A stretch of 64,000 nucleotides of DNA from Rhodoflexus caldus (GTDB taxonomy: Bacteria; Bacteroidota; Bacteroidia; Cytophagales; Thermoflexibacteraceae). Below, one piece after another: positions 1 through 64,000 of this stretch. The DNA lies in contig NZ_JAJPRF010000012.1 in assembly GCF_021206925.1 (NCBI RefSeq), positions 1-64,000 on the forward strand. Direction: 5' to 3'. Positions within the stretch are counted from its first letter, which is position 1. Each line of letters starts with the position of its first letter. The notes beneath the pieces are model-generated. The model was given only the letters and a program-made list of their open reading frames with translations. It had not been told where the DNA came from and made no database searches. A program made the translations under genes and the position numbers.

Positions 1-379
1 TAATTCGTTCGGACAAGTCGGTAATGTGTTCAGGCAGAGGTAATTCGGCTAACACTTGCTTATTTTCAAATTCCGGTGAACGCTGCAAAGCGCTGATAAG
101 TTGTTTGTAAAAAAACTGCCCGAAAGCAATATCGCTTGCATATACCGCAGAATCCAAGCCTTGAAAATTCATGACAATGGGCAAGTAGTCGCTCCGTTCT
201 TGCAACTCTTTGCGCAAGGCTGCAAGCATGGTCGTTTTGCCGTACTGCCGCGGGCGGTTGATGACAAAATATTTACCCCGTTCCACAAAGTCCATAATAG
301 CCGTAAAACGGCGAGTATCATCCATCATGTAATGCTCGGCAGGGCGACACGTACCAGTGACGTTGAATTCTTTTTTCAT
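1..379 (-). CDS. AAA-like domain ATPase, N-terminal part (cut by window edge)
   Basis: This is the first 126 codons of a gene running off the left edge, starting at the ATG whose complement is at 377-379. The translation begins MKKEFNVTGTCRPAEHYM and carries a P-loop-like NRPRQYGKTTM near residue 43. That Walker A form (PRQYGKTT) is typical of the large AAA-like ATPases with unknown targets that are common in Bacteroidota and often multicopy. No signal peptide is visible, so it is probably cytoplasmic. Walker B and the sensor regions lie outside the window, so activity cannot be judged. The assignment rests on the P-loop and on the general look of the N-terminus. Confidence 0.7.
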   Translation of the reverse strand, partial: MKKEFNVTGTCRPAEHYMMDDTRRFTAIMDFVERGKYFVINRPRQYGKTTMLAALRKELQERSDYLPIVMNFQGLDSAVYASDIAFGQFFYKQLISALQRSPEFENKQVLAELPLPEHITDLSERI

Positions 380-454
380 GGTTGTCAGTTTGTTAATGCT
401 TGATGAAAGCGGGTGTAAGTATGTTTTCAATATGCAAAAATGCTGATAACGTCG

Positions 455-1105
455 CTAACTGTTGCCAACCATTTTTGCATAAATCTCTGCTAACGAAGCC
501 TCTTTTTGTTCCAGAAAAATGGGTTTGTGGAACAAGTGCAATTTATGCAACAGTTGCAGCAATTGCTCGCGCTCGGAGGTACTGAGATTGCCTGCCACAA
601 TCTGCGACACCTGATTCATTTTCTCAAATACACTGAACAGCGTTTGCTGCCCTTCGGGGGTGATGTAAAGACGCTTACTGCGGCGGTCGGCAGTATCGCC
701 TTCCTGCCGTATCAAACCTTGTTGCAGCAGCCTTTTGATGACCTCCATACCCGAGGTTTTTTCCTGCACGGCGTGTTGGATGAGCTCGGTTTTGGTTTTG
801 CTGCCGCCGAACATCAGAGAAATCAGAAACGAAAATTCATCAACAGTTTGCAAGGGGCTGCCTTCCAATGCCTTTTTAGTATATCCTTTTGCATAGCGGT
901 ACAGGAAAATAATGTAACTGCCTATCCGCGACTCGGTGGTTTCCTGCACTGCCTGCGGAATAGACGGCTGCTGCATAGGCGGTCGTGAGTTGGCATAGTT
1001 GGCCTGCAACCATGCCCCAAAAGCGGCGAGGTCTTGTGTGTTGCCGTTTTGTGCTTCGTACTGTTCGGCTGCTTCGGTCAGTTGTCGGATAAATGCGTAG
1101 GACAT
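455..1105 (-). CDS. MarR-family winged-helix transcriptional regulator
   Basis: The 216-residue protein has a MarR-type winged helix at about residues 85-165: SKTKTELIQHAVQEKTSG as the recognition-helix region, then a wing around DTADRRSKRLYITPEG. The DRRSKR...T(P)EG pattern is characteristic of MarR proteins. Residues 1-55 form an extra N-terminal segment, so it is longer than the usual 140-160 residues. It is divergent from a TonB receptor gene and its promoter overlaps an 11-13 base direct repeat, which suggests that it controls itself and the receptor. The ligand is unknown. The MarR call is firm; the target is inferred from position. Confidence 0.85.
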   Translation of the reverse strand: MSYAFIRQLTEAAEQYEAQNGNTQDLAAFGAWLQANYANSRPPMQQPSIPQAVQETTESRIGSYIIFLYRYAKGYTKKALEGSPLQTVDEFSFLISLMFGGSKTKTELIQHAVQEKTSGMEVIKRLLQQGLIRQEGDTADRRSKRLYITPEGQQTLFSVFEKMNQVSQIVAGNLSTSEREQLLQLLHKLHLFHKPIFLEQKEASLAEIYAKMVGNS

Positions 1106-1124
1106 GGACTTTTTTTACTCTTCA

Positions 1125-1156
1125 CAAAAGTACGAAAACCGCCTAAAATTCAAAAA
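1125..1156 (-). promoter_or_regulatory. Probable promoter of the marR-type gene
   Basis: On the minus strand TTTTTG (complement of 1151-1156) is followed after 18 bases by TACTTTTG (complement of 1125-1132), matching the Bacteroidota consensus TTTG/TTG-N(17-23)-TAnnTTTG. The predicted transcript start lies just upstream of the ATG at 1105. The -7 box overlaps the first copy of the direct repeat described at 1127-1254. Confidence 0.55.
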
Positions 1157-1254
1157 TAAAGTACGAAAACATTTTTATTTGCTGCAATTACGCGTACATT
1201 TGCGCTGTTATTAAACTTTATCGGAGCAATGAACCTGTATATTAGTACGAAAAC
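1127..1254. repeat. Three direct copies of AGTACGAAAAC, candidate operator
   Basis: AGTACGAAAAC occurs at 1129-1139, 1160-1170 and 1244-1254. Copies 1 and 2 share 13 bases (AAAGTACGAAAAC), and copies 2 and 3 share 14 (AGTACGAAAACATT). The offsets are 31 and 84 bases, close to 3 and exactly 8 turns of 10.5-base-pair DNA, so all copies would face the same side of the helix. Copy 1 overlaps the -7 box of the MarR gene, copy 2 lies beside its -33 box, and copy 3 is inside codons 6-9 of the receptor gene. Their role as MarR sites is inferred. Confidence 0.45.
1195..1202 (+). promoter_or_regulatory. -7 element upstream of the TonB receptor gene
   Basis: TACATTTG matches the Bacteroidota -7 consensus TAnnTTTG and is 26 bases ahead of the ATG at 1229. 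The only TTTG upstream (1178-1181) is 13 bases away, shorter than usual, so only the -7 element is proposed. Confidence 0.4.
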
Positions 1255-3697
1255 ATTCTTTACGAAGCGAGCGTTGCTATTTGCTATGCTGTGGTTGTCG
1301 GCACAACAGATTTTTGCACAGGCTACGGGCGTAGTCAGTGGAACGGTGCGCGACAAGGCCACGCAAGAGCCGCTGATTGGCGTTTCCGTGGCTGTGGAAG
1401 GCACTACTTTGGGCGCAGCCACCGATGCCGAAGGACGTTTCCGCATCGCGGGCATCCCAACAGGCAGCCATAACATCAAAGTAAGCCTGATTGGCTACAA
1501 ACCCTTCACGCTGTTCAATATTGTTGTTACCTCAGGTAATGCCAATACCTTCAATATAGAGTTGGAAGAGGTGGTTGCCGAGTTAAAGGAAGTGGAAATT
1601 ACGGCTAACCGCTCAATTGCCGTAACTACGGCTGAGTCGCCGAACTCTGTTCAGCGGCTGACGACGGAAGAAATCCGCAGCAACCCCGGCGGCAACTTCG
1701 ATATTTCGCGCGTGGTGCAGTCGCTGCCCGGTGTGGCAGGTACAACCGGCATCGGAGGTTTTCGCAACGACATCATCATTCGCGGCGGCGCACCCAACGA
1801 AAACGTGTATTATTTGGACGGTATTGAAATTCCGGTACTGAATCACTTTTCCACACAAGGCAGCGCAGGAGGCCCTGCCGGTATCCTGAATGTATCGTTC
1901 ATTGAGGATGTAACGCTGAAATCCTCCAACTTTGATGCCCGCTACGACAACGCACTGGCGTCTGTGTTTCAGTTTAAGCAGCGCGAAGGCAACCCCGACC
2001 GCTTTCAGGGCAATGTTCGCCTGAGCAGCACCGAACTTGCACTAACCACGGAAGGGCCTCTTTCCAATCGCACCACTTTTTTGGCTTCGGTGCGCCGTTC
2101 TTATCTGCAATTTTTGTTTCAGGCAATTGATTTGCCCATTCGCCCCAACTACTGGGATTTTCAGTACAAAATCACACACAAAATCAATCCGAAAACTACG
2201 CTCAACTTCATTGGTGTAGGCGCAATTGATGAATTCAGTTTTGCACAGCCGCGTAAAACCACACCTGAAAACGATTATGTGCTTCGCTCCCAGCCTTCCA
2301 TTCAGCAATGGAACTACACTTTCGGCATGAGTTTGCGTCGTTCCTTAGAGCGCGGCTACCTGAACATTGCCCTTAGCCGCAACATGTTTGACAACAGCCT
2401 TGACCGCTTTGAAGACCGTCAGGAAGGCGATGAGAGCCGTCGCCTGTTGCGTGTGCGCTCACAGGAAATTGAAAACAAACTGCGCATAGATGTGAATAAA
2501 ACATGGAACGGATGGAAATATTCTTACGGTGCAGTAGGGCAATATGTTAAGTTTAACAACGACGTATTTGCGCGCATACGCCGCGAAATTCGCAGCCCGC
2601 AGGGGCAGTTGCTGCAACCTGCCGTTAATGTGAGCTTTGACACAGGTATTGACTTTTTCCGCTACGGTGCTTTTGTGCAGGTAGCCCGCAGTTTCCTGAA
2701 AGACCGCCTCAGTTTCTCGGGTGGCATCCGTACCGATATGAATAATTTTACTGCATCGGGCAATAATCCATTTGAAACGCTGTCGCCTCGGGCGGCGCTT
2801 TCTTACCTGCTGTCCGACAAATGGAGCGTGAATATTTCGGCCGGACGCTACTACAAGCTGCCCATTTACACCATCCTCGGCTTTCAGAATGAACAAGGAC
2901 AGTTTGCCAATAAAGACAGCAAATACACCCGCACAGACCATTACGTAGCCGGATTGGAGTTTATTCCGCGCGCAAGTACTCGCTTTACGCTGGAAGGTTT
3001 TTGGAAAAATTACGCCAATTACCCCGTTTCTATCCGCGATGGTATCAGTTTAGCCAATCAAGGCGGCGACTTCGGAGCTATTGGCAATGAGGCAGTGCGC
3101 ACCAATGGCACAGGACGCGCCTACGGTATGGAGTTTTTCTTCCAACAAAAACTGACCAAAAATATTTTTGCGGTATTCTCTTACACCTTTGTACGCAGCG
3201 AATTTGCAGGCATCAACGGCGTGCTGACTCCTTCGGCATGGGATAACCGCCACCTGATTTCGGCGCTTTTTGGCCGCAAATTCAAAAAAGGTTGGGAAAT
3301 GGGCTTGAAATACCGCTTTGCGGGCGGTGCGCCTTACACACCGTTTGATATGGAAGCCAGTATGCGGAATTTTGCCAGTTTGGGCACAGGTGTTTTAGAT
3401 TTTAATCGCCTCAATACCCTCCGTTTGGGCAATTTCAGCCAGTTTGACTTTCGCATTGACAAAAAGTGGAACCTGCGCCGCACAACCATTGATTTGTATT
3501 TTGACGTACAAAACGCCTTTGTTACGCCTAATCCTGCCTATCCGCAGTTCACCTTCCAACGAACTGCCGATAACAGCGGCTTTGCTACCACTAACGGACA
3601 GCCATTGGCAACAGACGGCAGCAACGGCATCCCAATTATTTTGCTCAACAACGACCCGTCAGTAGTACCGACCATTGGTTTTATCATTGAGTTTTAA
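1229..3697 (+). CDS. TonB-dependent outer membrane receptor with carboxypeptidase-like domain
   Basis: The 822-residue outer membrane protein imports an unidentified ligand using TonB energy. Residues 1-31 are a signal peptide ending in QQIFAQ. Residues about 34-120 form a carboxypeptidase-regulatory-like domain (VVSGTVRDKATQEPLIGVSV...GTTLGAATDAEGRFRI). The plug follows at about 130-250, including IIIRGGAPNENVYYLDGIEIP, and then a beta barrel ending in an aromatic-rich strand (GFIIEF). The plug sequence fits TonB receptors that are not of the SusC type, and no SusD gene follows. It is divergent from a MarR gene and ends in a strong hairpin, so it is probably a single-gene transcript under that regulator. 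Confidence 0.9.
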   Translation: MNLYISTKTFFTKRALLFAMLWLSAQQIFAQATGVVSGTVRDKATQEPLIGVSVAVEGTTLGAATDAEGRFRIAGIPTGSHNIKVSLIGYKPFTLFNIVVTSGNANTFNIELEEVVAELKEVEITANRSIAVTTAESPNSVQRLTTEEIRSNPGGNFDISRVVQSLPGVAGTTGIGGFRNDIIIRGGAPNENVYYLDGIEIPVLNHFSTQGSAGGPAGILNVSFIEDVTLKSSNFDARYDNALASVFQFKQREGNPDRFQGNVRLSSTELALTTEGPLSNRTTFLASVRRSYLQFLFQAIDLPIRPNYWDFQYKITHKINPKTTLNFIGVGAIDEFSFAQPRKTTPENDYVLRSQPSIQQWNYTFGMSLRRSLERGYLNIALSRNMFDNSLDRFEDRQEGDESRRLLRVRSQEIENKLRIDVNKTWNGWKYSYGAVGQYVKFNNDVFARIRREIRSPQGQLLQPAVNVSFDTGIDFFRYGAFVQVARSFLKDRLSFSGGIRTDMNNFTASGNNPFETLSPRAALSYLLSDKWSVNISAGRYYKLPIYTILGFQNEQGQFANKDSKYTRTDHYVAGLEFIPRASTRFTLEGFWKNYANYPVSIRDGISLANQGGDFGAIGNEAVRTNGTGRAYGMEFFFQQKLTKNIFAVFSYTFVRSEFAGINGVLTPSAWDNRHLISALFGRKFKKGWEMGLKYRFAGGAPYTPFDMEASMRNFASLGTGVLDFNRLNTLRLGNFSQFDFRIDKKWNLRRTTIDLYFDVQNAFVTPNPAYPQFTFQRTADNSGFATTNGQPLATDGSNGIPIILLNNDPSVVPTIGFIIEF

Positions 3698-3714
3698 GGT
3701 TCTTGCAACATACA

Positions 3715-3750
3715 CAACCCGATGGGTGGATATCCCATCGGGTTGTATTT
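3715..3750 (+). terminator. Hairpin terminator after the TonB receptor
   Basis: CAACCCGATGGG (3715-3726) pairs perfectly with CCCATCGGGTTG (3734-3745) across a 7-base loop and is followed by TATTT. It starts 18 bases after the receptor stop. The stem resembles the ACCYGAYRGGT repeat family seen elsewhere in the window. Confidence 0.7.
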
Positions 3751-3885
3751 GCCATTTATCAAAAGCAGAAGCGATTTGTGATTCTTTTTGCGCAAATACT
3801 TGAAAAACAACTATTTATATACTCCGAAATCTGCCTACGGATTCCGCAATACCCTGATGCAATATTTTCTCGGTCGTTCAACCGA

Positions 3886-5325
3886 TTAAACCTGATACCC
3901 ATCCCAATCGCCAAAGCTGCGCGCACAACCGATTTGCAACTCGGCTGCCGAAAGCGGTCGGTGTACGTGTGCCCATATTTTGACAGGGGTTGAGTCTTGG
4001 ATGAAATCCTCCGCCACACCGTGCGTGGCACCTCCGCCAATATCTATTTTTTTCCAGTCGGCAGGCATGTAGTAGTTAGTGCGGATATGGTCAAACAACC
4101 AGCGTACTTGCTCGGGCGCATCTGTTTCCATTGCCTGCAAGCCTTTCTCGGAAAGAATATCCGCCAAATGACCGTATATTTTTACCGCACCGTGTGCATC
4201 GGTATAGCGGAAATAGTAAATGTGCGTTTCAATCGGATGCAGTGAATAGCAGGGCATAGCCTCCAACGTTGCCCCGTTTGCCGCGGCAATCGGATTCCAG
4301 CGCTGCATATCCAACAATCGGAACTCAAAAAACCCCTCCATTTCTTCTGCCCTAATGCCCATTAAGGCCGACATTTTTTTAACAAATGCTGCCTTTATCA
4401 CGCTGCCGCAATAAACAGGCAACCTGATACCTTTGCTGATGGCCTGTATCAAACCTATTGCATGGTCATCGTGCGCATGAGTCAAAAAAACAGCCTGTAT
4501 ATCGGCAACGGCTTTGCCTGCCTGTTGCCAGTTGTGCAATACATGAGGCCCTGCATCAATCAGATAGTGCGTGTCGTGGAATGTCAGGGCAGAACCCATG
4601 CAGGGGCGGTTCTCGTCCCATCCGTCCCCCTCTCCCATGTGCAGAATGCCGAAAGCAACAGACTTGGGAATACTGACGTGCGGCAATTGGTAAGAAGGAG
4701 GAAAAATCTGCGGTTGCAAATGGATTTCCACCGATTCGCCCGCATAGCTAATCCGAAAATAATTAGGGCGCAACCGCTCTATTTGGCAGCCGTCGGCCAA
4801 AGCAACAGGCACAGCACCTTCCAAAAAGACCGGCTCTATCAGATGCGTAATCGGGTGCAGCGTACCGAAAGCAAATTTCTTCTTCACATACCAAAAAGCC
4901 TCTGCCTCGCGTGCACTCATGCCTGCTGCCAGCAACTCCTCGGGGCTGTCCAATCCGTAATTGCCACAATAGATGTAATTCATTTGGCGGGCTACTTCCT
5001 CCGCCGTTCCAATCAGAACGGGTTTTTTGCCCGTATTATTCGGATGGTTAGGAATGATAAGCCCTTGCAAATAAAGCATTTGCATCACCGAAAACTCGGC
5101 CACATTCACCGGAAACCAACCTTGCATGAGAGGATTCGTCGTTACATCGGCCAGCAAGATGGCATTAGGCCCCGTTTCGCCTTGCGCTTCGGCTCTAATG
5201 AATCCGGCCGCACGCAGGTACTTATTGGCATCGGGCGGGCAGCCGCATTGCAAGCGCAACCCAATGGCAGGTATTTCCACCCAATACAGCCCTGCCAAAA
5301 TTTGCCGAACAACGATGCTGCTCAT
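3886..5325 (-). CDS. MBL-fold metallohydrolase, candidate cyclic-nucleotide phosphodiesterase
   Basis: This 479-residue cytoplasmic protein has a metallo-beta-lactamase fold in its second half. The metal motif HAHDDH is at residues 283-288, with further candidate ligands H368, D389, H435 and H453/H455. Residues 1-200 form an accessory domain containing GCPPDANK and TGPNAILLAD. From memory this arrangement resembles MBL proteins annotated as cAMP/cGMP-dependent 3',5'-cyclic-nucleotide phosphodiesterases, but I could not run a search. Its ATG overlaps the stop of the upstream adenylate cyclase by four bases (ATGA), implying coupled translation. The MBL fold is secure; the substrate is inferred from the neighbour. 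Confidence 0.8.
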   Translation of the reverse strand: MSSIVVRQILAGLYWVEIPAIGLRLQCGCPPDANKYLRAAGFIRAEAQGETGPNAILLADVTTNPLMQGWFPVNVAEFSVMQMLYLQGLIIPNHPNNTGKKPVLIGTAEEVARQMNYIYCGNYGLDSPEELLAAGMSAREAEAFWYVKKKFAFGTLHPITHLIEPVFLEGAVPVALADGCQIERLRPNYFRISYAGESVEIHLQPQIFPPSYQLPHVSIPKSVAFGILHMGEGDGWDENRPCMGSALTFHDTHYLIDAGPHVLHNWQQAGKAVADIQAVFLTHAHDDHAIGLIQAISKGIRLPVYCGSVIKAAFVKKMSALMGIRAEEMEGFFEFRLLDMQRWNPIAAANGATLEAMPCYSLHPIETHIYYFRYTDAHGAVKIYGHLADILSEKGLQAMETDAPEQVRWLFDHIRTNYYMPADWKKIDIGGGATHGVAEDFIQDSTPVKIWAHVHRPLSAAELQIGCARSFGDWDGYQV

Positions 5326-6944
5326 CCGATGATTTCCTCCACAAAATACATATCCATTTTCCCCAAGCCTTTGGCCTCAATTTCACCGCGATAGCGACAG
5401 TAAAACTGATTTTTGATTTCCATATAGGTGGCTTCCGAAATATTGACTTTGCCTACTTCGCCTGCCGTTTCCATGCGCGCCGCTACATTGACAGTAGTTC
5501 CCCAGATGTCGTAAGCAAATTTATTTTTGCCTACCACACCCGCCAGTACGGGGCCGGTATGAATGCCCACGCGCAGTTCCAGATAAGGCTCGCCGCGCAG
5601 CCGCTTCTGATATTTGCGCTTCTCTATAAACTCCTGCATGGCAAGCCCTGCCAGCACGGCATCTGCCGCATGTGTAATGTTGGGTTTCGGTACGCCGCCC
5701 GCACACATGTAAGCATCGCCAATGGTTTTGATTTTTTCCATATTGAAACGTGCGCAGATGTCATCAAACGCCGAGAAACACTCGTTCAGTTCGCGGACAA
5801 TCTGCTCGGGTGTATGCTTTTCGGTGTATTCCGTAAAGCCTTTGAAATCACAGAACAAAACGCTTACCATTTTGTAGAATCGCGGCGTTGCCTGCTTTTT
5901 GTTTTTCAGTTCATCGGCTATTTCGCGGGGCAGAATATTTAGCAACAGCGCATCGGACTTCAATTTTTCGGCTTCCAATTCTTTAGCTTGTGCCTCTATC
6001 TGCTTTTTCTGCGCCTGCAACTTGCGGTTCGCCTGACGAATGCGTATCATAAAAAATAATGCCGCTACCAGCAATAGCGACAATGCCGCCGCAGCTGCAA
6101 GTATTGCCTGCGTGGTTTTTTCCTGTGCGGCAATGGTTTCTTCCCGCAACTGCACTATCTCCTGCATTTGCAGAAGCGAATCCTTGGTTGCAGCCAAATT
6201 TTCCTGAATTTTTGCCCGCTCCCGTTCTTTGGCCAGCAACGACTGCCGCAAATTCTGCTTTTCCGCCTCCTGCATACGCAAACTGTCGCGCAGGCGGTTT
6301 TGCAGGGCTTCAATCTCCGCTTCCACCTGTCGCGCAGCCTCATTGTTTACGACAGGCGCACTAACCGAAGGCGTTGATGCCGCCGCCGCAGGGGGGCTGC
6401 TTTCCACGCGCAAGCGGCTCAAGTAGAGTTTTGCCTGTGCCTGTATGTCCGCATAACGGGCATCTTCTGCTAGTTCCTGCGCCTCTTGAAGGGCTGTTTG
6501 TGCCTCCTTCGTACGGCGGGCATCGTAATAAGCCAACCCCTGCTTAAAACGCACACGGGCTGTACCTTGCTCCCCCTCCGTACCCCCTGCAATCTGATAA
6601 TACTCGTAGGCCTGTTCCAGATTGCGGATAGTCTTTGGCAGTTCCCGACTCGACATCAAGGCATATGCCGAGCCCAACTCCTCATATCCACGGGCAAGGA
6701 GCAGCGCATTGTCCACTTTGCGCGCAGCCGCAATGGCGTTATTAAATGCACTCACGGCTTGCGGAAACTTTTTTTGTGCTTCGTACTTATTGCCGATTTG
6801 CAGTGCCAACTCTGTTGCCTGTTTGTAGTTCTTCTTGCCGATTGCCGCCTGATACTTTTTTTCCAAATCGGCAAGGTCATTTTGGGCATGCAGTCCACCC
6901 GCAAAAATCAGATAACCGATAAGAAAGGCCGTAAAAATGCGCAT
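5322..6944 (-). CDS. Membrane-anchored TPR/coiled-coil adenylate cyclase (class III)
   Basis: The protein makes cAMP from ATP. In order it has a signal peptide (MRIFTAFLIGYLIFAGG...HAQ), TPR-like repeats (about residues 30-190 counted from an upstream TTG, eight codons before this ATG), a coiled coil (210-285), one membrane helix (about 289-309), a second coiled coil, and a class III cyclase domain (365-545). Metal aspartates are D374 (FCDFKGFT) and D418 (KTIGDAYM). K414 and D487 (YDIWGTTVNVAARM) are the pair known to select adenine; guanylate cyclases carry E and C there. N494 and R498 are the transition-state residues. The sensor part would be periplasmic and the catalyst cytoplasmic. ATG 6944 is preferred because it starts the signal peptide. 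Confidence 0.9.
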   Translation of the reverse strand: MRIFTAFLIGYLIFAGGLHAQNDLADLEKKYQAAIGKKNYKQATELALQIGNKYEAQKKFPQAVSAFNNAIAAARKVDNALLLARGYEELGSAYALMSSRELPKTIRNLEQAYEYYQIAGGTEGEQGTARVRFKQGLAYYDARRTKEAQTALQEAQELAEDARYADIQAQAKLYLSRLRVESSPPAAAASTPSVSAPVVNNEAARQVEAEIEALQNRLRDSLRMQEAEKQNLRQSLLAKERERAKIQENLAATKDSLLQMQEIVQLREETIAAQEKTTQAILAAAAALSLLLVAALFFMIRIRQANRKLQAQKKQIEAQAKELEAEKLKSDALLLNILPREIADELKNKKQATPRFYKMVSVLFCDFKGFTEYTEKHTPEQIVRELNECFSAFDDICARFNMEKIKTIGDAYMCAGGVPKPNITHAADAVLAGLAMQEFIEKRKYQKRLRGEPYLELRVGIHTGPVLAGVVGKNKFAYDIWGTTVNVAARMETAGEVGKVNISEATYMEIKNQFYCRYRGEIEAKGLGKMDMYFVEEIIG

Positions 6945-7045
6945 ATGCCTGTTATTAGGATGATGCAATTTAACACAATGGTTTTAAAAAACGCGAAAGC
7001 CGAGGCTTCCCCCGGCTCTGCTTACATTGAAATATCTTTACTCAT

Positions 7046-7990
7046 CTATTTGCTCTTGCGGTACTTCGGCAAGTCTTTGGCTTTGATGATGTCCACTACC
7101 TGCATACGAAAAACCAATGGTGTAAACGGTGGAATTTTATCTTTGCCTTGATGACCAAATGCCAAGTGGGAAGGAACAAATAAGGTTGCCTTAGCCCCTT
7201 TGCGCAAATATTTGCTAAAAGCAATTTCCCATGCAGGAATCAAACGATTGATACCCAGCTTAAAACCTTGCGGCTTATCCATTGAATCAAAAAACTGCTG
7301 ATTGAGAAAATGACCCGCATAGATAAAAGAAATACTATCGCCTGTTACAGGAATATCTCCAGTGCCCGGGTTATCTACCTGAATATACAAACCACTGGGG
7401 TCTCTGATGGCTTTTGTATAGGAATAATCTTTTACATATTGCGCCAGCACAGCGTCCTGCTTGCGAATCTGTTCATCTATCTGTAAGCGAAGATAAGTTT
7501 CTTTTTCCTGTGGACTCATCACACCCAACACCTTAATGACATAGCGGAAAGGCATTTGCGGATAAATAAACGGCGTAGCCCCTTTTTCAGGCTCTTTGTA
7601 GCCCGAGCGTCTTTTTACTGAGTCTTGGTGCATGTAAACGGTCAGGCTGTCGCCTACAGCCACCTGTGCCAATACTTCCTCTATAGCTCCCGGAAATGGC
7701 GGTAATAATAACTCCTGTTCAATATAGTCCTTTGGTTCTACCGTTGCATATTGCTCTTTGGGTTTTACCTTATAGGTACTAATAATCGTGTCCCCGTAAG
7801 GGCCTATGTAAACATAGCGCAACCAAAGAATATCTTTTAACTGCGGCTTACGGGCTTCGGGATGCCGTTCATGAAAAAGCACGGATGTACCATTGGCAGG
7901 CGGTATCATTTCCTGCCGCACTTTCTCTTTTGGCCTGCAAGCATATACCAAAGCAGCAGATAACAGCAGTAAAATGAACATGTTTTTCAT
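7046..7990 (-). CDS. FKBP-type peptidyl-prolyl cis-trans isomerase lipoprotein
   Basis: The start at 7990 gives MKNMFILLLLSAALVYAC, a lipoprotein signal with lipobox LVYAC; the longer reading frame upstream adds nine residues that would spoil it. The C-terminal 110 residues form an FKBP domain: GDSISFIYAGHFLNQQFFDS, GINRLIPAWEIAFSKYLRKGAKATLFVPSHLAFG, and PPFTPLVFRMQVVDI. The N-terminal half (VAVGDSLTVYMHQDS...) resembles a second, degraded FKBP-like module. It probably assists folding of exported proteins at the periplasmic face. In Bacteroidota, related FKBP lipoproteins occur among gliding or secretion genes, but nothing in this neighbourhood ties it to either. Confidence 0.85.
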   Translation of the reverse strand: MKNMFILLLLSAALVYACRPKEKVRQEMIPPANGTSVLFHERHPEARKPQLKDILWLRYVYIGPYGDTIISTYKVKPKEQYATVEPKDYIEQELLLPPFPGAIEEVLAQVAVGDSLTVYMHQDSVKRRSGYKEPEKGATPFIYPQMPFRYVIKVLGVMSPQEKETYLRLQIDEQIRKQDAVLAQYVKDYSYTKAIRDPSGLYIQVDNPGTGDIPVTGDSISFIYAGHFLNQQFFDSMDKPQGFKLGINRLIPAWEIAFSKYLRKGAKATLFVPSHLAFGHQGKDKIPPFTPLVFRMQVVDIIKAKDLPKYRKSK

Positions 7991-8090
7991 AGATAGTCGT
8001 TCTAAATTAGGGCGCAAAGGTAGGAAAATTGTAGCACATAAAAAGTACTATTTATCAGATGTACCGCGTAATTGGAGTAATCAAAACAAA

Positions 8091-8122
8091 AAACCCATCA
8101 GGTTTTAAAACCTGATGGGTTT
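8091..8122 (-). terminator. Perfect 32-base palindrome, terminator of the large lipoprotein gene
   Basis: The arms AAACCCATCAGGTTTT (8091-8106) and AAAACCTGATGGGTTT (8107-8122) are exact reverse complements. On the minus strand the hairpin follows the stop of the large lipoprotein by 35 bases and is followed by a TTTTTTGTTTTG run. It belongs to the ACCTGAYRGGT palindrome family of this window. Confidence 0.75.
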
Positions 8123-8156
8123 AACAACTTTTAACTTAGTTGTTCGCTACGATAAA

Positions 8157-11100
8157 TTAGCGGCCTTGACCTACTGCAAAGTAAGCACCTGTACCGTAAT
8201 GTACGTCGCGTACATAAGTTACGCCGGAGAAGGCATCAAAATCAGTCAGGTTATCACCTGAGTTGCCATCTGTCGGAGCAAGAATGCTAAAGTTGCGGAA
8301 GAAGCCATCTATAGCATTACCACTGTAAGTAGCAATGATACGACCGTTACGGTTGAAACCGGCAACAGGAACTACATAACCGCTACCACCGGCAGTTACA
8401 GTAACACCTGCAATTTTACCACCACCTGTATTGAGTGCACTTCCGATGTTACCACCAAACAGGTTAACTACAGCAGTAGCACCTGTACCTGTAGCAGAGT
8501 TGATAGTTACAGAAGGTGGAATGATAAAGCTTTGAGAGCGCAAGTAATCATCTTCGGTAGCAGTAAAGCCTGACAACGGCGTAGTGATATCACCAAACTC
8601 AAACCAACGACCAGAAGCAGGACGTGTAGCAGAACCAGCACCTGTAGATGGTGGGAACAGTGATACATTTGATACAGCACCGGTAGCAATAGTAGCAGAT
8701 ACAGCACCGGTGTAAGCTTGGAATGCACGATTCAAAGCCAAGTTCTGACGAGCAGAAGAAAGAGTTACTGTCAAAGGCTCAGTAGTATTCCAACTATTTA
8801 CAGGAATTGCACCAGCAGCAGCAGGATTGTAAGTAATTGCTTGAATCACACCTGTTGAGTTGAAACGGATATCAAACGCGCCGTTAGAAATAGTGATGTT
8901 ACCGTTAGCAGGAACAGGAGGACCAATATTGCTCAAAGTAGAGGCATTAGAAGGCTGTTGAGCCAGTGCCAAACCACCACCGGAGATAAACACGTCAGGC
9001 ACAGCCGCATACTGACCACCGTTTACAATAGTGAATGTCAGAGAAGCAGCTTCCAATCTGGTAGATACATCATTTGCATCCTCACCGTTAGGTACAATTT
9101 CAAATGTAATAGGCTGACCTTGTACATAACCTGCACCCTTAGAAGTAATTACCAGACCTACAACGCGGTTAGCATTGTCAAATACAGGATAACCTTCGGC
9201 AGGTAAGAATGGAGCTGTTGGAGGAGTACTGAACTTAGCAATGTAAGTATGGTTATCGCGTGCATACTGAGATGTAGCAGCCGCGCTATTGCTAATACGA
9301 GCACCTGAACCACCTGCAGGAGTATAACCGGGATAACCATCAGCAAAGATTGAAGCTGCTGTAGAAGGACCCGGAATAAAGCGACCGGCATTTTGAGAAG
9401 GTACGTTAAATGCATAGTTGTCAATACCTGTACCTGCCAAATAGCCTTGAGCGGCCAAAGATTGGCTTGAACCGGGGTTGTTAATAGTGATACCCAAGTT
9501 AGCAATAGGATCTCCGGGAGCAATACCAAGCACTGTAGCAGCATCACCACCACCTGACAAGGTAATCTCAGCTACTAAACCTTGGTTAGCAAGAGCATTA
9601 GCAGACAATACTGAAACGTTGATGTTAGGAAGAACACCGGCATTGGCAAGCGTAGTTGCAGTGGCACCTGAGAAAGAAGCAGTAGGCACGAATACATAAG
9701 GCTGGGTACCCGGAGATACTACATTTGAACCTGTACCATCATATTGAGCAGTACCTGTATTGTCAAAGAATGTAAACGTAGTAGCTGTAATACCTGTAGT
9801 AGCATTACCGTAAGGTGAGTCAGCAACCAAGCCACCAAGCGCGTTACCGCCGTTGTCAAAGTTGAATTGTACGCGACCTGTAGGGCTTGTTTCAAACAAA
9901 GCAATAGGAATAGCACCACCGTTTACACCTTGAGTAGGAGCTAATTGAGCTCCGGCACCATAAGAGAAGCCGATATTTACATCGGCGGCTGACAAACCGG
10001 CACCAACTGTGATTACATCAATTGCGTTTACGGTACCTACTGCATTGTATGAGTATTGTACGGTTGGAGTAACTTTAGGTACCGGCAGAGGATTCTGACC
10101 ACCGAACAGAATAGTTGGGTTAACACCTGTCCATGCACCTGTAGTAGAAACAACAGCAGGTGAAGTATATGGCTGAGGCAAGAAGCCAAAACCACCGTTA
10201 GTTACCTGAATAACGCTCAAAGCATCAACAGGAGCCTGCAGAGATCCTGTACCTGTTACGTTGCCTGTCGCAGAAGTGTTGTCGTTGCGTGTGAAAGTAC
10301 CGGTAGGAGCAGTAGTATAACCTGAGCCTGCGTTTACGGCACGGATACCGCGGATACGCTTGAATGGAGCATCAGCAGCTGCTACACCATTATCAGTCAG
10401 TACTACCAAACCTGTAGCAGTTTGTGCAGGACCTGCAGGTGAAGGAGTGAAAGTCACTGCAGGAGGCTGGATTTGGTTAGGATTAGAAGACTGAATGTAG
10501 TTGTTGCCACCGAAAGCCGGTACATTAGTCAAATACAGACCATTGTCAGCAGCTGCAGGCTCAAATGCAGCATCGGTTCCATCAATGCCGGTACCTGTAC
10601 GCAAGATAAAGTAATCATTGTTGGGATCCCATGAAGGACGACCTACACGCAGAGCTCCGGTGCGGGTAATAGCCGCAGTTACCTGAGCAGCCGCAATTTC
10701 AGTATTGAATGTTGCTGATGCAGAAACAATGTTCGTATTAGCTACAGGACCGTCACCAAACACTCGGTCAGCAGTCAAACCGGGACCATAGATGAAGCGA
10801 CGAGTAATTACAGCACCTGTACGACGGTTAGCAAGATCCAAGGTACCCAAGTTAGTGTTATCAAATGATGCTGCCCAGAAAGTACGGTCAGCAGCGATTT
10901 GAGAGTAACGCAGTTGGATAGGCAGACCTGAAGCAGTTGCAGGAACAACACCTGAATAGTTACCGGCAGCATCTACTACTACGTTAGTGGTAGCATTCTC
11001 GTAAGAGATGCGGTTAATAGCAGCCTCTTGGCCACCCGGAATAGCAGAAGCCTGATTAGCAATATTCAAATAACGAGCGCGGAATACGTCGTTGATGTTA

Positions 11101-11801
11101 ATGTTTGCAGTGAACAGGTTTGTACCGGCACCCAAAACACCGGGAGTTACTTGCTCTGCAGTTTCGTTGGTCAAATCTGTTTCAATGTAAGCGCGACCAC
11201 GAACGGTAGCAGTACCTGCACCTGTAGTTGGGAACAGAGGAATTACGTTACCTACGTGGATAGTACGTCCATTGCCGGGAGCTTGAGGCAAGTTACCGTT
11301 AGTTACGCTGTTACCATCAGCAGTCAGGTTAGCAGTGTAGTTAACAGTAGTGTGGTTAGGAGCAGAAGCCACTACGCTAACAGAACCGGCACGCAGTTCT
11401 ACTGTAACCATACCGCTGGCAGGAGTAGTCTGAGTTACGATGTTTCCATACTGAGCGATAGAAACGGTAGCGCCTTGTACGCCTTCCAACTCTTCAACAC
11501 GACCAGAACCGAAAGCAGCGTTACCACCTGCAACTACTGTTACAGTGTAGAATACGCGACCACCGGCGTTGATGCGGTCCAAAGAGTCCAATACGCGCTG
11601 ATAAGCCAGGCGGTTGTTGTCCCAAATACGAGCTTGACGCTCACGGGCAACACGAATTGAGTCCTCTGTGCGGAGGCGCTTCAATTCCAGATCCAAGGCA
11701 TTCGCTTCAGTGAACTTGTCCTTAGCGCAGCTCGTTACCAGAGCAGCAGCCGCCAGAACAGCAGTCATCCGAACCGGATACATGAATGTGTTTTTGTTCA
11801 T
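8157..11801 (-). CDS. Large repetitive surface lipoprotein of unknown function
   Basis: About 1214 residues. The ATG at 11801 gives MNKNTFMYPVRMTAVLAAAALVTSCAKD, a lipoprotein signal with lipobox VTSC; the reading frame is open upstream but that part lies within the promoter. A charged helical stretch (about 25-65) is followed by a carboxypeptidase-regulatory-like region (VEGVQGATVSIAQYG-type) and then Gly/Thr/Ala-rich beta sequence. A degenerate unit of the form (I/V)xxIxVTxGGxGYxxxPxxxF recurs at about 10300-10360, 10165-10230, 9960-10050, 9100-9170, 8975-9060 and 8345-8415. Such units occur in adhesin-like beta proteins. Codon use favours GTA, GCA, ACA and CCT more than in the GC-richer neighbours, which would fit strong expression. 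No type IX sorting domain is seen. Function is unknown. Confidence 0.8.
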   Translation of the reverse strand: MNKNTFMYPVRMTAVLAAAALVTSCAKDKFTEANALDLELKRLRTEDSIRVARERQARIWDNNRLAYQRVLDSLDRINAGGRVFYTVTVVAGGNAAFGSGRVEELEGVQGATVSIAQYGNIVTQTTPASGMVTVELRAGSVSVVASAPNHTTVNYTANLTADGNSVTNGNLPQAPGNGRTIHVGNVIPLFPTTGAGTATVRGRAYIETDLTNETAEQVTPGVLGAGTNLFTANININDVFRARYLNIANQASAIPGGQEAAINRISYENATTNVVVDAAGNYSGVVPATASGLPIQLRYSQIAADRTFWAASFDNTNLGTLDLANRRTGAVITRRFIYGPGLTADRVFGDGPVANTNIVSASATFNTEIAAAQVTAAITRTGALRVGRPSWDPNNDYFILRTGTGIDGTDAAFEPAAADNGLYLTNVPAFGGNNYIQSSNPNQIQPPAVTFTPSPAGPAQTATGLVVLTDNGVAAADAPFKRIRGIRAVNAGSGYTTAPTGTFTRNDNTSATGNVTGTGSLQAPVDALSVIQVTNGGFGFLPQPYTSPAVVSTTGAWTGVNPTILFGGQNPLPVPKVTPTVQYSYNAVGTVNAIDVITVGAGLSAADVNIGFSYGAGAQLAPTQGVNGGAIPIALFETSPTGRVQFNFDNGGNALGGLVADSPYGNATTGITATTFTFFDNTGTAQYDGTGSNVVSPGTQPYVFVPTASFSGATATTLANAGVLPNINVSVLSANALANQGLVAEITLSGGGDAATVLGIAPGDPIANLGITINNPGSSQSLAAQGYLAGTGIDNYAFNVPSQNAGRFIPGPSTAASIFADGYPGYTPAGGSGARISNSAAATSQYARDNHTYIAKFSTPPTAPFLPAEGYPVFDNANRVVGLVITSKGAGYVQGQPITFEIVPNGEDANDVSTRLEAASLTFTIVNGGQYAAVPDVFISGGGLALAQQPSNASTLSNIGPPVPANGNITISNGAFDIRFNSTGVIQAITYNPAAAGAIPVNSWNTTEPLTVTLSSARQNLALNRAFQAYTGAVSATIATGAVSNVSLFPPSTGAGSATRPASGRWFEFGDITTPLSGFTATEDDYLRSQSFIIPPSVTINSATGTGATAVVNLFGGNIGSALNTGGGKIAGVTVTAGGSGYVVPVAGFNRNGRIIATYSGNAIDGFFRNFSILAPTDGNSGDNLTDFDAFSGVTYVRDVHYGTGAYFAVGQGR

Positions 11802-11843
11802 AACGTTTTTTTTAATTGTAATTAGGTTTGTTAATTGATTTCG

Positions 11844-11874
11844 CAAAATTAAGGTTGTTATCCAATATTGCAAA
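11844..11874 (-). promoter_or_regulatory. Strong Bacteroidota-type promoter of the large lipoprotein gene
   Basis: On the minus strand TTTG (complement of 11871-11874), 19 bases, then TAATTTTG (complement of 11844-11851): a near-ideal match to TTTG-N19-TAnnTTTG. The predicted start near 11837 leaves a leader of about 35 bases before the ATG at 11801, which supports that start over the earlier in-frame codon. Confidence 0.7.
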
Positions 11875-12228
11875 TTTGCACGTTAAAAAACCTTAAAACA
11901 GGTTTTCCGCAGCATTGCAAATGTGAATAATCCTTAATTCGCAAGCCTAAGACCCGACGGGTTGCAAAAGGGTTGCATGGGGAGTAAAAGATTTTTTTAT
12001 TAACGATTGTAGATTGTGATGAAACACATCGCATCCGAACACAAAAGCGCAAGTAGTTCGGGAAGACAATTTTGCGTAATCCGTTAAAAACCAACAGACT
12101 AACCTTGAAAGGTTTTATACATAAACCTGACAGGTATTGGAGAATTATCGGGTTTAAACACCTGTATTTCAGGAGTTTAAATAAAGCGTTTTTCGCAAAT
12201 CTATTGCGCTTTTGCATAAAAAAAACCG
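11875..12228. other. Intergenic stretch with decayed palindromes
   Basis: No convincing gene is seen. The stretch holds half-copies of the palindrome family: ACCCGACGGGTT near 11951, AACCTGACAGGT near 12124, and CCGTCAGGTTT near 12226. Short open frames on both strands here lack known features and overlap real genes. It separates the BtuF-like gene from the lipoprotein promoter. Confidence 0.5.
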
Positions 12229-13014
12229 TCAGGTTTGCATGCGGAGTCGCAAATCTGCCAAGTATGCCGCACTGTGCCGCAATCGGCTGCCGTACCAAGA
12301 AAACAGTTCGCCGTCCACAAGTAAAATTTTTGCGTGAGGCACTATTGCCTGCACATGGGCTATGTGTTTTTCCCGAAAAGGGAAGGGTTCGGAGGAAAGA
12401 AATACGCAGTCGGGCGCGAGGTTGCGCATATCAGCCTCGCTAAGTTCGGGATAGCGGCTTTCGGTAACTGCATTTTGCCAGCCCCCGCGCTGCAACATGT
12501 CATCAATAAACGTTTGTTTTCCTGCTGCCATCCATGGGTTGTGCCAGATGAGGTATAACACACGCCTGTGGGTTGGGTGCGCCGTCAGTGCTGCAAAGCC
12601 GTCTGCAATCTCCTGTGCAATGGTTGCTGCCTGTGTCCGGGTTTCTGTCAGTTCGCCAATGGAGCGAATCATCGCCAGCGCATCGTCTAAGCCGAAAATG
12701 TCGCTCATCCAAACGGGATAATGCCGACTAAGTTCTTCGATGCCTTCTTGATAGTTTTCTTCTTTATTACCGATAATCAGGTCGGGTTGCAGGCGATGGA
12801 TGACCTCCATGCGAAACTGTTTGGTGCCGCCGATAATGGTTTTGATTGCCCGCGCTTCGGCAGGATGGATACAGAATTTGGTAATGCCTGCTATGCGCTT
12901 CTGCAAACCCAAATCGAACAGCAGTTCGGTTTGGGAAGGCACTAAGGACACAATGCGCCGGGGCGGCAGGTCTAAGGCAATATGCCGCCCCATTTGGTCG
13001 GTGAAAACAGGCAT
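12229..13014 (-). CDS. Helical-backbone metal/cobalamin receptor (BtuF-like), no signal peptide
   Basis: The 261-residue protein has the substrate-binding fold used by vitamin B12 and siderophore ABC systems: PPRRIVSLVPSQTELLFDLGL at the N-terminus, KPDLIIG-like LQPDLIIGNKEEN in the first lobe, a long linking helix (LDDALAMIRSIGELTET...), then WHNPWMAAGKQTFIDDML in the second lobe. Unlike a transported BtuF it begins directly with the fold (MPVFTDQMGRHIAL), so no export is predicted. No permease or ATPase gene is adjacent. The ATG at 13014 is six bases after the stop of the preceding gene; a TTG five codons earlier would overlap that gene. It may be a cytoplasmic corrinoid-binding protein; the ligand is unproven. 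Confidence 0.8.
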   Translation of the reverse strand: MPVFTDQMGRHIALDLPPRRIVSLVPSQTELLFDLGLQKRIAGITKFCIHPAEARAIKTIIGGTKQFRMEVIHRLQPDLIIGNKEENYQEGIEELSRHYPVWMSDIFGLDDALAMIRSIGELTETRTQAATIAQEIADGFAALTAHPTHRRVLYLIWHNPWMAAGKQTFIDDMLQRGGWQNAVTESRYPELSEADMRNLAPDCVFLSSEPFPFREKHIAHVQAIVPHAKILLVDGELFSWYGSRLRHSAAYLADLRLRMQT

Positions 13015-13019
13015 GGCAA

Positions 13020-14096
13020 CTATCTCCAATTGCTGATTCTGCCATATTGAATGGCTTTGGCGGCACTTTCCCCGCAGGCATGAACCAAGTGAATCAGGTT
13101 GGCAAAGCGCGGGTCTTGTGTAAAGCCTTTTTTGTAGCGGGCATAAATCTGCTGCACGATGACTCCTATTTTATAGCAGCCAAATACATAATAAAATAAT
13201 ATGTGGTCAATGTTTCTGCCGCTTGCCTCGGCGTAGCATTGTGCAACTTCTTCGCGGTTCATATTTCCCGGAAAGGCTGTCAGGGAAAACGCTTTGAGCA
13301 TTTCGGGGCTGTCGGCATCAGCCCAGTAGCCCAAGGTGGTACCCAAGTCCATGAGCGGGTCGCCGACGGTGGCCATTTCCCAGTCCAGAACGGCGATAAT
13401 TTCCGAGAGGTCATCGGGGTTTAACACCACATTGTCGTATTTGTAGTCGTTGTGAATCAGTGCAGGGCTATTTTCCGCAGGCAAGTTGGCGCGCAGCCAA
13501 TCAGCGGCCGTATTCATTGCAGGCACGTTGTCGGTAGCAGCTTTTTCATAGCGCCCAATCCAACCTTCCACTTGCCGCTGCACATAGCCTTCGGGCTTCC
13601 CGAGTCGGATTAAGCCGGTATCGTAGATATTGATGGCGTGTAAATCTGCCAAATTTTGAATCACGGCCTTTGAAAGGGTGCGCATTTTATCTGCCGTAAG
13701 TTCCATGCCTTTGGGCGGGCGGTTGCGCAGGATAAGCCCCCGCACCCGCTCCATCATGTAAAACTCTGCACCGATAACGGATGTATCATCGGTGTAAATC
13801 AACGGCTTAGGTATTTTTGGATAAACAGGCTCCAGCGATTGAAGGATGCCATACTCGCGCTGCATATCGTGCGCCGACTTGATGTTGGCACCAAACGGGG
13901 GGCGGCGCAACACCAATTCTTTATCGCCAACTTGAACAAAGTAGGTCAAATTAGAAAAACCGGAAGGAAACTGCGCTACCTGTACCTCGCCCGGCCAGTC
14001 AGGGAAGTTGCAGCGAATAAAGGCAGCTAAGTTGCTGACATTCAACTCCTCGCCTTGGCGAATGGCGGAAGGATTATCTATGATGTGTTGCTCCAT
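13020..14096 (-). CDS. APH-family phosphotransferase (acyl-CoA dehydrogenase 10-like)
   Basis: The 358-residue kinase-like protein has a nucleotide-binding N-lobe (FPSGFSNLTYFVQVGDKELVLRR), a catalytic loop LIHNDYKYDNVVL (HxDxxxxN) at about residues 220-232, and VLDWEMATVGDPLMDLG as the metal-binding D/E segment. This set matches the aminoglycoside/choline kinase superfamily, especially the branch related to the ACAD10 N-terminal domain that works with acyl-CoA metabolism. The small substrate cannot be read from sequence. ATG 14096 is preferred to an in-frame TTG eleven codons earlier. It is co-oriented with the BtuF-like gene and five bases from it, so they are probably one operon. Confidence 0.85.
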   Translation of the reverse strand: MEQHIIDNPSAIRQGEELNVSNLAAFIRCNFPDWPGEVQVAQFPSGFSNLTYFVQVGDKELVLRRPPFGANIKSAHDMQREYGILQSLEPVYPKIPKPLIYTDDTSVIGAEFYMMERVRGLILRNRPPKGMELTADKMRTLSKAVIQNLADLHAINIYDTGLIRLGKPEGYVQRQVEGWIGRYEKAATDNVPAMNTAADWLRANLPAENSPALIHNDYKYDNVVLNPDDLSEIIAVLDWEMATVGDPLMDLGTTLGYWADADSPEMLKAFSLTAFPGNMNREEVAQCYAEASGRNIDHILFYYVFGCYKIGVIVQQIYARYKKGFTQDPRFANLIHLVHACGESAAKAIQYGRISNWR

Positions 14097-14156
14097 ATCG
14101 TTGTGGTTGTCAGGCGTTAATTTTAACAAGAATTATTCTCAATAAAAACAGGTAAG

Positions 14157-14189
14157 TTGTATGATTTTTCACAGGAAACTCTATATTTG
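14157..14189 (+). promoter_or_regulatory. Candidate promoter of the M23 peptidase gene
   Basis: TTG (14157-14159), 22 bases, then TATATTTG (14182-14189) matching TAnnTTTG. The predicted transcript would carry a leader of roughly 100 bases before the ATG at 14294. Confidence 0.45.
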
Positions 14190-14293
14190 CGAAATACACT
14201 TGCCGAAAGTTCGTTAAATGTTTCAGAATTTGGGGCATATTTTATTACTTGGTGCCCCGATTAGGATTAAATGTGAACTAACCTGTTTGCTAT

Positions 14294-15274
14294 ATGGCAA
14301 AGATAAAATACTACTACGACACGGAAACGTGCAAGTATGAAGAGCTTAAAAGAACCACTTCAGACATCCTTATCAATGTTGCCGGCTTTGTTACCCTCTC
14401 CCTGTTTTTCTCCTTCTTCCTATTCTACATTGCCCGCACCTATTTCCCTTCTCCCTCCGAATTAGCACTCAAAGAAGAAAATGAGCAACTACTGCTCAAA
14501 TATGAGTTGCTTTCCAAGCAAATGGACGACGTTTCCGATGTGCTTAAAATCCTTCAAGAGCGCGACGACAAAATGTATCGCTTGGTTTTTGAGGCCGAGC
14601 CCATTGCCGATGAAATTCGCAAGGGGGGTGTTGGCGGTGCTCAGAAATACCGCGACATGTTAGATGCAGGATTGAAGCAAGAAGCCTTAATCATCAACAG
14701 TTTCAAAAGATTAGACCAGTTGAAGCGTCAGATGTACGTACAATCCAAATCGTATGATGAGATTGTCAAAATGCACGCAGAAAAAGAAAAACGGCTGGCT
14801 TCCATGCCTGCCATACGCCCTGTGGCAGACAATGACCTTACGATGTTTATTTCAGGTTACGGCATGAGGATGCATCCTATTTATAAGGTGCGTAAGTTCC
14901 ACAGCGGTTGCGATTTCTCCGCCCCTACCGGAACACCTGTTTATTCTACGGGAGACGGCGTGGTGCGCATGGCTGACTATGACGGCGGATACGGCAAATG
15001 TATTGAAATAGACCATGGTTTCGGTTTTGCAACCAAATATGCTCACTTGTCTGCCTACACGGTGAAAGTAGGACAAAAAGTAAAGCGCGGTCAGATGATA
15101 GGCAGAGTAGGCAATACAGGTACTTCCGTTTCTTCTCACCTGCACTACGAAGTCATCAAAAACGGCCAGAAGGTAAATCCTATCGGCTATTTCTTCAACG
15201 ACCTTTCACCGGAGCAATACACCAAGATGTTGCAAATTGCGGCTCAGGACAGACCTTCGTTGGGCGGCAACTGA
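14294..15274 (+). CDS. M23 (LytM-type) zinc peptidase, membrane-anchored
   Basis: The 326-residue protein has one N-terminal membrane helix (about 26-48), a coiled coil (about 55-175) and a C-terminal M23 domain (about 190-305). Zinc and active-site motifs are HSGCDFSAPTGTPVYS (HxxxD) and HLHYEV (HxH). The catalytic half would face the periplasm and cut peptidoglycan cross-links, or it could activate amidases as related coiled-coil/M23 proteins do. All expected metal ligands appear present, so activity is likely. It stands alone on its strand between divergent genes and its own terminator. Confidence 0.9.
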   Translation: MAKIKYYYDTETCKYEELKRTTSDILINVAGFVTLSLFFSFFLFYIARTYFPSPSELALKEENEQLLLKYELLSKQMDDVSDVLKILQERDDKMYRLVFEAEPIADEIRKGGVGGAQKYRDMLDAGLKQEALIINSFKRLDQLKRQMYVQSKSYDEIVKMHAEKEKRLASMPAIRPVADNDLTMFISGYGMRMHPIYKVRKFHSGCDFSAPTGTPVYSTGDGVVRMADYDGGYGKCIEIDHGFGFATKYAHLSAYTVKVGQKVKRGQMIGRVGNTGTSVSSHLHYEVIKNGQKVNPIGYFFNDLSPEQYTKMLQIAAQDRPSLGGN

Positions 15275-15314
15275 TAAATCAGCTATTGACTCATCTCATT
15301 TTCCCTACATAAAG

Positions 15315-15340
15315 AAGCCACCGCAGCGCAGGTGGCTTTT
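15315..15340 (+). terminator. Hairpin terminator after the M23 peptidase
   Basis: AAGCCACC (15315-15322) pairs with GGTGGCTT (15331-15338) around an 8-base loop, followed by TT and an AT-rich tract. Confidence 0.75.
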
Positions 15341-15449
15341 AATTTTATTGCCATAAAAACTAATTTAGTAAAAGAATTGTAACTAACTTATACGCGTACG
15401 CGCACATGCAACAGTCCGCGTATTTTCACTTCACATTAATAATAATTTT

Positions 15450-16649
15450 ATGACCTCTTTTTTGAAGGCCGGCCTGCTGTTCGCCGGCGCTATCTTGCTA
15501 CAAACTACGGCTTTTGCGCAAGGAATTGCTTTTACCAAAGGTAAATGGCAGGAAATTTTGGCAAAAGCCAAGGCAGAAAACAAACCCATCTTTGTTGATT
15601 TTTATGCGGAATGGTGCGGCCCTTGTAAGTTCATGTCCAAAAACGTATTTACCGATGCTGAGGTGGGCGACTATTACAACGCCAACTTCATATCCGTAAA
15701 GATTGATGCGGAAAAAGAAGAACCGGAACTGGTGCGCGCATCCCGAATTGAGGCCTATCCTTCGCTGTACTATTTCAGTCCCGACGGCACGGTGATTAAC
15801 AAAAATATCGGCGCATTGGACAAAACAGGATTTATCGCATTTGGCAAAAAAGTACTCAGCGGTCAGGCTGCCGTTAAGGAGTTACCTGCCCTGAAAGCCA
15901 AATATGAAGCCAATACCAACGATGCCGCCGCTGCCCGCAGCTATCTGCTGGCACTGGCACAAACCGATGCAGGCAGCGAAGCAAGCACTATTGCCGCCCG
16001 TTACCTCTCAGGGCTGAGCGATGCGCAATTGCAGGAAGAAGACAACTGGACTATTATCCAAAAGTTTGTCAATAATTCCGACAGTCGCGAGTTTAAGTAT
16101 GTGTTGAACAATGCAAACGTTTTTGCGGAAAAGTACGGGAAGAGTTTGGAAGAATTTGTCATTAAGCACATGGATGCTACTTTGACCAACGCTGTGCGAC
16201 AAAAAAGCATAGAAAAAGCCAATGAAGTGAAAGGCATGTATGTAAGCCTGATGAAAGCCACCAATCCCGAAGCACGCGAAGCGGGATTTTATGAAGGGAT
16301 TATTGACATGTTTTACCAGCAAGGTATTGAAAATGAAGCCGGTTATATCAGCGCGCTCATCCGTTGGATGGAAGCCTACAACATGAACGAACGCGATGAA
16401 CTGATGCGCCGTTCGTTAGAAATAGCATCGCGCAGCAAAGAGGCAACCCCATTGGCAAAAGCGCGTGAGTGGTCGGCCAAAGCCCTCAAAATGGGTGAGG
16501 ATGCTGTTTCCTGCTATGTATATGCCTTCGTACTTGAACAGTCAGGCGATAAGAAAAACGCAAAAACTTATGCAGAAAAAGCATTGAAAATGAACCCTGA
16601 TGAGGAACTCTCAGCTTATTTGCAAGAGTTAATTGAACGGATAAAATAA
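15450..16649 (+). CDS. Exported thioredoxin-fold protein with TPR-like tail
   Basis: A signal peptide (MTSFLKAGLLFAGAILLQTTAFAQ) is followed by a thioredoxin domain at about residues 25-140 with active site WCGPCK in FVDFYAEWCGPCKFM. The cis-proline region is EAYPSLYYF. Residues about 150-399 are helical and end in a TPR-like segment (YVYAFVLEQSGDKKNAKTYAEKALKMNP). The role is probably thiol-disulfide exchange in the periplasm. It is seven bases upstream of an exported protein of unknown function, so the two are likely co-transcribed and may act together. Confidence 0.88.
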   Translation: MTSFLKAGLLFAGAILLQTTAFAQGIAFTKGKWQEILAKAKAENKPIFVDFYAEWCGPCKFMSKNVFTDAEVGDYYNANFISVKIDAEKEEPELVRASRIEAYPSLYYFSPDGTVINKNIGALDKTGFIAFGKKVLSGQAAVKELPALKAKYEANTNDAAAARSYLLALAQTDAGSEASTIAARYLSGLSDAQLQEEDNWTIIQKFVNNSDSREFKYVLNNANVFAEKYGKSLEEFVIKHMDATLTNAVRQKSIEKANEVKGMYVSLMKATNPEAREAGFYEGIIDMFYQQGIENEAGYISALIRWMEAYNMNERDELMRRSLEIASRSKEATPLAKAREWSAKALKMGEDAVSCYVYAFVLEQSGDKKNAKTYAEKALKMNPDEELSAYLQELIERIK

Positions 16650-16656
16650 GTCCTTT

Positions 16657-17415
16657 ATGAAAACAAAATTTTTCTGGGGGGTGCTGTGCCTGCTGACAAC
16701 AACCTTTGCCTATGCGCAGCAACCTTCCACAACCAACACTACGCCACCCAACGGGGTGAATGCACAACAAAACCTTGATGCACTCGGCAGCCCCAATACA
16801 GGCGGAGGCAATGTTATCCTGTCTTTTGACACACGCTACAAGGGTTTTCTAAACAGCCCCTACTTGCTGGAATCGTGGGCAAAAGGCGACCTGTTTTTTA
16901 AGAACGGCACGAAATATTCGGATGTAGACCTTAAACTCAATACTTACAGCGATGAAGTGATTGTTCGCAAGCGCGACACGGGCGACTCCATCATAGTGGA
17001 CAAGGCGGCCATCCAGCATTTCACGCTTGTTAACGGGCAAGGTCAGCAAATGCTTTTCCGCAAACTGACAGATGCGGAAACCAAACAAAGCGGCTTTTAT
17101 CAAGTATTGCACGAAGGCAGCAAATACACTTTGCTTGCGCACTACAAAAAAACTATTCTGAAAGCCGACTTCAAGGGTGCATACAGTGCAGGACGATATT
17201 ATGATGAGTTTCTGACTTCTGTTAATTATCACTTGGTCAGCAAAAATTCATTGGAATGGGTGAAGTTGAAAACCAATGAAAAAGCATTGCTGAAAACACT
17301 CAACGATGAGGACGGCAAACTTAAAGCGTTCATTAAGGAACAAAAATTGAACCCTACCAAAAATCAGGAAGACTTGGTGCGGCTTATTCAACAGGCAGAC
17401 CAAGCAGGTAATTAG
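16657..17415 (+). CDS. Exported protein of unknown function
   Basis: The 252-residue protein has a clear signal peptide (MKTKFFWGVLCLLTTTFAYAQ) and a low-complexity linker rich in Thr, Asn and Pro, then a compact domain starting SFDTRYKGFLNSPYLLESW. The C-terminal 60 residues are charged and helical (KALLKTLNDEDGKLKAFIKEQ). I do not assign it to a named family, though similar exported proteins seem frequent in Cytophagales. It follows the thioredoxin-TPR gene by seven bases and is followed by a terminator, so it is the last gene of a two-gene operon. Confidence 0.75.
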   Translation: MKTKFFWGVLCLLTTTFAYAQQPSTTNTTPPNGVNAQQNLDALGSPNTGGGNVILSFDTRYKGFLNSPYLLESWAKGDLFFKNGTKYSDVDLKLNTYSDEVIVRKRDTGDSIIVDKAAIQHFTLVNGQGQQMLFRKLTDAETKQSGFYQVLHEGSKYTLLAHYKKTILKADFKGAYSAGRYYDEFLTSVNYHLVSKNSLEWVKLKTNEKALLKTLNDEDGKLKAFIKEQKLNPTKNQEDLVRLIQQADQAGN

Positions 17416-17475
17416 GCAAAATACCACAGGTGGTTTAAAATAAATTTTGCATAAAACACTAAAAATCAAAATTTT

Positions 17476-17512
17476 AAACCCGACAGGTTGTTAAAATCTG
17501 TCGGGTTTTTTG
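17476..17512 (+). terminator. Terminator hairpin of the palindrome family
   Basis: AAACCCGACAGGTT (17476-17489) pairs with AATCTGTCGGGTTT (17495-17508) with one G-T wobble and a 5-base loop, followed by a T run. It ends the thioredoxin/exported-protein operon and carries the family core CCCGACAGG. Confidence 0.8.
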
Positions 17513-17659
17513 TAAAACCTCGGGGCGGAATTCGGACTTGGGATACCGAAATAAAAATCAGCGACAAGCCATGTTGTCTGCCTGAAATCGGCGTTTTTTT
17601 CTTCCTATTCACAAACCGCAGGCCGAGATGATATTAAAAGAGCTCGCAACCGCTATGCA

Positions 17660-17694
17660 TAATCCTGATGGGTCTCAGAGACCCATCAGGATTA
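17660..17694. repeat. Perfect inverted repeat with 3-base loop
   Basis: TAATCCTGATGGGTCT (17660-17675) and AGACCCATCAGGATTA (17679-17694) are exact reverse complements. It has no T run on either side, so it is not a classic terminator, although it lies downstream of the minus-strand CoA-transferase. The core CCTGATGGG is that of the dispersed family. The rest of 17416-17804 holds no recognisable gene. Confidence 0.65.
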
Positions 17695-17804
17695 AATATT
17701 TGATTTTTAGCAATTTATAAAAAATTCGCAAGTCATTTGCGCTTATATAAAAGCGGTTTTTCAGCTTAATTTTATCATTTATCAGAAAAAGTCAGAATCC
17801 GTAT

Positions 17805-18980
17805 CTATAAGGATGCAATCAGTCCCTTGTTGCGCCATTCGGCAATTTGTTCTTCGGAATAACCCAGCGATTGCAGCAGTTCTGCCGTATGTTCGCCGAT
17901 GGCGGGCGGATTGTTGCGCAATTCAAAATGCGTATCACCGTATTCAAGCGGAACATTGGGCAGTTTGGCAACCGTTCCGTCGGGCAGGGTGGTTTGCAGC
18001 AGGCTGTTGCCGTGGTTCAGTTGCGGGTCGTCAAATAAATCTTCGGGGCGGGCAATAGGGGCAAAAGGTATTTCGGCAGCCTCGCAGCGGCTGATGATGT
18101 CGGCTTTGGTCAGGCTTGCCATCAGTTGCTCTATGGCAGGCAGCAGCCACTCGCGCTCGTCTATGCGCCCGTTGTTGGTTTGCAGGCGCGGGTCGGTTGC
18201 CCACTCGTCTTTGCCGAAAGCGCGGCAGAATTTTTCCCAATGCTTATCGCTGATGATGCCGATAAATACCTGTTCGCCGTCGGCGGTTTGGAAGGTGCGA
18301 TAGACCGACCATGCGCTTACACGGGCAGGCATCGGCGGCACGGGCACTTTGGTGATAGCCCCGTAAGCCATGTGCTGCCCCATCAAAAAGGCGGTTGTTT
18401 CAAACAACGCCCCTTTGACGAACTTGCCCTTGCCCGTGCGCTCGCGTTCGTAGAGGGCGGCTAAGATGCCGATTAAGCCGAACATGCCGCCCGTGATGTC
18501 TATTACGGACGTTCCGGCACGCAGGGGCATTCCGGGCGGTCCGGTCATGTAGGCAAGTCCGCCCATCATCTGCACAACTTCGTCCATGGCATGGCGTTTT
18601 TCGTAAGGACCGCTCAAAAAACCTTTCAGCGAACAGTAAATCAGGCGTTCGTTGAGCGGGCGCAGGGCTTGGTAGCCGTAGCCTAAGCGTTCCATCGTGC
18701 CGGGACCGAAGTTTTCCACGACTATATCGGCTTGCTTTGCCAACTTGTAAATAATTTCTTTGCCTTCTGCCGATTTGAGGTCTATGGCAAGGCTCTTCTT
18801 GTTGCGGCTGTAATAAGGGAAATAGCCCGTGCCGAAGCCTTTCAGGCGGCGGGTGGCATCGCCTTCGGGCGGCTCAATGTGAATCACTTCTGCGCCCATA
18901 TCTGCCAGCAACAGCCCGCAGGCAGGTCCCATAACGGCGTGGGTAAATTCCAAAACTTTCAGTCCTTGCAGTGGTAGCAT
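17805..18980 (-). CDS. CaiB/BaiF-type (class III) CoA-transferase
   Basis: The 391-residue enzyme is of the formyl-CoA:oxalate type, moving CoA between carboxylic acids through an aspartyl-CoA thioester. Family marks are LPLQGLKVLEFTHAVMGPACG at the N-terminus, MGAEVIHIEPPEGDATRR, SLAIDLKSAEGKEI, VENFGPGTMERLGYGY, and the segment HAMDEVVQMMGGLAYMTG, whose Asp is the expected nucleophile. The C-terminal lobe has EIPFAPIARPEDLFDDPQ. Length matches the family. The substrates are unknown; related enzymes act on oxalate, carnitine, succinate/malate-type acids or bile acids. It stands alone, with repeats on both sides. Confidence 0.88.
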   Translation of the reverse strand: MLPLQGLKVLEFTHAVMGPACGLLLADMGAEVIHIEPPEGDATRRLKGFGTGYFPYYSRNKKSLAIDLKSAEGKEIIYKLAKQADIVVENFGPGTMERLGYGYQALRPLNERLIYCSLKGFLSGPYEKRHAMDEVVQMMGGLAYMTGPPGMPLRAGTSVIDITGGMFGLIGILAALYERERTGKGKFVKGALFETTAFLMGQHMAYGAITKVPVPPMPARVSAWSVYRTFQTADGEQVFIGIISDKHWEKFCRAFGKDEWATDPRLQTNNGRIDEREWLLPAIEQLMASLTKADIISRCEAAEIPFAPIARPEDLFDDPQLNHGNSLLQTTLPDGTVAKLPNVPLEYGDTHFELRNNPPAIGEHTAELLQSLGYSEEQIAEWRNKGLIASL

Positions 18981-19005
18981 TGTTGAACGGGTTTAAAAAA
19001 ATCAG

Positions 19006-19047
19006 AACACGGATAAAGGCAGATGACACAGATAAACGCGGATTCGG
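19006..19047. repeat. Dispersed GCGGATT/ACACGGAT tract, copy 1
   Basis: This run of near-repeated short words (ACACGGATAA, GCAGATGACACAGATAA, ACGCGGATT) has related copies at 20644-20671, 27870-27899 (opposite strand) and 48674-48717. It sits in the gap between the CoA-transferase and the Omp85-like gene. Confidence 0.5.
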
Positions 19048-19152
19048 TTTTCAAAAAAATCATTTTTTGAAAACACAGCGTACCCGTCAGGTTCGCCTGC
19101 AAATACATGTTTGCACCGAAATTACGAAACATTGCACTACAAAACCAACCCC

Positions 19153-20691
19153 TTAAAAACGGCTGACATAGCCGAAGTGAATTTTGGATTGTTCCAGCGA
19201 AAAGCTCTGTTGTAGCCTTGCGGAATTGCCCATGGCGTAGGTCAGGGAAAAAATGCCGCCCTTTGTGCCTACGTTGATGCCGAAGCCAAGCCCCAGCGGC
19301 GAATCGGCGAAGGTTTGCGCGGTGGTTTGCCCTGCCAGCCTGCCGTAGTCGGTAAAAGCAAAAAGGAAGGAACTTTCTTCAAAATACAGCCGATACTCTG
19401 CCGTGCCGATGAGGTAGCGGGAAGCAAAAAAATCGTTTTCGTTGAAGCCGCGCAGAGTTTGCAAGCCACCCAATCGGAACAACTCATTCAAAAACAGCGA
19501 TTGCCCCAACATGATGCCGCCCGTTGTGCGCAACATCAGCGCGGTTTGTTTGCCCGTAGCGATGAATCGCGCCACATGGAATGTGGCAAAGCCTTGCGGG
19601 GTGCGCACAGCAGCGGTTTTGTTGCCCGCACCCGCTTCCCAAGCCAATTGCCAACCCCGTTGAGGCTGCAAAATATTGTCTAATCGGCTGAACCGATAGC
19701 TGATGCCGTAGGAAAGAAAGCGCGTATTGGCAATACCGCGTTCGGTGCTGCGCCGCGAACTGTCGGTAAGTACAGAGGTCTGATTGCGGACAAAAAAGCC
19801 GACTTTACCCGCGGGATGCTGCCCCCACATGAGCGGATAGGACAGTTGCCCCTGCCATTGCAAGTTGAAAAAAGTGGTGTCTTCTTTCAAAAAATTGACC
19901 TGAAAACCTGCCCCCAAACGGGTGCGAAACAGCAGCGGATGGTCGTAGCCGATGCGCAGCGATTGGGTAGCAGCCCGCATCCGTTGCCACTCTGCCCGCA
20001 GCGACTTGCCCCCGTTGAACAAATTGCCCAATTCCAAATTGACCATGCCGGTCAGCAATACGCTGCCCTGCCGTTCCTGATTGGGCAAAAACCCGACTAC
20101 GCCGTCAAAGCGATTGACTTGCACAGGCTCTACGTGCAGCACCAAATGGGCGCGGTCGAAGCGGAAAAGCACGTCGGGCGGGCGCGTCAGCCGCAAAAAG
20201 GGCAGCGTTTTGAGCTGTTCCTCTGCCTGCCGCACGGCTGCCTGACTGAACAACTGCCCGGGATAGATGCTTAGCATGGTTTGCAGCAGCACGGGCTTAA
20301 TCCCTCCCTGCCCTACGATAATCAGCGTATCAAAACGAATCAGCGTGCCGCTGCGATAGGTAATCCTGCCTTCCATGAGCCGATTTTCATTGACCCGCAA
20401 GTCGGTCAAACCGATTTCGGCAAAGGGGTAGCCGTTGTTTTCCGCATAGGTCAGCACTTTGTTTTGAATGGTCTGCCAGTCGGCGACGGTGGTTTGCCCC
20501 TGTGCGTTGAGGTAGCGATGCGCACCGACGGTCTGCAACAACTGCCTTACGGTGCTGTCGTATTGCAATTGCAGTTTTTCCGTGTGCGGCTGGGCGCGCA
20601 ATAGCGGGGAAAGGAAAAGAAGGATGATTAAAATGCAGACGAAAGGCAGATAACACGGATTAATGCAGATGTTCAAACGGCAATTGTACAT
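19153..20691 (-). CDS. Omp85/BamA-superfamily outer membrane protein (short form)
   Basis: The 512-residue protein has a hydrophobic leader ending LLFLSPLLRAQ, one or two POTRA-like segments (about 35-175, e.g. TLIIVGQGGIKPVLLQTMLSIYPGQLFSQ), then a 16-strand-type barrel (about 190-512) with LRGFNENDFFASRYLIGTAEYRLYF, the Omp85 conserved region, and a final aromatic strand ending in VSRF. Such short forms act in surface protein insertion or export; the exact substrate is unknown. The only ATG available (20691) puts part of the leader inside a dispersed repeat, so the N-terminus may be recent or the true start may be a non-ATG codon. Confidence 0.85.
   Translation of the reverse strand: MYNCRLNICINPCYLPFVCILIILLFLSPLLRAQPHTEKLQLQYDSTVRQLLQTVGAHRYLNAQGQTTVADWQTIQNKVLTYAENNGYPFAEIGLTDLRVNENRLMEGRITYRSGTLIRFDTLIIVGQGGIKPVLLQTMLSIYPGQLFSQAAVRQAEEQLKTLPFLRLTRPPDVLFRFDRAHLVLHVEPVQVNRFDGVVGFLPNQERQGSVLLTGMVNLELGNLFNGGKSLRAEWQRMRAATQSLRIGYDHPLLFRTRLGAGFQVNFLKEDTTFFNLQWQGQLSYPLMWGQHPAGKVGFFVRNQTSVLTDSSRRSTERGIANTRFLSYGISYRFSRLDNILQPQRGWQLAWEAGAGNKTAAVRTPQGFATFHVARFIATGKQTALMLRTTGGIMLGQSLFLNELFRLGGLQTLRGFNENDFFASRYLIGTAEYRLYFEESSFLFAFTDYGRLAGQTTAQTFADSPLGLGFGINVGTKGGIFSLTYAMGNSARLQQSFSLEQSKIHFGYVSRF
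20644..20671. repeat. Dispersed GCGGATT-type tract, copy 2, inside a leader sequence
   Basis: AGGCAGATAACACGGATTAATGCAGATG is related to the tract at 19006-19047. It lies within the first codons of the Omp85-like gene and encodes part of its signal peptide on the minus strand. Confidence 0.5.
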
Positions 20692-20725
20692 GTGTAATTC
20701 CGCCCCGACGGGAATGTTGGGTTAT

Positions 20726-20956
20726 TTAATTTTTTCTTGCCCATGCCTGCTCTCTGATGCTTTCTGCCGTTCTTTCATCATTTGCCCATATGCCCGCAAA
20801 ATCGGAAGGTTTTTCGCCGGGCTTGAATTTACCTGCAACAAAGGCATTTTCGGCAGGCTGTTCTATTTCCACAAAACCTAATGTAGAAAGGAAAGCAAGC
20901 AGTGCCAATCCTTTCTTATCCTTTTTTATGCGAACAATTGCCGTTTCTGTTTTCAT
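20726..20956 (-). CDS. Small antitoxin-like protein, no toxin partner seen
   Basis: The 76-residue protein begins MKTETAIVRIKKDKKGLALL and ends with KPSDFAGIWANDERTAESIREQAWARKN. The tail (DFAGIW...xxESIREQAW) is shared, as I recall, by many small Bacteroidota proteins encoded directly before PIN-type toxins. Here the next genes are an Omp85-like protein and, on the other strand, a DUF4296 lipoprotein, so no toxin is adjacent. It could be an orphan antitoxin or an unrelated small regulator. The family link is from memory and uncertain; the frame itself looks real by composition. Confidence 0.55.
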   Translation of the reverse strand: MKTETAIVRIKKDKKGLALLAFLSTLGFVEIEQPAENAFVAGKFKPGEKPSDFAGIWANDERTAESIREQAWARKN

Positions 20957-21065
20957 AAGCGAAGCAGTTTTTTAAAACGCATCTTCCTTTCCGTCTCTTA
21001 ACAAATATAAACCATTCCCCGCAAAAAGCACGGCGCGGAATGCGCTATCTTTGCGGTGTAAACTT

Positions 21066-21093
21066 GTAGGGATAGGGCATGTCCTATCCCTAC
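21066..21093. repeat. GTAGGGATA...TATCCCTAC hairpin
   Basis: GTAGGGATAGGGCA (21066-21079) pairs with TGTCCTATCCCTAC (21080-21093) with one wobble. Other members of this family are at 43094-43134, 44169-44196, 48721-48748 and, as a half copy, 50310-50333. Confidence 0.6.
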
Positions 21094-21144
21094 AATACAA
21101 TACAATAGAGGGACGTTGCCTGTCTGTTACACGTATTTATCTAC

Positions 21145-21570
21145 ATGTTGCTATTTCACAAGGTCATACATCAGTTCTCATACAAAACCCTTACAGGTTT
21201 TAAAAACTTCCTGTACGGATGCGCCCTGCTCATCGCGCTGACTGCCTGCACGGGCAACGGCAAGCAGGATGCACCCGCAGGCACGCTGCCGATGCCGAAA
21301 ATGGCGGCTATCACTGCCGATATTCACTTGGCGGAAGCGGCGGTAGCCATGCAAGGGCTGACCTTTCAGGAAGCGCTTTCACGATACGACCGCTATGAGC
21401 GCGAAATCATGCGCCGCCACCAAACCGATACGGTAACTTATCGCAAATCGTATGAATTTTACGCGGGCGAAAGCAGTCGCCTTGCCGATTTGATGAAACT
21501 GGTAGCCGATACGCTCTACGCCCGACAAAAAGCCATTCAACAAAAAGATTCTTTATCTCAATCGCGATGA
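21145..21570 (+). CDS. DUF4296-type lipoprotein
   Basis: The 141-residue protein has a lipoprotein signal with lipobox LTAC near residue 34 and then the segment PKMAAITADIHLAEAAVAMQGLTFQEA, typical of DUF4296 proteins, whose function is unknown. The remainder is helical (RYDRYEREIMRRHQTDTVTYRKSYEFYA). Its stop overlaps the ATG of the TatD gene by four bases, so the two are translationally coupled. Linkage of a small lipoprotein to TatD in this way suggests only shared expression, not shared function. Confidence 0.8.
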   Translation: MLLFHKVIHQFSYKTLTGFKNFLYGCALLIALTACTGNGKQDAPAGTLPMPKMAAITADIHLAEAAVAMQGLTFQEALSRYDRYEREIMRRHQTDTVTYRKSYEFYAGESSRLADLMKLVADTLYARQKAIQQKDSLSQSR

Positions 21571-22373
21571 TTGATACGCACGCACATATTTATTCCAAAC
21601 AGTTTGACGGCGACCGCACCGCCATGCTGGAACGCACCTTTGCCGCAGGTGTTGAAAAAATTTTGATGCCCAACGTGGACAGCGAGTCCATAGAAGGCAT
21701 GATGGCACTTGCCGCACAGTACCCCGACCAATGCTTCCCGATGATGGGGCTGCACCCTTGTTCGGTAAATGCCGACTTTGAAAAAGAACTGCAAATTGCC
21801 GAAGATTGGCTCAAAAAATATCCGTTCGTAGCCGTCGGGGAAATGGGCTTAGACCTGTATTGGGACAAAACCTATTTTGAACAGCAAAAAGAAGCCTTTC
21901 GCATTCAGGCAGAATGGGCGAAGGCATACCGCCTGCCGTTGGTAATTCACTGCCGCGAAGCCATGAAAGAAACGCTTGCCCTGCTGGAAAGCCTTGCCGA
22001 TGAACGACTGTTCGGCGTACTGCATTGCTTCACGGGAACGGCGGAAGATGCCGCAAAGCTCTATGCCATGAATTTTCGCGTAGGCATTGGCGGCGTAGTA
22101 ACCTACAAAAAAGGCGATTTGGCATCGGTAGTGGCGCAAATTCCGCTGGAACAAATCGTGCTGGAAACCGACAGCCCGTACCTTGCACCTCTGCCGCATC
22201 GCGGCAAGCGCAACGAAACCTCTTACTTGCCGCTGATTGCCGAAAAAATCGCGGAAGCCAAAGGGCTAAACACCGAAAAAATTGCGGCAGCAACAACAAA
22301 AAACGCTTTGCTTTTGTTCTTTGAACGACAACCGGCTATGGCTGCGCAATCTTCGGTAGAGATAAGCGGCTAA
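21567..22373 (+). CDS. TatD-family metal-dependent hydrolase
   Basis: The 268-residue TIM-barrel protein carries all family marks: MIDTHAHIYSKQFDGDR (HxH metal pair), GEMGLDLYWDKT, LPLVIHCREAMKET, LFGVLHCFTGTAEDA and LETDSPYLAPLPHRGKRNE. TatD enzymes are magnesium-dependent deoxyribonucleases in several bacteria and also deacylate D-aminoacyl-tRNA-like substrates in some; the cellular role here is unknown. It is cytoplasmic. Translation is coupled to the upstream DUF4296 gene by an ATGA overlap. Length matches the family norm of about 260. Confidence 0.92.
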   Translation: MIDTHAHIYSKQFDGDRTAMLERTFAAGVEKILMPNVDSESIEGMMALAAQYPDQCFPMMGLHPCSVNADFEKELQIAEDWLKKYPFVAVGEMGLDLYWDKTYFEQQKEAFRIQAEWAKAYRLPLVIHCREAMKETLALLESLADERLFGVLHCFTGTAEDAAKLYAMNFRVGIGGVVTYKKGDLASVVAQIPLEQIVLETDSPYLAPLPHRGKRNETSYLPLIAEKIAEAKGLNTEKIAAATTKNALLLFFERQPAMAAQSSVEISG

Positions 22374-22385
22374 GCGTTTTTGAAG

Positions 22386-22393
22386 TATATTTG
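22386..22393 (+). promoter_or_regulatory. -7 element before the heme A synthase gene
   Basis: TATATTTG fits TAnnTTTG and is 20 bases before the ATG at 22414. I see no clear TTG at the expected distance upstream. It would start the oxidase operon with a very short leader. Confidence 0.4.
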
Positions 22394-22413
22394 CGCAAAA
22401 TTTCTAAAAGACT

Positions 22414-23397
22414 ATGGCACGTGCGTTTCGTCAATTCGGTATCATCACTATTGTAGCTGTTTATTTGCTGATACTTGTTGGCGGCATCGTGCGCAGTACG
22501 GGTTCGGGCATGGGCTGCCCCGATTGGCCTAAGTGCTTCGGGCAGTGGATTCCCCCGACCGACATCAGCCAGCTTCCACCCGACTACAAAACTATTTTTA
22601 AAGTTCAGGGCAAAGAAATCGCCGATTTTGACCCCTTCAAAACTTGGGTAGAATACTTGAACCGCCTGCTGGGCGTACTCATCGGCTTGTTTATTTTCAT
22701 TACGCTGCTGCTTTCTGCAAGCTACTTCCGCCGCGACCGCGCGGTGTTCTATGCCGTACTTGCGGCATTTTTGATGACAGGCTTTCAAGGTTGGTTAGGC
22801 TCGGTAGTTGTTTCAACCAATCTTGCACCTTTTATGATTACCCTGCACATGGTTGTTGCCTTGCTGATTGTGGCGGTGTTGATTTACGCCATTTCGCGGG
22901 CACACACGGGCGATGTGCAACCCGAAGAAGTACGGGAAAAAAATAAATTGAACTTAGTACTCGGCATTTGTGCGCTGATGGGCTTGTCGCAGATTGTGCT
23001 GGGTACGCAACTGCGCGAAGCCATTGACCACATTGCAGCTCAGATGAACTATCTGGCACGCGAAACTTGGATTGAACAAATCGGACTTCCTTTTTACATA
23101 CACCGCACCTATTCGCTCGTGATTTTGGCAGCACACCTGTATCTGGTGTTTCTGTTGCGTAAAAACATTGCACAAGCGGGCACGTTATCCTTTTGGGCTA
23201 ATGTTTTGGTGGGGCTGATTGCGGGTGAAATTGTAACGGGTGCCGTGATGGCATATTTTGCCATACCTGCCGTTATGCAGCCCGTTCATTTGCTGCTTGC
23301 CTCGCTCATGTTCGGTGTTCAAATATTGCTTGCACTTTTCTTGAACCGTGAGCACGTGTTCAAATCGGCTACTTTTCATTCATCCTTGTCCGCTTAA
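22414..23397 (+). CDS. ctaA: Heme A synthase (COX15/CtaA)
   Basis: The 327-residue, eight-helix membrane enzyme oxidises the methyl group of heme O to the formyl group of heme A. It shows VGGIVRSTGSGMGCPDWPKCFGQWIPP, with the conserved cysteine pair region, HMVVALLIVAVL, LGTQLREAIDH and HRTYSLVILAAHLYLV, so heme-ligand histidines are present in both halves. It is the first gene of an oxidase block, directly before ctaB, which makes its substrate. Both act in the cytoplasmic membrane. Confidence 0.93.
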   Translation: MARAFRQFGIITIVAVYLLILVGGIVRSTGSGMGCPDWPKCFGQWIPPTDISQLPPDYKTIFKVQGKEIADFDPFKTWVEYLNRLLGVLIGLFIFITLLLSASYFRRDRAVFYAVLAAFLMTGFQGWLGSVVVSTNLAPFMITLHMVVALLIVAVLIYAISRAHTGDVQPEEVREKNKLNLVLGICALMGLSQIVLGTQLREAIDHIAAQMNYLARETWIEQIGLPFYIHRTYSLVILAAHLYLVFLLRKNIAQAGTLSFWANVLVGLIAGEIVTGAVMAYFAIPAVMQPVHLLLASLMFGVQILLALFLNREHVFKSATFHSSLSA

Positions 23398-23409
23398 ACG
23401 AACCGTTTG

Positions 23410-24297
23410 ATGTCCACACAGACTATTGCAGTGCCAACTTTCACCTTCAAAATCAGACAGTACCTCATGCTTTTGAAATTCCGCCTGTCTGCGCTGGTGG
23501 TTTTTTCGGGGGCTTTCGGCTATCTGCTTGCCAATTCAAGCAACTTTAATTGGCTTTCGTTTACAGCCTTCTGTCTTGGCAGTTTTTTGATTACGGGCGC
23601 AGCCAATACCATCAATCAAATTATTGAGCGCGATTTGGATAAGCTGATGCGCCGCACTGCCAACCGTCCGCTGCCGACGGGCGCTATCAGCCCGCAAGAG
23701 GCAGGCATCTACGCCGCCCTTTTGGCACTTGCAGGAACGGCGTTGCTCATCCTGTTTGTCAATGCGCTCAGCGCCCTGCTGGGGCTTTTTTCGCTGATTC
23801 TGTATGCCTTTGTTTATACACCGTTGAAACAGAAAACCTCTGCTTCGGTATTTGTGGGTGCATTTCCGGGTGCATTCCCCCCGCTGATTGGGTGGGTGGC
23901 AGCCACAGGCAACATCAGCGTTGAGGCATTGGTAATTTTTGCCATTCAGTTCATTTGGCAGTTCCCGCATTTTTGGGCAATTGCTTGGGTAGCCGATGAA
24001 GACTACAAGCGGGCAGGCTTTAAAATGTTGCCCTCGGGCGGAAACAAAGACTCAAATACAGCGTTTTCTATTATGATTTACACGCTGTTCCTCATACCGT
24101 TGGGTATGCTGCCCATGCAGTTCGGCATGACGGGAACTGTTTCGGCTGTCATTGCCACTGTTTGCGGCATTTTGTTTCTGTTCCAAAGTTTTAACCTGAT
24201 TCGCAAACTCAACGACAAGGCAGCGTTGAGCATCATGTTTGGCTCGTTTCTGTACCTGCCGATTGTACAAATCGCCTATTTGTTAGACAAAGTATAA
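23410..24297 (+). CDS. ctaB: Protoheme IX farnesyltransferase (heme O synthase)
   Basis: The enzyme attaches farnesyl to heme B to give heme O. It belongs to the UbiA superfamily, with two Asp-rich motifs: NQIIERDLDKLMRRTANRPLP (NxxxxxDxxxxxR) and DEDYKRAGFKMLP. Eight or nine membrane helices are evident over about 295 residues. The ATG at 23410 is chosen over the TTG immediately before it. It is 12 bases after ctaA and 13 before the first subunit III gene, so operon membership is clear. Confidence 0.93.
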   Translation: MSTQTIAVPTFTFKIRQYLMLLKFRLSALVVFSGAFGYLLANSSNFNWLSFTAFCLGSFLITGAANTINQIIERDLDKLMRRTANRPLPTGAISPQEAGIYAALLALAGTALLILFVNALSALLGLFSLILYAFVYTPLKQKTSASVFVGAFPGAFPPLIGWVAATGNISVEALVIFAIQFIWQFPHFWAIAWVADEDYKRAGFKMLPSGGNKDSNTAFSIMIYTLFLIPLGMLPMQFGMTGTVSAVIATVCGILFLFQSFNLIRKLNDKAALSIMFGSFLYLPIVQIAYLLDKV

Positions 24298-24310
24298 AAA
24301 TCCCATTCAT

Positions 24311-24913
24311 ATGGCAACACGCACCAATATAAAACCTGCAACCGAACAACCCGCCCCAACGCTGGGTATGCATCCCAAAAAGTTTGCGATGTGGTTGTTC
24401 ATCGTAAGCATCATCATGCTGTTTGGCGGCTTGACAAGTGCCTACTTGGTACGGCGCGCCGAAGGCAACTGGCTGGAATTTGAACTGCCGAAAATTTTCT
24501 ACTACAGCACCGCCGTTATCGTTTTGAGCAGCATTACCATGCATTGGGCATACATCAGCGCCAAAAAAGATGAGCTCGGCAAACTGAAAATTGCCCTTTG
24601 GCTGACTTTCCTTTTGGGGATGGTATTCTTGGCAATGCAATGGATGGGCTGGGTTGAGTTGGTGAATATGGGTGTTTTCTTTGCGGGCAACCAGTCTAAC
24701 CCTGCGGGTTCGTTTCTGTATGTGCTTTCGGGGCTGCACGGCTTGCACCTGATTGGCGGATTGGTATTCCTGCTGTTGATTATTGTAGCCGCCGTTCGCT
24801 TGCAAATTCACGGCAAAGCGATGGTTCGCATGGATATGTGCGCTACTTATTGGCATTTTCTGGATTTGCTCTGGGTTTATTTGTTTGTATTTTTGCTGGT
24901 AAACGGAATTTGA
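24311..24913 (+). CDS. Cytochrome c oxidase subunit III, first copy
   Basis: The 200-residue, five-helix protein matches the shorter bacterial CoxC form: HPKKFAMWLFIVSIIMLFGGLTSAYLV, then LSGLHGLHLIGGLVFLLLI and CATYWHFLDLLWVYLFVFL, the conserved HxLHxxGG and WHFLDxxWxxLF segments. It is a non-catalytic core subunit of a heme-copper oxidase. A second, longer subunit III gene follows after 58 bases. Two adjacent copies are usual for the Bacteroidota oxidase block, as I recall. Subunits I and II are not in this window. Confidence 0.9.
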   Translation: MATRTNIKPATEQPAPTLGMHPKKFAMWLFIVSIIMLFGGLTSAYLVRRAEGNWLEFELPKIFYYSTAVIVLSSITMHWAYISAKKDELGKLKIALWLTFLLGMVFLAMQWMGWVELVNMGVFFAGNQSNPAGSFLYVLSGLHGLHLIGGLVFLLLIIVAAVRLQIHGKAMVRMDMCATYWHFLDLLWVYLFVFLLVNGI

Positions 24914-24971
24914 AATAATTTTGGACGCAAATCAAATTGCGATTAACGCCTTAGAACACAACTGAAACGAT

Positions 24972-25709
24972 ATGTCCACTGTAACTGTATCAAAAAAACG
25001 TTCCATTTGGGATGGCGGTGTTTCACCGCTGAACGTAAGCTACGGCAAAATGATGATGTGGTTTTTCCTGTTGTCGGATGCCTTTACTTTTTCGGGCTTA
25101 CTGATTACTTATGGTATGCTGCGCTATGCGCACCCTGCCTATGAAGGCGACCACGATAAGTTTACATTCTCTACCGAATATTGGCCTATACCGGAAAAAG
25201 TTTATGCCGCTATTCCTTTCATTGAAGGGCACTTTCCGCTGGTGTTTGTAGGTATCATGACCTTCATCCTCATTTTGAGCAGCGTTACCATGGTACTTGC
25301 CGTAGAAGCCGGCCATCGCATGGATCAGAAAGATGTTGAGAAATGGATGCTGTGGACTATTTTGGGCGGTATCGCGTTTTTGAGCTGCCAAGCTTGGGAA
25401 TGGAGCCACTTTATTCACGGTGAAGCGCCGGGTACACTGATGCCTGACGGTACTATGTTTATGGGGGCTAATCTGATACAAAATCAATACGGGCCTCCTG
25501 CTTTTGCCGACCTGTTTTTCTTCATTACCGGATTCCACGGTTTCCACGTATTCAGTGGTGTAATGTTAAACATCCTGATTTTCTATCAAGTAGCAATGGG
25601 CGTGATGCAGCGCCGCGGCCACTATGAAATGGTGGAAAAGGTAGGTTTATACTGGCACTTTGTAGATTTGGTGTGGGTATTCGTATTTACTTTCTTTTAT
25701 CTGGTTTAA
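24972..25709 (+). CDS. Cytochrome c oxidase subunit III, second copy
   Basis: The 245-residue membrane protein is a subunit III paralogue of the preceding gene. Key segments are YGKMMMWFFLLSDAFTFSG, ITGFHGFHVFSGVMLNILIF and GLYWHFVDLVWVFVFTFFYLV. Compared with the first copy it has a longer loop between helices 2 and 3 (residues about 58-85), containing FTFSTEYWPIPEK, and another around GEAPGTLMPDGTMFMG. The two may form a heterodimer-like side of the same oxidase or serve alternative assemblies. Confidence 0.9.
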   Translation: MSTVTVSKKRSIWDGGVSPLNVSYGKMMMWFFLLSDAFTFSGLLITYGMLRYAHPAYEGDHDKFTFSTEYWPIPEKVYAAIPFIEGHFPLVFVGIMTFILILSSVTMVLAVEAGHRMDQKDVEKWMLWTILGGIAFLSCQAWEWSHFIHGEAPGTLMPDGTMFMGANLIQNQYGPPAFADLFFFITGFHGFHVFSGVMLNILIFYQVAMGVMQRRGHYEMVEKVGLYWHFVDLVWVFVFTFFYLV

Positions 25710-25733
25710 TCAACTCTTAAAAGGCATACAACT

Positions 25734-26048
25734 ATGGCACACAGCGAAAACTTAACACCCGAAGAAGCACATAAGGCAAACGTAAAACGCATCTGGACTG
25801 TTACCGCTATTCTGGCAGGTATCACTCTCGTAGAGTTTGCTCTTGCTTTTCTGATGACTCCGGGGATAGCACGCAACATGATATTTGTGATTATGACCTT
25901 CATTAAAGCCTTTTACATCGTAGCCGAGTTCATGCACCTCAGACATGAAGTAAAAGCGCTTATTTGGTCTATCGTATTACCATGCGCATTTGTAGTATGG
26001 TTAGTAATTGCCCTGCTCACAGAAGGACGTTTTATATTCATGAAGTAA
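25734..26048 (+). CDS. Cytochrome c oxidase subunit IV (small)
   Basis: The 104-residue protein has three membrane helices (about 23-42, 46-65, 78-98) and the segment FVIMTFIKAFYIVAEFMHLRHEVK, which is typical of bacterial subunit IV (CtaF/CyoD-like). It stabilises the oxidase core. It lies 24 bases after the second subunit III gene in the same operon. Confidence 0.85.
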   Translation: MAHSENLTPEEAHKANVKRIWTVTAILAGITLVEFALAFLMTPGIARNMIFVIMTFIKAFYIVAEFMHLRHEVKALIWSIVLPCAFVVWLVIALLTEGRFIFMK

Positions 26049-26098
26049 TGTTACAGCCTGATAAACAGGTGTTTACATACTAACTATTTTGTTGTTTG

Positions 26099-26761
26099 AT
26101 GAAAACCAATCAACTGTTAAAAGCCGGCGCACTTTTGTTACTGTTAGTGCTGCCGGCTTTGGCATTTCTATTTCTCAGGGGATTTGGTGAAAATGAGTTT
26201 GCACTGCCCATACTTAATCCCGAGTCGGGAGAATGTGCTCCCAACAAAGTGGATGATATTCACCGCATTCCTCCTTTCTCATTTATCAATCAGGACGGCC
26301 AACCTTTCTCCGACAAAGAACTGGCCGGTAAAATTTATGTAACGGACTTTTTCTTTACCCGTTGCCCCGATATTTGCCTCACAATGTCTTCCGAATTAGC
26401 CCGCGTGCATGAGGCCATGAAAAACTATCCGGAAGTGGTAATTCTGTCGCATACGGTAGACCCTGCTTTTGACAGTGCACAGGTACTCAAAGCCTATGCC
26501 CAACGCTACGGCGCTGATACCAAGCGGTGGATTTTTGTTACGGGTGACAAAAACGCTATTTACGAACAGGCGCGATGCGGCTATTACATTGCTGCCAAAC
26601 CTGCCACATCGGATACGGAACTTGATTTCATCCACAGCGACAAACTTGTGCTGGTAGATAAGGAAAAGCGCATCAGAGGCTATTACAGCGGCACGCGCAG
26701 GGAAGACGTGGACAGGCTGATTACGGAAATTCAGGTATTGCTTGCCGAATACAAAAAATAG
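26099..26761 (+). CDS. SCO1/SenC-type copper chaperone
   Basis: The 220-residue protein has one N-terminal membrane anchor and a thioredoxin-like domain on the periplasmic side. The copper site is complete: CPDIC (CxxxC) in DFFFTRCPDICLTMSSELARVH, and the distal histidine in FIHSDKLVLVDKEKRIRGYYSG. SCO proteins deliver copper to, or reduce, the CuA site of subunit II. ATG 26099 is chosen over the TTG immediately before. Its place in the block agrees with oxidase assembly. Confidence 0.92.
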   Translation: MKTNQLLKAGALLLLLVLPALAFLFLRGFGENEFALPILNPESGECAPNKVDDIHRIPPFSFINQDGQPFSDKELAGKIYVTDFFFTRCPDICLTMSSELARVHEAMKNYPEVVILSHTVDPAFDSAQVLKAYAQRYGADTKRWIFVTGDKNAIYEQARCGYYIAAKPATSDTELDFIHSDKLVLVDKEKRIRGYYSGTRREDVDRLITEIQVLLAEYKK

Positions 26762-26827
26762 ACAATACAGCAAACAAATCACTACTGAACCTGTTTAATC
26801 TTTATCACTTAGCATTTTTTTGAATCT

Positions 26828-27418
26828 ATGGCTCTGCAAGAAATCGCCCCTAAGCAAGACAAGCAATATTTGGCCGCCATCGGTATCATTTCCGTATTGA
26901 TACCCATTGTAGTGGCATTATTGCTGTTTGTTCCTCAAACAGGTAAATTAGGAGATATAGATGTGTCTATTCTCCCGCACATCAATGCATTGCTGAACAG
27001 TGCCACGGCTGCTTGTTTGGTAGTGGCTTATTTTTTCATTAAAAATCGCAATGAGGAAATGCACAGGCGACTAATGATGGCCGCCTTTGTTCTGTCTTCC
27101 TTATTTTTGGTTTCGTATGTTGTCTATCACTTTCAAGCGCCTTCCACTAAGTTCGGCGATACTAACGGCGATGGTATATTGAGCGAAATAGAACTGGCCG
27201 AGGCAGGAATTATGCGAGGAATTTATTTGTTTATCTTATTGACGCACATTCTGTTAGCGGCTGTGGTGGTTCCTTTTGTCTTGGTTGCTTTTTACTTTGC
27301 GCTTAGCAGGCAAATTAGCCGCCATAAGAAAATTGTGAAATTCACTTTCCCGATTTGGCTTTACGTAGCTGTTACGGGTGTGATTGTATATCTGATGATT
27401 AGCCCATATTACCTATGA
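26828..27418 (+). CDS. DUF420 membrane protein with an EF-hand-like loop
   Basis: The 196-residue protein has five membrane helices and the conserved histidines of DUF420/CtaM-like proteins (LPHINALLNS, EEMHRRLMM, YVVYHFQ, LLTHILLA), a family needed for activity of heme A oxidases in some bacteria. Between helices 3 and 4 lies DTNGDGILSEIE (111-122), a textbook 12-residue EF-hand calcium loop with D, N, D, G, hydrophobic and E in place. That loop would be extracytoplasmic. Whether it binds calcium is unknown. The stop overlaps the start of the next gene (ATGA). Confidence 0.85.
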   Translation: MALQEIAPKQDKQYLAAIGIISVLIPIVVALLLFVPQTGKLGDIDVSILPHINALLNSATAACLVVAYFFIKNRNEEMHRRLMMAAFVLSSLFLVSYVVYHFQAPSTKFGDTNGDGILSEIELAEAGIMRGIYLFILLTHILLAAVVVPFVLVAFYFALSRQISRHKKIVKFTFPIWLYVAVTGVIVYLMISPYYL

Positions 27419-27705
27419 AAAAAGTGATTGGCATTACTTTGCTGTTGATAGCTGCCATGTGGCTGCTGCCCGATGTGGCAGAAGCACAATGTGCCATGTG
27501 CCGCGCCACTGTTGAAAATAACGTAAGTACGGGTGCAAATAAAATTGGGAGCGGGCTTAATACGGGCATCCTTTACCTGATGAGCATCCCTTATCTGATA
27601 TTCGTTGTGATTGCTTACCTGTGGTATAAACAAAGCAAGGTACAACAAGCCAAAAAAATGTTGCTGGCAGAGCAACTGCGCAATATTGGCGTGCGCCTAT
27701 CGTAG
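27415..27705 (+). CDS. Small exported membrane protein with a CxxC motif
   Basis: The 96-residue protein begins with a signal peptide (MKKVIGITLLLIAAMWLLPDVAEA), then QCAMCRATVENN with a CxxC pair just after the predicted cut, and one membrane helix at about 50-68. The C-terminal tail is basic and presumably cytoplasmic. It is coupled by a four-base overlap to DUF420 at the end of the oxidase operon. The CxxC at the membrane's outer face would suit metal or thiol handling in oxidase assembly, but I know no defined function. Confidence 0.7.
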   Translation: MKKVIGITLLLIAAMWLLPDVAEAQCAMCRATVENNVSTGANKIGSGLNTGILYLMSIPYLIFVVIAYLWYKQSKVQQAKKMLLAEQLRNIGVRLS

Positions 27706-27786
27706 CCGCTTGATACAAAGCACATAAGTGCAAGCATTGGTCGGCGAGAACAATATTTCACATCAATTATTCAAAATCAGACAGTT

Positions 27787-27820
27787 AAACCTGATAGGCT
27801 TCATAACCTGTCAGGTTTTT
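27787..27820 (+). terminator. Terminator of the oxidase operon (palindrome family)
   Basis: AAACCTGATAGG (27787-27798) pairs with CCTGTCAGGTTT (27807-27818) with one wobble, followed by TT. It is about 80 bases after the last oxidase gene. Confidence 0.7.
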
Positions 27821-27869
27821 GTATAATTGAGCGGCATAGAACTGTGTTTAGGAATTCGGATAGGAGAAT

Positions 27870-27899
27870 AAAAACTCGTGTAAATCCGCATTATCCGCC
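27870..27899. repeat. Dispersed GCGGATTTACAC tract, copy 3 (minus orientation)
   Basis: Reads GGCGGATAATGCGGATTTACACG on the minus strand, like the tracts at 19006, 20644 and 48674. The 27706-28104 gap also holds a terminator, a second hairpin and a promoter, and no gene. Confidence 0.5.
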
Positions 27900-27935
27900 A
27901 AAAAAGAGTTGGTACTCACTCCATAAAGTAATAGA

Positions 27936-27979
27936 AAAAGCATCCCCGAAAGGATTTATGTTCTTCGGGAATGCTTTTG
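27936..27979 (+). promoter_or_regulatory. Long hairpin ahead of the SusC gene
   Basis: AAAAGCATCCCCGAA (27936-27950) pairs with TTCGGGAATGCTTTT (27964-27978) with one mismatch around a 13-base loop and is followed by TGTACAT. It could end read-through from upstream or act as a leader element, but the likely susC promoter lies after it. Confidence 0.45.
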
Positions 27980-28016
27980 TACATATCTTAAAATACACAC
28001 TTCTTTCCATTAAAAA

Positions 28017-28047
28017 TTGCAAAACAGTACAGTGGTTCGTAGTTTTA
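28017..28047 (+). promoter_or_regulatory. Weak candidate promoter of susC/susD
   Basis: TTG (28017-28019), 20 bases, then TAGTTTTA (28040-28047), which differs from TAnnTTTG only at the last base. It is 57 bases before the susC ATG. Confidence 0.35.
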
Positions 28048-28104
28048 GGTAACGGTTAATGTAGTTAATCGTCTGTTCACAAAAAACTTAAACCTCTACT
28101 TCTT

Positions 28105-31100
28105 ATGAAGCAATTAAACTCCCTGAAAAGAGTGCTGACATTGGCCTTTTTTCTTTGCGTGCAATCGCTGTGGGCGCAGGAACGCGTTATCAGCGGGCGC
28201 GTTACCTCTTCCGACGACGGCTCGGGCATTCCGGGTGTGAATGTAGTTGTGAAAGGTGCTACCAAAGGCACTGTAACAGATGCCACGGGCAACTATCGCA
28301 TTTCCATAGGTGCTGATGTGAATTTCTTGGTATTTTCTTCCGTCGGATATATCCGGCAGGAGGTGGAACTGGGCAACCGAACCACTGTGGATGTAGTATT
28401 GCAGGTAGATACCCGCCAATTGGATGAGGTGGTTGTTACGGCACTCGGCTTGACACAACAGAAAAAATCGCTGACCTATTCGGTACAGGAAGTGAAAAGT
28501 ACCGAATTGTTGCAATCCCGCGAGGCTAATATTGTTAATGCGCTGAACAGCAAGGTGGCAGGGGTACAAATCATCAGCAATGCCGGAACGCCCGGTGCAG
28601 GTGCTTCTATCAATATCCGCGGGAAGAACTCGTTTACGGGTGCCAGCCAGCCGCTGTTTGTGGTGGACGGTGTTCCGATGAATAACGCATTCCGCGGAGG
28701 CAGCGGTTCAGGGGTGGACGTACCCAACCGTGCCGTGGATATTAACCCCGATGATATTGAAACCATTTCCGTATTGAAAGGCCCTGCTGCCGCTGCTTTG
28801 TACGGCATTCAGGGTGGCAACGGCGTAGTCCTCATCACCACCAAAAAGGGTGCAAAAAGCGACAAACGCACCACAACCATTAATTTCAACACTTCTTATG
28901 CTGTTGAAAATATCAACAAAGTATTCCCCTTGCAGCAGGAATTTGCACAGGGCAGCGGCGGCGTATTTTCCGATGCCCCTACACAGACTTTCCTGTTCGG
29001 GCCGCGCCTGAGCGATTTGCGCTACAACGGCATACCGGACGTACTCAGCCCGCTGGGCAGAATAGTCCCTGCAACTGACCCTTCTGCCCGTCAGGATTTG
29101 CTCGTGCGCCCTTTTGATAACCAAGGCAACTTTTGGCAAACGGGAACTACTTGGAACAACCACGTGAGCATTATGAGCGGCAACAAAGACGGCAACTTGT
29201 ACTTCTCCATCGGCCATTTAGACCAGAAAGGCATCATCCCGAACAATACGTTTGGCCGCACAACGGTCAAACTTTCCGGCGAAACGGCATTGAGTGAGAA
29301 AATCCGCCTGTCGTCTTCGGCAACTTACACCCGTTCGGGTGGCAACCGCATCGGCCGCGGCGACAACTTCACGGGACCTGTGCAAGGTCTGTACCGCACT
29401 CCTGCCCACTTTGATATTTTCAACGGGCAACGCGACCCCCGCAACCCGATTGCCTACCAGTTCCCCAACGGTTCGCAACGCAACTTCCGCAACCGCAACC
29501 AGATTGATGCGACGAACCCTGCTGACCTTGCGCTGGGACCTGACAGCCCGCTTTGGACAGTGAACCAAAATGCTTTCATAGACGATGTACACCGCCTGAA
29601 CGGTTACATACAACTCAACGGACAAATTCTGCCTTGGCTGAAAGCACTTTGGCGCGGTGGTGTGGATTTATTCTCCGATAACCGCCTGCAAACGTTCAAC
29701 GTTGGCTCGTTTGGCGGTGATGGGCGCTATGGCCGCGTAGCCGAAGAAACCTATTTAGACCGCACTTTCAACTCCGATTTCGTGCTGACGGCCGAGAAAA
29801 AAGTAGGCGACTTCAACTTGACAGCCTTGGTAGGTCATAACCACTTTGCCACACGGTCTAACTACAACCGCATTGACGGCAACACCTTCAATCAGCCCGA
29901 TTTCTTCAATATTTCCAATGCAACGATTTACGCCAATCCGCAGCAGTCATTGGTACGCCGTGCTACCTACGCAGCCTTTGCTAGCCTGAAAGCAGATTAC
30001 AAGGACATGATTTTCATGGAATTGACCGGCCGTAACGAGTGGGCTTCTACCCTGCCGAAAGATAACAACTCGTTTTTCTTCCCTTCGGCAAGTTTGAGTG
30101 CCTCTCTGACCGATATGTTCGGTTTGCAGGATAACAAAACTTTTTCGTTGGGCAAAGTGCGCGTGTCGTATGCCAGTGCAGCACAAATTCCGGCGGCTTA
30201 TGCTACGGAAACCTTCTTTTTCCGTGCCAGTGCTGTTAACGGATTCGGCAGCGGCATCAGCTTCCCTATTCAGGGTAGCAATATAGGCGGTGTAACGCTG
30301 AGCAACACGCTGGGCAACCCTGCTCTGAAACCTGAAACCAATAACACTTTTGAAATCGGTACGAACCTGCACTTCCTCAGCGACCGCATTACGCTGGACT
30401 TTACCTACTACAATTCTTTGAGCCGCAACCTGCTCACGCCGCTGCAAATTGCAGCATCTTCGGGCTTTACTACCCGCAACGTAAACGCAGGCGAAGTTCG
30501 CAACCGCGGTATTGAAGCCGTACTGACGCTGACTCCTCTGAAAAAAGACGACTTGCGCTGGGATATGACTTTCAACTTTACCCGCAACCGCAATGTTGTA
30601 GTGTCATTGCCCGAGGGTTTGGCATTTATTAACCTCCCCGGCTTCGGCACTATCTTCACCCCGCGCCTGATTCCCGGGCAGGAGTTTGGCGTATTCTACG
30701 GCACCGGGTGGCTGCGCGATGACCAAGGCCGCCGCATCATTGGCGACAACGGCTTCCCGATTCGCCAAGACAATATCCTGATTGGCAACCCTAATCCGCG
30801 CTACCTGTTGGGTATCCGCAATACGGTTTCATGGAAAGGATTGAGTTTATCGTTCCTGTTTGACATTCGCAAAGGCGGCGATGTATGGAACGGCACCGAG
30901 GCAGTTCTGACCAATATCGGTGCAACCATGCGCACCCTGCAACGCGGCGAGCAAGTGGTTTTTGAAGGCGTTCGCCGCGACGGCACACCGAATACACAGG
31001 CTGTAACGCTGACACAGCAAAACTGGTTCCAGCAAGACGGCCGCGCTACCGGTGCAGCCGGTGTGCACGAGCAGTTTGTGGAAGATGCCAGTTGGGTGCG

Positions 31101-31329
31101 TCTCCGCGACCTGACCATCGGCTACACCTTGCCGAAACCAATTGCCCAAAAGTTGAAAATGAAGTCATTGGATGTATCTGTTTTTGGCCGCAACCTGTGG
31201 CTGCTGACCAATTACAGCGGCGTAGACCCCGAAAACAACTTGTACGGTGTCAGCCCCGCGCAGGGTTTGGACTATTTCGGCAACCCGAACACCCGCAGCA
31301 TGGGCATCAGCCTGAACGCTTCTTTTTAA
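28105..31329 (+). CDS. SusC/RagA-type TonB-linked outer membrane transporter
   Basis: The 1074-residue transporter has a signal peptide (MKQLNSLKRVLTLAFFLCVQSLWAQ), a carboxypeptidase-regulatory-like domain (about 27-105: VISGRVTSSDDGSGIPGVNV), the SusC-defining LDEVVVTALG region, a plug with INIRGKNSFTGASQPLFVVDG, and a barrel ending in an aromatic residue (LNASF). It carries a large substrate across the outer membrane with its SusD partner encoded next. No glycosidase, peptidase or sensor gene flanks the pair, so the substrate cannot be inferred. Length is usual for SusC. Confidence 0.93.
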   Translation: MKQLNSLKRVLTLAFFLCVQSLWAQERVISGRVTSSDDGSGIPGVNVVVKGATKGTVTDATGNYRISIGADVNFLVFSSVGYIRQEVELGNRTTVDVVLQVDTRQLDEVVVTALGLTQQKKSLTYSVQEVKSTELLQSREANIVNALNSKVAGVQIISNAGTPGAGASINIRGKNSFTGASQPLFVVDGVPMNNAFRGGSGSGVDVPNRAVDINPDDIETISVLKGPAAAALYGIQGGNGVVLITTKKGAKSDKRTTTINFNTSYAVENINKVFPLQQEFAQGSGGVFSDAPTQTFLFGPRLSDLRYNGIPDVLSPLGRIVPATDPSARQDLLVRPFDNQGNFWQTGTTWNNHVSIMSGNKDGNLYFSIGHLDQKGIIPNNTFGRTTVKLSGETALSEKIRLSSSATYTRSGGNRIGRGDNFTGPVQGLYRTPAHFDIFNGQRDPRNPIAYQFPNGSQRNFRNRNQIDATNPADLALGPDSPLWTVNQNAFIDDVHRLNGYIQLNGQILPWLKALWRGGVDLFSDNRLQTFNVGSFGGDGRYGRVAEETYLDRTFNSDFVLTAEKKVGDFNLTALVGHNHFATRSNYNRIDGNTFNQPDFFNISNATIYANPQQSLVRRATYAAFASLKADYKDMIFMELTGRNEWASTLPKDNNSFFFPSASLSASLTDMFGLQDNKTFSLGKVRVSYASAAQIPAAYATETFFFRASAVNGFGSGISFPIQGSNIGGVTLSNTLGNPALKPETNNTFEIGTNLHFLSDRITLDFTYYNSLSRNLLTPLQIAASSGFTTRNVNAGEVRNRGIEAVLTLTPLKKDDLRWDMTFNFTRNRNVVVSLPEGLAFINLPGFGTIFTPRLIPGQEFGVFYGTGWLRDDQGRRIIGDNGFPIRQDNILIGNPNPRYLLGIRNTVSWKGLSLSFLFDIRKGGDVWNGTEAVLTNIGATMRTLQRGEQVVFEGVRRDGTPNTQAVTLTQQNWFQQDGRATGAAGVHEQFVEDASWVRLRDLTIGYTLPKPIAQKLKMKSLDVSVFGRNLWLLTNYSGVDPENNLYGVSPAQGLDYFGNPNTRSMGISLNASF

Positions 31330-31362
31330 CAATAGAAAACCGCTAAACTTTTGAAAATCAAC

Positions 31363-32823
31363 ATGAAACGCAAGATATTCAGCCTGATTGCCGCAACAGC
31401 TCTAAGCATGAGCGCCTGCGACTTCGGCAATACGAACGTCAATCCCAATTCGGCAACCGATGCACCCATGAACGTGCTCTTGCCTGCCGCACAAGCCAAC
31501 TTGGTATATGGCCTGCACGGCGATATTTCACAGTTTAACAGCCTGCTGGTACAACACCTGTCGGGTGCTGAAAACATTTACATCAGTATCGGGCAGTACG
31601 ACCTGAATGCCAACGTGGCAGCCCGCGTATGGAACGGCAACCTGTATCCGGGCGCTATGCAAGATTTGAGCGTTGTCATTCGCAAATCGTTCCAAGAAAA
31701 CTCACCGCACTACCGCGGGGTAAGCCGCATCCTGATGGCCAATGCACTGGGGCAAATAGTGGATTTGTGGAACAATGCGCCATATGATGAAGCCTTCCGC
31801 GGCAATGACCCGGTGAACCCTATCTTCACGCCGCGTTATCAGCCCGGTGCGGTGCTGTACGATTCGGTTAATGCACTGCTCAATAATGCGATTAACGACC
31901 TGAACAGCACTACAAGTTTTCGCTCGCCGGGGCGAGATGATTTGGTATATGCCGGTAACCGCCCCAACTGGATACGCGCGGCGCGTTCCTTGCAGGCACG
32001 CTATGCCAATCACCTAAGCAAAGTAGACCCGCAAGGCTCTGCACAGCGCGCACTGGCTGCCATTGATGCCGGAGCGATTACTTCCAACGCACAAGATGCC
32101 CGCATCGTATTCGGTACGGCCGTAAATACACCTTCGCCGTGGTTTGCAGCCCTGAACAGCAGCTTTGGCAACGGCTTCCGCCTTTCCACTTTTATGGTGA
32201 ATCTGATGCAAAGCCGTCAAGACCCTCGCCTGCCGTTCTATGCACGCACAACAGCAGCAGGTACTTTTGTAGGCTCACCTGCCGGAGGCCCGCAAAACCT
32301 GAACGCATCGCTGCCCGGGCCGTATTTTAACCGCCCCGAAACACCCGCCAACCTGATTACTTATGTAGAAGTGAAATTTATTGAAGCAGAAGCCGCTTTG
32401 CGATTAGGTAATCGGGAGCGGGCAGCAGCAGCGCACAATGAGGCTGTACGGGCTTCCATCGCCAAAATGACCGCCCCTATTGCCACCGCAGGACTGACCA
32501 CCAACACAGCAGCCAACAACGCCTACATAGCAACCTATGCCAGCGAAACCGCAGCAAGCATCTCTTTGGAGAAAATCATGACCGAAAAGTACATCGCACT
32601 TTTCCTCGACCCCGAAGCATGGACAGACTGGCGCCGCATGATAACCGCACAAACTCCCGGCGGTATCCCTGCCCTTACCATTGCCAATAATTCGCAAACC
32701 TTCACGCAAGGGCGCTTCCCGCGTCGCTGGCCGTACCCGATTACAGAGGTGCAGACCAACGGCGCATCCGTAGCAGCGGCCGGCCCTGCCTCCATCACCG
32801 ACTTGGTGTTCTGGGACAGATAA
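31363..32823 (+). CDS. SusD/RagB-type substrate-binding lipoprotein
   Basis: The start at 31363 gives MKRKIFSLIAATALSMSAC, a lipoprotein signal (an upstream TTG would add four residues). The mature protein is the helical SusD fold, with TPR-like helices around TSFRSPGRDDLVYAGNRPNW and the C-terminal SusD motif EKIMTEKYIALFLDPEAWTDWRRM. It caps the SusC barrel at the cell surface and binds the substrate. It begins 33 bases after susC and the pair forms one operon with its own terminator. Confidence 0.92.
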   Translation: MKRKIFSLIAATALSMSACDFGNTNVNPNSATDAPMNVLLPAAQANLVYGLHGDISQFNSLLVQHLSGAENIYISIGQYDLNANVAARVWNGNLYPGAMQDLSVVIRKSFQENSPHYRGVSRILMANALGQIVDLWNNAPYDEAFRGNDPVNPIFTPRYQPGAVLYDSVNALLNNAINDLNSTTSFRSPGRDDLVYAGNRPNWIRAARSLQARYANHLSKVDPQGSAQRALAAIDAGAITSNAQDARIVFGTAVNTPSPWFAALNSSFGNGFRLSTFMVNLMQSRQDPRLPFYARTTAAGTFVGSPAGGPQNLNASLPGPYFNRPETPANLITYVEVKFIEAEAALRLGNRERAAAAHNEAVRASIAKMTAPIATAGLTTNTAANNAYIATYASETAASISLEKIMTEKYIALFLDPEAWTDWRRMITAQTPGGIPALTIANNSQTFTQGRFPRRWPYPITEVQTNGASVAAAGPASITDLVFWDR

Positions 32824-32847
32824 CAGATTAGCCTTGCAACTCCCTCC

Positions 32848-32878
32848 TTCCCGATAAATCATAAAGACTTATCGGGGA
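32848..32878 (+). terminator. Hairpin after SusD
   Basis: TTCCCGATAA (32848-32857) pairs with TTATCGGGGA (32869-32878) with one wobble. No clear T run follows. Confidence 0.5.
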
Positions 32879-32941
32879 GGATATACAAAAGTGCAAGCGA
32901 TTTTGCGAAGAAAATTTTGTTTAAATTGTTGAAAACAGGAG

Positions 32942-32980
32942 CACAAACATGACAGGTCTTCGTAACCTGTCATGTTTGTG
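32942..32980. repeat. Perfect 16-base inverted repeat of the palindrome family
   Basis: CACAAACATGACAGGT (32942-32957) and ACCTGTCATGTTTGTG (32965-32980) are exact reverse complements with loop CTTCGTA. The inner ACAGGT/ACCTGT is shared with the family at 8091, 17476, 27787, 44994 and 60339. Confidence 0.65.
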
Positions 32981-33032
32981 TATATTGGCCTTCGCAAGGA
33001 TTTGCAGCGGTTTAGAGAATTTACTTGCTTGT

Positions 33033-33072
33033 AAAAAAAACGCCTAACAATTCAGAAAATTGTCAGGCGTTT
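33033..33072 (-). terminator. Terminator of the tRNA operon
   Basis: On the minus strand AAACGCCTGACAATT pairs with AATTGTTAGGCGTTT (positions 33072-33058 and 33052-33038) with one wobble, followed by a run of T. It is five bases after the last tRNA. Confidence 0.8.
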
Positions 33073-33076
33073 AAAG

Positions 33077-33149
33077 TGATCCCGCTGGGACTCGAACCCA
33101 GGACCCATACATTAAAAGTGTATTGCTCTACCAACTGAGCTACGGAATC
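33077..33149 (-). tRNA. tRNA-Lys (UUU), second copy of the operon
   Basis: The 73-base minus-strand cloverleaf has acceptor GATTCCG/CGGGATC plus discriminator A, D-arm GCTCAGTTGGTAGAGC, anticodon loop CTTTTAA between ATACA and TGTAT (anticodon TTT), and T-loop TTCGAGT. CCA is not encoded. The sequence is identical to the copy at 33259-33331. Confidence 0.95.
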
Positions 33150-33154
33150 TACTG

Positions 33155-33238
33155 TGCGCAAGAGAAGACTCGAACTTCCACGGGCTAACGCCCACCACCC
33201 CCTCAAGATGGCGTGTCTACCAGTTTCACCACTTGCGC
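33155..33238 (-). tRNA. tRNA-Leu (GAG)
   Basis: The 84-base minus-strand tRNA has acceptor GCGCAAG/CTTGCGC plus A, D-arm with GGTGAAACTGGTAGACAC, anticodon stem CCATC/GGTGG with loop TTGAGGG (anticodon GAG), a long class II variable arm TGGGCGTTAGCCCG, and T-loop TTCGAGT. It sits between two identical tRNA-Lys genes. Confidence 0.95.
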
Positions 33239-33258
33239 GACTTGGGGTAGAAATTCTG

Positions 33259-33331
33259 TGATCCCGCTGGGACTCGAACCCAGGACCCATACATTAAAAG
33301 TGTATTGCTCTACCAACTGAGCTACGGAATC
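33259..33331 (-). tRNA. tRNA-Lys (UUU), first copy of the operon
   Basis: The sequence is identical over all 73 bases to the tRNA at 33077-33149. It is the promoter-proximal gene of the minus-strand operon Lys-Leu-Lys. Confidence 0.95.
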
Positions 33332-33397
33332 CTTACTTTTGCTTAACAAAGATTTACTATCAAATGTTTGACGGGCTGCCTTTGTTTTTTGCGCCCA

Positions 33398-33427
33398 CAA
33401 AAGTATGACACGAAAAGCAAATGCAAA
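33398..33427 (-). promoter_or_regulatory. Promoter of the tRNA operon
   Basis: On the minus strand TTTG (complement of 33424-33427), 18 bases, then TACTTTTG (complement of 33398-33405). The predicted start is about 60 bases before the first tRNA. It overlaps the first codons of the divergent BatE-like gene. Confidence 0.6.
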
Positions 33428-34155
33428 AGATTATCCGAAATATATTTCTTATTTTTTTTGTCAGCCCCGTTTTTTCGGGCATTTCTCTTGGGCAAAACAC
33501 GCCTGATAAGTTGCTAAACCACGCCGACTCGCTGTATGCACAAGGCAAATACAAGGAGGCAGGCATTGCCTATCGGCAAGTATTGGAGCAGCACCGCAGC
33601 TACTCGCCGCAAATGCTTGCCAAAGCGGCCTTTATAGCCGAAGGCACCAACAACTACGATGAGGCTTTGTATTACCTCAACCTGCTTTATACCCGACAGC
33701 ATAGCGAAGCACTCTATAATAAAATTACCGATTTGGCTGCCCGCTATGAATTGCCGGGCTATGCGGTGGCCGACGAAGAGTTTCTTGTCCTTGCTCTGCG
33801 GCGATACATCTACCTATGGGGCAGTTTGCTGATGCTCATGGCAGGTTTGCTGACGTGGTACATATTCCGCAGGTATCGGCGCAAAAAGACTTTTGGGGCA
33901 GTAGCTATTGTGTGGGCAATTGCGGCTGCATCTGTTATATATGCCATACAGACCTTTTTACACCGACAAAAAGCAATTATCCGCAGCGAAAAAGCGTTTA
34001 TAATGAGTGCACCTGCTGCCGGTGCAGAGTTGATGTTTACCGCACAGAGAGGCCATTGTTTCAGAGTAACCGACAGCCGCGACATTTGGTGCCGCGTGCA
34101 ATGGAACGACAAAACAGGTTATGTGCGCCGCAACAATTTATGGATGATAGAATAA
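33421..34155 (+). CDS. BatE-like TPR/SH3 membrane protein
   Basis: The 244-residue protein has a signal peptide (to about residue 24, SGISLGQ), TPR repeats (about 28-105: LLNHADSLYAQGKYKEAGIAYRQVL), two membrane helices (about 130-150 and 157-176) and a C-terminal SH3-like domain (about 187-244, IWCRVQWNDKTGYVRRNNLW). This order is that of BatE, part of the Bacteroidota Bat operon linked to aerotolerance, but no BatA-D genes or MoxR ATPase are near. It is ten bases upstream of the histidine kinase gene, so it may belong to that signalling operon. Confidence 0.75.
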   Translation: MQKIIRNIFLIFFVSPVFSGISLGQNTPDKLLNHADSLYAQGKYKEAGIAYRQVLEQHRSYSPQMLAKAAFIAEGTNNYDEALYYLNLLYTRQHSEALYNKITDLAARYELPGYAVADEEFLVLALRRYIYLWGSLLMLMAGLLTWYIFRRYRRKKTFGAVAIVWAIAAASVIYAIQTFLHRQKAIIRSEKAFIMSAPAAGAELMFTAQRGHCFRVTDSRDIWCRVQWNDKTGYVRRNNLWMIE

Positions 34156-34165
34156 TCTTTTTTAC

Positions 34166-37100
34166 ATGCCGGAACTCGACGACATAGCCGTAGATAAAGA
34201 GATTTCAGAAATACGTTTGCTGCCCCTTGTGTTGATTATGATGCTTTGGGGCTTGCAAATGCTGCCTTATCAGGCAGACCTGTTATTGTTTGACCGTGAG
34301 CTGCTGTTGTGGATAACCTTTCTTACGTTGAGTTTATCGGCGCTTACGCTGCTGCCCTCTCTCAGGCAGTCTGCCAAGTTGCGAAGAAATTTATTGATGG
34401 CATATCAGGCCGTGCTGCTGCCTATGCTTGCCCAACAATTGTTTGCGCACGAATATCACCCACTTTTTTTGCTGATATACTTGTTTGGCGCATCCATAAT
34501 AGCTTTTATAGCCCGCTATTCACGTTTGCGGCTATCGGCAGTGCTTGCATATGCTACCGGTATAGTGGCATTACACCCGATGATAGAGGCTATGCTCAAC
34601 GAGCAATTGATGCTTACTTGGCAAACAGCGCTTATCCTTACGATAATTTGGAACGGGGCAATGTTTGCCATCAATACCAAAGTGCGTGAGCGGCAACTTT
34701 CTCAAACACTTCAATACCTGCAAACCATCCGTGAAAATACCCAAAAACAAAAAGAATATGCGGAGCAGCTCTACATTGAGCGGCTACACTTGCAAAATAT
34801 TGTGGACAACGTAGATGTATTTGTGGCTTTGGTGGATAAAAACGGCATTGTTATACAAATTAACCGACCTTTTTTGGATTACATCGGCTCACACGGCGTA
34901 TCTACGGATTTAATTGGCAAGCCCATTACGTCAATTGCTGTCAGCGAAGAGCGGCGGCGAGTTGTGGAAGAAAGTATCCAAACGGCACTCCAAGGGCAAA
35001 TTGTTACCGGAGAACTTTACAACGATGAATCGGACAAATATCTCGTTTTGCGCTACTGCCCGATTAAAGACAGGAGTACGGGCGAAATATACGGTGTAGG
35101 GATTTATTACCGCGACATTACACAAGCCCATAAAGCACAACAGCAACTCAAATATGCCGGCAAGCAACTAAAAGCCATTTTGGATTCAATAGACCAAAAT
35201 GTTTATCTGACCGACAAGCATGGCAGGATAATCAATGTTAATAAACGGGCACAGGAAGGTAATTTGGGGCTGAATCCTGCCCCTCCTGTCGGAGAGTTGC
35301 TTCTTAACAATATCAAAGAGGCCGAAAATCGCGAAAGTTATTTAAGGCATCACAAAGAGGCACTGCAAGGCAAAATCACGTCGGTTGAATACTACATAGC
35401 GCCAATTAAGCAATGGATGCAGGTAAAATATATGCCTGCATACGACCAAGCAGGCGATATATTCGGTGTGATTATAGTCGTTGCCGACATTTCGTTGAAC
35501 AAACGCAAAGAAGAGGAACTATTAGATGCTTTGGCAAAAAATAAGGCAGCCCAAGCACAGTTGGCAGCGCGAGAAACCATGTACAGGCAGTTGCTGAACG
35601 CAAGCACCGACCAAATAGCTCTGAAAGATATCCATTCTCAATATTTGTGGACGAATCATCGGTTTAAGGAATTTTACGGCGAAGTGCCTGCTAATGACTC
35701 CGAATCACAGGAAAAAGAGTTGGCAGAAGACCGCGAAGTGCTGCTCAAAAAGGAACTGGTTACCTATGAGTATTGGGTGCGCAACCAATACAGCGAAAAT
35801 CACCTGCTGCGTACCATCAAAGCACCTATTTGGAATCAGGAAGGCAAAATTGATAAAATCGCCGTCTTTTCAACCGATATTACCGAACAAAACGAGCGTA
35901 TTCAGGCGCTGGAAGGGCTGATTAAGGCCTATCAGGAGTTAAGCGAACAGGAGCAAACAAAAGCCCGTGAACTTTCCGAAAGTCAGGCAACCATACAACT
36001 GCTGGCAGAAAATACCAGCGAATTGATTGCGCTGGCTCATGCCAATGGCTATTTGACATACGTAAGCCCTTCTGCCAAAAAACTCACAGGCTTTGCTCCC
36101 GAAGAAATGATAGGCCATACTTGGGCAGATTTTTTCCATCAGGACGACCTGATTAAAATACAGGAAGCAGCCGAAAGCCTTCGGCAAACACAGGCCGAAC
36201 ATACGCTTACGCATCGGATTCGCACTCGCAGCGGGCGATACATATGGCTGGAAACCATCTGGAAGTATATTTTAGATGAGAAAGACACCGTTGTTGCCAT
36301 TCAAAGTTCTTCACGCGATATTACCGAGCGCATGGCAGCCGAACAGGCAGTACAAGCACTTGCAACGCGCTACCAGACCTTGTTCAACGCCAGCTACGAT
36401 GCCATCCTGATTTTGAAAACCAATCCGTTGAAGCCTACGGACCTTACCGTGGTAGAAGCCAATACATCAGCCTACGAACTGTTGGGTTATTCAACCGAAG
36501 AACTGCGCGAATTGAATATTTTGGAAATAGAAAATAAAATTTCTTGGCAAGAACTGCGCAGACGTATCAAAACCTTCACCAACCGTCGTGAAATTTTGTT
36601 GGAAACCCGTATCTGCAACAAAGCCGGCCAATGGTTATGGGTAGAAATAGCCGCAATTCCTTTGCCGATAGGTGAGGAAGAATACCTGCAACTGACCATC
36701 CGCGATATCTCCCCTCGCAAACAGGCAGAAGAGGCCATGAAAGCCAAAGCCATTGCCGAAAAGTCATTGGAGTTTAAAAGTAACTTTCTTGCCAAAATGA
36801 GCCATGAGATACGAACTCCGATGAACGGCTTGCAGGGAATGACCTATCTGCTGCTGGGCACTTCGCTCGACGAACGGCAGAAAAAAATAGTGGACAGCAT
36901 TCAAAACAGCACCAAAGGGCTGTTGGCCATCCTCAACGATATTTTAGATTTGTCTAAACTGGAAGCCGGCAAACTGACCTTAGAACTTGCGCCAATGGAT
37001 TTGAGGCGCTGCATAGGCGAAGTACAGGATTTGTTTGACGCTGTCGCATTAGAAAAAAAACTGACGCTGAGCTATTGGGTATCGGACAATGTTCCGGCAC

Positions 37101-38296
37101 TGATTGTATCGGACTACAACCGACTGCGGCAAATTATCAATAATTTGGTCAGCAATGCCATCAAGTTTACGGATGCGGGCACTGTTACCGTTACGGCAGA
37201 GTTATCCGAAGCCTTCGAGGAATACGACATACTGAAAATAACCGTGCGCGATACAGGCATAGGAATAGATGAAGCCTCTTTTGAACAATTGTTTGACAAG
37301 TTTTACCAAGGCAAACAACGAGCAGCAGGCGGCACAGGGCTGGGCTTAGCCATTTGCAAGGAGCTGGTAGAACTGCTCGGCGGCGAAATAGGGCTGCAAA
37401 GCAAATTGAACCATGGCAGCGAATTTTGGTTTACTTTCAAAGCATGGCACGTGCAGGCGCACCCACCCGAGCCGGAGCCCACAGCCAAACAATACACCTA
37501 TCGCGCCATTAAGCCCATTCACGTGCTTTTTGCGGAAGACATAACGGTTAATCAGGAAGTTACAAAATGGATGCTGGAAGAAATCGGTGTGCGGGTAACT
37601 ACTGTTTCCAATGGGCTTGAGGCTTATGAAAGCGCGAAATCTGCGCCATACGATTTGATATTGATGGATATCAACATGCCTGTAATGGACGGCATTACGG
37701 CCATGCAACACATCAAAACAGCGCTCAGCCCCTGTCCGCCCATTGTTGGTATGAGTGCCAATGCGATGGCAGGCGACACCGAACGTTTTATGGCACAAGG
37801 ACTGGATGCTTACCTCACCAAACCGATTACCCCCGAAGCATTATATGAGATGTTGTATCGGTTCTTGCCTGAAAGTTTGGAACGAACAGCCATTACCGCA
37901 CAAGAAAACCAAGCAGAGCAGGTAACAACCGATATGCCGCTGATGAACCCTTCGGTTATTGCGCATATCAAAAAATTGGCAGGCAATCATTCAGGAATGT
38001 TGCAGGGCTTGCTGGAAAGTTTTATTTTAGACATCGGACAAATCAGGGAAAAAATCAGCCATACCTATCTGCACGGCAATCACACGGAAATGGTAAAGGT
38101 CTTGCACACACTGAAAGGGCTTAGTGGTACAATTGGCGCTTCCCGATTGTTTGATTACAGCAATGCTTTATACGGACAGGCCTCTGCTGTTCCGCAATCG
38201 GTCAGCAGCGAGCAATTGGAGCAATTGTTTCAGTTAATGGATGCCACCTGCGAAGCTGTGCGAAGCGAGCATTTTTCACAAGTTCTGACAAAGTAA
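34166..38296 (+). CDS. Multi-PAS hybrid histidine kinase with receiver and HPt domains
   Basis: The 1376-residue kinase has an N-terminal membrane region of about six helices (15-170), a short coiled coil, then about five PAS/PAC modules (about 205-860; e.g. VFVALVDKNGIVIQINRPFLDYI). The kinase core follows: H880 in SHEIRTPMNG, N-box IINNLVSNAIKF, G-boxes RDTGIGI and GGTGLGLAI. The receiver has phosphoacceptor D1168 (LMDINMPVMDG) and lysine in LTKPI, and the HPt domain has H1314 (HTLKGLSGTIG). A full phosphorelay is thus encoded in one protein, whose likely final target is the small response regulator downstream. The signal is unknown. Confidence 0.92.
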   Translation: MPELDDIAVDKEISEIRLLPLVLIMMLWGLQMLPYQADLLLFDRELLLWITFLTLSLSALTLLPSLRQSAKLRRNLLMAYQAVLLPMLAQQLFAHEYHPLFLLIYLFGASIIAFIARYSRLRLSAVLAYATGIVALHPMIEAMLNEQLMLTWQTALILTIIWNGAMFAINTKVRERQLSQTLQYLQTIRENTQKQKEYAEQLYIERLHLQNIVDNVDVFVALVDKNGIVIQINRPFLDYIGSHGVSTDLIGKPITSIAVSEERRRVVEESIQTALQGQIVTGELYNDESDKYLVLRYCPIKDRSTGEIYGVGIYYRDITQAHKAQQQLKYAGKQLKAILDSIDQNVYLTDKHGRIINVNKRAQEGNLGLNPAPPVGELLLNNIKEAENRESYLRHHKEALQGKITSVEYYIAPIKQWMQVKYMPAYDQAGDIFGVIIVVADISLNKRKEEELLDALAKNKAAQAQLAARETMYRQLLNASTDQIALKDIHSQYLWTNHRFKEFYGEVPANDSESQEKELAEDREVLLKKELVTYEYWVRNQYSENHLLRTIKAPIWNQEGKIDKIAVFSTDITEQNERIQALEGLIKAYQELSEQEQTKARELSESQATIQLLAENTSELIALAHANGYLTYVSPSAKKLTGFAPEEMIGHTWADFFHQDDLIKIQEAAESLRQTQAEHTLTHRIRTRSGRYIWLETIWKYILDEKDTVVAIQSSSRDITERMAAEQAVQALATRYQTLFNASYDAILILKTNPLKPTDLTVVEANTSAYELLGYSTEELRELNILEIENKISWQELRRRIKTFTNRREILLETRICNKAGQWLWVEIAAIPLPIGEEEYLQLTIRDISPRKQAEEAMKAKAIAEKSLEFKSNFLAKMSHEIRTPMNGLQGMTYLLLGTSLDERQKKIVDSIQNSTKGLLAILNDILDLSKLEAGKLTLELAPMDLRRCIGEVQDLFDAVALEKKLTLSYWVSDNVPALIVSDYNRLRQIINNLVSNAIKFTDAGTVTVTAELSEAFEEYDILKITVRDTGIGIDEASFEQLFDKFYQGKQRAAGGTGLGLAICKELVELLGGEIGLQSKLNHGSEFWFTFKAWHVQAHPPEPEPTAKQYTYRAIKPIHVLFAEDITVNQEVTKWMLEEIGVRVTTVSNGLEAYESAKSAPYDLILMDINMPVMDGITAMQHIKTALSPCPPIVGMSANAMAGDTERFMAQGLDAYLTKPITPEALYEMLYRFLPESLERTAITAQENQAEQVTTDMPLMNPSVIAHIKKLAGNHSGMLQGLLESFILDIGQIREKISHTYLHGNHTEMVKVLHTLKGLSGTIGASRLFDYSNALYGQASAVPQSVSSEQLEQLFQLMDATCEAVRSEHFSQVLTK

Positions 38297-38317
38297 TTTT
38301 TTAAACCTCATACAACT

Positions 38318-38731
38318 ATGCAGCAAAACACGGCAACCCACCCGTTCAGATTATTTGTTATAGAAGACAACCGCACAGAAAGCATGTTGCTTCAGTTGGC
38401 ATTGTCGGAAATCAAAAACCTGACCATCAAAACGTTCCCGACTGCTACACAAATGCTGGAACACCTGCCCGAACAACCCGATATTGTCTTAGTGGATTTA
38501 ATTCTGCCCGATATGAGCGGCATAGAACTGATTAAGAAAATACAGGCATACAATCCCCATATTCGTATTGTGGTGGTTTCTGCACAACGCGATATAGACG
38601 TACTGGCAGAAGTGCAATCGTTGGGCGTATTCAACTATTTGGTCAAAAGCGAAATGTGCCTGACCTATCTGCATCAGGTAATTTCCGAACTCATCATATT
38701 GATGAATTATTATCGCTCCCAACAGGCCTGA
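38318..38731 (+). CDS. Single-domain response regulator (CheY-like)
   Basis: The 137-residue protein has only a receiver domain: FVIEDNRTESMLL (acidic pocket), phosphoacceptor Asp in VLVDLILPDMSG, and VVVSAQRDIDVLAE with LVKSEMCL at the Lys position. There is no output domain. It sits 22 bases after the hybrid kinase and one base before cheB, so it is the natural recipient of the HPt phosphoryl group. It may act by binding a partner rather than DNA. Confidence 0.9.
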   Translation: MQQNTATHPFRLFVIEDNRTESMLLQLALSEIKNLTIKTFPTATQMLEHLPEQPDIVLVDLILPDMSGIELIKKIQAYNPHIRIVVVSAQRDIDVLAEVQSLGVFNYLVKSEMCLTYLHQVISELIILMNYYRSQQA

Positions 38732-38732
38732 T

Positions 38733-39308
38733 ATGAGTACTGAACACATTGAAGTAATCGTTATGGGCGGTTCTGCGGGCAGTATTCGTGCGGCAAGGAA
38801 TATCTTCCAGTTTTTGGAAGTCCTTCCCGTGCCTATTCTGATGGCCTTGCATCGCCCCGCCAACGACCCCGATTCCAACTTGCGCCATGTATTGCAGAAT
38901 GTCTGCAAGATGCCTATCATAGAGCCTAAAGCCACAACTCTGCCCCAGCCCGGGCATATTTATCTGGCACCGCCCGACCGGCATTTGGTTGTTGAAAAAA
39001 ATCGCACCTTAGAACTTTCCAATAGCCCGTTGGTGCACTACTCTCGCCCTTCCATAGACGTGCTTTTTCTTTCCGCAGCCGATGTGTACGGCCGAAATGC
39101 CTTGGGAATTTTGCTGACGGGAGCCAATCATGACGGGGCTATGGGCATGAAGCTCCTCAAAGAAGCAGGTGGTACAACGGCCGTCCAAGACCCCGCCGAC
39201 TGTATGATTGACACGATGCCTCGCGCTGCCATGGCGCTCACAACCATTGACCAAGTGTTGCCCGCCCAGCAACTTGCCGTGTGGCTCAATCAACATTTTT
39301 TACAATAA
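38733..39308 (+). CDS. Stand-alone CheB methylesterase domain
   Basis: The 191-residue protein contains only the CheB C-terminal esterase. The triad is visible: Ser in MGGSAGSI, His in LMALHRPAND, and Asp in LLTGANHDGAMGM. In chemotaxis CheB removes methyl groups from receptors, but no receptor, CheA or CheR is present here, and the N-terminal receiver that usually controls it is missing. The response regulator encoded one base upstream could serve that role in trans. Similar kinase/CheB groupings exist outside chemotaxis. Confidence 0.88.
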   Translation: MSTEHIEVIVMGGSAGSIRAARNIFQFLEVLPVPILMALHRPANDPDSNLRHVLQNVCKMPIIEPKATTLPQPGHIYLAPPDRHLVVEKNRTLELSNSPLVHYSRPSIDVLFLSAADVYGRNALGILLTGANHDGAMGMKLLKEAGGTTAVQDPADCMIDTMPRAAMALTTIDQVLPAQQLAVWLNQHFLQ

Positions 39309-39447
39309 ACCTTATTCCACCACTACCTTTTCTGTCTATGTTAATTTGGTTTTGGTAAAACCGATTACAAAAAATCTAATCAGCAATGATTCAAAAACAA
39401 ACCCACTGCACCAACCGCTCGCAACCGCAGGTTTTCTAAAAAAACCG

Positions 39448-39475
39448 TTGAATCCTAATGGAATTACTAACTTTG
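39448..39475 (+). promoter_or_regulatory. Promoter of the phosphatase/dehydrogenase fusion gene
   Basis: TTG (39448-39450), 17 bases, TAACTTTG (39468-39475), a good match to the Bacteroidota consensus. The predicted start is about 20 bases before the ATG at 39501. Confidence 0.6.
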
Positions 39476-39500
39476 CTCTTCAAATTTTTCAAAAGCGCAA

Positions 39501-41399
39501 ATGGCAGCCGCAGAAACAAAGTACTTTATCCTCGATTTTGACAGTACATTTACCAAAGTAGAAGCCTTGGACGAATTGGCAGGCATAGCCCTCGATGGCT
39601 CACCCCTCCGCGAACAAATCGTCGAACAAATTGCAGACCTGACCAACCGCGGTATGGATGGCAGCATTTCCTTCCGCGAGTCGCTTGAAAAGCGCGTGGC
39701 TTTGCTCAATGCCAACCGCTCACATTTGGAGCGCCTCATCGCCTCACTTAAAGCCAAAGTTTCAGATTCGGTCAAGCGCAACCGAGCCTTTTTTGAAACC
39801 TATGCCGATACCATTCTGATTATTTCCAGCGGCTTTAAGGAGTTTATTGTACCTGTGGTTTCCGAATATGGCATCAAACCCGAAAATGTTTATGCCAACG
39901 AGTTTTTATTCGATGACAAAGGAAACATCATTGGTTTCCGCGATGATATTCCGCTGGCACATAACAACGGCAAAGTAACACAACTTGCCGAACTGAACTT
40001 GCAGGGTGAAGTCTATGTCATCGGCGACGGCTACACCGACTACGAAATGCGCAAAGCAGGCCTTGCCAATAGCTTCTATGCGTTTACGGAAAATGTAGTG
40101 CGCGAAAGCGTAACCGGCATTGCCGACCACGTTACGCCGAGTTTAGATGAGTTCCTGTACGTAAATAAGCTGCCGATGGCTATTTCCTACCCGAAAAGTC
40201 GCATCAATGTGCTTATTCTGGAAAATATCCACAGCGAAGCCACCCATATCTTCAAAGAAGAAGGCTACAATGTTGAAATTATCAACTCTGCGCTGGATGA
40301 AAACGAACTCTGCGAAAAAATTAAAGACATTTCCATCCTTTGCATCCGCTCCAAAACCAATGTAACGCGCAAAGTAATAGAACATGCCAATAAACTAATG
40401 GCAATTGGTGCATTCTGCATTGGCACTAACCAAATTGATTTGGAAGCCTGTCTTGAAAAAGGGATAGCGGTGTTCAACGCTCCTTACAGCAATACAAGGA
40501 GTGTTGTAGAGTTGGCCATCGGCGAAATTATTATGCTCATGCGCAACATGCCCGACAAGGTTGCAGGTATGCACCAAGGCAAGTGGGACAAATCGGCAAC
40601 GGGCAGCTACGAAGTCCGCGGCAAAAAGTTGGGCATCATCGGCTATGGCAATATCGGCTCTCAACTGTCCGTAGTTGCCGAAGCGCTGGGTATGGATGTC
40701 TATTTCTACGACATTGTGGACAGGCTGGCCATCGGTAAAGCCCAAAAATGCCGCTCATTGCGGGAGTTACTCAATCTGGCAGATATTGTATCGCTCCATG
40801 TGGACGGGCGCAAGCAAAACCGCAACCTGATTGGTGCCGCCGAGTTTGCTGAAATGAAAGACGGTGTCATATTCATCAATTTGGCTCGCGGCGAAGTAGT
40901 AGATGTAGATGCACTGGTAAATGCCCTGCAAACAGGCAAAGTCCGAGGTGCGGCCGTAGATGTGTTCCCCAAAGAACCTAAGAACAACAAGGAAGAGTTT
41001 GTGTCTCCTCTGCGCGGCATGAAAAACGTACTGCTAACCCCTCACATAGGTGGTAGCACCATGGAAGCACAAATCAACATTGCCCAGTTTGTCCCCGGCA
41101 AACTGATAGAGTACATCAACACGGGCAATACTTTTATGAGTGTAAATTTTCCTAACATTCAACTGCCCGTACTGGAAAATGCACACCGCCTGATTCACAT
41201 TCATAAAAACGTATCGGGTATTTTGGCGCAAATCAACAATGTGCTTGCCCGCCATCAGATTAATATTGTCGGACAATACCTGAAAACCAGTGAAAAAGTA
41301 GGTTACGTAATCACCGATATTGACAAAGCCTACAACAAGGAGGTGATTAAAGACCTCAAAGCCATTGAAAATACCATCAAGTTCAGGGTGTTGTACTAA
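39501..41399 (+). CDS. serA: Phosphoserine phosphatase-like/phosphoglycerate dehydrogenase fusion
   Basis: The 632-residue protein joins two serine-pathway enzymes. Residues 1-220 are a HAD phosphatase of the SerB type: D12 and D14 in DFDST, IISSGF (105-112 region), K158, and GDGYTDYE with D176 and D180. Residues about 230-545 are 3-phosphoglycerate dehydrogenase: NAD site GYGNIG (381-386), catalytic R463, E492 and H515. Residues about 560-632 form an ACT domain for serine control. The first and third steps of serine synthesis from 3-phosphoglycerate would thus be in one chain, with only the aminotransferase step separate. All key residues appear intact in both halves. The phosphatase specificity is inferred. 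Confidence 0.9.
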   Translation: MAAAETKYFILDFDSTFTKVEALDELAGIALDGSPLREQIVEQIADLTNRGMDGSISFRESLEKRVALLNANRSHLERLIASLKAKVSDSVKRNRAFFETYADTILIISSGFKEFIVPVVSEYGIKPENVYANEFLFDDKGNIIGFRDDIPLAHNNGKVTQLAELNLQGEVYVIGDGYTDYEMRKAGLANSFYAFTENVVRESVTGIADHVTPSLDEFLYVNKLPMAISYPKSRINVLILENIHSEATHIFKEEGYNVEIINSALDENELCEKIKDISILCIRSKTNVTRKVIEHANKLMAIGAFCIGTNQIDLEACLEKGIAVFNAPYSNTRSVVELAIGEIIMLMRNMPDKVAGMHQGKWDKSATGSYEVRGKKLGIIGYGNIGSQLSVVAEALGMDVYFYDIVDRLAIGKAQKCRSLRELLNLADIVSLHVDGRKQNRNLIGAAEFAEMKDGVIFINLARGEVVDVDALVNALQTGKVRGAAVDVFPKEPKNNKEEFVSPLRGMKNVLLTPHIGGSTMEAQINIAQFVPGKLIEYINTGNTFMSVNFPNIQLPVLENAHRLIHIHKNVSGILAQINNVLARHQINIVGQYLKTSEKVGYVITDIDKAYNKEVIKDLKAIENTIKFRVLY

Positions 41400-41415
41400 G
41401 CTGTTTAGCAGTTCC

Positions 41416-41464
41416 TCAATCAAGGGTCAAATTGTTGATAGCCAATGATTTGACCCTTGATTGA
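41416..41464. terminator. 16-base perfect stem between convergent genes
   Basis: TCAATCAAGGGTCAAA (41416-41431) and TTTGACCCTTGATTGA (41449-41464) are exact reverse complements. It lies between the serA-type gene (+) and the acyl-CoA ligase (-) and could stop transcription from either side. No strong T run is present. Confidence 0.55.
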
Positions 41465-41562
41465 CTTGTAATTCCAAAAAATTTTGCGCAAACGCTCCCT
41501 CTGCGTGCATGGCGTTTAGGCCGACGACGCTCACAAAGAGTTTTAAGTACAAATTGGCTCAA

Positions 41563-43053
41563 TTACATACTTGCCAACGCCCGACGGTCTGTTTTACCTG
41601 TTGAATTTTTTGGCAATTCATTGATAAATACAATTTGCTTCGGGATTTTGTAGCGCGCCAGCCGCCCTTGGCAGAAATCCAGCACTTCCTGTTCGGTAAG
41701 CATTGCGCCGTTTTGCGGTACGATGAATGCCTTACCGACTTCGCCCCATTTTTCATGCGGAATCGGGATGACCGCCACTTCGGCTATGCGCTCATGCTGC
41801 CGCAAAAAGTGCTCAATTTCAGCGGGATATACGTTTTCGCCACCCGAAATGAACATGTTTTTCTTGCGGTCCATCACAAAGAAATAGCCCTCTTCGTCGC
41901 ATTTGAGCAGGTCGCCCGAGCAGAACCATTCGCCCTGAAAACTCTGTGTCGTTGCTTCGGGCTTTTGCCAATAGCCGGGCGTTACCGTCGGACCTTTGAT
42001 AAGCAATTCACCGATTTCGCCCGTCGGCACTTCATTGCCTTCCTCATCTACCAGTTTCACTTCCACATAGAAATTGGGCTTGCCAATAGAACCTTTTTTG
42101 CGGATGGCATCGTCCTGATGCAGGGAAAACAGGTTGGGTCCCGCTTCGGTCATGCCAAACCCCTGCCGAATGGGGATGCCCTTGCGGTGATGCCATGTTT
42201 CAATTAAAGGGATGGGCATGGGTTCGCCGCCAACGATGAAATAACGAATCGCCGACAAATCCGCCTGCTCAAATTCGGGCGCATCCGCCATCATTTTGAG
42301 CATGGTAGGCACTGCCATAAAAATGGTACTTTTTTCAGATGCCAACACGCGCAGCACATCGGAAGCCTCAAACTTTTGCATCAGCGTAACCGATGCGCCA
42401 TGATGCAGGAAGGGCGTAAGGAACACGTTCCAGCCCCCCGTATGGAACGGCGGCATACAAATAACCGTATGGTCTGCCGAGGTCAGGTCTAAGCGCAAGG
42501 CAGTGTTGATGCTGTTCCAAAATGCCATTTTATGGGTATACATCGCGCCCTTAGGGAAGCCCGTCGTGCCCGATGTATAGAGAATGAACAAAGGGCTGTC
42601 TTCCGTCGGCGGCGTAAAGTGCCACTTGCCAGCAACTATATCCTTAGACAGTATTTGCTGATAGTCTGTCAGCGTCAGGCGGTTATGAACGGCTTCATAA
42701 TGAGGCTGTTGCTGCAAAAGCGGCAAATATTTTTCGGCACAAATCACCATTTGGGGCTGCGAATCGGACAGCAGATAGTCCAACTCACGCGGCGAGAGGC
42801 GATAGTTCAGCGGCACGAGGATTACGCCCGTTTTCTGCGCCGCACCGAACAAGACGACATATTCAACGCAAAAATCTAACAGCGCAGCCACGCGGTCGCC
42901 CGAGCGAATGCCCAACGAAGCCCACCAACGGGCAGTTTGTTCCGCCTGTTGATTCAATTGCCCGTAAGTCAGGCGTTGCCCTGTTTCGTAAGAGCTGACC
43001 GCCGTTTTATTGGGCTGATACATTGCCCATTTACCTATCCAATCGGTTGTCAT
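41563..43053 (-). CDS. AMP-forming acyl-CoA ligase
   Basis: The 496-residue enzyme is of the class I adenylate-forming family. It has the P-loop LFILYTSGTTGFPKGAMYTH (residues about 153-172), GFGMTEAGPNLF (A5), WFCSGDLLKCDEEGYFFVMDRKKNMFISGGENVYPAEIE (A7-A8) and the C-terminal lysine in NELPKNSTGKTDRRAL. It activates a carboxylic acid as acyl-AMP and then acyl-CoA; the short N-terminus suggests a medium- or long-chain substrate but this is not certain. It is followed on the same strand by the KAS III-like and SDR genes, separated by a repeat hairpin. Confidence 0.9.
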   Translation of the reverse strand: MTTDWIGKWAMYQPNKTAVSSYETGQRLTYGQLNQQAEQTARWWASLGIRSGDRVAALLDFCVEYVVLFGAAQKTGVILVPLNYRLSPRELDYLLSDSQPQMVICAEKYLPLLQQQPHYEAVHNRLTLTDYQQILSKDIVAGKWHFTPPTEDSPLFILYTSGTTGFPKGAMYTHKMAFWNSINTALRLDLTSADHTVICMPPFHTGGWNVFLTPFLHHGASVTLMQKFEASDVLRVLASEKSTIFMAVPTMLKMMADAPEFEQADLSAIRYFIVGGEPMPIPLIETWHHRKGIPIRQGFGMTEAGPNLFSLHQDDAIRKKGSIGKPNFYVEVKLVDEEGNEVPTGEIGELLIKGPTVTPGYWQKPEATTQSFQGEWFCSGDLLKCDEEGYFFVMDRKKNMFISGGENVYPAEIEHFLRQHERIAEVAVIPIPHEKWGEVGKAFIVPQNGAMLTEQEVLDFCQGRLARYKIPKQIVFINELPKNSTGKTDRRALASM

Positions 43054-43093
43054 AGGTCAAGGATTTTAAAGGTTTGAAAATACGGGGGCACAT

Positions 43094-43134
43094 GCAGGGA
43101 CAACGCATGCGTGTTGCACGTCGCTTGTCCCTAC
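43094..43134. repeat. GTAGGGACAA-type hairpin
   Basis: GCAGGGACAA (43094-43103) pairs with TTGTCCCTAC (43125-43134) with one mismatch; the inner part CGCATGCG is itself palindromic. It belongs to the family listed at 21066. Confidence 0.55.
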
Positions 43135-43150
43135 GCAATACGCGGTAATT

Positions 43151-44140
43151 TTACAACCTAAACGCCGCCGATGCGAACGACAACCCGCCGCCCGAACCTA
43201 CGAAAAATACCAAATCGCCTTTTTTGACGATGCCTTTTTGTACTGCGTCGTCAAACACCATCGGGATGCACGCCGAGCCGGTGTAGCCGTAACGCTGCAT
43301 GATGGTATGCGCCTTGTCTTTCGGCAGGTTGAGCCGCCCGAGCGTTTCCCAAATGCTGTTGATATTCAGTTGGGTAATGAAATATTGCTGCACGTCGGCA
43401 GGCTGTACGCCTATGCGCCCGCAGAGATGCCGAATCATCGCCGTCCATGTGTCGGGATTGATTTCTACGGGGAATTTTTTGACAAACTGCAACTGATGCG
43501 TTTTGGCTTGCAACACGGCTTCGGTTACGGGTTGGCGCGTGCCGCCTGCATAAATGCCCATCCAGTCGCAATACTGTCCCTGCGCAATCAGTTGCGAGGC
43601 TATGAAGCCTCTGTCGGTGTCAGCTTCTGCACCCAACACTACCGCACCCGCACCGTCGGCAAAGAGCGTAACGGTTTTTTTGTCGCGCTTGTTGAGGTGC
43701 TTGCTCATGGCATATGCACCTACGACCAATATTTTTTGGTACTGCTCATCGGCGCGGATGTATTTGGCGGCTACGTCCAGTGCGGTTACGAAGCCTGCGC
43801 AGGCACTGTTCAAATCAAACGCCCCCGAATTGACCGCCCCGAGTTGGTACTGCAATTTGGAAGCCGTAGAAGGCGAAATATATTCGGGCGTATCGGTTGC
43901 TACAATAATCAGGTTCAGTTCTTCGGGCGATACGTTGGCGGCTGCCAGTGCTTTTTGCGCCGCTTGCAGGCACAAATCGGACGTTGCCTCATCATCGCGA
44001 CACCAGCGGCGTTCGTAGATATGAACGTTTTGTTCCAACCAAGTGGCTACGTCTTCGCCGAGCAATTCGTTGAAGTAACTGTTGGGCAATACCCAGTCGG
44101 GGGCATAGCTGCCCGAACCTAAAATAACGGCATTGTTCAT
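43151..44140 (-). CDS. KAS III-like (FabH-fold) protein lacking catalytic His and Asn
   Basis: The 329-residue thiolase-fold protein keeps the nucleophile C114 (LNSACAGFVTALD) and the C-terminal loop GSGGGLSFASAAFRL. The position of the KAS III catalytic histidine (HQAN motif) reads ITQLN, so T256 replaces His; the asparagine of the GNTSAAS motif is Y286 in YGYTGSACIP. Both residues promote decarboxylation of malonyl groups in FabH, so ordinary condensation is unlikely. An acyltransferase role, or condensation of a non-malonyl partner, is possible. It lies between acyl-CoA ligase and SDR genes. Confidence 0.85.
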   Translation of the reverse strand: MNNAVILGSGSYAPDWVLPNSYFNELLGEDVATWLEQNVHIYERRWCRDDEATSDLCLQAAQKALAAANVSPEELNLIIVATDTPEYISPSTASKLQYQLGAVNSGAFDLNSACAGFVTALDVAAKYIRADEQYQKILVVGAYAMSKHLNKRDKKTVTLFADGAGAVVLGAEADTDRGFIASQLIAQGQYCDWMGIYAGGTRQPVTEAVLQAKTHQLQFVKKFPVEINPDTWTAMIRHLCGRIGVQPADVQQYFITQLNINSIWETLGRLNLPKDKAHTIMQRYGYTGSACIPMVFDDAVQKGIVKKGDLVFFVGSGGGLSFASAAFRL

Positions 44141-44168
44141 GTTTTTTGAATTTAAATGTTTGGGGATT

Positions 44169-44196
44169 GTAGAGACGCGATTAATCGCGTCCCTAC
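44169..44196. repeat. GTAGAGACGCGATTAATCGCGTCCCTAC-like hairpin
   Basis: The arms 44169-44182 and 44183-44196 pair over 13 of 14 positions around a central TTAA. It is related to the GTAGGGACA family and lies between the KAS III-like and SDR genes. Confidence 0.6.
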
Positions 44197-44219
44197 GTTA
44201 TCAATCGCACCCGATGCGA

Positions 44220-44960
44220 TTACAACGTCGCGCCGCCGTCCACGCTGATAACCGCCCCGTTGATATAGGCAGCCTCATCGGAAGCCAAAAAGGCATAGGC
44301 ATTGGCGATGTCTTCGGGTTGCCCCATGCGCCCCAGCGGCACACGCGAGGTGATTTGGTCTAAAATTTCCCGCGGAATGGTTTTTACCATATCGGTAGCA
44401 ATGAAGCCCGGCGCTACGGCGTTGCAGGTAACGCCCTTTCTGCCCAATTCTTTTGCCCACACTTTGGTCATCCCGATAACGCCCGATTTGGCTGCCACGT
44501 AGTTGGTTTGCCCGAAGTTGCCGTACAGCGCCACTACCGACGAGGTGTTGATAATCCGCCCGTAGTTTTGCGCCGTCATGTATTCGGAAACAATTTTGCC
44601 GCAATTGAATACGCCCGTCAGGTTTACGTCAATGACTTCTTGCCACTGCTGGGGTGTCATTTTTTTCAGCGAAGCATCGCGGGTAATGCCTGCGTTGTTA
44701 ATCAGAATGTCAATGCGACCGAAGGCAGCATGTACTTCTTTGGCTGCGGCTTCTACGGCGGCATAGTCGGCGGTATTGACTTTGTAAAACGCCACTTTTG
44801 TGCCTTTGTCCGAAAGTTCGGCGGCAAGTGCCGCGCCTGCGGTTTCGTTCATGTCCCAAATGGCAATGGCTGCACCTTCTGCGGCAAATTTGTAGCAGGC
44901 AACTTTCCCGATGCCGGCAGCCCCGCCCGTAATCACGGCGACTTTTCCTTGTAATTTCAT
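44220..44960 (-). CDS. Short-chain dehydrogenase, 3-oxoacyl reductase (FabG/PhaB-like)
   Basis: The 246-residue classical SDR has the NAD(P) site TGGAAGIG (residues 12-19), NNAG, catalytic Ser in INTSSVVALYGN, and Tyr/Lys in YVAAKSG, followed by NAVAPGFIATDM. The form matches 3-oxoacyl-ACP or acetoacetyl-CoA reductases. With the neighbouring ligase and KAS III-like protein it would reduce a 3-oxoacyl thioester. It is cytoplasmic, soluble and probably tetrameric as in the family. Confidence 0.9.
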   Translation of the reverse strand: MKLQGKVAVITGGAAGIGKVACYKFAAEGAAIAIWDMNETAGAALAAELSDKGTKVAFYKVNTADYAAVEAAAKEVHAAFGRIDILINNAGITRDASLKKMTPQQWQEVIDVNLTGVFNCGKIVSEYMTAQNYGRIINTSSVVALYGNFGQTNYVAAKSGVIGMTKVWAKELGRKGVTCNAVAPGFIATDMVKTIPREILDQITSRVPLGRMGQPEDIANAYAFLASDEAAYINGAVISVDGGATL

Positions 44961-44993
44961 GTTTGGTTACGATGTTTGATGGATGGTTTTTTC

Positions 44994-45024
44994 AACCTGA
45001 CAGGTTTCTAAAACCTGTCAGGTT
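44994..45024. repeat. Perfect AACCTGACAGGTTT inverted repeat
   Basis: AACCTGACAGGTTT (44994-45007) and AAACCTGTCAGGTT (45011-45024) pair exactly with a 3-base loop. Each arm is itself nearly palindromic, so a nested structure is possible. It lies downstream of the minus-strand TonB receptor. This is the clearest copy of the family. Confidence 0.7.
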
Positions 45025-45043
45025 TAGAAAAACGGTGAAAAAC

Positions 45044-47560
45044 TTATTTCTTGCTGCCGATGGCAGGGATGTTCACTTTCAATTCCAAGCTGTACAGGCG
45101 ACCAATAATCGGCGAAGCTACAAACTCATACACACGTGCGTTGAACAGGTTGGTAATTTGCCCCGAAAGCGTAACCACTTTGCCGAAGCGATAACCTGCC
45201 GATACGTCCACATTCACAAAACCGCCCAGCGGGCCGTAGTTAAAGGTACGACCGAATCGCGCATTTTCGCGAATACCCAATTCGGGGATGGTTTCAGAAG
45301 CTACGTTGATGCCTGAAAAGAAGTTGTAACGCTCTACCCAACGCGTAAAGATAGAACCGAACCATTTGCTGCTTGAATAATTCAGTGCTACGCTTGCTTT
45401 GTTGGCAGGGGTGTTAATCGGCAAGTCCAAATCCGTTACGCGACCGTCTTTGTTGCCGTCGTTGGCGGGGTCGTTTTTATCTAAGCTGTAACCGAACCAG
45501 CTATAGTTCAGTGCAGCACTCAATTGAGGGGTAAAGGCATAAGTAACGCCTAAGTCAGCGCCGTAGGTTTGAACGTTACCGAAGTTGAGATAGGTCAGTA
45601 CCAGAGGTGCGCCCGTGGCAGGTGTGCCGGGTATTACCTGATTCATCGGTACGCCGCCGCGCTGCGTTACGGTGCGTCCGTTGGTGGCAATGTTCAGCGC
45701 AGGGCTGAGGAAGTCACGGGATGTGTTGTGATAAGCGTTTACGTCAATGAACAGATTTTTGCCGATGGTTCCTTTGTAACCCACTTCAAAAGTGCTGATT
45801 TTTTCAACCTTCAAGCCGGGGATTTGCGTACCGTCGCTGAGAGTGTAGCCGCTGCCGTTGCCCAGCAACAAACCGCCAAAGATATTGGCTTCCAAGTTCA
45901 AGATGGTAGGGGCTGAAATACCTTGTCCGTAGGTAATGCGGGCAGTACCGCTTTTAAAGGTTTTGGTAATTGCCGCTTTGGGGATGAAGTTAAAGCCGTA
46001 CAAATCGTGATTGTCGGCGCGGGCTGCCACGGTCGCTTTGAAGCCGTTGCCCAGCGAACGGTCAATTTGTGCGTAGAAGCCTACTTGGTCAATCACGATT
46101 GCACCTTTGGCATCCAGCAGATAGGTGTTATAGCTCTGCGCAATATCGCGTTGGAACTGCGTACCTACGACTACGTCAAACCCTGCAAAGTTGTTGTTGT
46201 ACTGCACCTCACCGTTCCAGCGGCGCGAATCGTCGCGGAAAAGTGCACCGCGATTCAAGGCTACGCCAATGGTAGGTGAAATACCGAACCATTGCTCATT
46301 CATCGCACGACGGCGGGCTTCTGCCTCAGGGAATCCTGCATCGCGGAACGAGATATAGTTTTGCGTGCGTTGGTTCATGGCATAGGTGTCATCAGTTTTA
46401 GAAATGGTGTGATACACCTGTGCAAACACACGCGGCGACACATAGCGCAAATGCAGGTAATGAATTTGCCAATCTTTGATTTGGTTGCGTCCCGCGTTAG
46501 TTACGCCGATGTTGTTGCTGTTGCTGCCGCCGTATGCCAAAATCAAATCTGAGTCGTCAGTGATAGAGTAGTATAAGGCTGCTTCACCGCGTAAACTGTT
46601 GAATCTTCTATCTAAATCCAGTTCGGGAATAGCAGTAAATCTTGCTGGAACAGCACCGCCCGTGAAGGTTGGGAAGGCAGTATTGTTGAAATAAACAGTG
46701 TCATTGTAAGCAAATTCTTCACCTTCGGTATATTCGGCTGATAGTTTGAAGGCAAATTTTTTGCTCAATACCTGTGCATGGCGCAAGCGGGCTGTCATTA
46801 CACTTTGGTTGCCTACGCCCAGCGCAACGGTTGTACCTTGCGAGGTGCGCGGGTCTTTGCTGATGGTGTTCACCAAACCGTTGTGCGCGTTAGGGCCGTA
46901 CAAAGCCGAAGAAGGGCCTAACACGATTTCCACGCGCTCTACGTCTTCTTTCACTACGGTACTAAGCGCGCCGAGCGGCAAGCCTGTTGCAATCAGCGTA
47001 GAAAGCCGACCGTCGTTCATTTGCAGGTTTTTGGGGTTAAATGCCGAGTTGAAACCGCGTACGTTGATACCCACACCCAAAACGCCCGAGCGCACATAGT
47101 CCACGCCTTTCTGACGCGCCAGCAGTTCGCCCACGTTGAACGAAGGCAGTTCGCTGATTTCTTTCGCACCGAAAGTAACGATGGTGGCAGGGGCTTCGGT
47201 GAGTTTTTCAGGGCGACGCGAAGCGGAAATAATCACTTCCTGACCTACCAGCGCGCCTTCTACCATGGCAACGTCCAAAGTAGTGGTCTGCCCTGCCGTA
47301 ACGGTAACGGTATGGTCTTGGGTCTCATAACCGATGAACGAAATGCGCAATTTGTACGTGCCGGGCTTGATGCTGATGGAATACTTGCCCGTGGCATCGG
47401 TTGTGCTGCCCGTAATAGAGCCGACCACAATCACCGAAGCACCGATGAGCGGTTCGTTGTTTGTCGTAACAGTGCCCGTAATGGTACCGTTTTGTGCCCA
47501 TGCCTGCACCGCACCGAGCAGCAGGGCAACCGCGAGTAGAAAAGTTTTCATCATTTTCAT
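45044..47560 (-). CDS. TonB-dependent outer membrane receptor
   Basis: The 838-residue receptor has a signal peptide (MKTFLLAVALLLGAVQAWAQ), a carboxypeptidase-regulatory-like domain (about 25-105: TITGTVTTNNEPLIGASVIVVG), a plug (about 115-235, with RRPEKLTEAPATIVTFGA and VGINVRGFNSAFNPKNLQMNDGR) and a barrel ending at about residue 825, with a short basic tail IPAIGSKK. The plug resembles vitamin or siderophore receptors more than SusC, and no SusD gene is present. The ligand is unknown. It is between the SDR gene and the lipoprotein hydrolase on the same strand. Confidence 0.9.
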   Translation of the reverse strand: MKMMKTFLLAVALLLGAVQAWAQNGTITGTVTTNNEPLIGASVIVVGSITGSTTDATGKYSISIKPGTYKLRISFIGYETQDHTVTVTAGQTTTLDVAMVEGALVGQEVIISASRRPEKLTEAPATIVTFGAKEISELPSFNVGELLARQKGVDYVRSGVLGVGINVRGFNSAFNPKNLQMNDGRLSTLIATGLPLGALSTVVKEDVERVEIVLGPSSALYGPNAHNGLVNTISKDPRTSQGTTVALGVGNQSVMTARLRHAQVLSKKFAFKLSAEYTEGEEFAYNDTVYFNNTAFPTFTGGAVPARFTAIPELDLDRRFNSLRGEAALYYSITDDSDLILAYGGSNSNNIGVTNAGRNQIKDWQIHYLHLRYVSPRVFAQVYHTISKTDDTYAMNQRTQNYISFRDAGFPEAEARRRAMNEQWFGISPTIGVALNRGALFRDDSRRWNGEVQYNNNFAGFDVVVGTQFQRDIAQSYNTYLLDAKGAIVIDQVGFYAQIDRSLGNGFKATVAARADNHDLYGFNFIPKAAITKTFKSGTARITYGQGISAPTILNLEANIFGGLLLGNGSGYTLSDGTQIPGLKVEKISTFEVGYKGTIGKNLFIDVNAYHNTSRDFLSPALNIATNGRTVTQRGGVPMNQVIPGTPATGAPLVLTYLNFGNVQTYGADLGVTYAFTPQLSAALNYSWFGYSLDKNDPANDGNKDGRVTDLDLPINTPANKASVALNYSSSKWFGSIFTRWVERYNFFSGINVASETIPELGIRENARFGRTFNYGPLGGFVNVDVSAGYRFGKVVTLSGQITNLFNARVYEFVASPIIGRLYSLELKVNIPAIGSKK

Positions 47561-47620
47561 GTTTTTACTTGATTTTCAAAGGTTTGTATAAATTGATTTT
47601 CTGTTATTTCGCTGAATCTA

Positions 47621-47662
47621 CTGTTAGGGATTGCCCTGTTAGCAGTCGGCAGACCCTAACAG
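47621..47662 (-). terminator. Candidate terminator after the lipoprotein hydrolase
   Basis: CTGTTAGGG (47621-47629) pairs with CCCTAACAG (47654-47662) around a 24-base loop, directly after the minus-strand stop at 47667. The stem is short and no T run is clear. Confidence 0.4.
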
Positions 47663-47666
47663 CGGT

Positions 47667-48638
47667 TTATTGCGGTTTATTCAAAAACTGCCGAATTTCT
47701 GCCGCTACTGCCTGCGGTTTTTCAAAGGTCAGCAAATGCCCCGCTTCGGGAATCATCACCAAGCGGGCATCGGGCAGTGCCTTTGTGCCTTCTTCGGCTA
47801 CTTGTTGCGTGGTTAAGTCCTTGTGCATCAATCGGTTGGGAATCAGCATATCGTTCGCCCCGAACAGCACCAGCGTTTTTTGGCGGATATTGGGCAGTTG
47901 CTCTCTGACGGGATGGTCTAACATGCCCTTTACACCATTGGCAACCGTTTGGCAATATGCCTCAAAGCCATAGCTGTTGCGCATCGCCAACCGTTCCTGA
48001 ATCAGTTGCTCTGCCTGTGGCGGCATTTGAAAGAAGTTGGCTTCAAAGCTCTTGCGGATTTCTTCCTCACCCTGCTTGGCGAAAAAATCGGCAGTGGCAA
48101 AGGACTTCATCGCATAGCCTTCCGTTGCGCTGAATGTTTCAAAACCTGCGGGGGCAGCCAGCACCAACGCCGCTATTTTATCGGGTGCTTTCAGTGCGGC
48201 AACCATTGCAATTTGCCCGCCCATGCTGTGCCCTGCCAGCACAACGGTTTTGAGCTGCAAAGCATTGATGAGGTGCAACACCGCATCGGCGTAAAAATCC
48301 ATGAAGTCATCGGCTTTGAATTCGGCACGCGACGACTTGCCGTAGCCGGGCAAATCAACCGCAATACATCGCACCGAACCTTTCAGCGAGTCGGCAACGG
48401 CTTCCCAATGTTTCAGGTAGCCGCCCAGCCCGTGGATGAATACAATTGCCGTATCGCCTGCGCCTTCGTCGGTATAAGCCATTTTATAGCCTTTCGGATA
48501 TTCGGTTTCTTTCACGGCGAAGGCATACTGCGGCGCAAAAGGCGGACGCTTGTCGTTGGCGCTGTCCCAAGCAAGTTCCGCACTGCCACCGCAGGCGGCG
48601 AACAGGACAAACAGCAAGAAAAACGGGATGAGTTTCAT
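47667..48638 (-). CDS. Alpha/beta-hydrolase lipoprotein
   Basis: The 323-residue protein has a lipoprotein signal with lipobox LFAAC and an alpha/beta-hydrolase domain (about residues 55-320). The oxyanion region is FIHGLGG, the nucleophile Ser is in AGHSMGGQ, the acid is Asp in LFGANDMLIP, and the His is in EAGHLLTFEKP. A cap domain lies at about 190-245. It probably hydrolyses an ester or lipid at the periplasmic or outer face of the envelope. Between a TonB receptor and a sodium symporter, it could process an imported ester, but this is only suggestive. Confidence 0.88.
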   Translation of the reverse strand: MKLIPFFLLFVLFAACGGSAELAWDSANDKRPPFAPQYAFAVKETEYPKGYKMAYTDEGAGDTAIVFIHGLGGYLKHWEAVADSLKGSVRCIAVDLPGYGKSSRAEFKADDFMDFYADAVLHLINALQLKTVVLAGHSMGGQIAMVAALKAPDKIAALVLAAPAGFETFSATEGYAMKSFATADFFAKQGEEEIRKSFEANFFQMPPQAEQLIQERLAMRNSYGFEAYCQTVANGVKGMLDHPVREQLPNIRQKTLVLFGANDMLIPNRLMHKDLTTQQVAEEGTKALPDARLVMIPEAGHLLTFEKPQAVAAEIRQFLNKPQ

Positions 48639-48673
48639 ATGGGTTGTCGGTTTGTTTTTTGGGTTTTTTTAGA

Positions 48674-48717
48674 ATGCTGATAACAGCGGATGACGCGGAT
48701 TTACACCGATTTTTTTT
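48674..48717. repeat. Dispersed GCGGATTTACAC tract, copy 4, containing a stop codon
   Basis: ATGCTGATAACAGCGGATG followed by ACGCGGATTTACACCGAT and a T run is the best copy of this tract. The stop codon of the symporter gene (complement of 48701-48703) lies in it. Confidence 0.55.
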
Positions 48718-50245
48718 CGTGTACGGACAGGGCATGCCCTGTCCCTGCCCAATACAACACCCCCGCCACCGCCACCGCCGACAGAATCGCCAGCGCGGCG
48801 GCAATGCCCGGGTTGCGCACGGGTGCTTCCATGTAGGGGGTAAGCCTGCCGTAATACACCGCAAAATGCACCACCGTAGCCGTTACCGCACCTGCCACAG
48901 GCACACGCAGCGGAACGTTTTTAACGAATGTGCCGAACAAAACGGGTACAAAAGCCGCCGAGAAATACGCATACACGCCGTTTTGTGCAAAAATGCCTAC
49001 GCTCAAATCGGGTGCAACCAACTGCTGCCACGATACCAGCACCGCCAGCACGCCCAGCACCACAATCACCAAGCGGTTCAACAAAATAGCGGGAATCAAC
49101 CCTTGCGGATTTTGCTCATCGCGGATGAGCCACTTGCCCGCCAACGGTTTGAGCAAATCGCTGCTGATGGATGTAGAAAGCGACTGAATCAAGCCTTCCA
49201 GCGTGGACAGCCCTGCGGAAATCAGCCCCAACACCACAATCAGCCCCACATACACGGGAAATTCGCTCACCACGTAGGCGGAAAGTATGCCGTCCAGAGG
49301 TACAGCCTGACCGTTAATGGTCAAATCGGGGAAGCGCAGGCGAGCATATAAGCCCGCAAATACCACGAAGAAAAACAAGATTTCCACCAGCACGCCCGTT
49401 AGCAAATAGCGATTCACGTCTTTATCGTTTTTGAGCAACAGCGAGCGCGTAATGATGTGCGGCTGACAAACAATTGCCACCCCTACCACCAATTGGCAAA
49501 ATGCCACCTCAAACCAATCGCGGAACAGGTAAGATTGCGGGTTTAGCGGCGCGGTGAGCAGCGGGTCAATTGCCGCGAGCTTGTCCATGAAGCCCTTCAC
49601 GCCTGCCGAAAAATGCTCATAGCCCGAAGTAAGCAATATAACGGCAACTGCTATCATCAGCAGCGCCTGAATCATGTTCGTATAAACCATGGAATTAGCC
49701 CCGCCAAACATCATGTAACCGAAAATAAAAACCACGATGCCAATCAGCACGGGCAGTTCGGGCAGGTTCAGCGTTTGCGAAATGACCTTGGTCAGCCCCA
49801 CACAAATCAGCACAATAAAGGTGAGCAGCAACAGCGACAGCACGGCAAAAAACATGGCAAAAGCAGGGCTGCCGTAGCGCGTGCCAATCCATTGCGCCAT
49901 GGTGAGTGCCTTTACGCTCATGCCCACCTTGCGAAAACCTTTGGTGAGAACAACCAGCGAAACCAGCGCCCCCAGCGGCAACATCACCGCCATAGAAAGT
50001 ACGCCGCTGATGCCGTAAAAAGCCACAAAACCCGGATTGATGATGAATGTGGCGGCAGAGGTCATAGAGGCAGCCAGCGAAAGCCCCACCGCTACGGGCG
50101 AAAACAACACGCTGCCCACCGCATAGTCGGAAAGGTTGGTGATTTTACGTGCGCCGCGCACAACAAAAAACAGAATCAGCAAGGCATACGCCGCTATACT
50201 GACCCAACCGGCAATCACTAATTGTTCGGAAGCAAGTTCAGTCAT
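48701..50245 (-). CDS. Sodium:solute symporter (SSS family)
   Basis: The 514-residue protein has 13 predicted membrane helices and SSS signatures: YAVGSVLFSPVAVGLSLAAS, MTSAATFIINPGFV, and LIVVLGLISAGLSTLEGLIQSLSTSISSDL, the sodium-site helix. It takes up an organic solute, possibly a carboxylate or vitamin, with sodium. ATG 50245 is chosen; a GTG 18 codons earlier would place weak sequence before the first helix. The last residues (about GTGHALSVHEKKSV) are encoded by two intergenic repeats, so the native C-terminus was probably replaced. Confidence 0.88.
   Translation of the reverse strand: MTELASEQLVIAGWVSIAAYALLILFFVVRGARKITNLSDYAVGSVLFSPVAVGLSLAASMTSAATFIINPGFVAFYGISGVLSMAVMLPLGALVSLVVLTKGFRKVGMSVKALTMAQWIGTRYGSPAFAMFFAVLSLLLLTFIVLICVGLTKVISQTLNLPELPVLIGIVVFIFGYMMFGGANSMVYTNMIQALLMIAVAVILLTSGYEHFSAGVKGFMDKLAAIDPLLTAPLNPQSYLFRDWFEVAFCQLVVGVAIVCQPHIITRSLLLKNDKDVNRYLLTGVLVEILFFFVVFAGLYARLRFPDLTINGQAVPLDGILSAYVVSEFPVYVGLIVVLGLISAGLSTLEGLIQSLSTSISSDLLKPLAGKWLIRDEQNPQGLIPAILLNRLVIVVLGVLAVLVSWQQLVAPDLSVGIFAQNGVYAYFSAAFVPVLFGTFVKNVPLRVPVAGAVTATVVHFAVYYGRLTPYMEAPVRNPGIAAALAILSAVAVAGVLYWAGTGHALSVHEKKSV
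48721..48748. repeat. GTAGGGACAGGGCA-type hairpin inside a coding end
   Basis: GTACGGACAGGGCA (48721-48734) pairs with TGCCCTGTCCCTGC (48735-48748) with few mismatches. It lies within the final codons of the symporter gene, next to the tract at 48674-48717. Confidence 0.55.
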
Positions 50246-50309
50246 TTCATTTTCAGATTTACCGACGGTGTCTGAGGCATTTTGGAACACGAATTTCACC
50301 GTGTATCAT

Positions 50310-50333
50310 GTAGGGACAGGGTGCGCCCTTGCC
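50310..50333. repeat. Partial GTAGGGACAGGG repeat
   Basis: GTAGGGACAGGGTGCGCCC is a decayed half of the hairpin family, upstream of the symporter gene. Confidence 0.4.
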
Positions 50334-50456
50334 AATCAACATCGTACGATACCGAAAATAGAAAAACGAAAAATACCGTGCTTTTAAAACTTGCCAACGG
50401 CAGCTTGGGGCAGGCGAACGGCGGCAATTTTTGGGGTGAATGAATGGGCAGTGAGC

Positions 50457-50464
50457 TAAATTTG
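50457..50464 (+). promoter_or_regulatory. -7 element of the uvrC gene
   Basis: TAAATTTG matches TAnnTTTG, with TTTTTG at 50428-50433 as a 23-base-distant -33 element. It would start transcription near 50471, which argues against the two in-frame ATGs at 50444 and 50468. Confidence 0.45.
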
Positions 50465-50497
50465 CACATGCAGGAACAGGAAGAACGCAGCGAACTA

Positions 50498-52270
50498 ATG
50501 GAAACCATCCGCAACCTGCCCCCCGCACCGGGGGTCTATCGCTACTACAACGCGGCGGATGAGTTGATTTACGTAGGCAAGGCAAAAAACCTGAAAAACA
50601 GGGTGAGCAGCTATTTTGTCAAATCTAACGACAAAAGCCGCAAAACCCGACAATTGGTGAGAGAAATTCGCCGCATGGAATATACCGTCGTCAATTCAGA
50701 ATTTGACGCGCTGCTGTTGGAAAATAATCTCATCAAACAACACCAGCCGCGCTACAACATCCTGCTGCGCGACGACAAAACTTATCCCTACCTCTGCATT
50801 ACCAACGAGCCGTTCCCCCGCCTGATTCCGACGCGGAAGCGCATAGAAGGGCGCGGTACTTACTTTGGCCCTTACGCCAGCGTAAAGGCAATGAAAACCG
50901 TTTTGGAGTTGGTGCGCCGCCTCTATACCATTCGCACCTGCAAATATGCCCTTACGCCCGAAAACATCGCCCGCAAAAAGTTTAAAGTTTGCTTGGAATA
51001 CCACATCAAAAACTGCAAAGGACCTTGCGAAGGGCTGCAAACCGCCGCCGATTACGATGCCGATATGGCGCAGGTTTTCAACATTCTGAAAGGCAAGTTG
51101 GGCGTTGTGCGCAACTATTTCCGCGAGCAAATGATGGAAGCCGCAGGCAGGTTGGCATTTGAAGAGGCGCAGGTTTTCAAGGAAAAGCTGGAAGCGCTGG
51201 AAAAATTCCAAAGCAAGTCGCTGGTGGTCAATCCCGATATTTCCGATTTGGACGTGGTTACCATTACGACCGACGAAAAATACGCCTACCTCAACTATTT
51301 GCACATTGAACACGGCTGCATTATCCAGACCAAAACCGTGCATCTGAAAAAGAAGTTGGACGAAAGCGAAACGGACATTCTCTCATCCATGATTGTAGAG
51401 TTTCGGCAGCAGTTCCGTTCCGAAGCGCCCCGCGTGATTACCAACGTTGCGCCCGATATTGATTTTGAAGGCTTTGAGGTGATGGTGCCCAAAATAGGCG
51501 ACCTGAAAAAGTTGGTGGAATTGAGCTACAAAAACGCCATGTTCTACCGCAAGGAAAAAATGCAGCGCGACAGCGAACAAAAAGAGCAAAGCAAGCGCGT
51601 ACTTGACCGCCTCAAAGCCGATTTGAACCTGCCCAACGTGCCGATGCACATTGAGTGTTTTGACAATTCCAACTTGCAGGGAACAAACCCCGTGGCGGCG
51701 ATGGTGTGTTTCAAAGGCGGCAAACCTTCCAAAAAAGACTATCGGCATTTCAACATCAAAACCGTAGAAGGTCCGAACGACTTTGCCTCTATGTACGAAA
51801 TCGTAACGCGCCGCTACCGCCGCCTGCTGGACGACCACAAAACCCTGCCCGACCTGATCGTGATTGACGGCGGCAAAGGGCAGTTGAGTGCCGCCTGCCA
51901 AGCTCTGAAAGACTTGGGCATCTACGGACTTGTCCCCATTGTGGGCATCGCCAAGCGTTTGGAAGAAATTTTTTACCCCGAAGATGAGTTGCCGCTGCTG
52001 ATTAACAAAAAATCGGAAGGGCTGATGCTCTTGCAACGCATCCGCGACGAGGCGCACCGCTTCGCCATTACCTTCCACCGCGACCAGCGCAGCCGCAAAA
52101 GCATTGTGAGCCAATTGGAAAATATCCCCGGCATCGGCAAGCAAACCGCCGAAAAACTGCTTGCCAAGTACCATTCGGTAAAAAAAATTGCCACCGTGCC
52201 TTTTGAAGAACTTGCCGGGCTTATCGGCAAAGACAAAGCGGCAACGGTTTTGAAGCACTTGAACAGTTGA
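50498..52270 (+). CDS. uvrC: Excinuclease ABC subunit C
   Basis: This is the nucleotide-excision-repair nuclease that cuts both sides of a lesion. It has the N-terminal GIY-YIG domain (LPPAPGVYRYYNAADELIYVGKAKNLKNRVSSYF), the Cys-rich segment CLEYHIKNCKGPCEG, a UVR motif (VVRNYFREQMMEAAGRLAFEEA), the RNase H-like domain with HIECFDNSNLQGTNPVAAMV and LIVIDGGKGQLSAA, and C-terminal helix-hairpin-helix repeats (IPGIGKQTAEKLL). Length is normal. The start METIRNLP at 50498 is preferred because the likely promoter lies at 50457; frames opening at 50444 would add 18 residues. Confidence 0.95.
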   Translation: METIRNLPPAPGVYRYYNAADELIYVGKAKNLKNRVSSYFVKSNDKSRKTRQLVREIRRMEYTVVNSEFDALLLENNLIKQHQPRYNILLRDDKTYPYLCITNEPFPRLIPTRKRIEGRGTYFGPYASVKAMKTVLELVRRLYTIRTCKYALTPENIARKKFKVCLEYHIKNCKGPCEGLQTAADYDADMAQVFNILKGKLGVVRNYFREQMMEAAGRLAFEEAQVFKEKLEALEKFQSKSLVVNPDISDLDVVTITTDEKYAYLNYLHIEHGCIIQTKTVHLKKKLDESETDILSSMIVEFRQQFRSEAPRVITNVAPDIDFEGFEVMVPKIGDLKKLVELSYKNAMFYRKEKMQRDSEQKEQSKRVLDRLKADLNLPNVPMHIECFDNSNLQGTNPVAAMVCFKGGKPSKKDYRHFNIKTVEGPNDFASMYEIVTRRYRRLLDDHKTLPDLIVIDGGKGQLSAACQALKDLGIYGLVPIVGIAKRLEEIFYPEDELPLLINKKSEGLMLLQRIRDEAHRFAITFHRDQRSRKSIVSQLENIPGIGKQTAEKLLAKYHSVKKIATVPFEELAGLIGKDKAATVLKHLNS

Positions 52271-52330
52271 GGCAGCAAAGTTGAAATTTTTGGCAAAATT
52301 TGTGTATTCAGCGTTCTAAAACAGCAGATA

Positions 52331-52867
52331 ATGACACCCGAACAGGCGGAGTTGTGGCAAAAGCTCAAATATTTTGAGATGGACGATGTAAAATCGGCCT
52401 TGCCGTTTTCTGCGCGACTGGCACGCGACAACGGCTGGACACTTGATTTTGCCCTTCGCGCAGTGGACGAATACAAGAAATTTCTGTTGTTGGCAGCCAC
52501 GCTGCCACATCCGGTAACGCCCTCCGATGAAGTAGACCAAGTTTGGCATTTGCACCTGCTCTATACACGCAGCTACTGGGACGAGCTTTGCGGGCAAATT
52601 CTCCGAAAACCTCTGCATCACGGCCCTACACGCGGCGGCAATGCCGAGCGCAACAAGTTCAACGATTGGTACAACTACACGCTGACAAGCTACCAAACAA
52701 CATTCGGCCATGCTCCGCCCAAAGATATTTGGCCGCCTGCCGAAATTCGTTTTCGTTTCATTAACTTTATGAGAGTCAATGCCGATACGCATTTTATCAT
52801 CCCTAAAAAGCATTGGTGGTTGCTCCTCAAAAACCAATTGAAACGATTATGGCTGCCGCGCTCGTAA
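52331..52867 (+). CDS. Glycine-rich domain-containing-protein-like (GRDP-like) protein
   Basis: The 178-residue protein contains AVDEYKKFLLLAATLPHPVTPSDEVDQVWHLHLLYTRSYWDELC, the core of the GRDP-like family (best known from plant glycine-rich domain proteins). Conserved W, H and Y residues are present. No signal peptide or membrane helix is seen. It overlaps the next gene, which carries a Gly/Cys-rich tail; in eukaryotic relatives a similar core and glycine-rich region are in one chain. The function is unknown. Confidence 0.8.
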   Translation: MTPEQAELWQKLKYFEMDDVKSALPFSARLARDNGWTLDFALRAVDEYKKFLLLAATLPHPVTPSDEVDQVWHLHLLYTRSYWDELCGQILRKPLHHGPTRGGNAERNKFNDWYNYTLTSYQTTFGHAPPKDIWPPAEIRFRFINFMRVNADTHFIIPKKHWWLLLKNQLKRLWLPRS

Positions 52868-53682
52868 ATTTCAAAATGCTGCCCTCGCTAACGCCTGCGG
52901 AATCGCTCGTATTGCTGCACGGTAAAGAAGCAGACTTCAAGCGAATGCTCAAACTGACACTGATGGACTTGCTGCTGAAAAAAGTGCTTGCCATCAAGCC
53001 CGCACCTGCCACAGGACATGATGAAGCACCGACGGCAAATCTGTACGTACAGCGAGGCGAGCACTATGCCGACTATCGCCCGTTTGCACATGAGGAGATT
53101 TACACCGGTCATTTTTCGCGCGAACCCAATCGGGAAATTTTATTAGCCAACTTGATTAAGTTAGCGCGTGGAAAGGCAGCAAACCCTGCTTATTTGCGGC
53201 AACAGGTGATGAAAACTCCGCAACTGCTTACGGCTTTTGAACGCGGGTTTTGGGCAAGGCTGACGGATAAGGTCAAATATACCGAAGAAGGAGCACTGAA
53301 ACGAACCTATGCCGCCACGGAATTACAGGAACTGACCCATATGTTGCCTGACCTCTATCATACGGACAAGGCGACAGCAAAAAAACTGCTGCAACTGCTG
53401 CACGGCAACTTATTCCTTACCGAGGCTATTGACCACCATTTGCTCGTGCTGTTAGATGATGAGTTAAGCCGTTTGTTTGAGCGCGAAAGAACATCGGACA
53501 ACAACGACTTACTTTACATGACCGATGGTTTTGACTTTGACTTTGACAGTTCTTTTGATGATGGCTTTGGCGGCAGCTCCGACGGGGACTCCTATGGCGG
53601 CAGTTCTGATGATGGCGGCTCCGACGGCGGAGGCGACTCCGGCTGTGGGGGTGGTTGCAGCGGCTGCGGCGGCGGGGATTAA
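52849..53682 (+). CDS. Helical protein with Asp/Gly/Ser and Cys-rich tail
   Basis: About 277 residues from the ATG at 52849 (another is 36 bases earlier). The N-terminal 230 residues are helical, with two similar winged-helix-like halves (LPSLTPAESLVLLHGKEADFKRMLKLTLMDLL...; LKRTYAATELQELTHMLPD...). The C-terminal 55 residues are low complexity: DFDFDSSFDDGFGGSS, then Gly/Ser/Asp runs and CGGGCSGCGGGD. Such Gly/Cys tails occur in TIGR04222-type and related proteins in bacteria. The tail has four Cys and could bind metal. It is coupled by overlap to the GRDP-like gene. Confidence 0.7.
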   Translation: MAAALVNFKMLPSLTPAESLVLLHGKEADFKRMLKLTLMDLLLKKVLAIKPAPATGHDEAPTANLYVQRGEHYADYRPFAHEEIYTGHFSREPNREILLANLIKLARGKAANPAYLRQQVMKTPQLLTAFERGFWARLTDKVKYTEEGALKRTYAATELQELTHMLPDLYHTDKATAKKLLQLLHGNLFLTEAIDHHLLVLLDDELSRLFERERTSDNNDLLYMTDGFDFDFDSSFDDGFGGSSDGDSYGGSSDDGGSDGGGDSGCGGGCSGCGGGD

Positions 53683-53901
53683 ATACGGCATAAAATCTTG
53701 GAAAAGTTCCAATTTGATTCACGGTTGCGCACGAATCCATTGCCAATCTAACCATTTTATACAGACAATACAGCAGAGACAGGTCATACACTGCCCTCTA
53801 CTATCCTACTCCTGCAAGTCGGTTTTGTCTAAATATTCAGACCCTCCAATTGGCATGGCCGAAAACGCGCACCTGCATTTTTTTGTCGGTCGTTTTGCAA
53901 T

Positions 53902-53930
53902 AAAAAAGCCACCCGAAAACGGGCGGCCTT
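53902..53930 (-). terminator. Terminator of the M14 peptidase operon
   Basis: On the minus strand GGCCGCCCG (complement 53920-53928 region) pairs with CGGGTGGCT across TTTT, with G-U pairs, and is followed by TTTTTTA. It is about 25 bases past the stop at 53956. The rest of 53683-53955 shows no gene. Confidence 0.75.
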
Positions 53931-53955
53931 TTAAATTCCATTGTTCGGAGCAGGA

Positions 53956-55755
53956 TTACTCGGTTTTGCTTACTACGCCACCTTTCATGCTGTCCACTTC
54001 TACGGTGTATTTATCGGCAGAACCACGCACAATCCAGCGCACTTTAACGGCATAATTACCGCCGCCAAAGCCACCAAAACCACCGCCACCGCCGCCTGTG
54101 CCGGTCAGTGTGCCGGGGATATTGGGCACTTCAATGGTTTGCGGGTTGAACTTCTGTTCGCGAGTCAGGTTGAGGTCTGCATCGTCCACAATCATGCCGC
54201 TGATAACCTGCGCATTTTTCAACGTGATATAATCGGGACGCTCAATTTTGTAGCGCACATCATGCGAAGAGTGCGTAGGCATGGCACGGGTGTTAATAAT
54301 GGTAGCCGTAACCTCTGTTAAACCTCCGGGCAGTTTCTTAGATTTAATTTCGGCAATCTCAATTTTGGGCATGTGGTAGGCGTGCAACAGCGTGAAGGCC
54401 ATGTTGCGGTGGCCTTCTTCTTCCAACATAAAGCCCGGCGTATTGCGGACGTTGTTTTTCTTGCTGCCACCGATTTCAATATCGCCGTATTGCGGGTGCT
54501 TGTAAGGCTTCCATTTTACATACGCATCGCCAAAGAGCAGGTATTTATCAAACTCATTGAACTCGTCGTTTTGGAAACGGCCTTCCGTAGACCTTTTGTT
54601 GAACAGGCGGTAAGAAGTGTTGATTTCGTTGGAGAAAGTAAAGATACCTCTTGCCAGCGCCAGCCAATCAATCTCACCACCGTAAACGGTGTACAAATCT
54701 TTCCAGAGCACGTAGTAGTTATAGCCCGGAATCATTTTTTCGCCCTGCTTGCCAATCAGGTCATAAACGGCAATGTCGGATTGTGTGTAAAACCCTTGGT
54801 CTTCCTCAGCACCGGGGCCGCGCAGGAACATACCGCCAAAGTTGTGGTAGCTCTGTGCGCCTGCAATATTGCGATGGTTGTAGATGAAGTTTTTCACATT
54901 GCGGGTTTCAACCAGCGTGCCGGGGTAGTAGAATGCACCGTTTTGCACATAGTCCGGTTGCCAGCCCCAGCCCCAGTCGCGGTTAGGGTCGTAAGTACCG
55001 GGCAGGTCTTCGTTTACGCGACCGTCGCCGTCATTGTCAATGCCTTCAATGCCCAACATCTCATACTCGCCCGGCTCGTCGGCTTTTGCGGGAATCATGC
55101 GGGCGGGATAGTTCGGGTCTTCTTTCCAGCGGCCTGTAGGCGACTTGCGGCGCATCATGGTAATTTCGCCGTCGCCGTCTAAGTCGTCGTAACCGTCTTC
55201 ATCAACGTAGCCGTCGCCGTCGTCGTCTAAGGCAACCAAACCTGAACGGGATGAGTTGGCAGTGTTGGGTTTAAACAAAAACTGCTCTCTCGAATCGGGG
55301 CTGAGCGTAGGCAGGATGTAGAAAATGCGGTCTTGCAGCATTTCGGTGATGAACTCCACTTTGCCGAAGCTCTCAGCCAGATACCATGCAGTGTACATGG
55401 CAAACTGTGTACCCTGCAACTCGTTGGCGTGGATGCCGCCATCAATCCAGAATCCCGGTTTGCGGTCGGCGTTGCCTTTTTTGTAGTCGGTGATGGCCAG
55501 CACAATCATGTCGCGGCCTTGTGTGGACTTCCCGATGTTCTCAATCTTTACCAGATTGGGGTAAGCCTTCACCAATTCCTGCGAAAGTTTCATGATGCCG
55601 GCATAGTCCATGTAGTAGTTCCATGCCCATTTTACTTTCGGGTTAGCGGGCGTACCCAACGCGCGCATCCCTGTCAGGTCGGGGTCGGTTTGTGAAAAGG
55701 CAGCCATCTGTACGCCAATACACAAAAGGGCTGCGGAAAATATTTTCTTCAACAT
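53956..55755 (-). CDS. M14 zinc carboxypeptidase with calcium-type Asp loops
   Basis: The 599-residue exported peptidase has a signal peptide (MLKKIFSAALLCIGVQMAAFSQ) and an M14 fold. Zinc ligands are H109 and E112 in GGIHANELQG and H304 in QSYHNFGG. Between them lie two Asp-rich segments, DDDGDGYVDEDGYDDLDGDGE (about 177-197, in two loops) and DNDGDGRVNED (about 240-250), like calcium loops of thrombospondin or dockerin repeats. A C-terminal beta domain of about 110 residues follows. It probably removes C-terminal residues from proteins or peptides in the periplasm. It is 52 bases downstream of a related gene whose zinc site is altered. Confidence 0.9.
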   Translation of the reverse strand: MLKKIFSAALLCIGVQMAAFSQTDPDLTGMRALGTPANPKVKWAWNYYMDYAGIMKLSQELVKAYPNLVKIENIGKSTQGRDMIVLAITDYKKGNADRKPGFWIDGGIHANELQGTQFAMYTAWYLAESFGKVEFITEMLQDRIFYILPTLSPDSREQFLFKPNTANSSRSGLVALDDDGDGYVDEDGYDDLDGDGEITMMRRKSPTGRWKEDPNYPARMIPAKADEPGEYEMLGIEGIDNDGDGRVNEDLPGTYDPNRDWGWGWQPDYVQNGAFYYPGTLVETRNVKNFIYNHRNIAGAQSYHNFGGMFLRGPGAEEDQGFYTQSDIAVYDLIGKQGEKMIPGYNYYVLWKDLYTVYGGEIDWLALARGIFTFSNEINTSYRLFNKRSTEGRFQNDEFNEFDKYLLFGDAYVKWKPYKHPQYGDIEIGGSKKNNVRNTPGFMLEEEGHRNMAFTLLHAYHMPKIEIAEIKSKKLPGGLTEVTATIINTRAMPTHSSHDVRYKIERPDYITLKNAQVISGMIVDDADLNLTREQKFNPQTIEVPNIPGTLTGTGGGGGGFGGFGGGNYAVKVRWIVRGSADKYTVEVDSMKGGVVSKTE

Positions 55756-55807
55756 TGGTTTCTTTTTAATTTGTCAAACGGTGTGAATGATTTAAACCCT
55801 GCATTGG

Positions 55808-57529
55808 TTATTTGAGCGTTACTTCGGTGGAAGCTACGCCTGCCGTAGGGCATCCTGCCTGAATGGTCAGTTTGCCTGTTCCTGAAATCAGCCAAGTGTA
55901 TTCTTCTGCTTCACCGGCAGCCAGCGCATTGCGGAGAATAATTTTACGGCCTGAAACAATGCTTTGACCATTGCCTAAGAACAGTTCTGTTTTTACCTTC
56001 TTCACCCAGCGCACACGGTCGCCCATATCGGCATAGGTAGGCAGCAAACCTTTGTTTACCACTTGCAGCGTAATGCGGTTCAGGCCGTTGCCCAACGATT
56101 CGGTTCTGACGTTTACAATCTGAACATCAGGCATTTGCATACCTAATCCTGCAATAAACTTCAAGTGCTTTTCGGCTGTTTCGTTTAGGTAATTTACAGG
56201 AGGGTTCAATTTTGCATAAGGTGCAATACCACCCACTTCGGCTTTTTTATCAGGGAAATCAGGATGTTTGATTTCTTTCCACTCTACGAACACATCCGTG
56301 AGTTTCTCGCGGTCTGCCCATTTGAGGAAGCGCACGTCGTCATTATCTGCGCCGGCTGCCGCAGCACCTGCACCGCCACCGCCCATGCGCCCGCCGCCGG
56401 CAGGAGCTGTTGTGGCTGCACCTGCGCCCGCATCAGCTTTTTTGGTAGTGTCTTTGGCTGCTTCTACTTTGGGAGCCCACCAACCGGGTGTGGTAAAACT
56501 GAAACGACCTGCGTGGAAATAAGCAGTTTGCGAAAAGTTGCCCTTGGTTTGCGGCATGGCAGGCGCATCTTTCAAACCTAACGAATTGTAGAGTTTGGAA
56601 ACCTGCTCCATGGCCGAAGCATCTTTTTGCGTAGGGCCTGTAACAATGCGGCGTGCTACTTTAGACTGGTCAAACTTAGGCGCTTCGCTCAGGTTGTTGT
56701 TCGGGCCGAAGGTCAGCACCGCGAAAATATTCGGAGAACCGTACAGGAAATCGGAAATGGCACGCACCTCAGGCTCGGAAGCCGCATAATCGCCCGAACC
56801 ATCTACGAAAATCGGGTAGTCAAAGGTGAAGTTTTTGTCTATATGAACGCCACCCGCACCGTCTTCGTTGAATTTGCCGTCTTTGTCGTTGTCGGTTCCT
56901 TCGGTGATGAGGATGTACTTACCGCTTTCGCCTTTGGCAGGGTCAGCTTTTACCAGCACGCGCGGGTCATCTTTGGACACAATGAATGTGCCTGTCGGGT
57001 CTTCCACACGCACCATGGTAATCAGTCCGTCGCCGTTGAGGTCTTCAAAAGGGTCTTCGTTCAGGCGGCCATCGCGATCGTTGTCATAATCCAGTCCGTT
57101 TTCGCTGCGCGCATAGCGGGGCTTGGCAGCCCACTGCTCTTGTGCGTCAGGGTTAGCGGAAGGGATGATGTAGATAGCTTTTGTTTCCAATAATTTGGCA
57201 ATGGAATCTTTGCCGGCATTGGCCAGCATTTTTTCTGCCATCTGAATGGCCGTTTCCGTTCCGGCAAGGTGTGCGCCCTCCAAACCTGCCACTATGAGCA
57301 GTGCCGGTTTTTTGGCAGCATCGCCTTTGCTGAGCGTAAGTAACCAGATGTCGCGTTGTCCGCGGCTTTTTCCGATAGACTTCACGGAAGCCAGCGAACC
57401 GTTGGCTGAAGCTAATGTTCTCAGCCTTGAACTGCGTTGTTCATGGCTTTGATACGATGTTTGGGCTTGTGCATGGCCTGTCAATGCAAGGCAGGTGAGC
57501 CCCATCCAAAGCAAGTGTTTGTGTTTCAT
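55808..57529 (-). CDS. M14-fold protein with altered zinc site (probable pseudo-peptidase)
   Basis: The 573-residue exported protein (signal MKHKHLLWMGLTCLALTGHAQAQ) is similar in layout to the next gene but changed at the active site. Where the active paralogue has HxxE (GIHANELQGT), this one has LEGAHLAGT, i.e. E84 and H87, so the two zinc ligands are exchanged. The third ligand H304 aligns with G275. Asp-rich loops (DYDNDRDGRLNEDPFEDLNGDGL) are kept, as is the C-terminal beta domain. A Gly/Ala-rich insert with GGGRMGGGGAGAAAAG lies at about 385-405. It may be a non-catalytic partner or binding protein. Confidence 0.85.
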   Translation of the reverse strand: MKHKHLLWMGLTCLALTGHAQAQTSYQSHEQRSSRLRTLASANGSLASVKSIGKSRGQRDIWLLTLSKGDAAKKPALLIVAGLEGAHLAGTETAIQMAEKMLANAGKDSIAKLLETKAIYIIPSANPDAQEQWAAKPRYARSENGLDYDNDRDGRLNEDPFEDLNGDGLITMVRVEDPTGTFIVSKDDPRVLVKADPAKGESGKYILITEGTDNDKDGKFNEDGAGGVHIDKNFTFDYPIFVDGSGDYAASEPEVRAISDFLYGSPNIFAVLTFGPNNNLSEAPKFDQSKVARRIVTGPTQKDASAMEQVSKLYNSLGLKDAPAMPQTKGNFSQTAYFHAGRFSFTTPGWWAPKVEAAKDTTKKADAGAGAATTAPAGGGRMGGGGAGAAAAGADNDDVRFLKWADREKLTDVFVEWKEIKHPDFPDKKAEVGGIAPYAKLNPPVNYLNETAEKHLKFIAGLGMQMPDVQIVNVRTESLGNGLNRITLQVVNKGLLPTYADMGDRVRWVKKVKTELFLGNGQSIVSGRKIILRNALAAGEAEEYTWLISGTGKLTIQAGCPTAGVASTEVTLK

Positions 57530-57599
57530 GCAATTAATTAAGTTCTATGAAGCGCCGTAATTTAGCCCAAAAATCAAAATATGTTTCCTAAATTTTCGC

Positions 57600-58631
57600 A
57601 TGGAACAAACAACTGCAACCACTCGCTGGATTGTCAGCCCGCACTATGATTTGACCTTCTTCATAGGCTCCTGTATATTTACATGGGCTTTTTTCGGTTT
57701 GTACCTTACAGCCGACCAAATCGGTTGGGTGTTGCAAGGCGACAATATCCTGATTACTTATTTTGTGTTTACTGCTTTTTTTGACCACCCCCACATCTTC
57801 CAGATGTTTGCACGCACCCACTTAGATACGCAGGAGTTTAACCGTCGTCGCTTTTTGTACACATGGGGGCTGGGGCTGTTCATCGCCGCGGGCTTTCTGA
57901 TTACTGCGCTGGGTTGGGAAAGCGAACTGATTGTTTTTGCCTCCATTTTCGGTACTTGGCATATTATCCGACAGCACTACGGCTTCATTCGCGCCTACAA
58001 AAGCCTGAACAACGACACGGAAGAAATTGATGACTGGCTGGATTACGGCCTGTTTTACAGCGGCACTTTTGCCTGTTTTTTTAATGACTACACCGACATC
58101 AAAGGGCCAATTGTGATTTACCGCGAACTCACAGCCCGCTTTTTCAACCTTCCTTATGAGATTACCGAAATTACTTGGGGGCTGTTTTTGGGTTTTTTGG
58201 TGCTGTTTGTCGGCAGGCAGGCATGGAAACTGATACAGGGCAAGCCGCTGAATCTGCCCAAACTGCTGCTACTTGCCGCCGCCCTGACAACGCACTATTT
58301 TGTGTTTTTTGCTACTGCTACGCCTTTTCTGGTAGCCGAAGCCTTGGAAACGGCCTTTCACGACGTACAATATCACGGCTGGATGATGCACTACGAAAAG
58401 CGCCGCTTCCCCAATATCCGCAACATTGTGTTTAAAATGTTGGGCGTAGGCTTGCTTTACGGCCTTGTGGTAGGCGTGATTGAAATTTACGGCCTGCTGC
58501 GCGTGGAATGGGCAATGTGGGTTTTCGTGCCTTTTACGATGATTGTGCTGTACCATTACTATGTGGATGGCCTCATCTGGAAATTCGGCAAAGACCCCGA
58601 ACTGCGCAGACTGATGTTTAGCAAGGGGTGA
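57600..58631 (+). CDS. Histidine-rich polytopic membrane protein of unknown function
   Basis: The 343-residue protein has about eight membrane helices. Clustered histidines lie at H63/H65/H74 (DHPHIFQMFARTH), H121/H126 (WHIIRQH), H232, H254/H259/H264 (FHDVQYHGWMMH) and H319 (YHYYVDG). The spacing of four histidine groups at helix ends recalls membrane di-metal enzymes such as desaturases or hydroxylases, but no classical HxxxH/HxxHH set is present. It is divergent from the M14 genes and has no close partners. The gene is real; the function is unknown. Confidence 0.7.
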   Translation: MEQTTATTRWIVSPHYDLTFFIGSCIFTWAFFGLYLTADQIGWVLQGDNILITYFVFTAFFDHPHIFQMFARTHLDTQEFNRRRFLYTWGLGLFIAAGFLITALGWESELIVFASIFGTWHIIRQHYGFIRAYKSLNNDTEEIDDWLDYGLFYSGTFACFFNDYTDIKGPIVIYRELTARFFNLPYEITEITWGLFLGFLVLFVGRQAWKLIQGKPLNLPKLLLLAAALTTHYFVFFATATPFLVAEALETAFHDVQYHGWMMHYEKRRFPNIRNIVFKMLGVGLLYGLVVGVIEIYGLLRVEWAMWVFVPFTMIVLYHYYVDGLIWKFGKDPELRRLMFSKG

Positions 58632-58679
58632 TAATATTTCCGTTTTAGGGGATGGTGCGTGGCCGTTTTCCGTATCATC

Positions 58680-58724
58680 CATATCCATAGCAAATGGTTT
58701 GCAACCCCCTTTGCTATGGATATG
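58680..58724. repeat. Perfect 15-base inverted repeat upstream of miaB
   Basis: CATATCCATAGCAAA (58680-58694) and TTTGCTATGGATATG (58710-58724) are exact reverse complements with a 15-base loop. It does not belong to the other families. It may end the histidine-rich membrane gene or act in the miaB leader. Confidence 0.6.
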
Positions 58725-58800
58725 AATGGCATCGGAATATTCATCAGACATTGCACCACATTTTTCTGCCAAAATGTCATAAACTGTCCTGCAAAGCTGC

Positions 58801-58808
58801 TAATTTTG
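58801..58808 (+). promoter_or_regulatory. -7 element of the miaB gene
   Basis: TAATTTTG matches TAnnTTTG, 31 bases before the ATG at 58840. No clear -33 element is visible. Confidence 0.4.
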
Positions 58809-58839
58809 TGGTTGATTCTTCTTAATCCCACTTCTATCC

Positions 58840-60324
58840 ATGCAACAGGGACTGATTACCGATATTGAGATTTTAGAACAGGTAAACGAGCATACCCAAA
58901 GCCACGAACACCGCCCAACGGGTGAAGTCCGCACGACGGTGGAAAACGCGCTGGCAGGGCAGCGGAAACTCTACATAGAAAGCTACGGCTGCCAAATGAA
59001 CTTTTCGGACAGTGAAATTGTGGCGAGTATCATGCAGGAGCACGGCTTTGGCACTACCTCACGCCCCGAAGAGGCAGATTTGGTGTTGCTGAATACCTGC
59101 GCCATCCGCGACAAGGCCGAGCAAACCATCCGCCACCGTTTGGGCGAGCTGAACGGCTTCAAAAAGCGCAACCCCGAAATGACGATTGGTGTGCTGGGCT
59201 GCATGGCAGAGCGCCTCAAAGCCAAGTTGCTGGAAGAAGAAAAAATCGTGGATTTGGTAGTAGGCCCCGATGCTTACCGCGACCTGCCGCGTCTGGTAGG
59301 CGAAGTGGACGGCGGCACCCGCGCGGTGAACGTACTGCTCAGCCGCGAGGAAACCTATGCCGATATTACCCCCGTCCGCTTAGACAGCAACGGCGTAACG
59401 GCGTTTATTTCCATCATGCGCGGTTGCGACAATATGTGCAGCTTCTGCGTGGTACCGTTTACCCGTGGCCGCGAACGCAGCCGCGACCCGCAAAGCATTG
59501 TTGCCGAAGCGCAAGACCTGTTCAACAGAGGCTACCGCGAGGTAACGCTGCTGGGGCAAAACGTGGACAGCTACAAGTGGGCAGGCGAAGCCAACAAGAA
59601 GGAGACTGACCGCGCCGAAGCCGAAGGCAAACCCGTGGTGGACTTTGCCGACCTGCTGGAAATGGTTGCGCTCATCCACCCCGACCTGCGCGTGCGTTTC
59701 AGCACCAGCCACCCCAAAGACATGACCGACAAGGTGTTGCACACCATGGCGAAATACGATAACATCTGCAAATACATCCACCTGCCCGTACAGAGTGGTA
59801 ACAGCCGCGTGCTGGAACTGATGAACCGCACCTACGACCGCGAGTGGTACATCGGGCGCATTGATGCCATCCGCCGCATTTTGGGCGAAGACTGCGGCAT
59901 CAGTTCGGATATGATTGCCGGCTTCTGCACCGAAACCGAAGAGGAACACCAAGATACGCTAAGTCTGATGCAATACGCCAAATACGACTTTTCGTACATG
60001 TTCTACTATTCCGAACGGCCGGGTACATTGGCAGCCCGCAAGTACAAAGACGATATCCCGTTGGAGGTGAAAAAACGCCGCCTGAACGAAATCATCGCCC
60101 TGCAACGCGACCTCTCGCACGAGCGCAACCAACGCGACGTAGGCAAAATCCACCGCGTGCTGATTGAAGGTGAATCTAAGCGTTCGGCAGACTTCTTGCA
60201 AGGCAGAAACACCGCCAACAAAGTGGTGGTATTCCCCCGCAAGCATTACCAAAAAGGTCAATACGTGAACGTGTTGGTACATTCGGCTACGGCGGCTACG
60301 CTGCTGGGCGAGGTGGTGGAATAG
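58840..60324 (+). CDS. miaB: tRNA-2-methylthio-N6-dimethylallyladenosine synthase
   Basis: The 494-residue radical-SAM methylthiotransferase adds a methylthio group to i6A37 in tRNA. It has an N-terminal UPF0004 domain with Cys in [22 protein letters not shown] and [11 protein letters not shown] (the auxiliary iron-sulfur cluster), the radical-SAM site CDNMCSFC (CxxxCxxC), and a C-terminal TRAM domain (residues about 425-490). All six cluster cysteines are visible. It begins a chain in which a sigma-54 activator and lptE usually follow directly in Bacteroidota, but here two Uma2 genes intervene. Confidence 0.95.
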
Positions 60325-60338
60325 CAAAAGGAAAGTCA

Positions 60339-60371
60339 AGACCCGACAGGTCTTTGAGACCTGACGGGTCT
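60339..60371 (+). repeat. Palindrome-family hairpin after miaB
   Basis: AGACCCGACAGGTCT (60339-60353) pairs with AGACCTGACGGGTCT (60357-60371), one mismatch at the centre of each arm. It separates miaB from the first Uma2 gene. Confidence 0.65.
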
Positions 60372-60394
60372 GTAAAAACGAAAATCTTCAAGCC

Positions 60395-61009
60395 ATGAAC
60401 GCCAATATCATCACCGACATATCGCAATTGGATTTGAACAAAACCTACGCTTATGCCGACTACCTGTTGTGGCAATTCAGCGAGCGGGTGGAGTTAATCA
60501 AAGGCAAGATTTTCAAAATGTCGCCTGCGCCGGGCAAGCAACATCAGATTATTTCAGGCAATTTTCATGTTTCAATTGGCGGCTACTTAAAACAGCACGA
60601 TAAAAAATGCAGATTGCTTGCAGCACCTTTTGATGTCCGCCTGTTAGACAGTGTAAAATCCAAGCAAAGCGACAGAGACATTTACACGGTCGTGCAGCCC
60701 GACCTCTGCCTGATTTGCGACGAAAGCAAGTTAGATGAGCGCGGGTGCATCGGTGCGCCTGACCTTATCATTGAAATCCTTTCGCCGGGCAACAGTAAAA
60801 AGGAAATGAAAATCAAGTATGAACTGTATGAAGAAAACGGCGTACAGGAATACTGGGTGGTGTTTCCGTATGAAAGTTTGCTGCAACGGTTTGTTTTGAA
60901 TGCACAAGGCAAATTTGAACTTGCCAAAATTTACACCGACGAGGACATCATCACCACGCCGCTGCTGCCCGATTGGCAAATGGTGTTAGGCGAGATTTTA
61001 CAGGATTGA
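60395..61009 (+). CDS. Uma2-family (PD-(D/E)xK-like) nuclease, first copy
   Basis: The 204-residue protein has the Uma2/DUF820 fold: FSERVELIKGKIFKMSPAPGKQHQ at the N-terminus, VVQPDLCLICD (the PD aspartate), PDLIIEILSPGNSKKEMKIKYELYEENGVQEYWVV with the E and Lys of the motif. Uma2 proteins are widespread and often multicopy in Bacteroidota and cyanobacteria; few functions are proven. A second Uma2 gene follows after 22 bases. Catalytic residues appear complete. Confidence 0.88.
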   Translation: MNANIITDISQLDLNKTYAYADYLLWQFSERVELIKGKIFKMSPAPGKQHQIISGNFHVSIGGYLKQHDKKCRLLAAPFDVRLLDSVKSKQSDRDIYTVVQPDLCLICDESKLDERGCIGAPDLIIEILSPGNSKKEMKIKYELYEENGVQEYWVVFPYESLLQRFVLNAQGKFELAKIYTDEDIITTPLLPDWQMVLGEILQD

Positions 61010-61031
61010 TACGGCATCAAAATCAAAAGGC

Positions 61032-61661
61032 ATGTCAAATACATCCGTCATACTGCAGCCCATCCTTAACTCGCCCGATATGGGACGGCTGCTGGAGGAG
61101 CTCAACCGCCAATGGCAGTTGGAACAAGAGCGCCGCCATCGCTTTTGGGAGGCAATAGATGGTACGGTTAAGGCAGAGTTTATCAACGGAGAAGAAATTT
61201 TGTATCACTCGCCCGTAAGCGGCAGACATTGGATGGCGAGCACACAACTGATGCGCTACATGCTGCCTTATGTTTATGACAATCAATTAGGCAAGGTTGG
61301 CTACGAAAAGGTGATGATTCGCTGTACACGCAACGACTACGAACCGGATGTGTGCTTCTGGACACAGGAACGTGCAGCAGCATTTGAGCCTCGCCAAAGT
61401 GTGTTTCCACCACCGGATTTTGTCGCGGAAATCCTTTCGGAAAGTACTCGGGAGCGCGACAGAGGCATTAAAATGCAAGATTATGCCGCACACGGAGTCC
61501 AGGAATACTGGCTGATAGACCCCGATGAGCAAACAGTAGAACAATACCTGCTTGGCGACGGAGTTTTTCGCCTGCATCTCAAACTCAACGAAGAAGGAGT
61601 TTTACACGCAAAGGTTATTCAGGGATTTTCTATCCCCCTCAAAAGCATTTTTCAGGAATGA
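61032..61661 (+). CDS. Uma2-family nuclease, second copy
   Basis: The 209-residue paralogue of the preceding gene has a longer charged N-terminus (about 45 residues, LLEELNRQWQLEQERRHRFW). Core motifs are EPDVCFWTQE, PDFVAEILSESTRERDRGIKMQDYAAHGVQEYWLIDP, so the PD, E and K residues are present. Identity with the first copy seems low apart from the motifs, so this is an old divergence and not a recent duplication. Its stop overlaps the ATG of the sigma-54 activator (ATGA), giving coupled translation. Confidence 0.88.
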   Translation: MSNTSVILQPILNSPDMGRLLEELNRQWQLEQERRHRFWEAIDGTVKAEFINGEEILYHSPVSGRHWMASTQLMRYMLPYVYDNQLGKVGYEKVMIRCTRNDYEPDVCFWTQERAAAFEPRQSVFPPPDFVAEILSESTRERDRGIKMQDYAAHGVQEYWLIDPDEQTVEQYLLGDGVFRLHLKLNEEGVLHAKVIQGFSIPLKSIFQE

Positions 61662-62992
61662 ACGATATACAAAGCATCAAACAACGCTTCGGCATCATCG
61701 GCAATTCGCCTGCGCTGAACCATGCCATTCAGGTGGCTACACAGGTAGCTGCTACCGACCTCACTGTGCTCATTACAGGTGAAAGCGGCAGCGGCAAGGA
61801 ATCTTTTTCCAAGATTATCCACAACCTGAGTGCCCGCAAACACAATAATTTTATTGCCATCAACTGCGGTGCCATCCCCGAAGGAACAATAGATTCCGAA
61901 CTGTTCGGGCATGAAAAAGGCTCTTTCACGGGCGCAACCGAAGCCCGCAAAGGCTATTTTGAAGTTACTGACGGCGGCACGATTTTCTTGGATGAAATCG
62001 GCGAAATGCCCCTTGGAACGCAGGCAAGGCTGTTGCGCGTGCTGGAAAACGGCGAATTTATCAAAGTGGGTTCGTCCAAAGTGCAGAAAACCAATGTGCG
62101 CGTGGTGGCCGCCACCAACGTGGACTTGCTCAAAGCCGCCGAACAGGGCAAATTCCGCTTGGATTTGTACTACCGCCTCAACACCGTTCCGATTTACATT
62201 CCGCCCCTGCGCGAGCGCGGCAACGATATTGAGTTGCTGTTCCGCAAGTTTGCCACCGACTTTGCCGAGCGCTACCGCGTCAAACCCGTAACGCTGGACG
62301 AAGGCGCGAAGCAATTGCTGTTGAACTATCCTTTCCCGGGCAACATACGGCAGTTGAAAAACATCGCCGAGCAAGTGTCACTTTTGGAAACCAACCGCGA
62401 TATTAACGCCGCCACGCTTGCAAAATACCTGCCGCCCGTTAATAATGCGTCCAAACCTGCTTCTTTGCTGCCCGCCGTTACGGGCGACCAACGTGACGAG
62501 CAACTTTCCGAACGCGATTTGCTATACAAAGTCCTCTTTGATTTGCGCCGCGACGTTACCGACCTGAAAAAGGTAGTCTTGGGGCTGCTGCAAGGCGATA
62601 TTGCCAACGAAAAAAACCTTTTGCAACAAAATCAACGGCTGTTCGGCAATTTAGACATGACCGCGGCAACCGATGAAGCCGTTAATGCGCCTTTCCGCCA
62701 CGAACCCGCGGAAACCAAAATTGCACCGGTGGTAATTACGAGCAATCCTGCCGGCAAAACCACTGCCCCTCACAAAGAAGATGAGTATGAGTTTGTAGGC
62801 ATTGAAGATGTGCCGCATGAAATACATCAGGAAGAAGAGGACAGTCTGTCGCTGGAAAAGAAGGAAAAGGAAATGATTATCAAGGCCTTGGCTAAAAATA
62901 ATCACAAGCGCAAATATGCCGCGCAGGACTTGGGCATTTCCGAGCGCACGCTGTACCGCAAAATTAAACAGTACGGCATAGACGAAGAGTAA
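61658..62992 (+). CDS. Sigma-54-dependent activator (AAA+ and Fis-type HTH)
   Basis: The 444-residue protein starts directly with the AAA+ domain: Walker A GESGSGKESF, sigma-54 contact loop GSFTGA (the common form is GAFTGA), Walker B GGTIFLDEIGEM, and sensor II FPGNIRQLKNI. A helical, acidic linker (about 300-400) precedes the Fis-type HTH (ALAKNNHKRKYAAQDLGISERTLYRKIKQYGI). No N-terminal receiver or GAF domain is present, so activity may be controlled by level or by partner proteins. The target promoter is unknown; it could include lptE and genes after it. Confidence 0.9.
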   Translation: MNDIQSIKQRFGIIGNSPALNHAIQVATQVAATDLTVLITGESGSGKESFSKIIHNLSARKHNNFIAINCGAIPEGTIDSELFGHEKGSFTGATEARKGYFEVTDGGTIFLDEIGEMPLGTQARLLRVLENGEFIKVGSSKVQKTNVRVVAATNVDLLKAAEQGKFRLDLYYRLNTVPIYIPPLRERGNDIELLFRKFATDFAERYRVKPVTLDEGAKQLLLNYPFPGNIRQLKNIAEQVSLLETNRDINAATLAKYLPPVNNASKPASLLPAVTGDQRDEQLSERDLLYKVLFDLRRDVTDLKKVVLGLLQGDIANEKNLLQQNQRLFGNLDMTAATDEAVNAPFRHEPAETKIAPVVITSNPAGKTTAPHKEDEYEFVGIEDVPHEIHQEEEDSLSLEKKEKEMIIKALAKNNHKRKYAAQDLGISERTLYRKIKQYGIDEE

Positions 62993-62996
62993 AGCC

Positions 62997-63036
62997 CATC
63001 TGTAGCATGAGGTTTGCAAACCTCATGCTACAGATG
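62997..63036. repeat. Perfect 40-base palindrome
   Basis: The 20 bases of 62997-63016 (CATCTGTAGCATGAGG...) are the exact reverse complement of 63017-63036, with no loop. It starts four bases after the stop of the sigma-54 activator and ends 22 bases before the lptE ATG. It may work as a terminator/attenuator or protein site. Confidence 0.7.
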
Positions 63037-63058
63037 AGAAATTCAAATATTGACTTCC

Positions 63059-63604
63059 ATGAAAAAAAACATCCTTATCATACCCTTTTTGGTAGCACTT
63101 TGCCTGTTGAGCGGCTGCGCCAAAGCACCGGGATTTACCTTTTCGGGCATCAACTTAGACCCGAAAATCCAGACCATGCAGATAGAACTGTTCTATGCCG
63201 ACGTTCCCGCAGGGCCTGCTAACCTTTCGCTGCAATTTACCGAATCGCTGCGGGAGTATTTCATGCGCAACACACGCCTGCGATTGGTAAACAACAACGG
63301 CGACTTGCGGTTTAGCGGCACCATCACGGGATACGAGGTAACACCTGTTGCCCCTTCGGCAGGTTCGGTACAATCGGGCGGAGTTGATTTTCAGCAACTG
63401 GCAGCCCTGCAACGGCTGACCATTAAAGTAAAGGTCAATTATGAAAATACGGCCGATGAAAGCCTGAACTTTGACCAAGAGTTTACTTTTTTTGAAGATT
63501 TCCCTCAAAATCAGAACCTTTCTCAGGTAGAACAAGACCTCATCCGTCGCATTTTTGACCAAATCATATTGGATATTTTCAATAAATCGGTGGCCAATTG
63601 GTGA
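63059..63604 (+). CDS. lptE: LptE-family outer membrane lipoprotein
   Basis: The 181-residue lipoprotein (signal MKKNILIIPFLVALCLLSGC) is the Bacteroidota LptE type, partner of LptD in lipopolysaccharide insertion. Family marks are FSGINLDPKIQTMQIELFYADVPAGPANLSLQFTESLREYF and RFSGTITGYEVTPVAPSAG. The C-terminal part is DLIRRIFDQIILDIFNKSVANW. ATG 63059 is chosen over an upstream TTG. It follows the sigma-54 activator, as is usual in the phylum. Confidence 0.9.
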   Translation: MKKNILIIPFLVALCLLSGCAKAPGFTFSGINLDPKIQTMQIELFYADVPAGPANLSLQFTESLREYFMRNTRLRLVNNNGDLRFSGTITGYEVTPVAPSAGSVQSGGVDFQQLAALQRLTIKVKVNYENTADESLNFDQEFTFFEDFPQNQNLSQVEQDLIRRIFDQIILDIFNKSVANW

Positions 63605-63623
63605 GCGCTTTGCAACAAATTTT

Positions 63624-63631
63624 TAACTTTG
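63624..63631 (+). promoter_or_regulatory. -7 element before the last gene
   Basis: TAACTTTG matches TAnnTTTG, 22 bases before the ATG at 63654, with TTG at 63598-63600 at a distance of 23. Confidence 0.4.
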
Positions 63632-63653
63632 AATTTGTGATGCCTCATCTGCT

Positions 63654-64000
63654 ATGATTGACAGAGAACAATTTACCCAATTGATACGCTATTCGGGAGA
63701 AGGTATCATGCCTGTTTCTGCCGATATGCTCGCACAATTAGTGAAGGTTTATCCCTATTGTGCAACTTTTCACTGGCGGCTGGCACAGGCCACCGGAAAA
63801 ATGGCGCATATCAGCAAAGCGGCTTTGTATGCACCCGACCGTGCACGGCTCAAGCAAGTCATCCATAAAGAATTTCATACTGCAGATGAAGATTTGGCCA
63901 CTTTATCCATAGACTTTACTGCCGAGGAGGTTAATCTGTTTGACAAAATCAGCGTGATGCATTCCCCTGAAATATTGGAACAGGCCATCGTTGTCGAGCC
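63654..64000 (+). CDS. Protein of unknown function, N-terminal part (cut by window edge)
   Basis: The 115 visible codons begin MIDREQFTQLIRYSGEGIMP and continue with VYPYCATFHWRLAQATGKM and AALYAPDRARLKQVI. The segment is mostly helical and acidic toward the right. In Bacteroidota a protein of this kind commonly lies between lptE and secG; the YPYCATFHWRLAQA stretch fits that, from memory. No signal peptide is present. The end is outside the window. Confidence 0.65.
   Translation, partial: MIDREQFTQLIRYSGEGIMPVSADMLAQLVKVYPYCATFHWRLAQATGKMAHISKAALYAPDRARLKQVIHKEFHTADEDLATLSIDFTAEEVNLFDKISVMHSPEILEQAIVVE

Follow-up and report, generated by a model that had tools for sequence, protein, structure and literature searches.

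A stretch of 64,000 nucleotides of Rhodoflexus caldus DNA, referred to here as the window, carries on its reverse strand two neighbouring genes for homologous proteins of the M14 metallopeptidase family. The second of them, AC, has the active-site residues of a zinc carboxypeptidase. The first, PS, has a glutamate and a histidine where AC has a histidine and a glutamate, and a glycine in place of the third zinc ligand. The question raised by this locus is what a protein altered in this way does beside an apparently intact homologue. The two genes are:

55808 to 57529, minus strand: PS (P0002), first gene of the pair, an open reading frame of 573 aa matching PF00246
53956 to 55755, minus strand: AC (P0001), second gene of the pair, an open reading frame of 599 aa matching PF00246

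PS lies upstream and AC starts 52 nt past the PS stop codon on the same strand. In a Pfam search both proteins scored above the 21.6-bit cut-off of PF00246 (Peptidase_M14), AC at 109.9 bits and PS at 71.8 bits, and the profile was matched by 50 of 50 PS proteins at E <= 0.01, which places PS in the M14 family by homology. Membership of the M16 family (HxxEH motif, M16 fold) was not found, P0001 and P0002 matching PF00246 alone in Pfam, and NCBIfam returned no family for either protein. The host genome has seven PF00246 matches from six proteins, PS and AC being two of these. Among named relatives, those nearest to PS occur in MAGs of Cytophagales (96% identity) and Bernardetiaceae (87%). When viral contigs were scanned with P0002, no relative was confirmed.

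AlphaFold2 models, each of a single chain, were obtained for PS (pLDDT 87.1, pTM 0.86) and AC (pLDDT 81.7, pTM 0.85). Aligned on carboxypeptidase T with VIA-align, the PS model gave a Z score of 31.6 at 2.8 Å over 290 residues (6f79) and the AC model a Z score of 33.9 at 2.6 Å over 299 residues; the fold was also searched with Foldseek. PS and AC thus have in common the fold of carboxypeptidase T and of carboxypeptidases A and B (MEROPS M14). Unlike these enzymes, both carry a C-terminal extension and an insert with two near-invariant Asp-rich loops, which, by their motifs, may be calcium loops. According to a first-pass annotation of this DNA, PS keeps the fold, Asp-rich loops and tail domain of its neighbour; this description was confirmed, since the loops and the C-terminal part are common to both proteins and the model has the carboxypeptidase fold. 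By a rough home-made rule, signal peptides are present in 108 of 109 PS and 108 of 109 AC proteins of the paired set, with a lipobox-like motif in one PS and four AC. Both proteins are probably secreted and periplasmic.

Four sites in PS bear on its activity:

57269 to 57280, minus strand: codons of E84-G-A-H87, opposite H109-A-N-E112 of AC in alignments; the pair is not conserved among homologues
56834 to 56839, minus strand: codons of D231-K232, at the columns of carboxypeptidase A N144-R145 (alignment of 97 PS)
56705 to 56707, minus strand: codon of G275, opposite the zinc ligand H304 of AC (alignment of 97 PS)
56477 to 56491, minus strand: codons of T347-P-G-W-W351, a PS-specific motif at the position of the catalytic Glu (alignment of 97 PS)

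A profile–profile alignment (hhalign) of 50 PS with 42 AC proteins, with a probability of 100 and an E-value of 6.8e-74 over 500 columns, reproduced the residue pairs of the first-pass annotation, E84/H87 of PS lying opposite H109/E112 of AC and G275 opposite H304. In multiple alignments the catalytic E377 of AC faces P348 in PS, a loss which had gone unmentioned. AC has equivalents of the carboxypeptidase A residues H69/E72/H196 (its zinc ligands H109, E112 and H304), N144/R145 (N258-R259) and E270 (E377). The N144-R145 columns were named by aligning the 'DPNRDW' motif with carboxypeptidase A2 and the AC profile with carboxypeptidase T; their carboxypeptidase A numbers are as used in PMC11266112. 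In the 93 AC proteins from pairs, H occupies the first ligand position in 92 and R in one, E the second in 91 and Q in two, and H the third in all 93; the N144 column has N in 92 and S in one, and R145 and the catalytic Glu are each present in 93. Eleven unpaired AC-like proteins have ligands H (11), E (11) and H (9), L (1) or D (1), and the catalytic Glu in all 11. By its active-site residues AC is a complete M14 zinc carboxypeptidase, with predicted activity.

PS, unlike carboxypeptidases T and A–B, is without any zinc ligand or catalytic Glu. The alignment used for this comprised 97 PS proteins (<95% mutual identity), selected from 113 with a length of 490 aa or more. None of them has H at the first ligand, E at the second or H at the third, and the catalytic-Glu column holds P in 90, D in two, Q in two, and Y, R and N in one each. 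From its residues PS is predicted to be incapable of working as an M14 peptidase.

The PS proteins form a conserved family. In a tree of 74 proteins, made by a quick method and with long branches present, they occupy one side of a branch (SH-aLRT 95), whilst AC is not one side of any branch (3 changes) because two AC-like rows carried the label 'other'. Identity reaches 95% or more at 55 positions across the 97 PS. On the conservation range the columns of the lost HxxE ligands rank near the middle, at the 56th and 66th percentile, and the Asp-rich loops and the residues N278/N279/L280 and T347-W351 rank higher, from the 78th to the 96th percentile, which indicates that the old ligand positions have relaxed and that a neighbouring PS-specific set has been retained. 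The TPGWW motif (P348 in 90/97, W350 in 94/97, W351 in 87/97, and the commonest residue at 347 in 92%) appears from the alignment to be a conserved gain specific to PS. Of the residues corresponding to the substrate-binding corner, the R145 column is basic in 94 of 97 PS (K70, R24, Q2, M1) and the N144 column holds N in 74, D in 17, E in three, R in two and G in one, the PS of the window having D. The R127 column has Arg in 79 of 97 in the PS-only alignment and is a gap in all 97 in the joint alignment; R141 of PS was matched to R170 of AC, and to R127, through the profile–profile and PS-only alignments rather than the joint one. Compared with those of the nearest congener (G008), the PS and AC genes of the window have dN/dS values of 0.072 and 0.028 respectively. 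This is the only comparison which is unsaturated, dS against G006 being 1.6 for PS and 2.0 for AC, and that of AC against G007 and G202 being incomputable. Purifying selection acts on PS.

We confirmed 397 PS loci in contigs of one genome per species, and examined the best 80 of these GTDB loci. The ranking went by similarity to a query that starts with the window's protein, which skews the 80 towards near relatives (Bacteroidota 77, Balneolota 2, Rhodothermota 1). In 78 an AC-type frame directly follows PS on the same strand, and the remaining two (L124 and L125) stop at a contig edge; among the 78, AC is in two frames in L114 and cut by the contig end in L170. In a broader and even sample of 395 genomes of the phylum, 37 have an AC orthologue, at a cut-off of >350 bits chosen by us, and 36 of the 37 also have PS, adjacent by coordinates in 35. 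In the thirty-seventh (G147) AC starts 29 nt from the contig end, so that PS would be out of sight. The two genes are on different contigs in G204, neither close to an end. G338 has a PS fragment, which lies where its contig stops, and PS is split between two frames in both G128 and G004. PS without AC was seen in none of these 395 genomes, in a search whose initial step may miss distant members; co-occurrence of the pair had been put forward earlier as a check on partnership, and these counts bear it out. Of 395 genomes sampled from the class, 14 had PS at E <= 1e-45. Within the window's own family PS was matched in 5 of 13 genomes, whilst 8 of 13 are without both genes, which suggests that the module is present or absent as a whole and is dispensable in many lineages.

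The gap between PS and AC has a median of 11 nt over 108 pairs and is <= 100 nt in 104, as counted with a rough home-made start-codon rule. PS and AC tree distances are correlated (r 0.81 over 32 pairs, with 0 of 2000 permutations as high), a parallel which is expected from shared inheritance alone too, and in the same trees PS distances are some 1.5 times those of AC, PS evolving faster. A larger operon was considered and rejected, no third gene family recurring in more than 9 of the 80 loci when neighbours were grouped by a rough home-made rule. The module consists of two genes, and the recurrence of this same pair across the phylum is beyond chance.

Together this evidence suggests that a retained dead copy helps the live enzyme. 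On balance we think it probable that PS and AC are one secreted module, most likely made together and heterodimeric, in which PS would bind and present peptide C-termini or stabilise AC. PS would have been born of an old duplication. The catalytic Glu and each of the three zinc ligands would then have disappeared, while the protein retained its fold, its Asp-rich loops and, in the R127- and R145-like basic residues, a portion of the corner that binds the carboxylate. In carboxypeptidase A, R127 and R145 hold the C-terminal carboxylate and the oxyanion of the substrate, and it is from this role, and from the similar residues in PS, that the proposal of C-terminus capture derives. In a physical complex with AC, PS would grip a free peptide C-terminus without cleaving it and pass the peptide to AC, as the inactive alpha subunit serves the active beta subunit in mitochondrial processing peptidase; alternatively, PS may stabilise AC within the same heterodimer. 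Homologous dead and live subunits encoded by a conserved gene pair, as expected of such a heterodimer, are what was found. Several observations count against this reading, namely the faster evolution of PS, the dispensability of the module, the lack of a fused PS–AC frame among the open frames listed, the D at the N144 column (in the window and in 17/97 PS), the gap at R127 in the joint alignment, and the TPGWW motif, which could occupy the old pocket. A bolder version, in which the pair would be the first two-gene M14 holoenzyme, PS gripping the C-terminal carboxylate through its R127/R145-like corner and a TPGWW wall before handing over to AC, and would represent an independent invention of the M16 alpha/beta division of labour, is offered tentatively and seems to us doubtful.

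Partial precedents for the pair exist. AEBP1/ACLP, CPXM1, CPXM2 and Ecm14 are eukaryotic M14 pseudopeptidases, dead yet retained. PMC11266112 counts four such proteins in vertebrates and one characterised yeast protein, and its table gives H69 and E72 as kept in AEBP1/ACLP, CPXM1, CPXM2 and Ecm14. PS resembles these proteins, as there described, in being a dead M14 homologue preserved by evolution. It differs from them in being bacterial, in adjoining an active paralogue, a gene pairing absent from the eukaryotic proteins, and in having lost the H69/E72 equivalents in nearly all homologues. Domain III of carboxypeptidase D is a dead M14 unit beside active units, and it has been proposed to present substrates (PMC11266112). 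PS is likewise a dead M14 unit predicted to work with a live one, although carboxypeptidase D is one eukaryotic polypeptide of three units and PS and AC are encoded separately, by two genes in bacteria. Mitochondrial processing peptidase alpha/beta and the bacterial M16B pairs TTHA1264/1265, SPH2681/2682 and AlbE/AlbF combine inactive with active homologues, the bacterial pairs being encoded by neighbouring genes (PMC11266112, PMC12731061); the TTHA1264/TTHA1265 heterodimer was predicted from gene neighbourhood and confirmed later (PMC12731061). The PS/AC pair, like those M16B pairs as so described, comprises dead and live homologous metallopeptidases from adjacent genes. M16 peptidases, however, belong to a family unrelated to M14 and form a shared clam-shell chamber, whereas PS/AC is known from genes and single-chain models. 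No description of a bacterial M14 pseudo-enzyme, or of one paired with an active M14, was found in the open-licence literature among the matches listed. As a probable pseudopeptidase partner PS is of a known kind, of which none was found described in the M14 family of bacteria.

PS might instead share an operon and a pathway with AC and make no contact with it, being secreted to bind peptides, or some other ligand, on its own. Such a protein would account for the conserved neo-site (TPGWW and N278-N279-L280) and the retained basic corner, and could tolerate the separation of the genes in G204; to our knowledge, moreover, AC-type M14 enzymes are monomeric in their solved relatives. The co-occurrence in 36 of 37 genomes and the lack of any PS alone suggest, however, that PS is useless without AC, and we regard independent binding as somewhat unlikely. 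Less likely still is that PS regulates AC as an inhibitor, chaperone or zymogen-like cap, blocking the enzyme or aiding its folding during export. PS always comes first in the examined loci, and so is made just ahead of AC, its fixed partner, but it has the entire M14 fold and an active-site-like corner rather than being a small inhibitor domain.

The first-pass annotation had also seen swapped ligands in E84/H87, and possibly a new metal site. Here ExxH is indeed the commonest pair among the 97 PS (ExxH 39, DxxH 21, ExxQ 10, KxxH 8, other 19) and the first column is acidic in 86 (E59, D27, K8, A1, N1, S1). The second column, however, is H in 70 and Q, L, Y, I or another residue in 27 (Q12, L5, Y4, D2, I2, S1, R1), and the third is Gly or Ser in 95 (G86, S9, E1, T1). 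On a tree of 32 PS, seven changes were counted at the first column, nine at the second and seven in exact ExxH. These repeated changes, the Lys in eight proteins and the Gly/Ser of the third column do not fit a metal site. A lack of conservation of E84/H87, which the first-pass annotation had itself named as grounds for giving up its view, is what the 97 PS show. H339 (H in 93/97 PS) was weighed as an alternative third ligand and dropped, since H87 is H in only 70/97 and forms no conserved pair with it. That PS is a metalloprotein built on E84/H87 is thus most improbable and was rejected; the alignments indicate that the exchange seen in the window consists of two substitutions with no connection between them, incidental drift at a dead site. 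The earlier description of PS as a pseudo-enzyme is well supported by the dead site, conservation and purifying selection, and its casting as the partner of AC by these last two together with co-occurrence and fixed gene order; swapped ligands and a new metal site are not supported. A decaying duplicate without function, to which the faster evolution of PS and its two-frame copies in G128 and G004 might point, is scarcely credible and was rejected on the low dN/dS against G008, the 55 near-identical positions and the full-length PS frames found phylum-wide in one old clade.

The M14 pseudopeptidases discussed in PMC11266112 come from eukaryotes, and PS would be a bacterial one. Since the adjoining gene encodes its likely partner, its role is directly testable by co-expression, which has been hard for the eukaryotic cases. 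Since the 397 PS loci match the M14 peptidase profile by kind, automated annotation probably labels them active peptidases. Finally, should a dead M14 protein indeed help a live partner in trans, it would become possible to test the idea on carboxypeptidase D too, whose third domain is dead.

Four further features were recorded in the window, two of them read by eye:

52331-53682 (+), two adjoining genes that lie downstream of the gene pair for the M14-fold pseudo-carboxypeptidase (PS) and the complete zinc carboxypeptidase (AC), in convergent orientation to it
39501-41399 (+), a single frame of 632 amino acids, read by eye
33076-33331 (-), a tight Lys-Leu-Lys tRNA cluster
8157-11873 (-), a lipoprotein-like frame of 1238 amino acids, read by eye

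The two adjoining genes presumably resemble TIGR04222-type membrane protein pairs, and the second ends in a Cys/Gly-rich tail, CGGGCSGCGGGD. By eye, the 632-residue frame appears to begin with a part that resembles phosphoserine phosphatase and to continue with one that resembles D-3-phosphoglycerate dehydrogenase, which would place two serine-synthesis steps within one protein. Both Lys tRNA genes carry the same anticodon, ttt. The lipoprotein-like frame is of low complexity, rich in Gly, Ala and Thr, with internal repeats seen by eye.

Within PS itself (55808-57529 (-)), an Ala/Gly-rich insert at residues 359-394 follows the conserved TPGWW motif; it is modelled with low confidence by AlphaFold2 and is absent from many homologues. 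In another genus of the family to which the window's genome belongs, PS is divided between two frames at a contig end (L090, G004:C27), which may reflect either real decay or an assembly error.

Additional M14 copies occur at some PS–AC loci. At L131 the M14 genes form a three-gene array, the third protein (3168-4883) lying directly upstream of PS with HxxE, the first two zinc ligands, intact. A second copy of AC adjoins the pair in three loci, L169 (8505-10262), L084 and L085; AC therefore duplicates, whilst PS does not.
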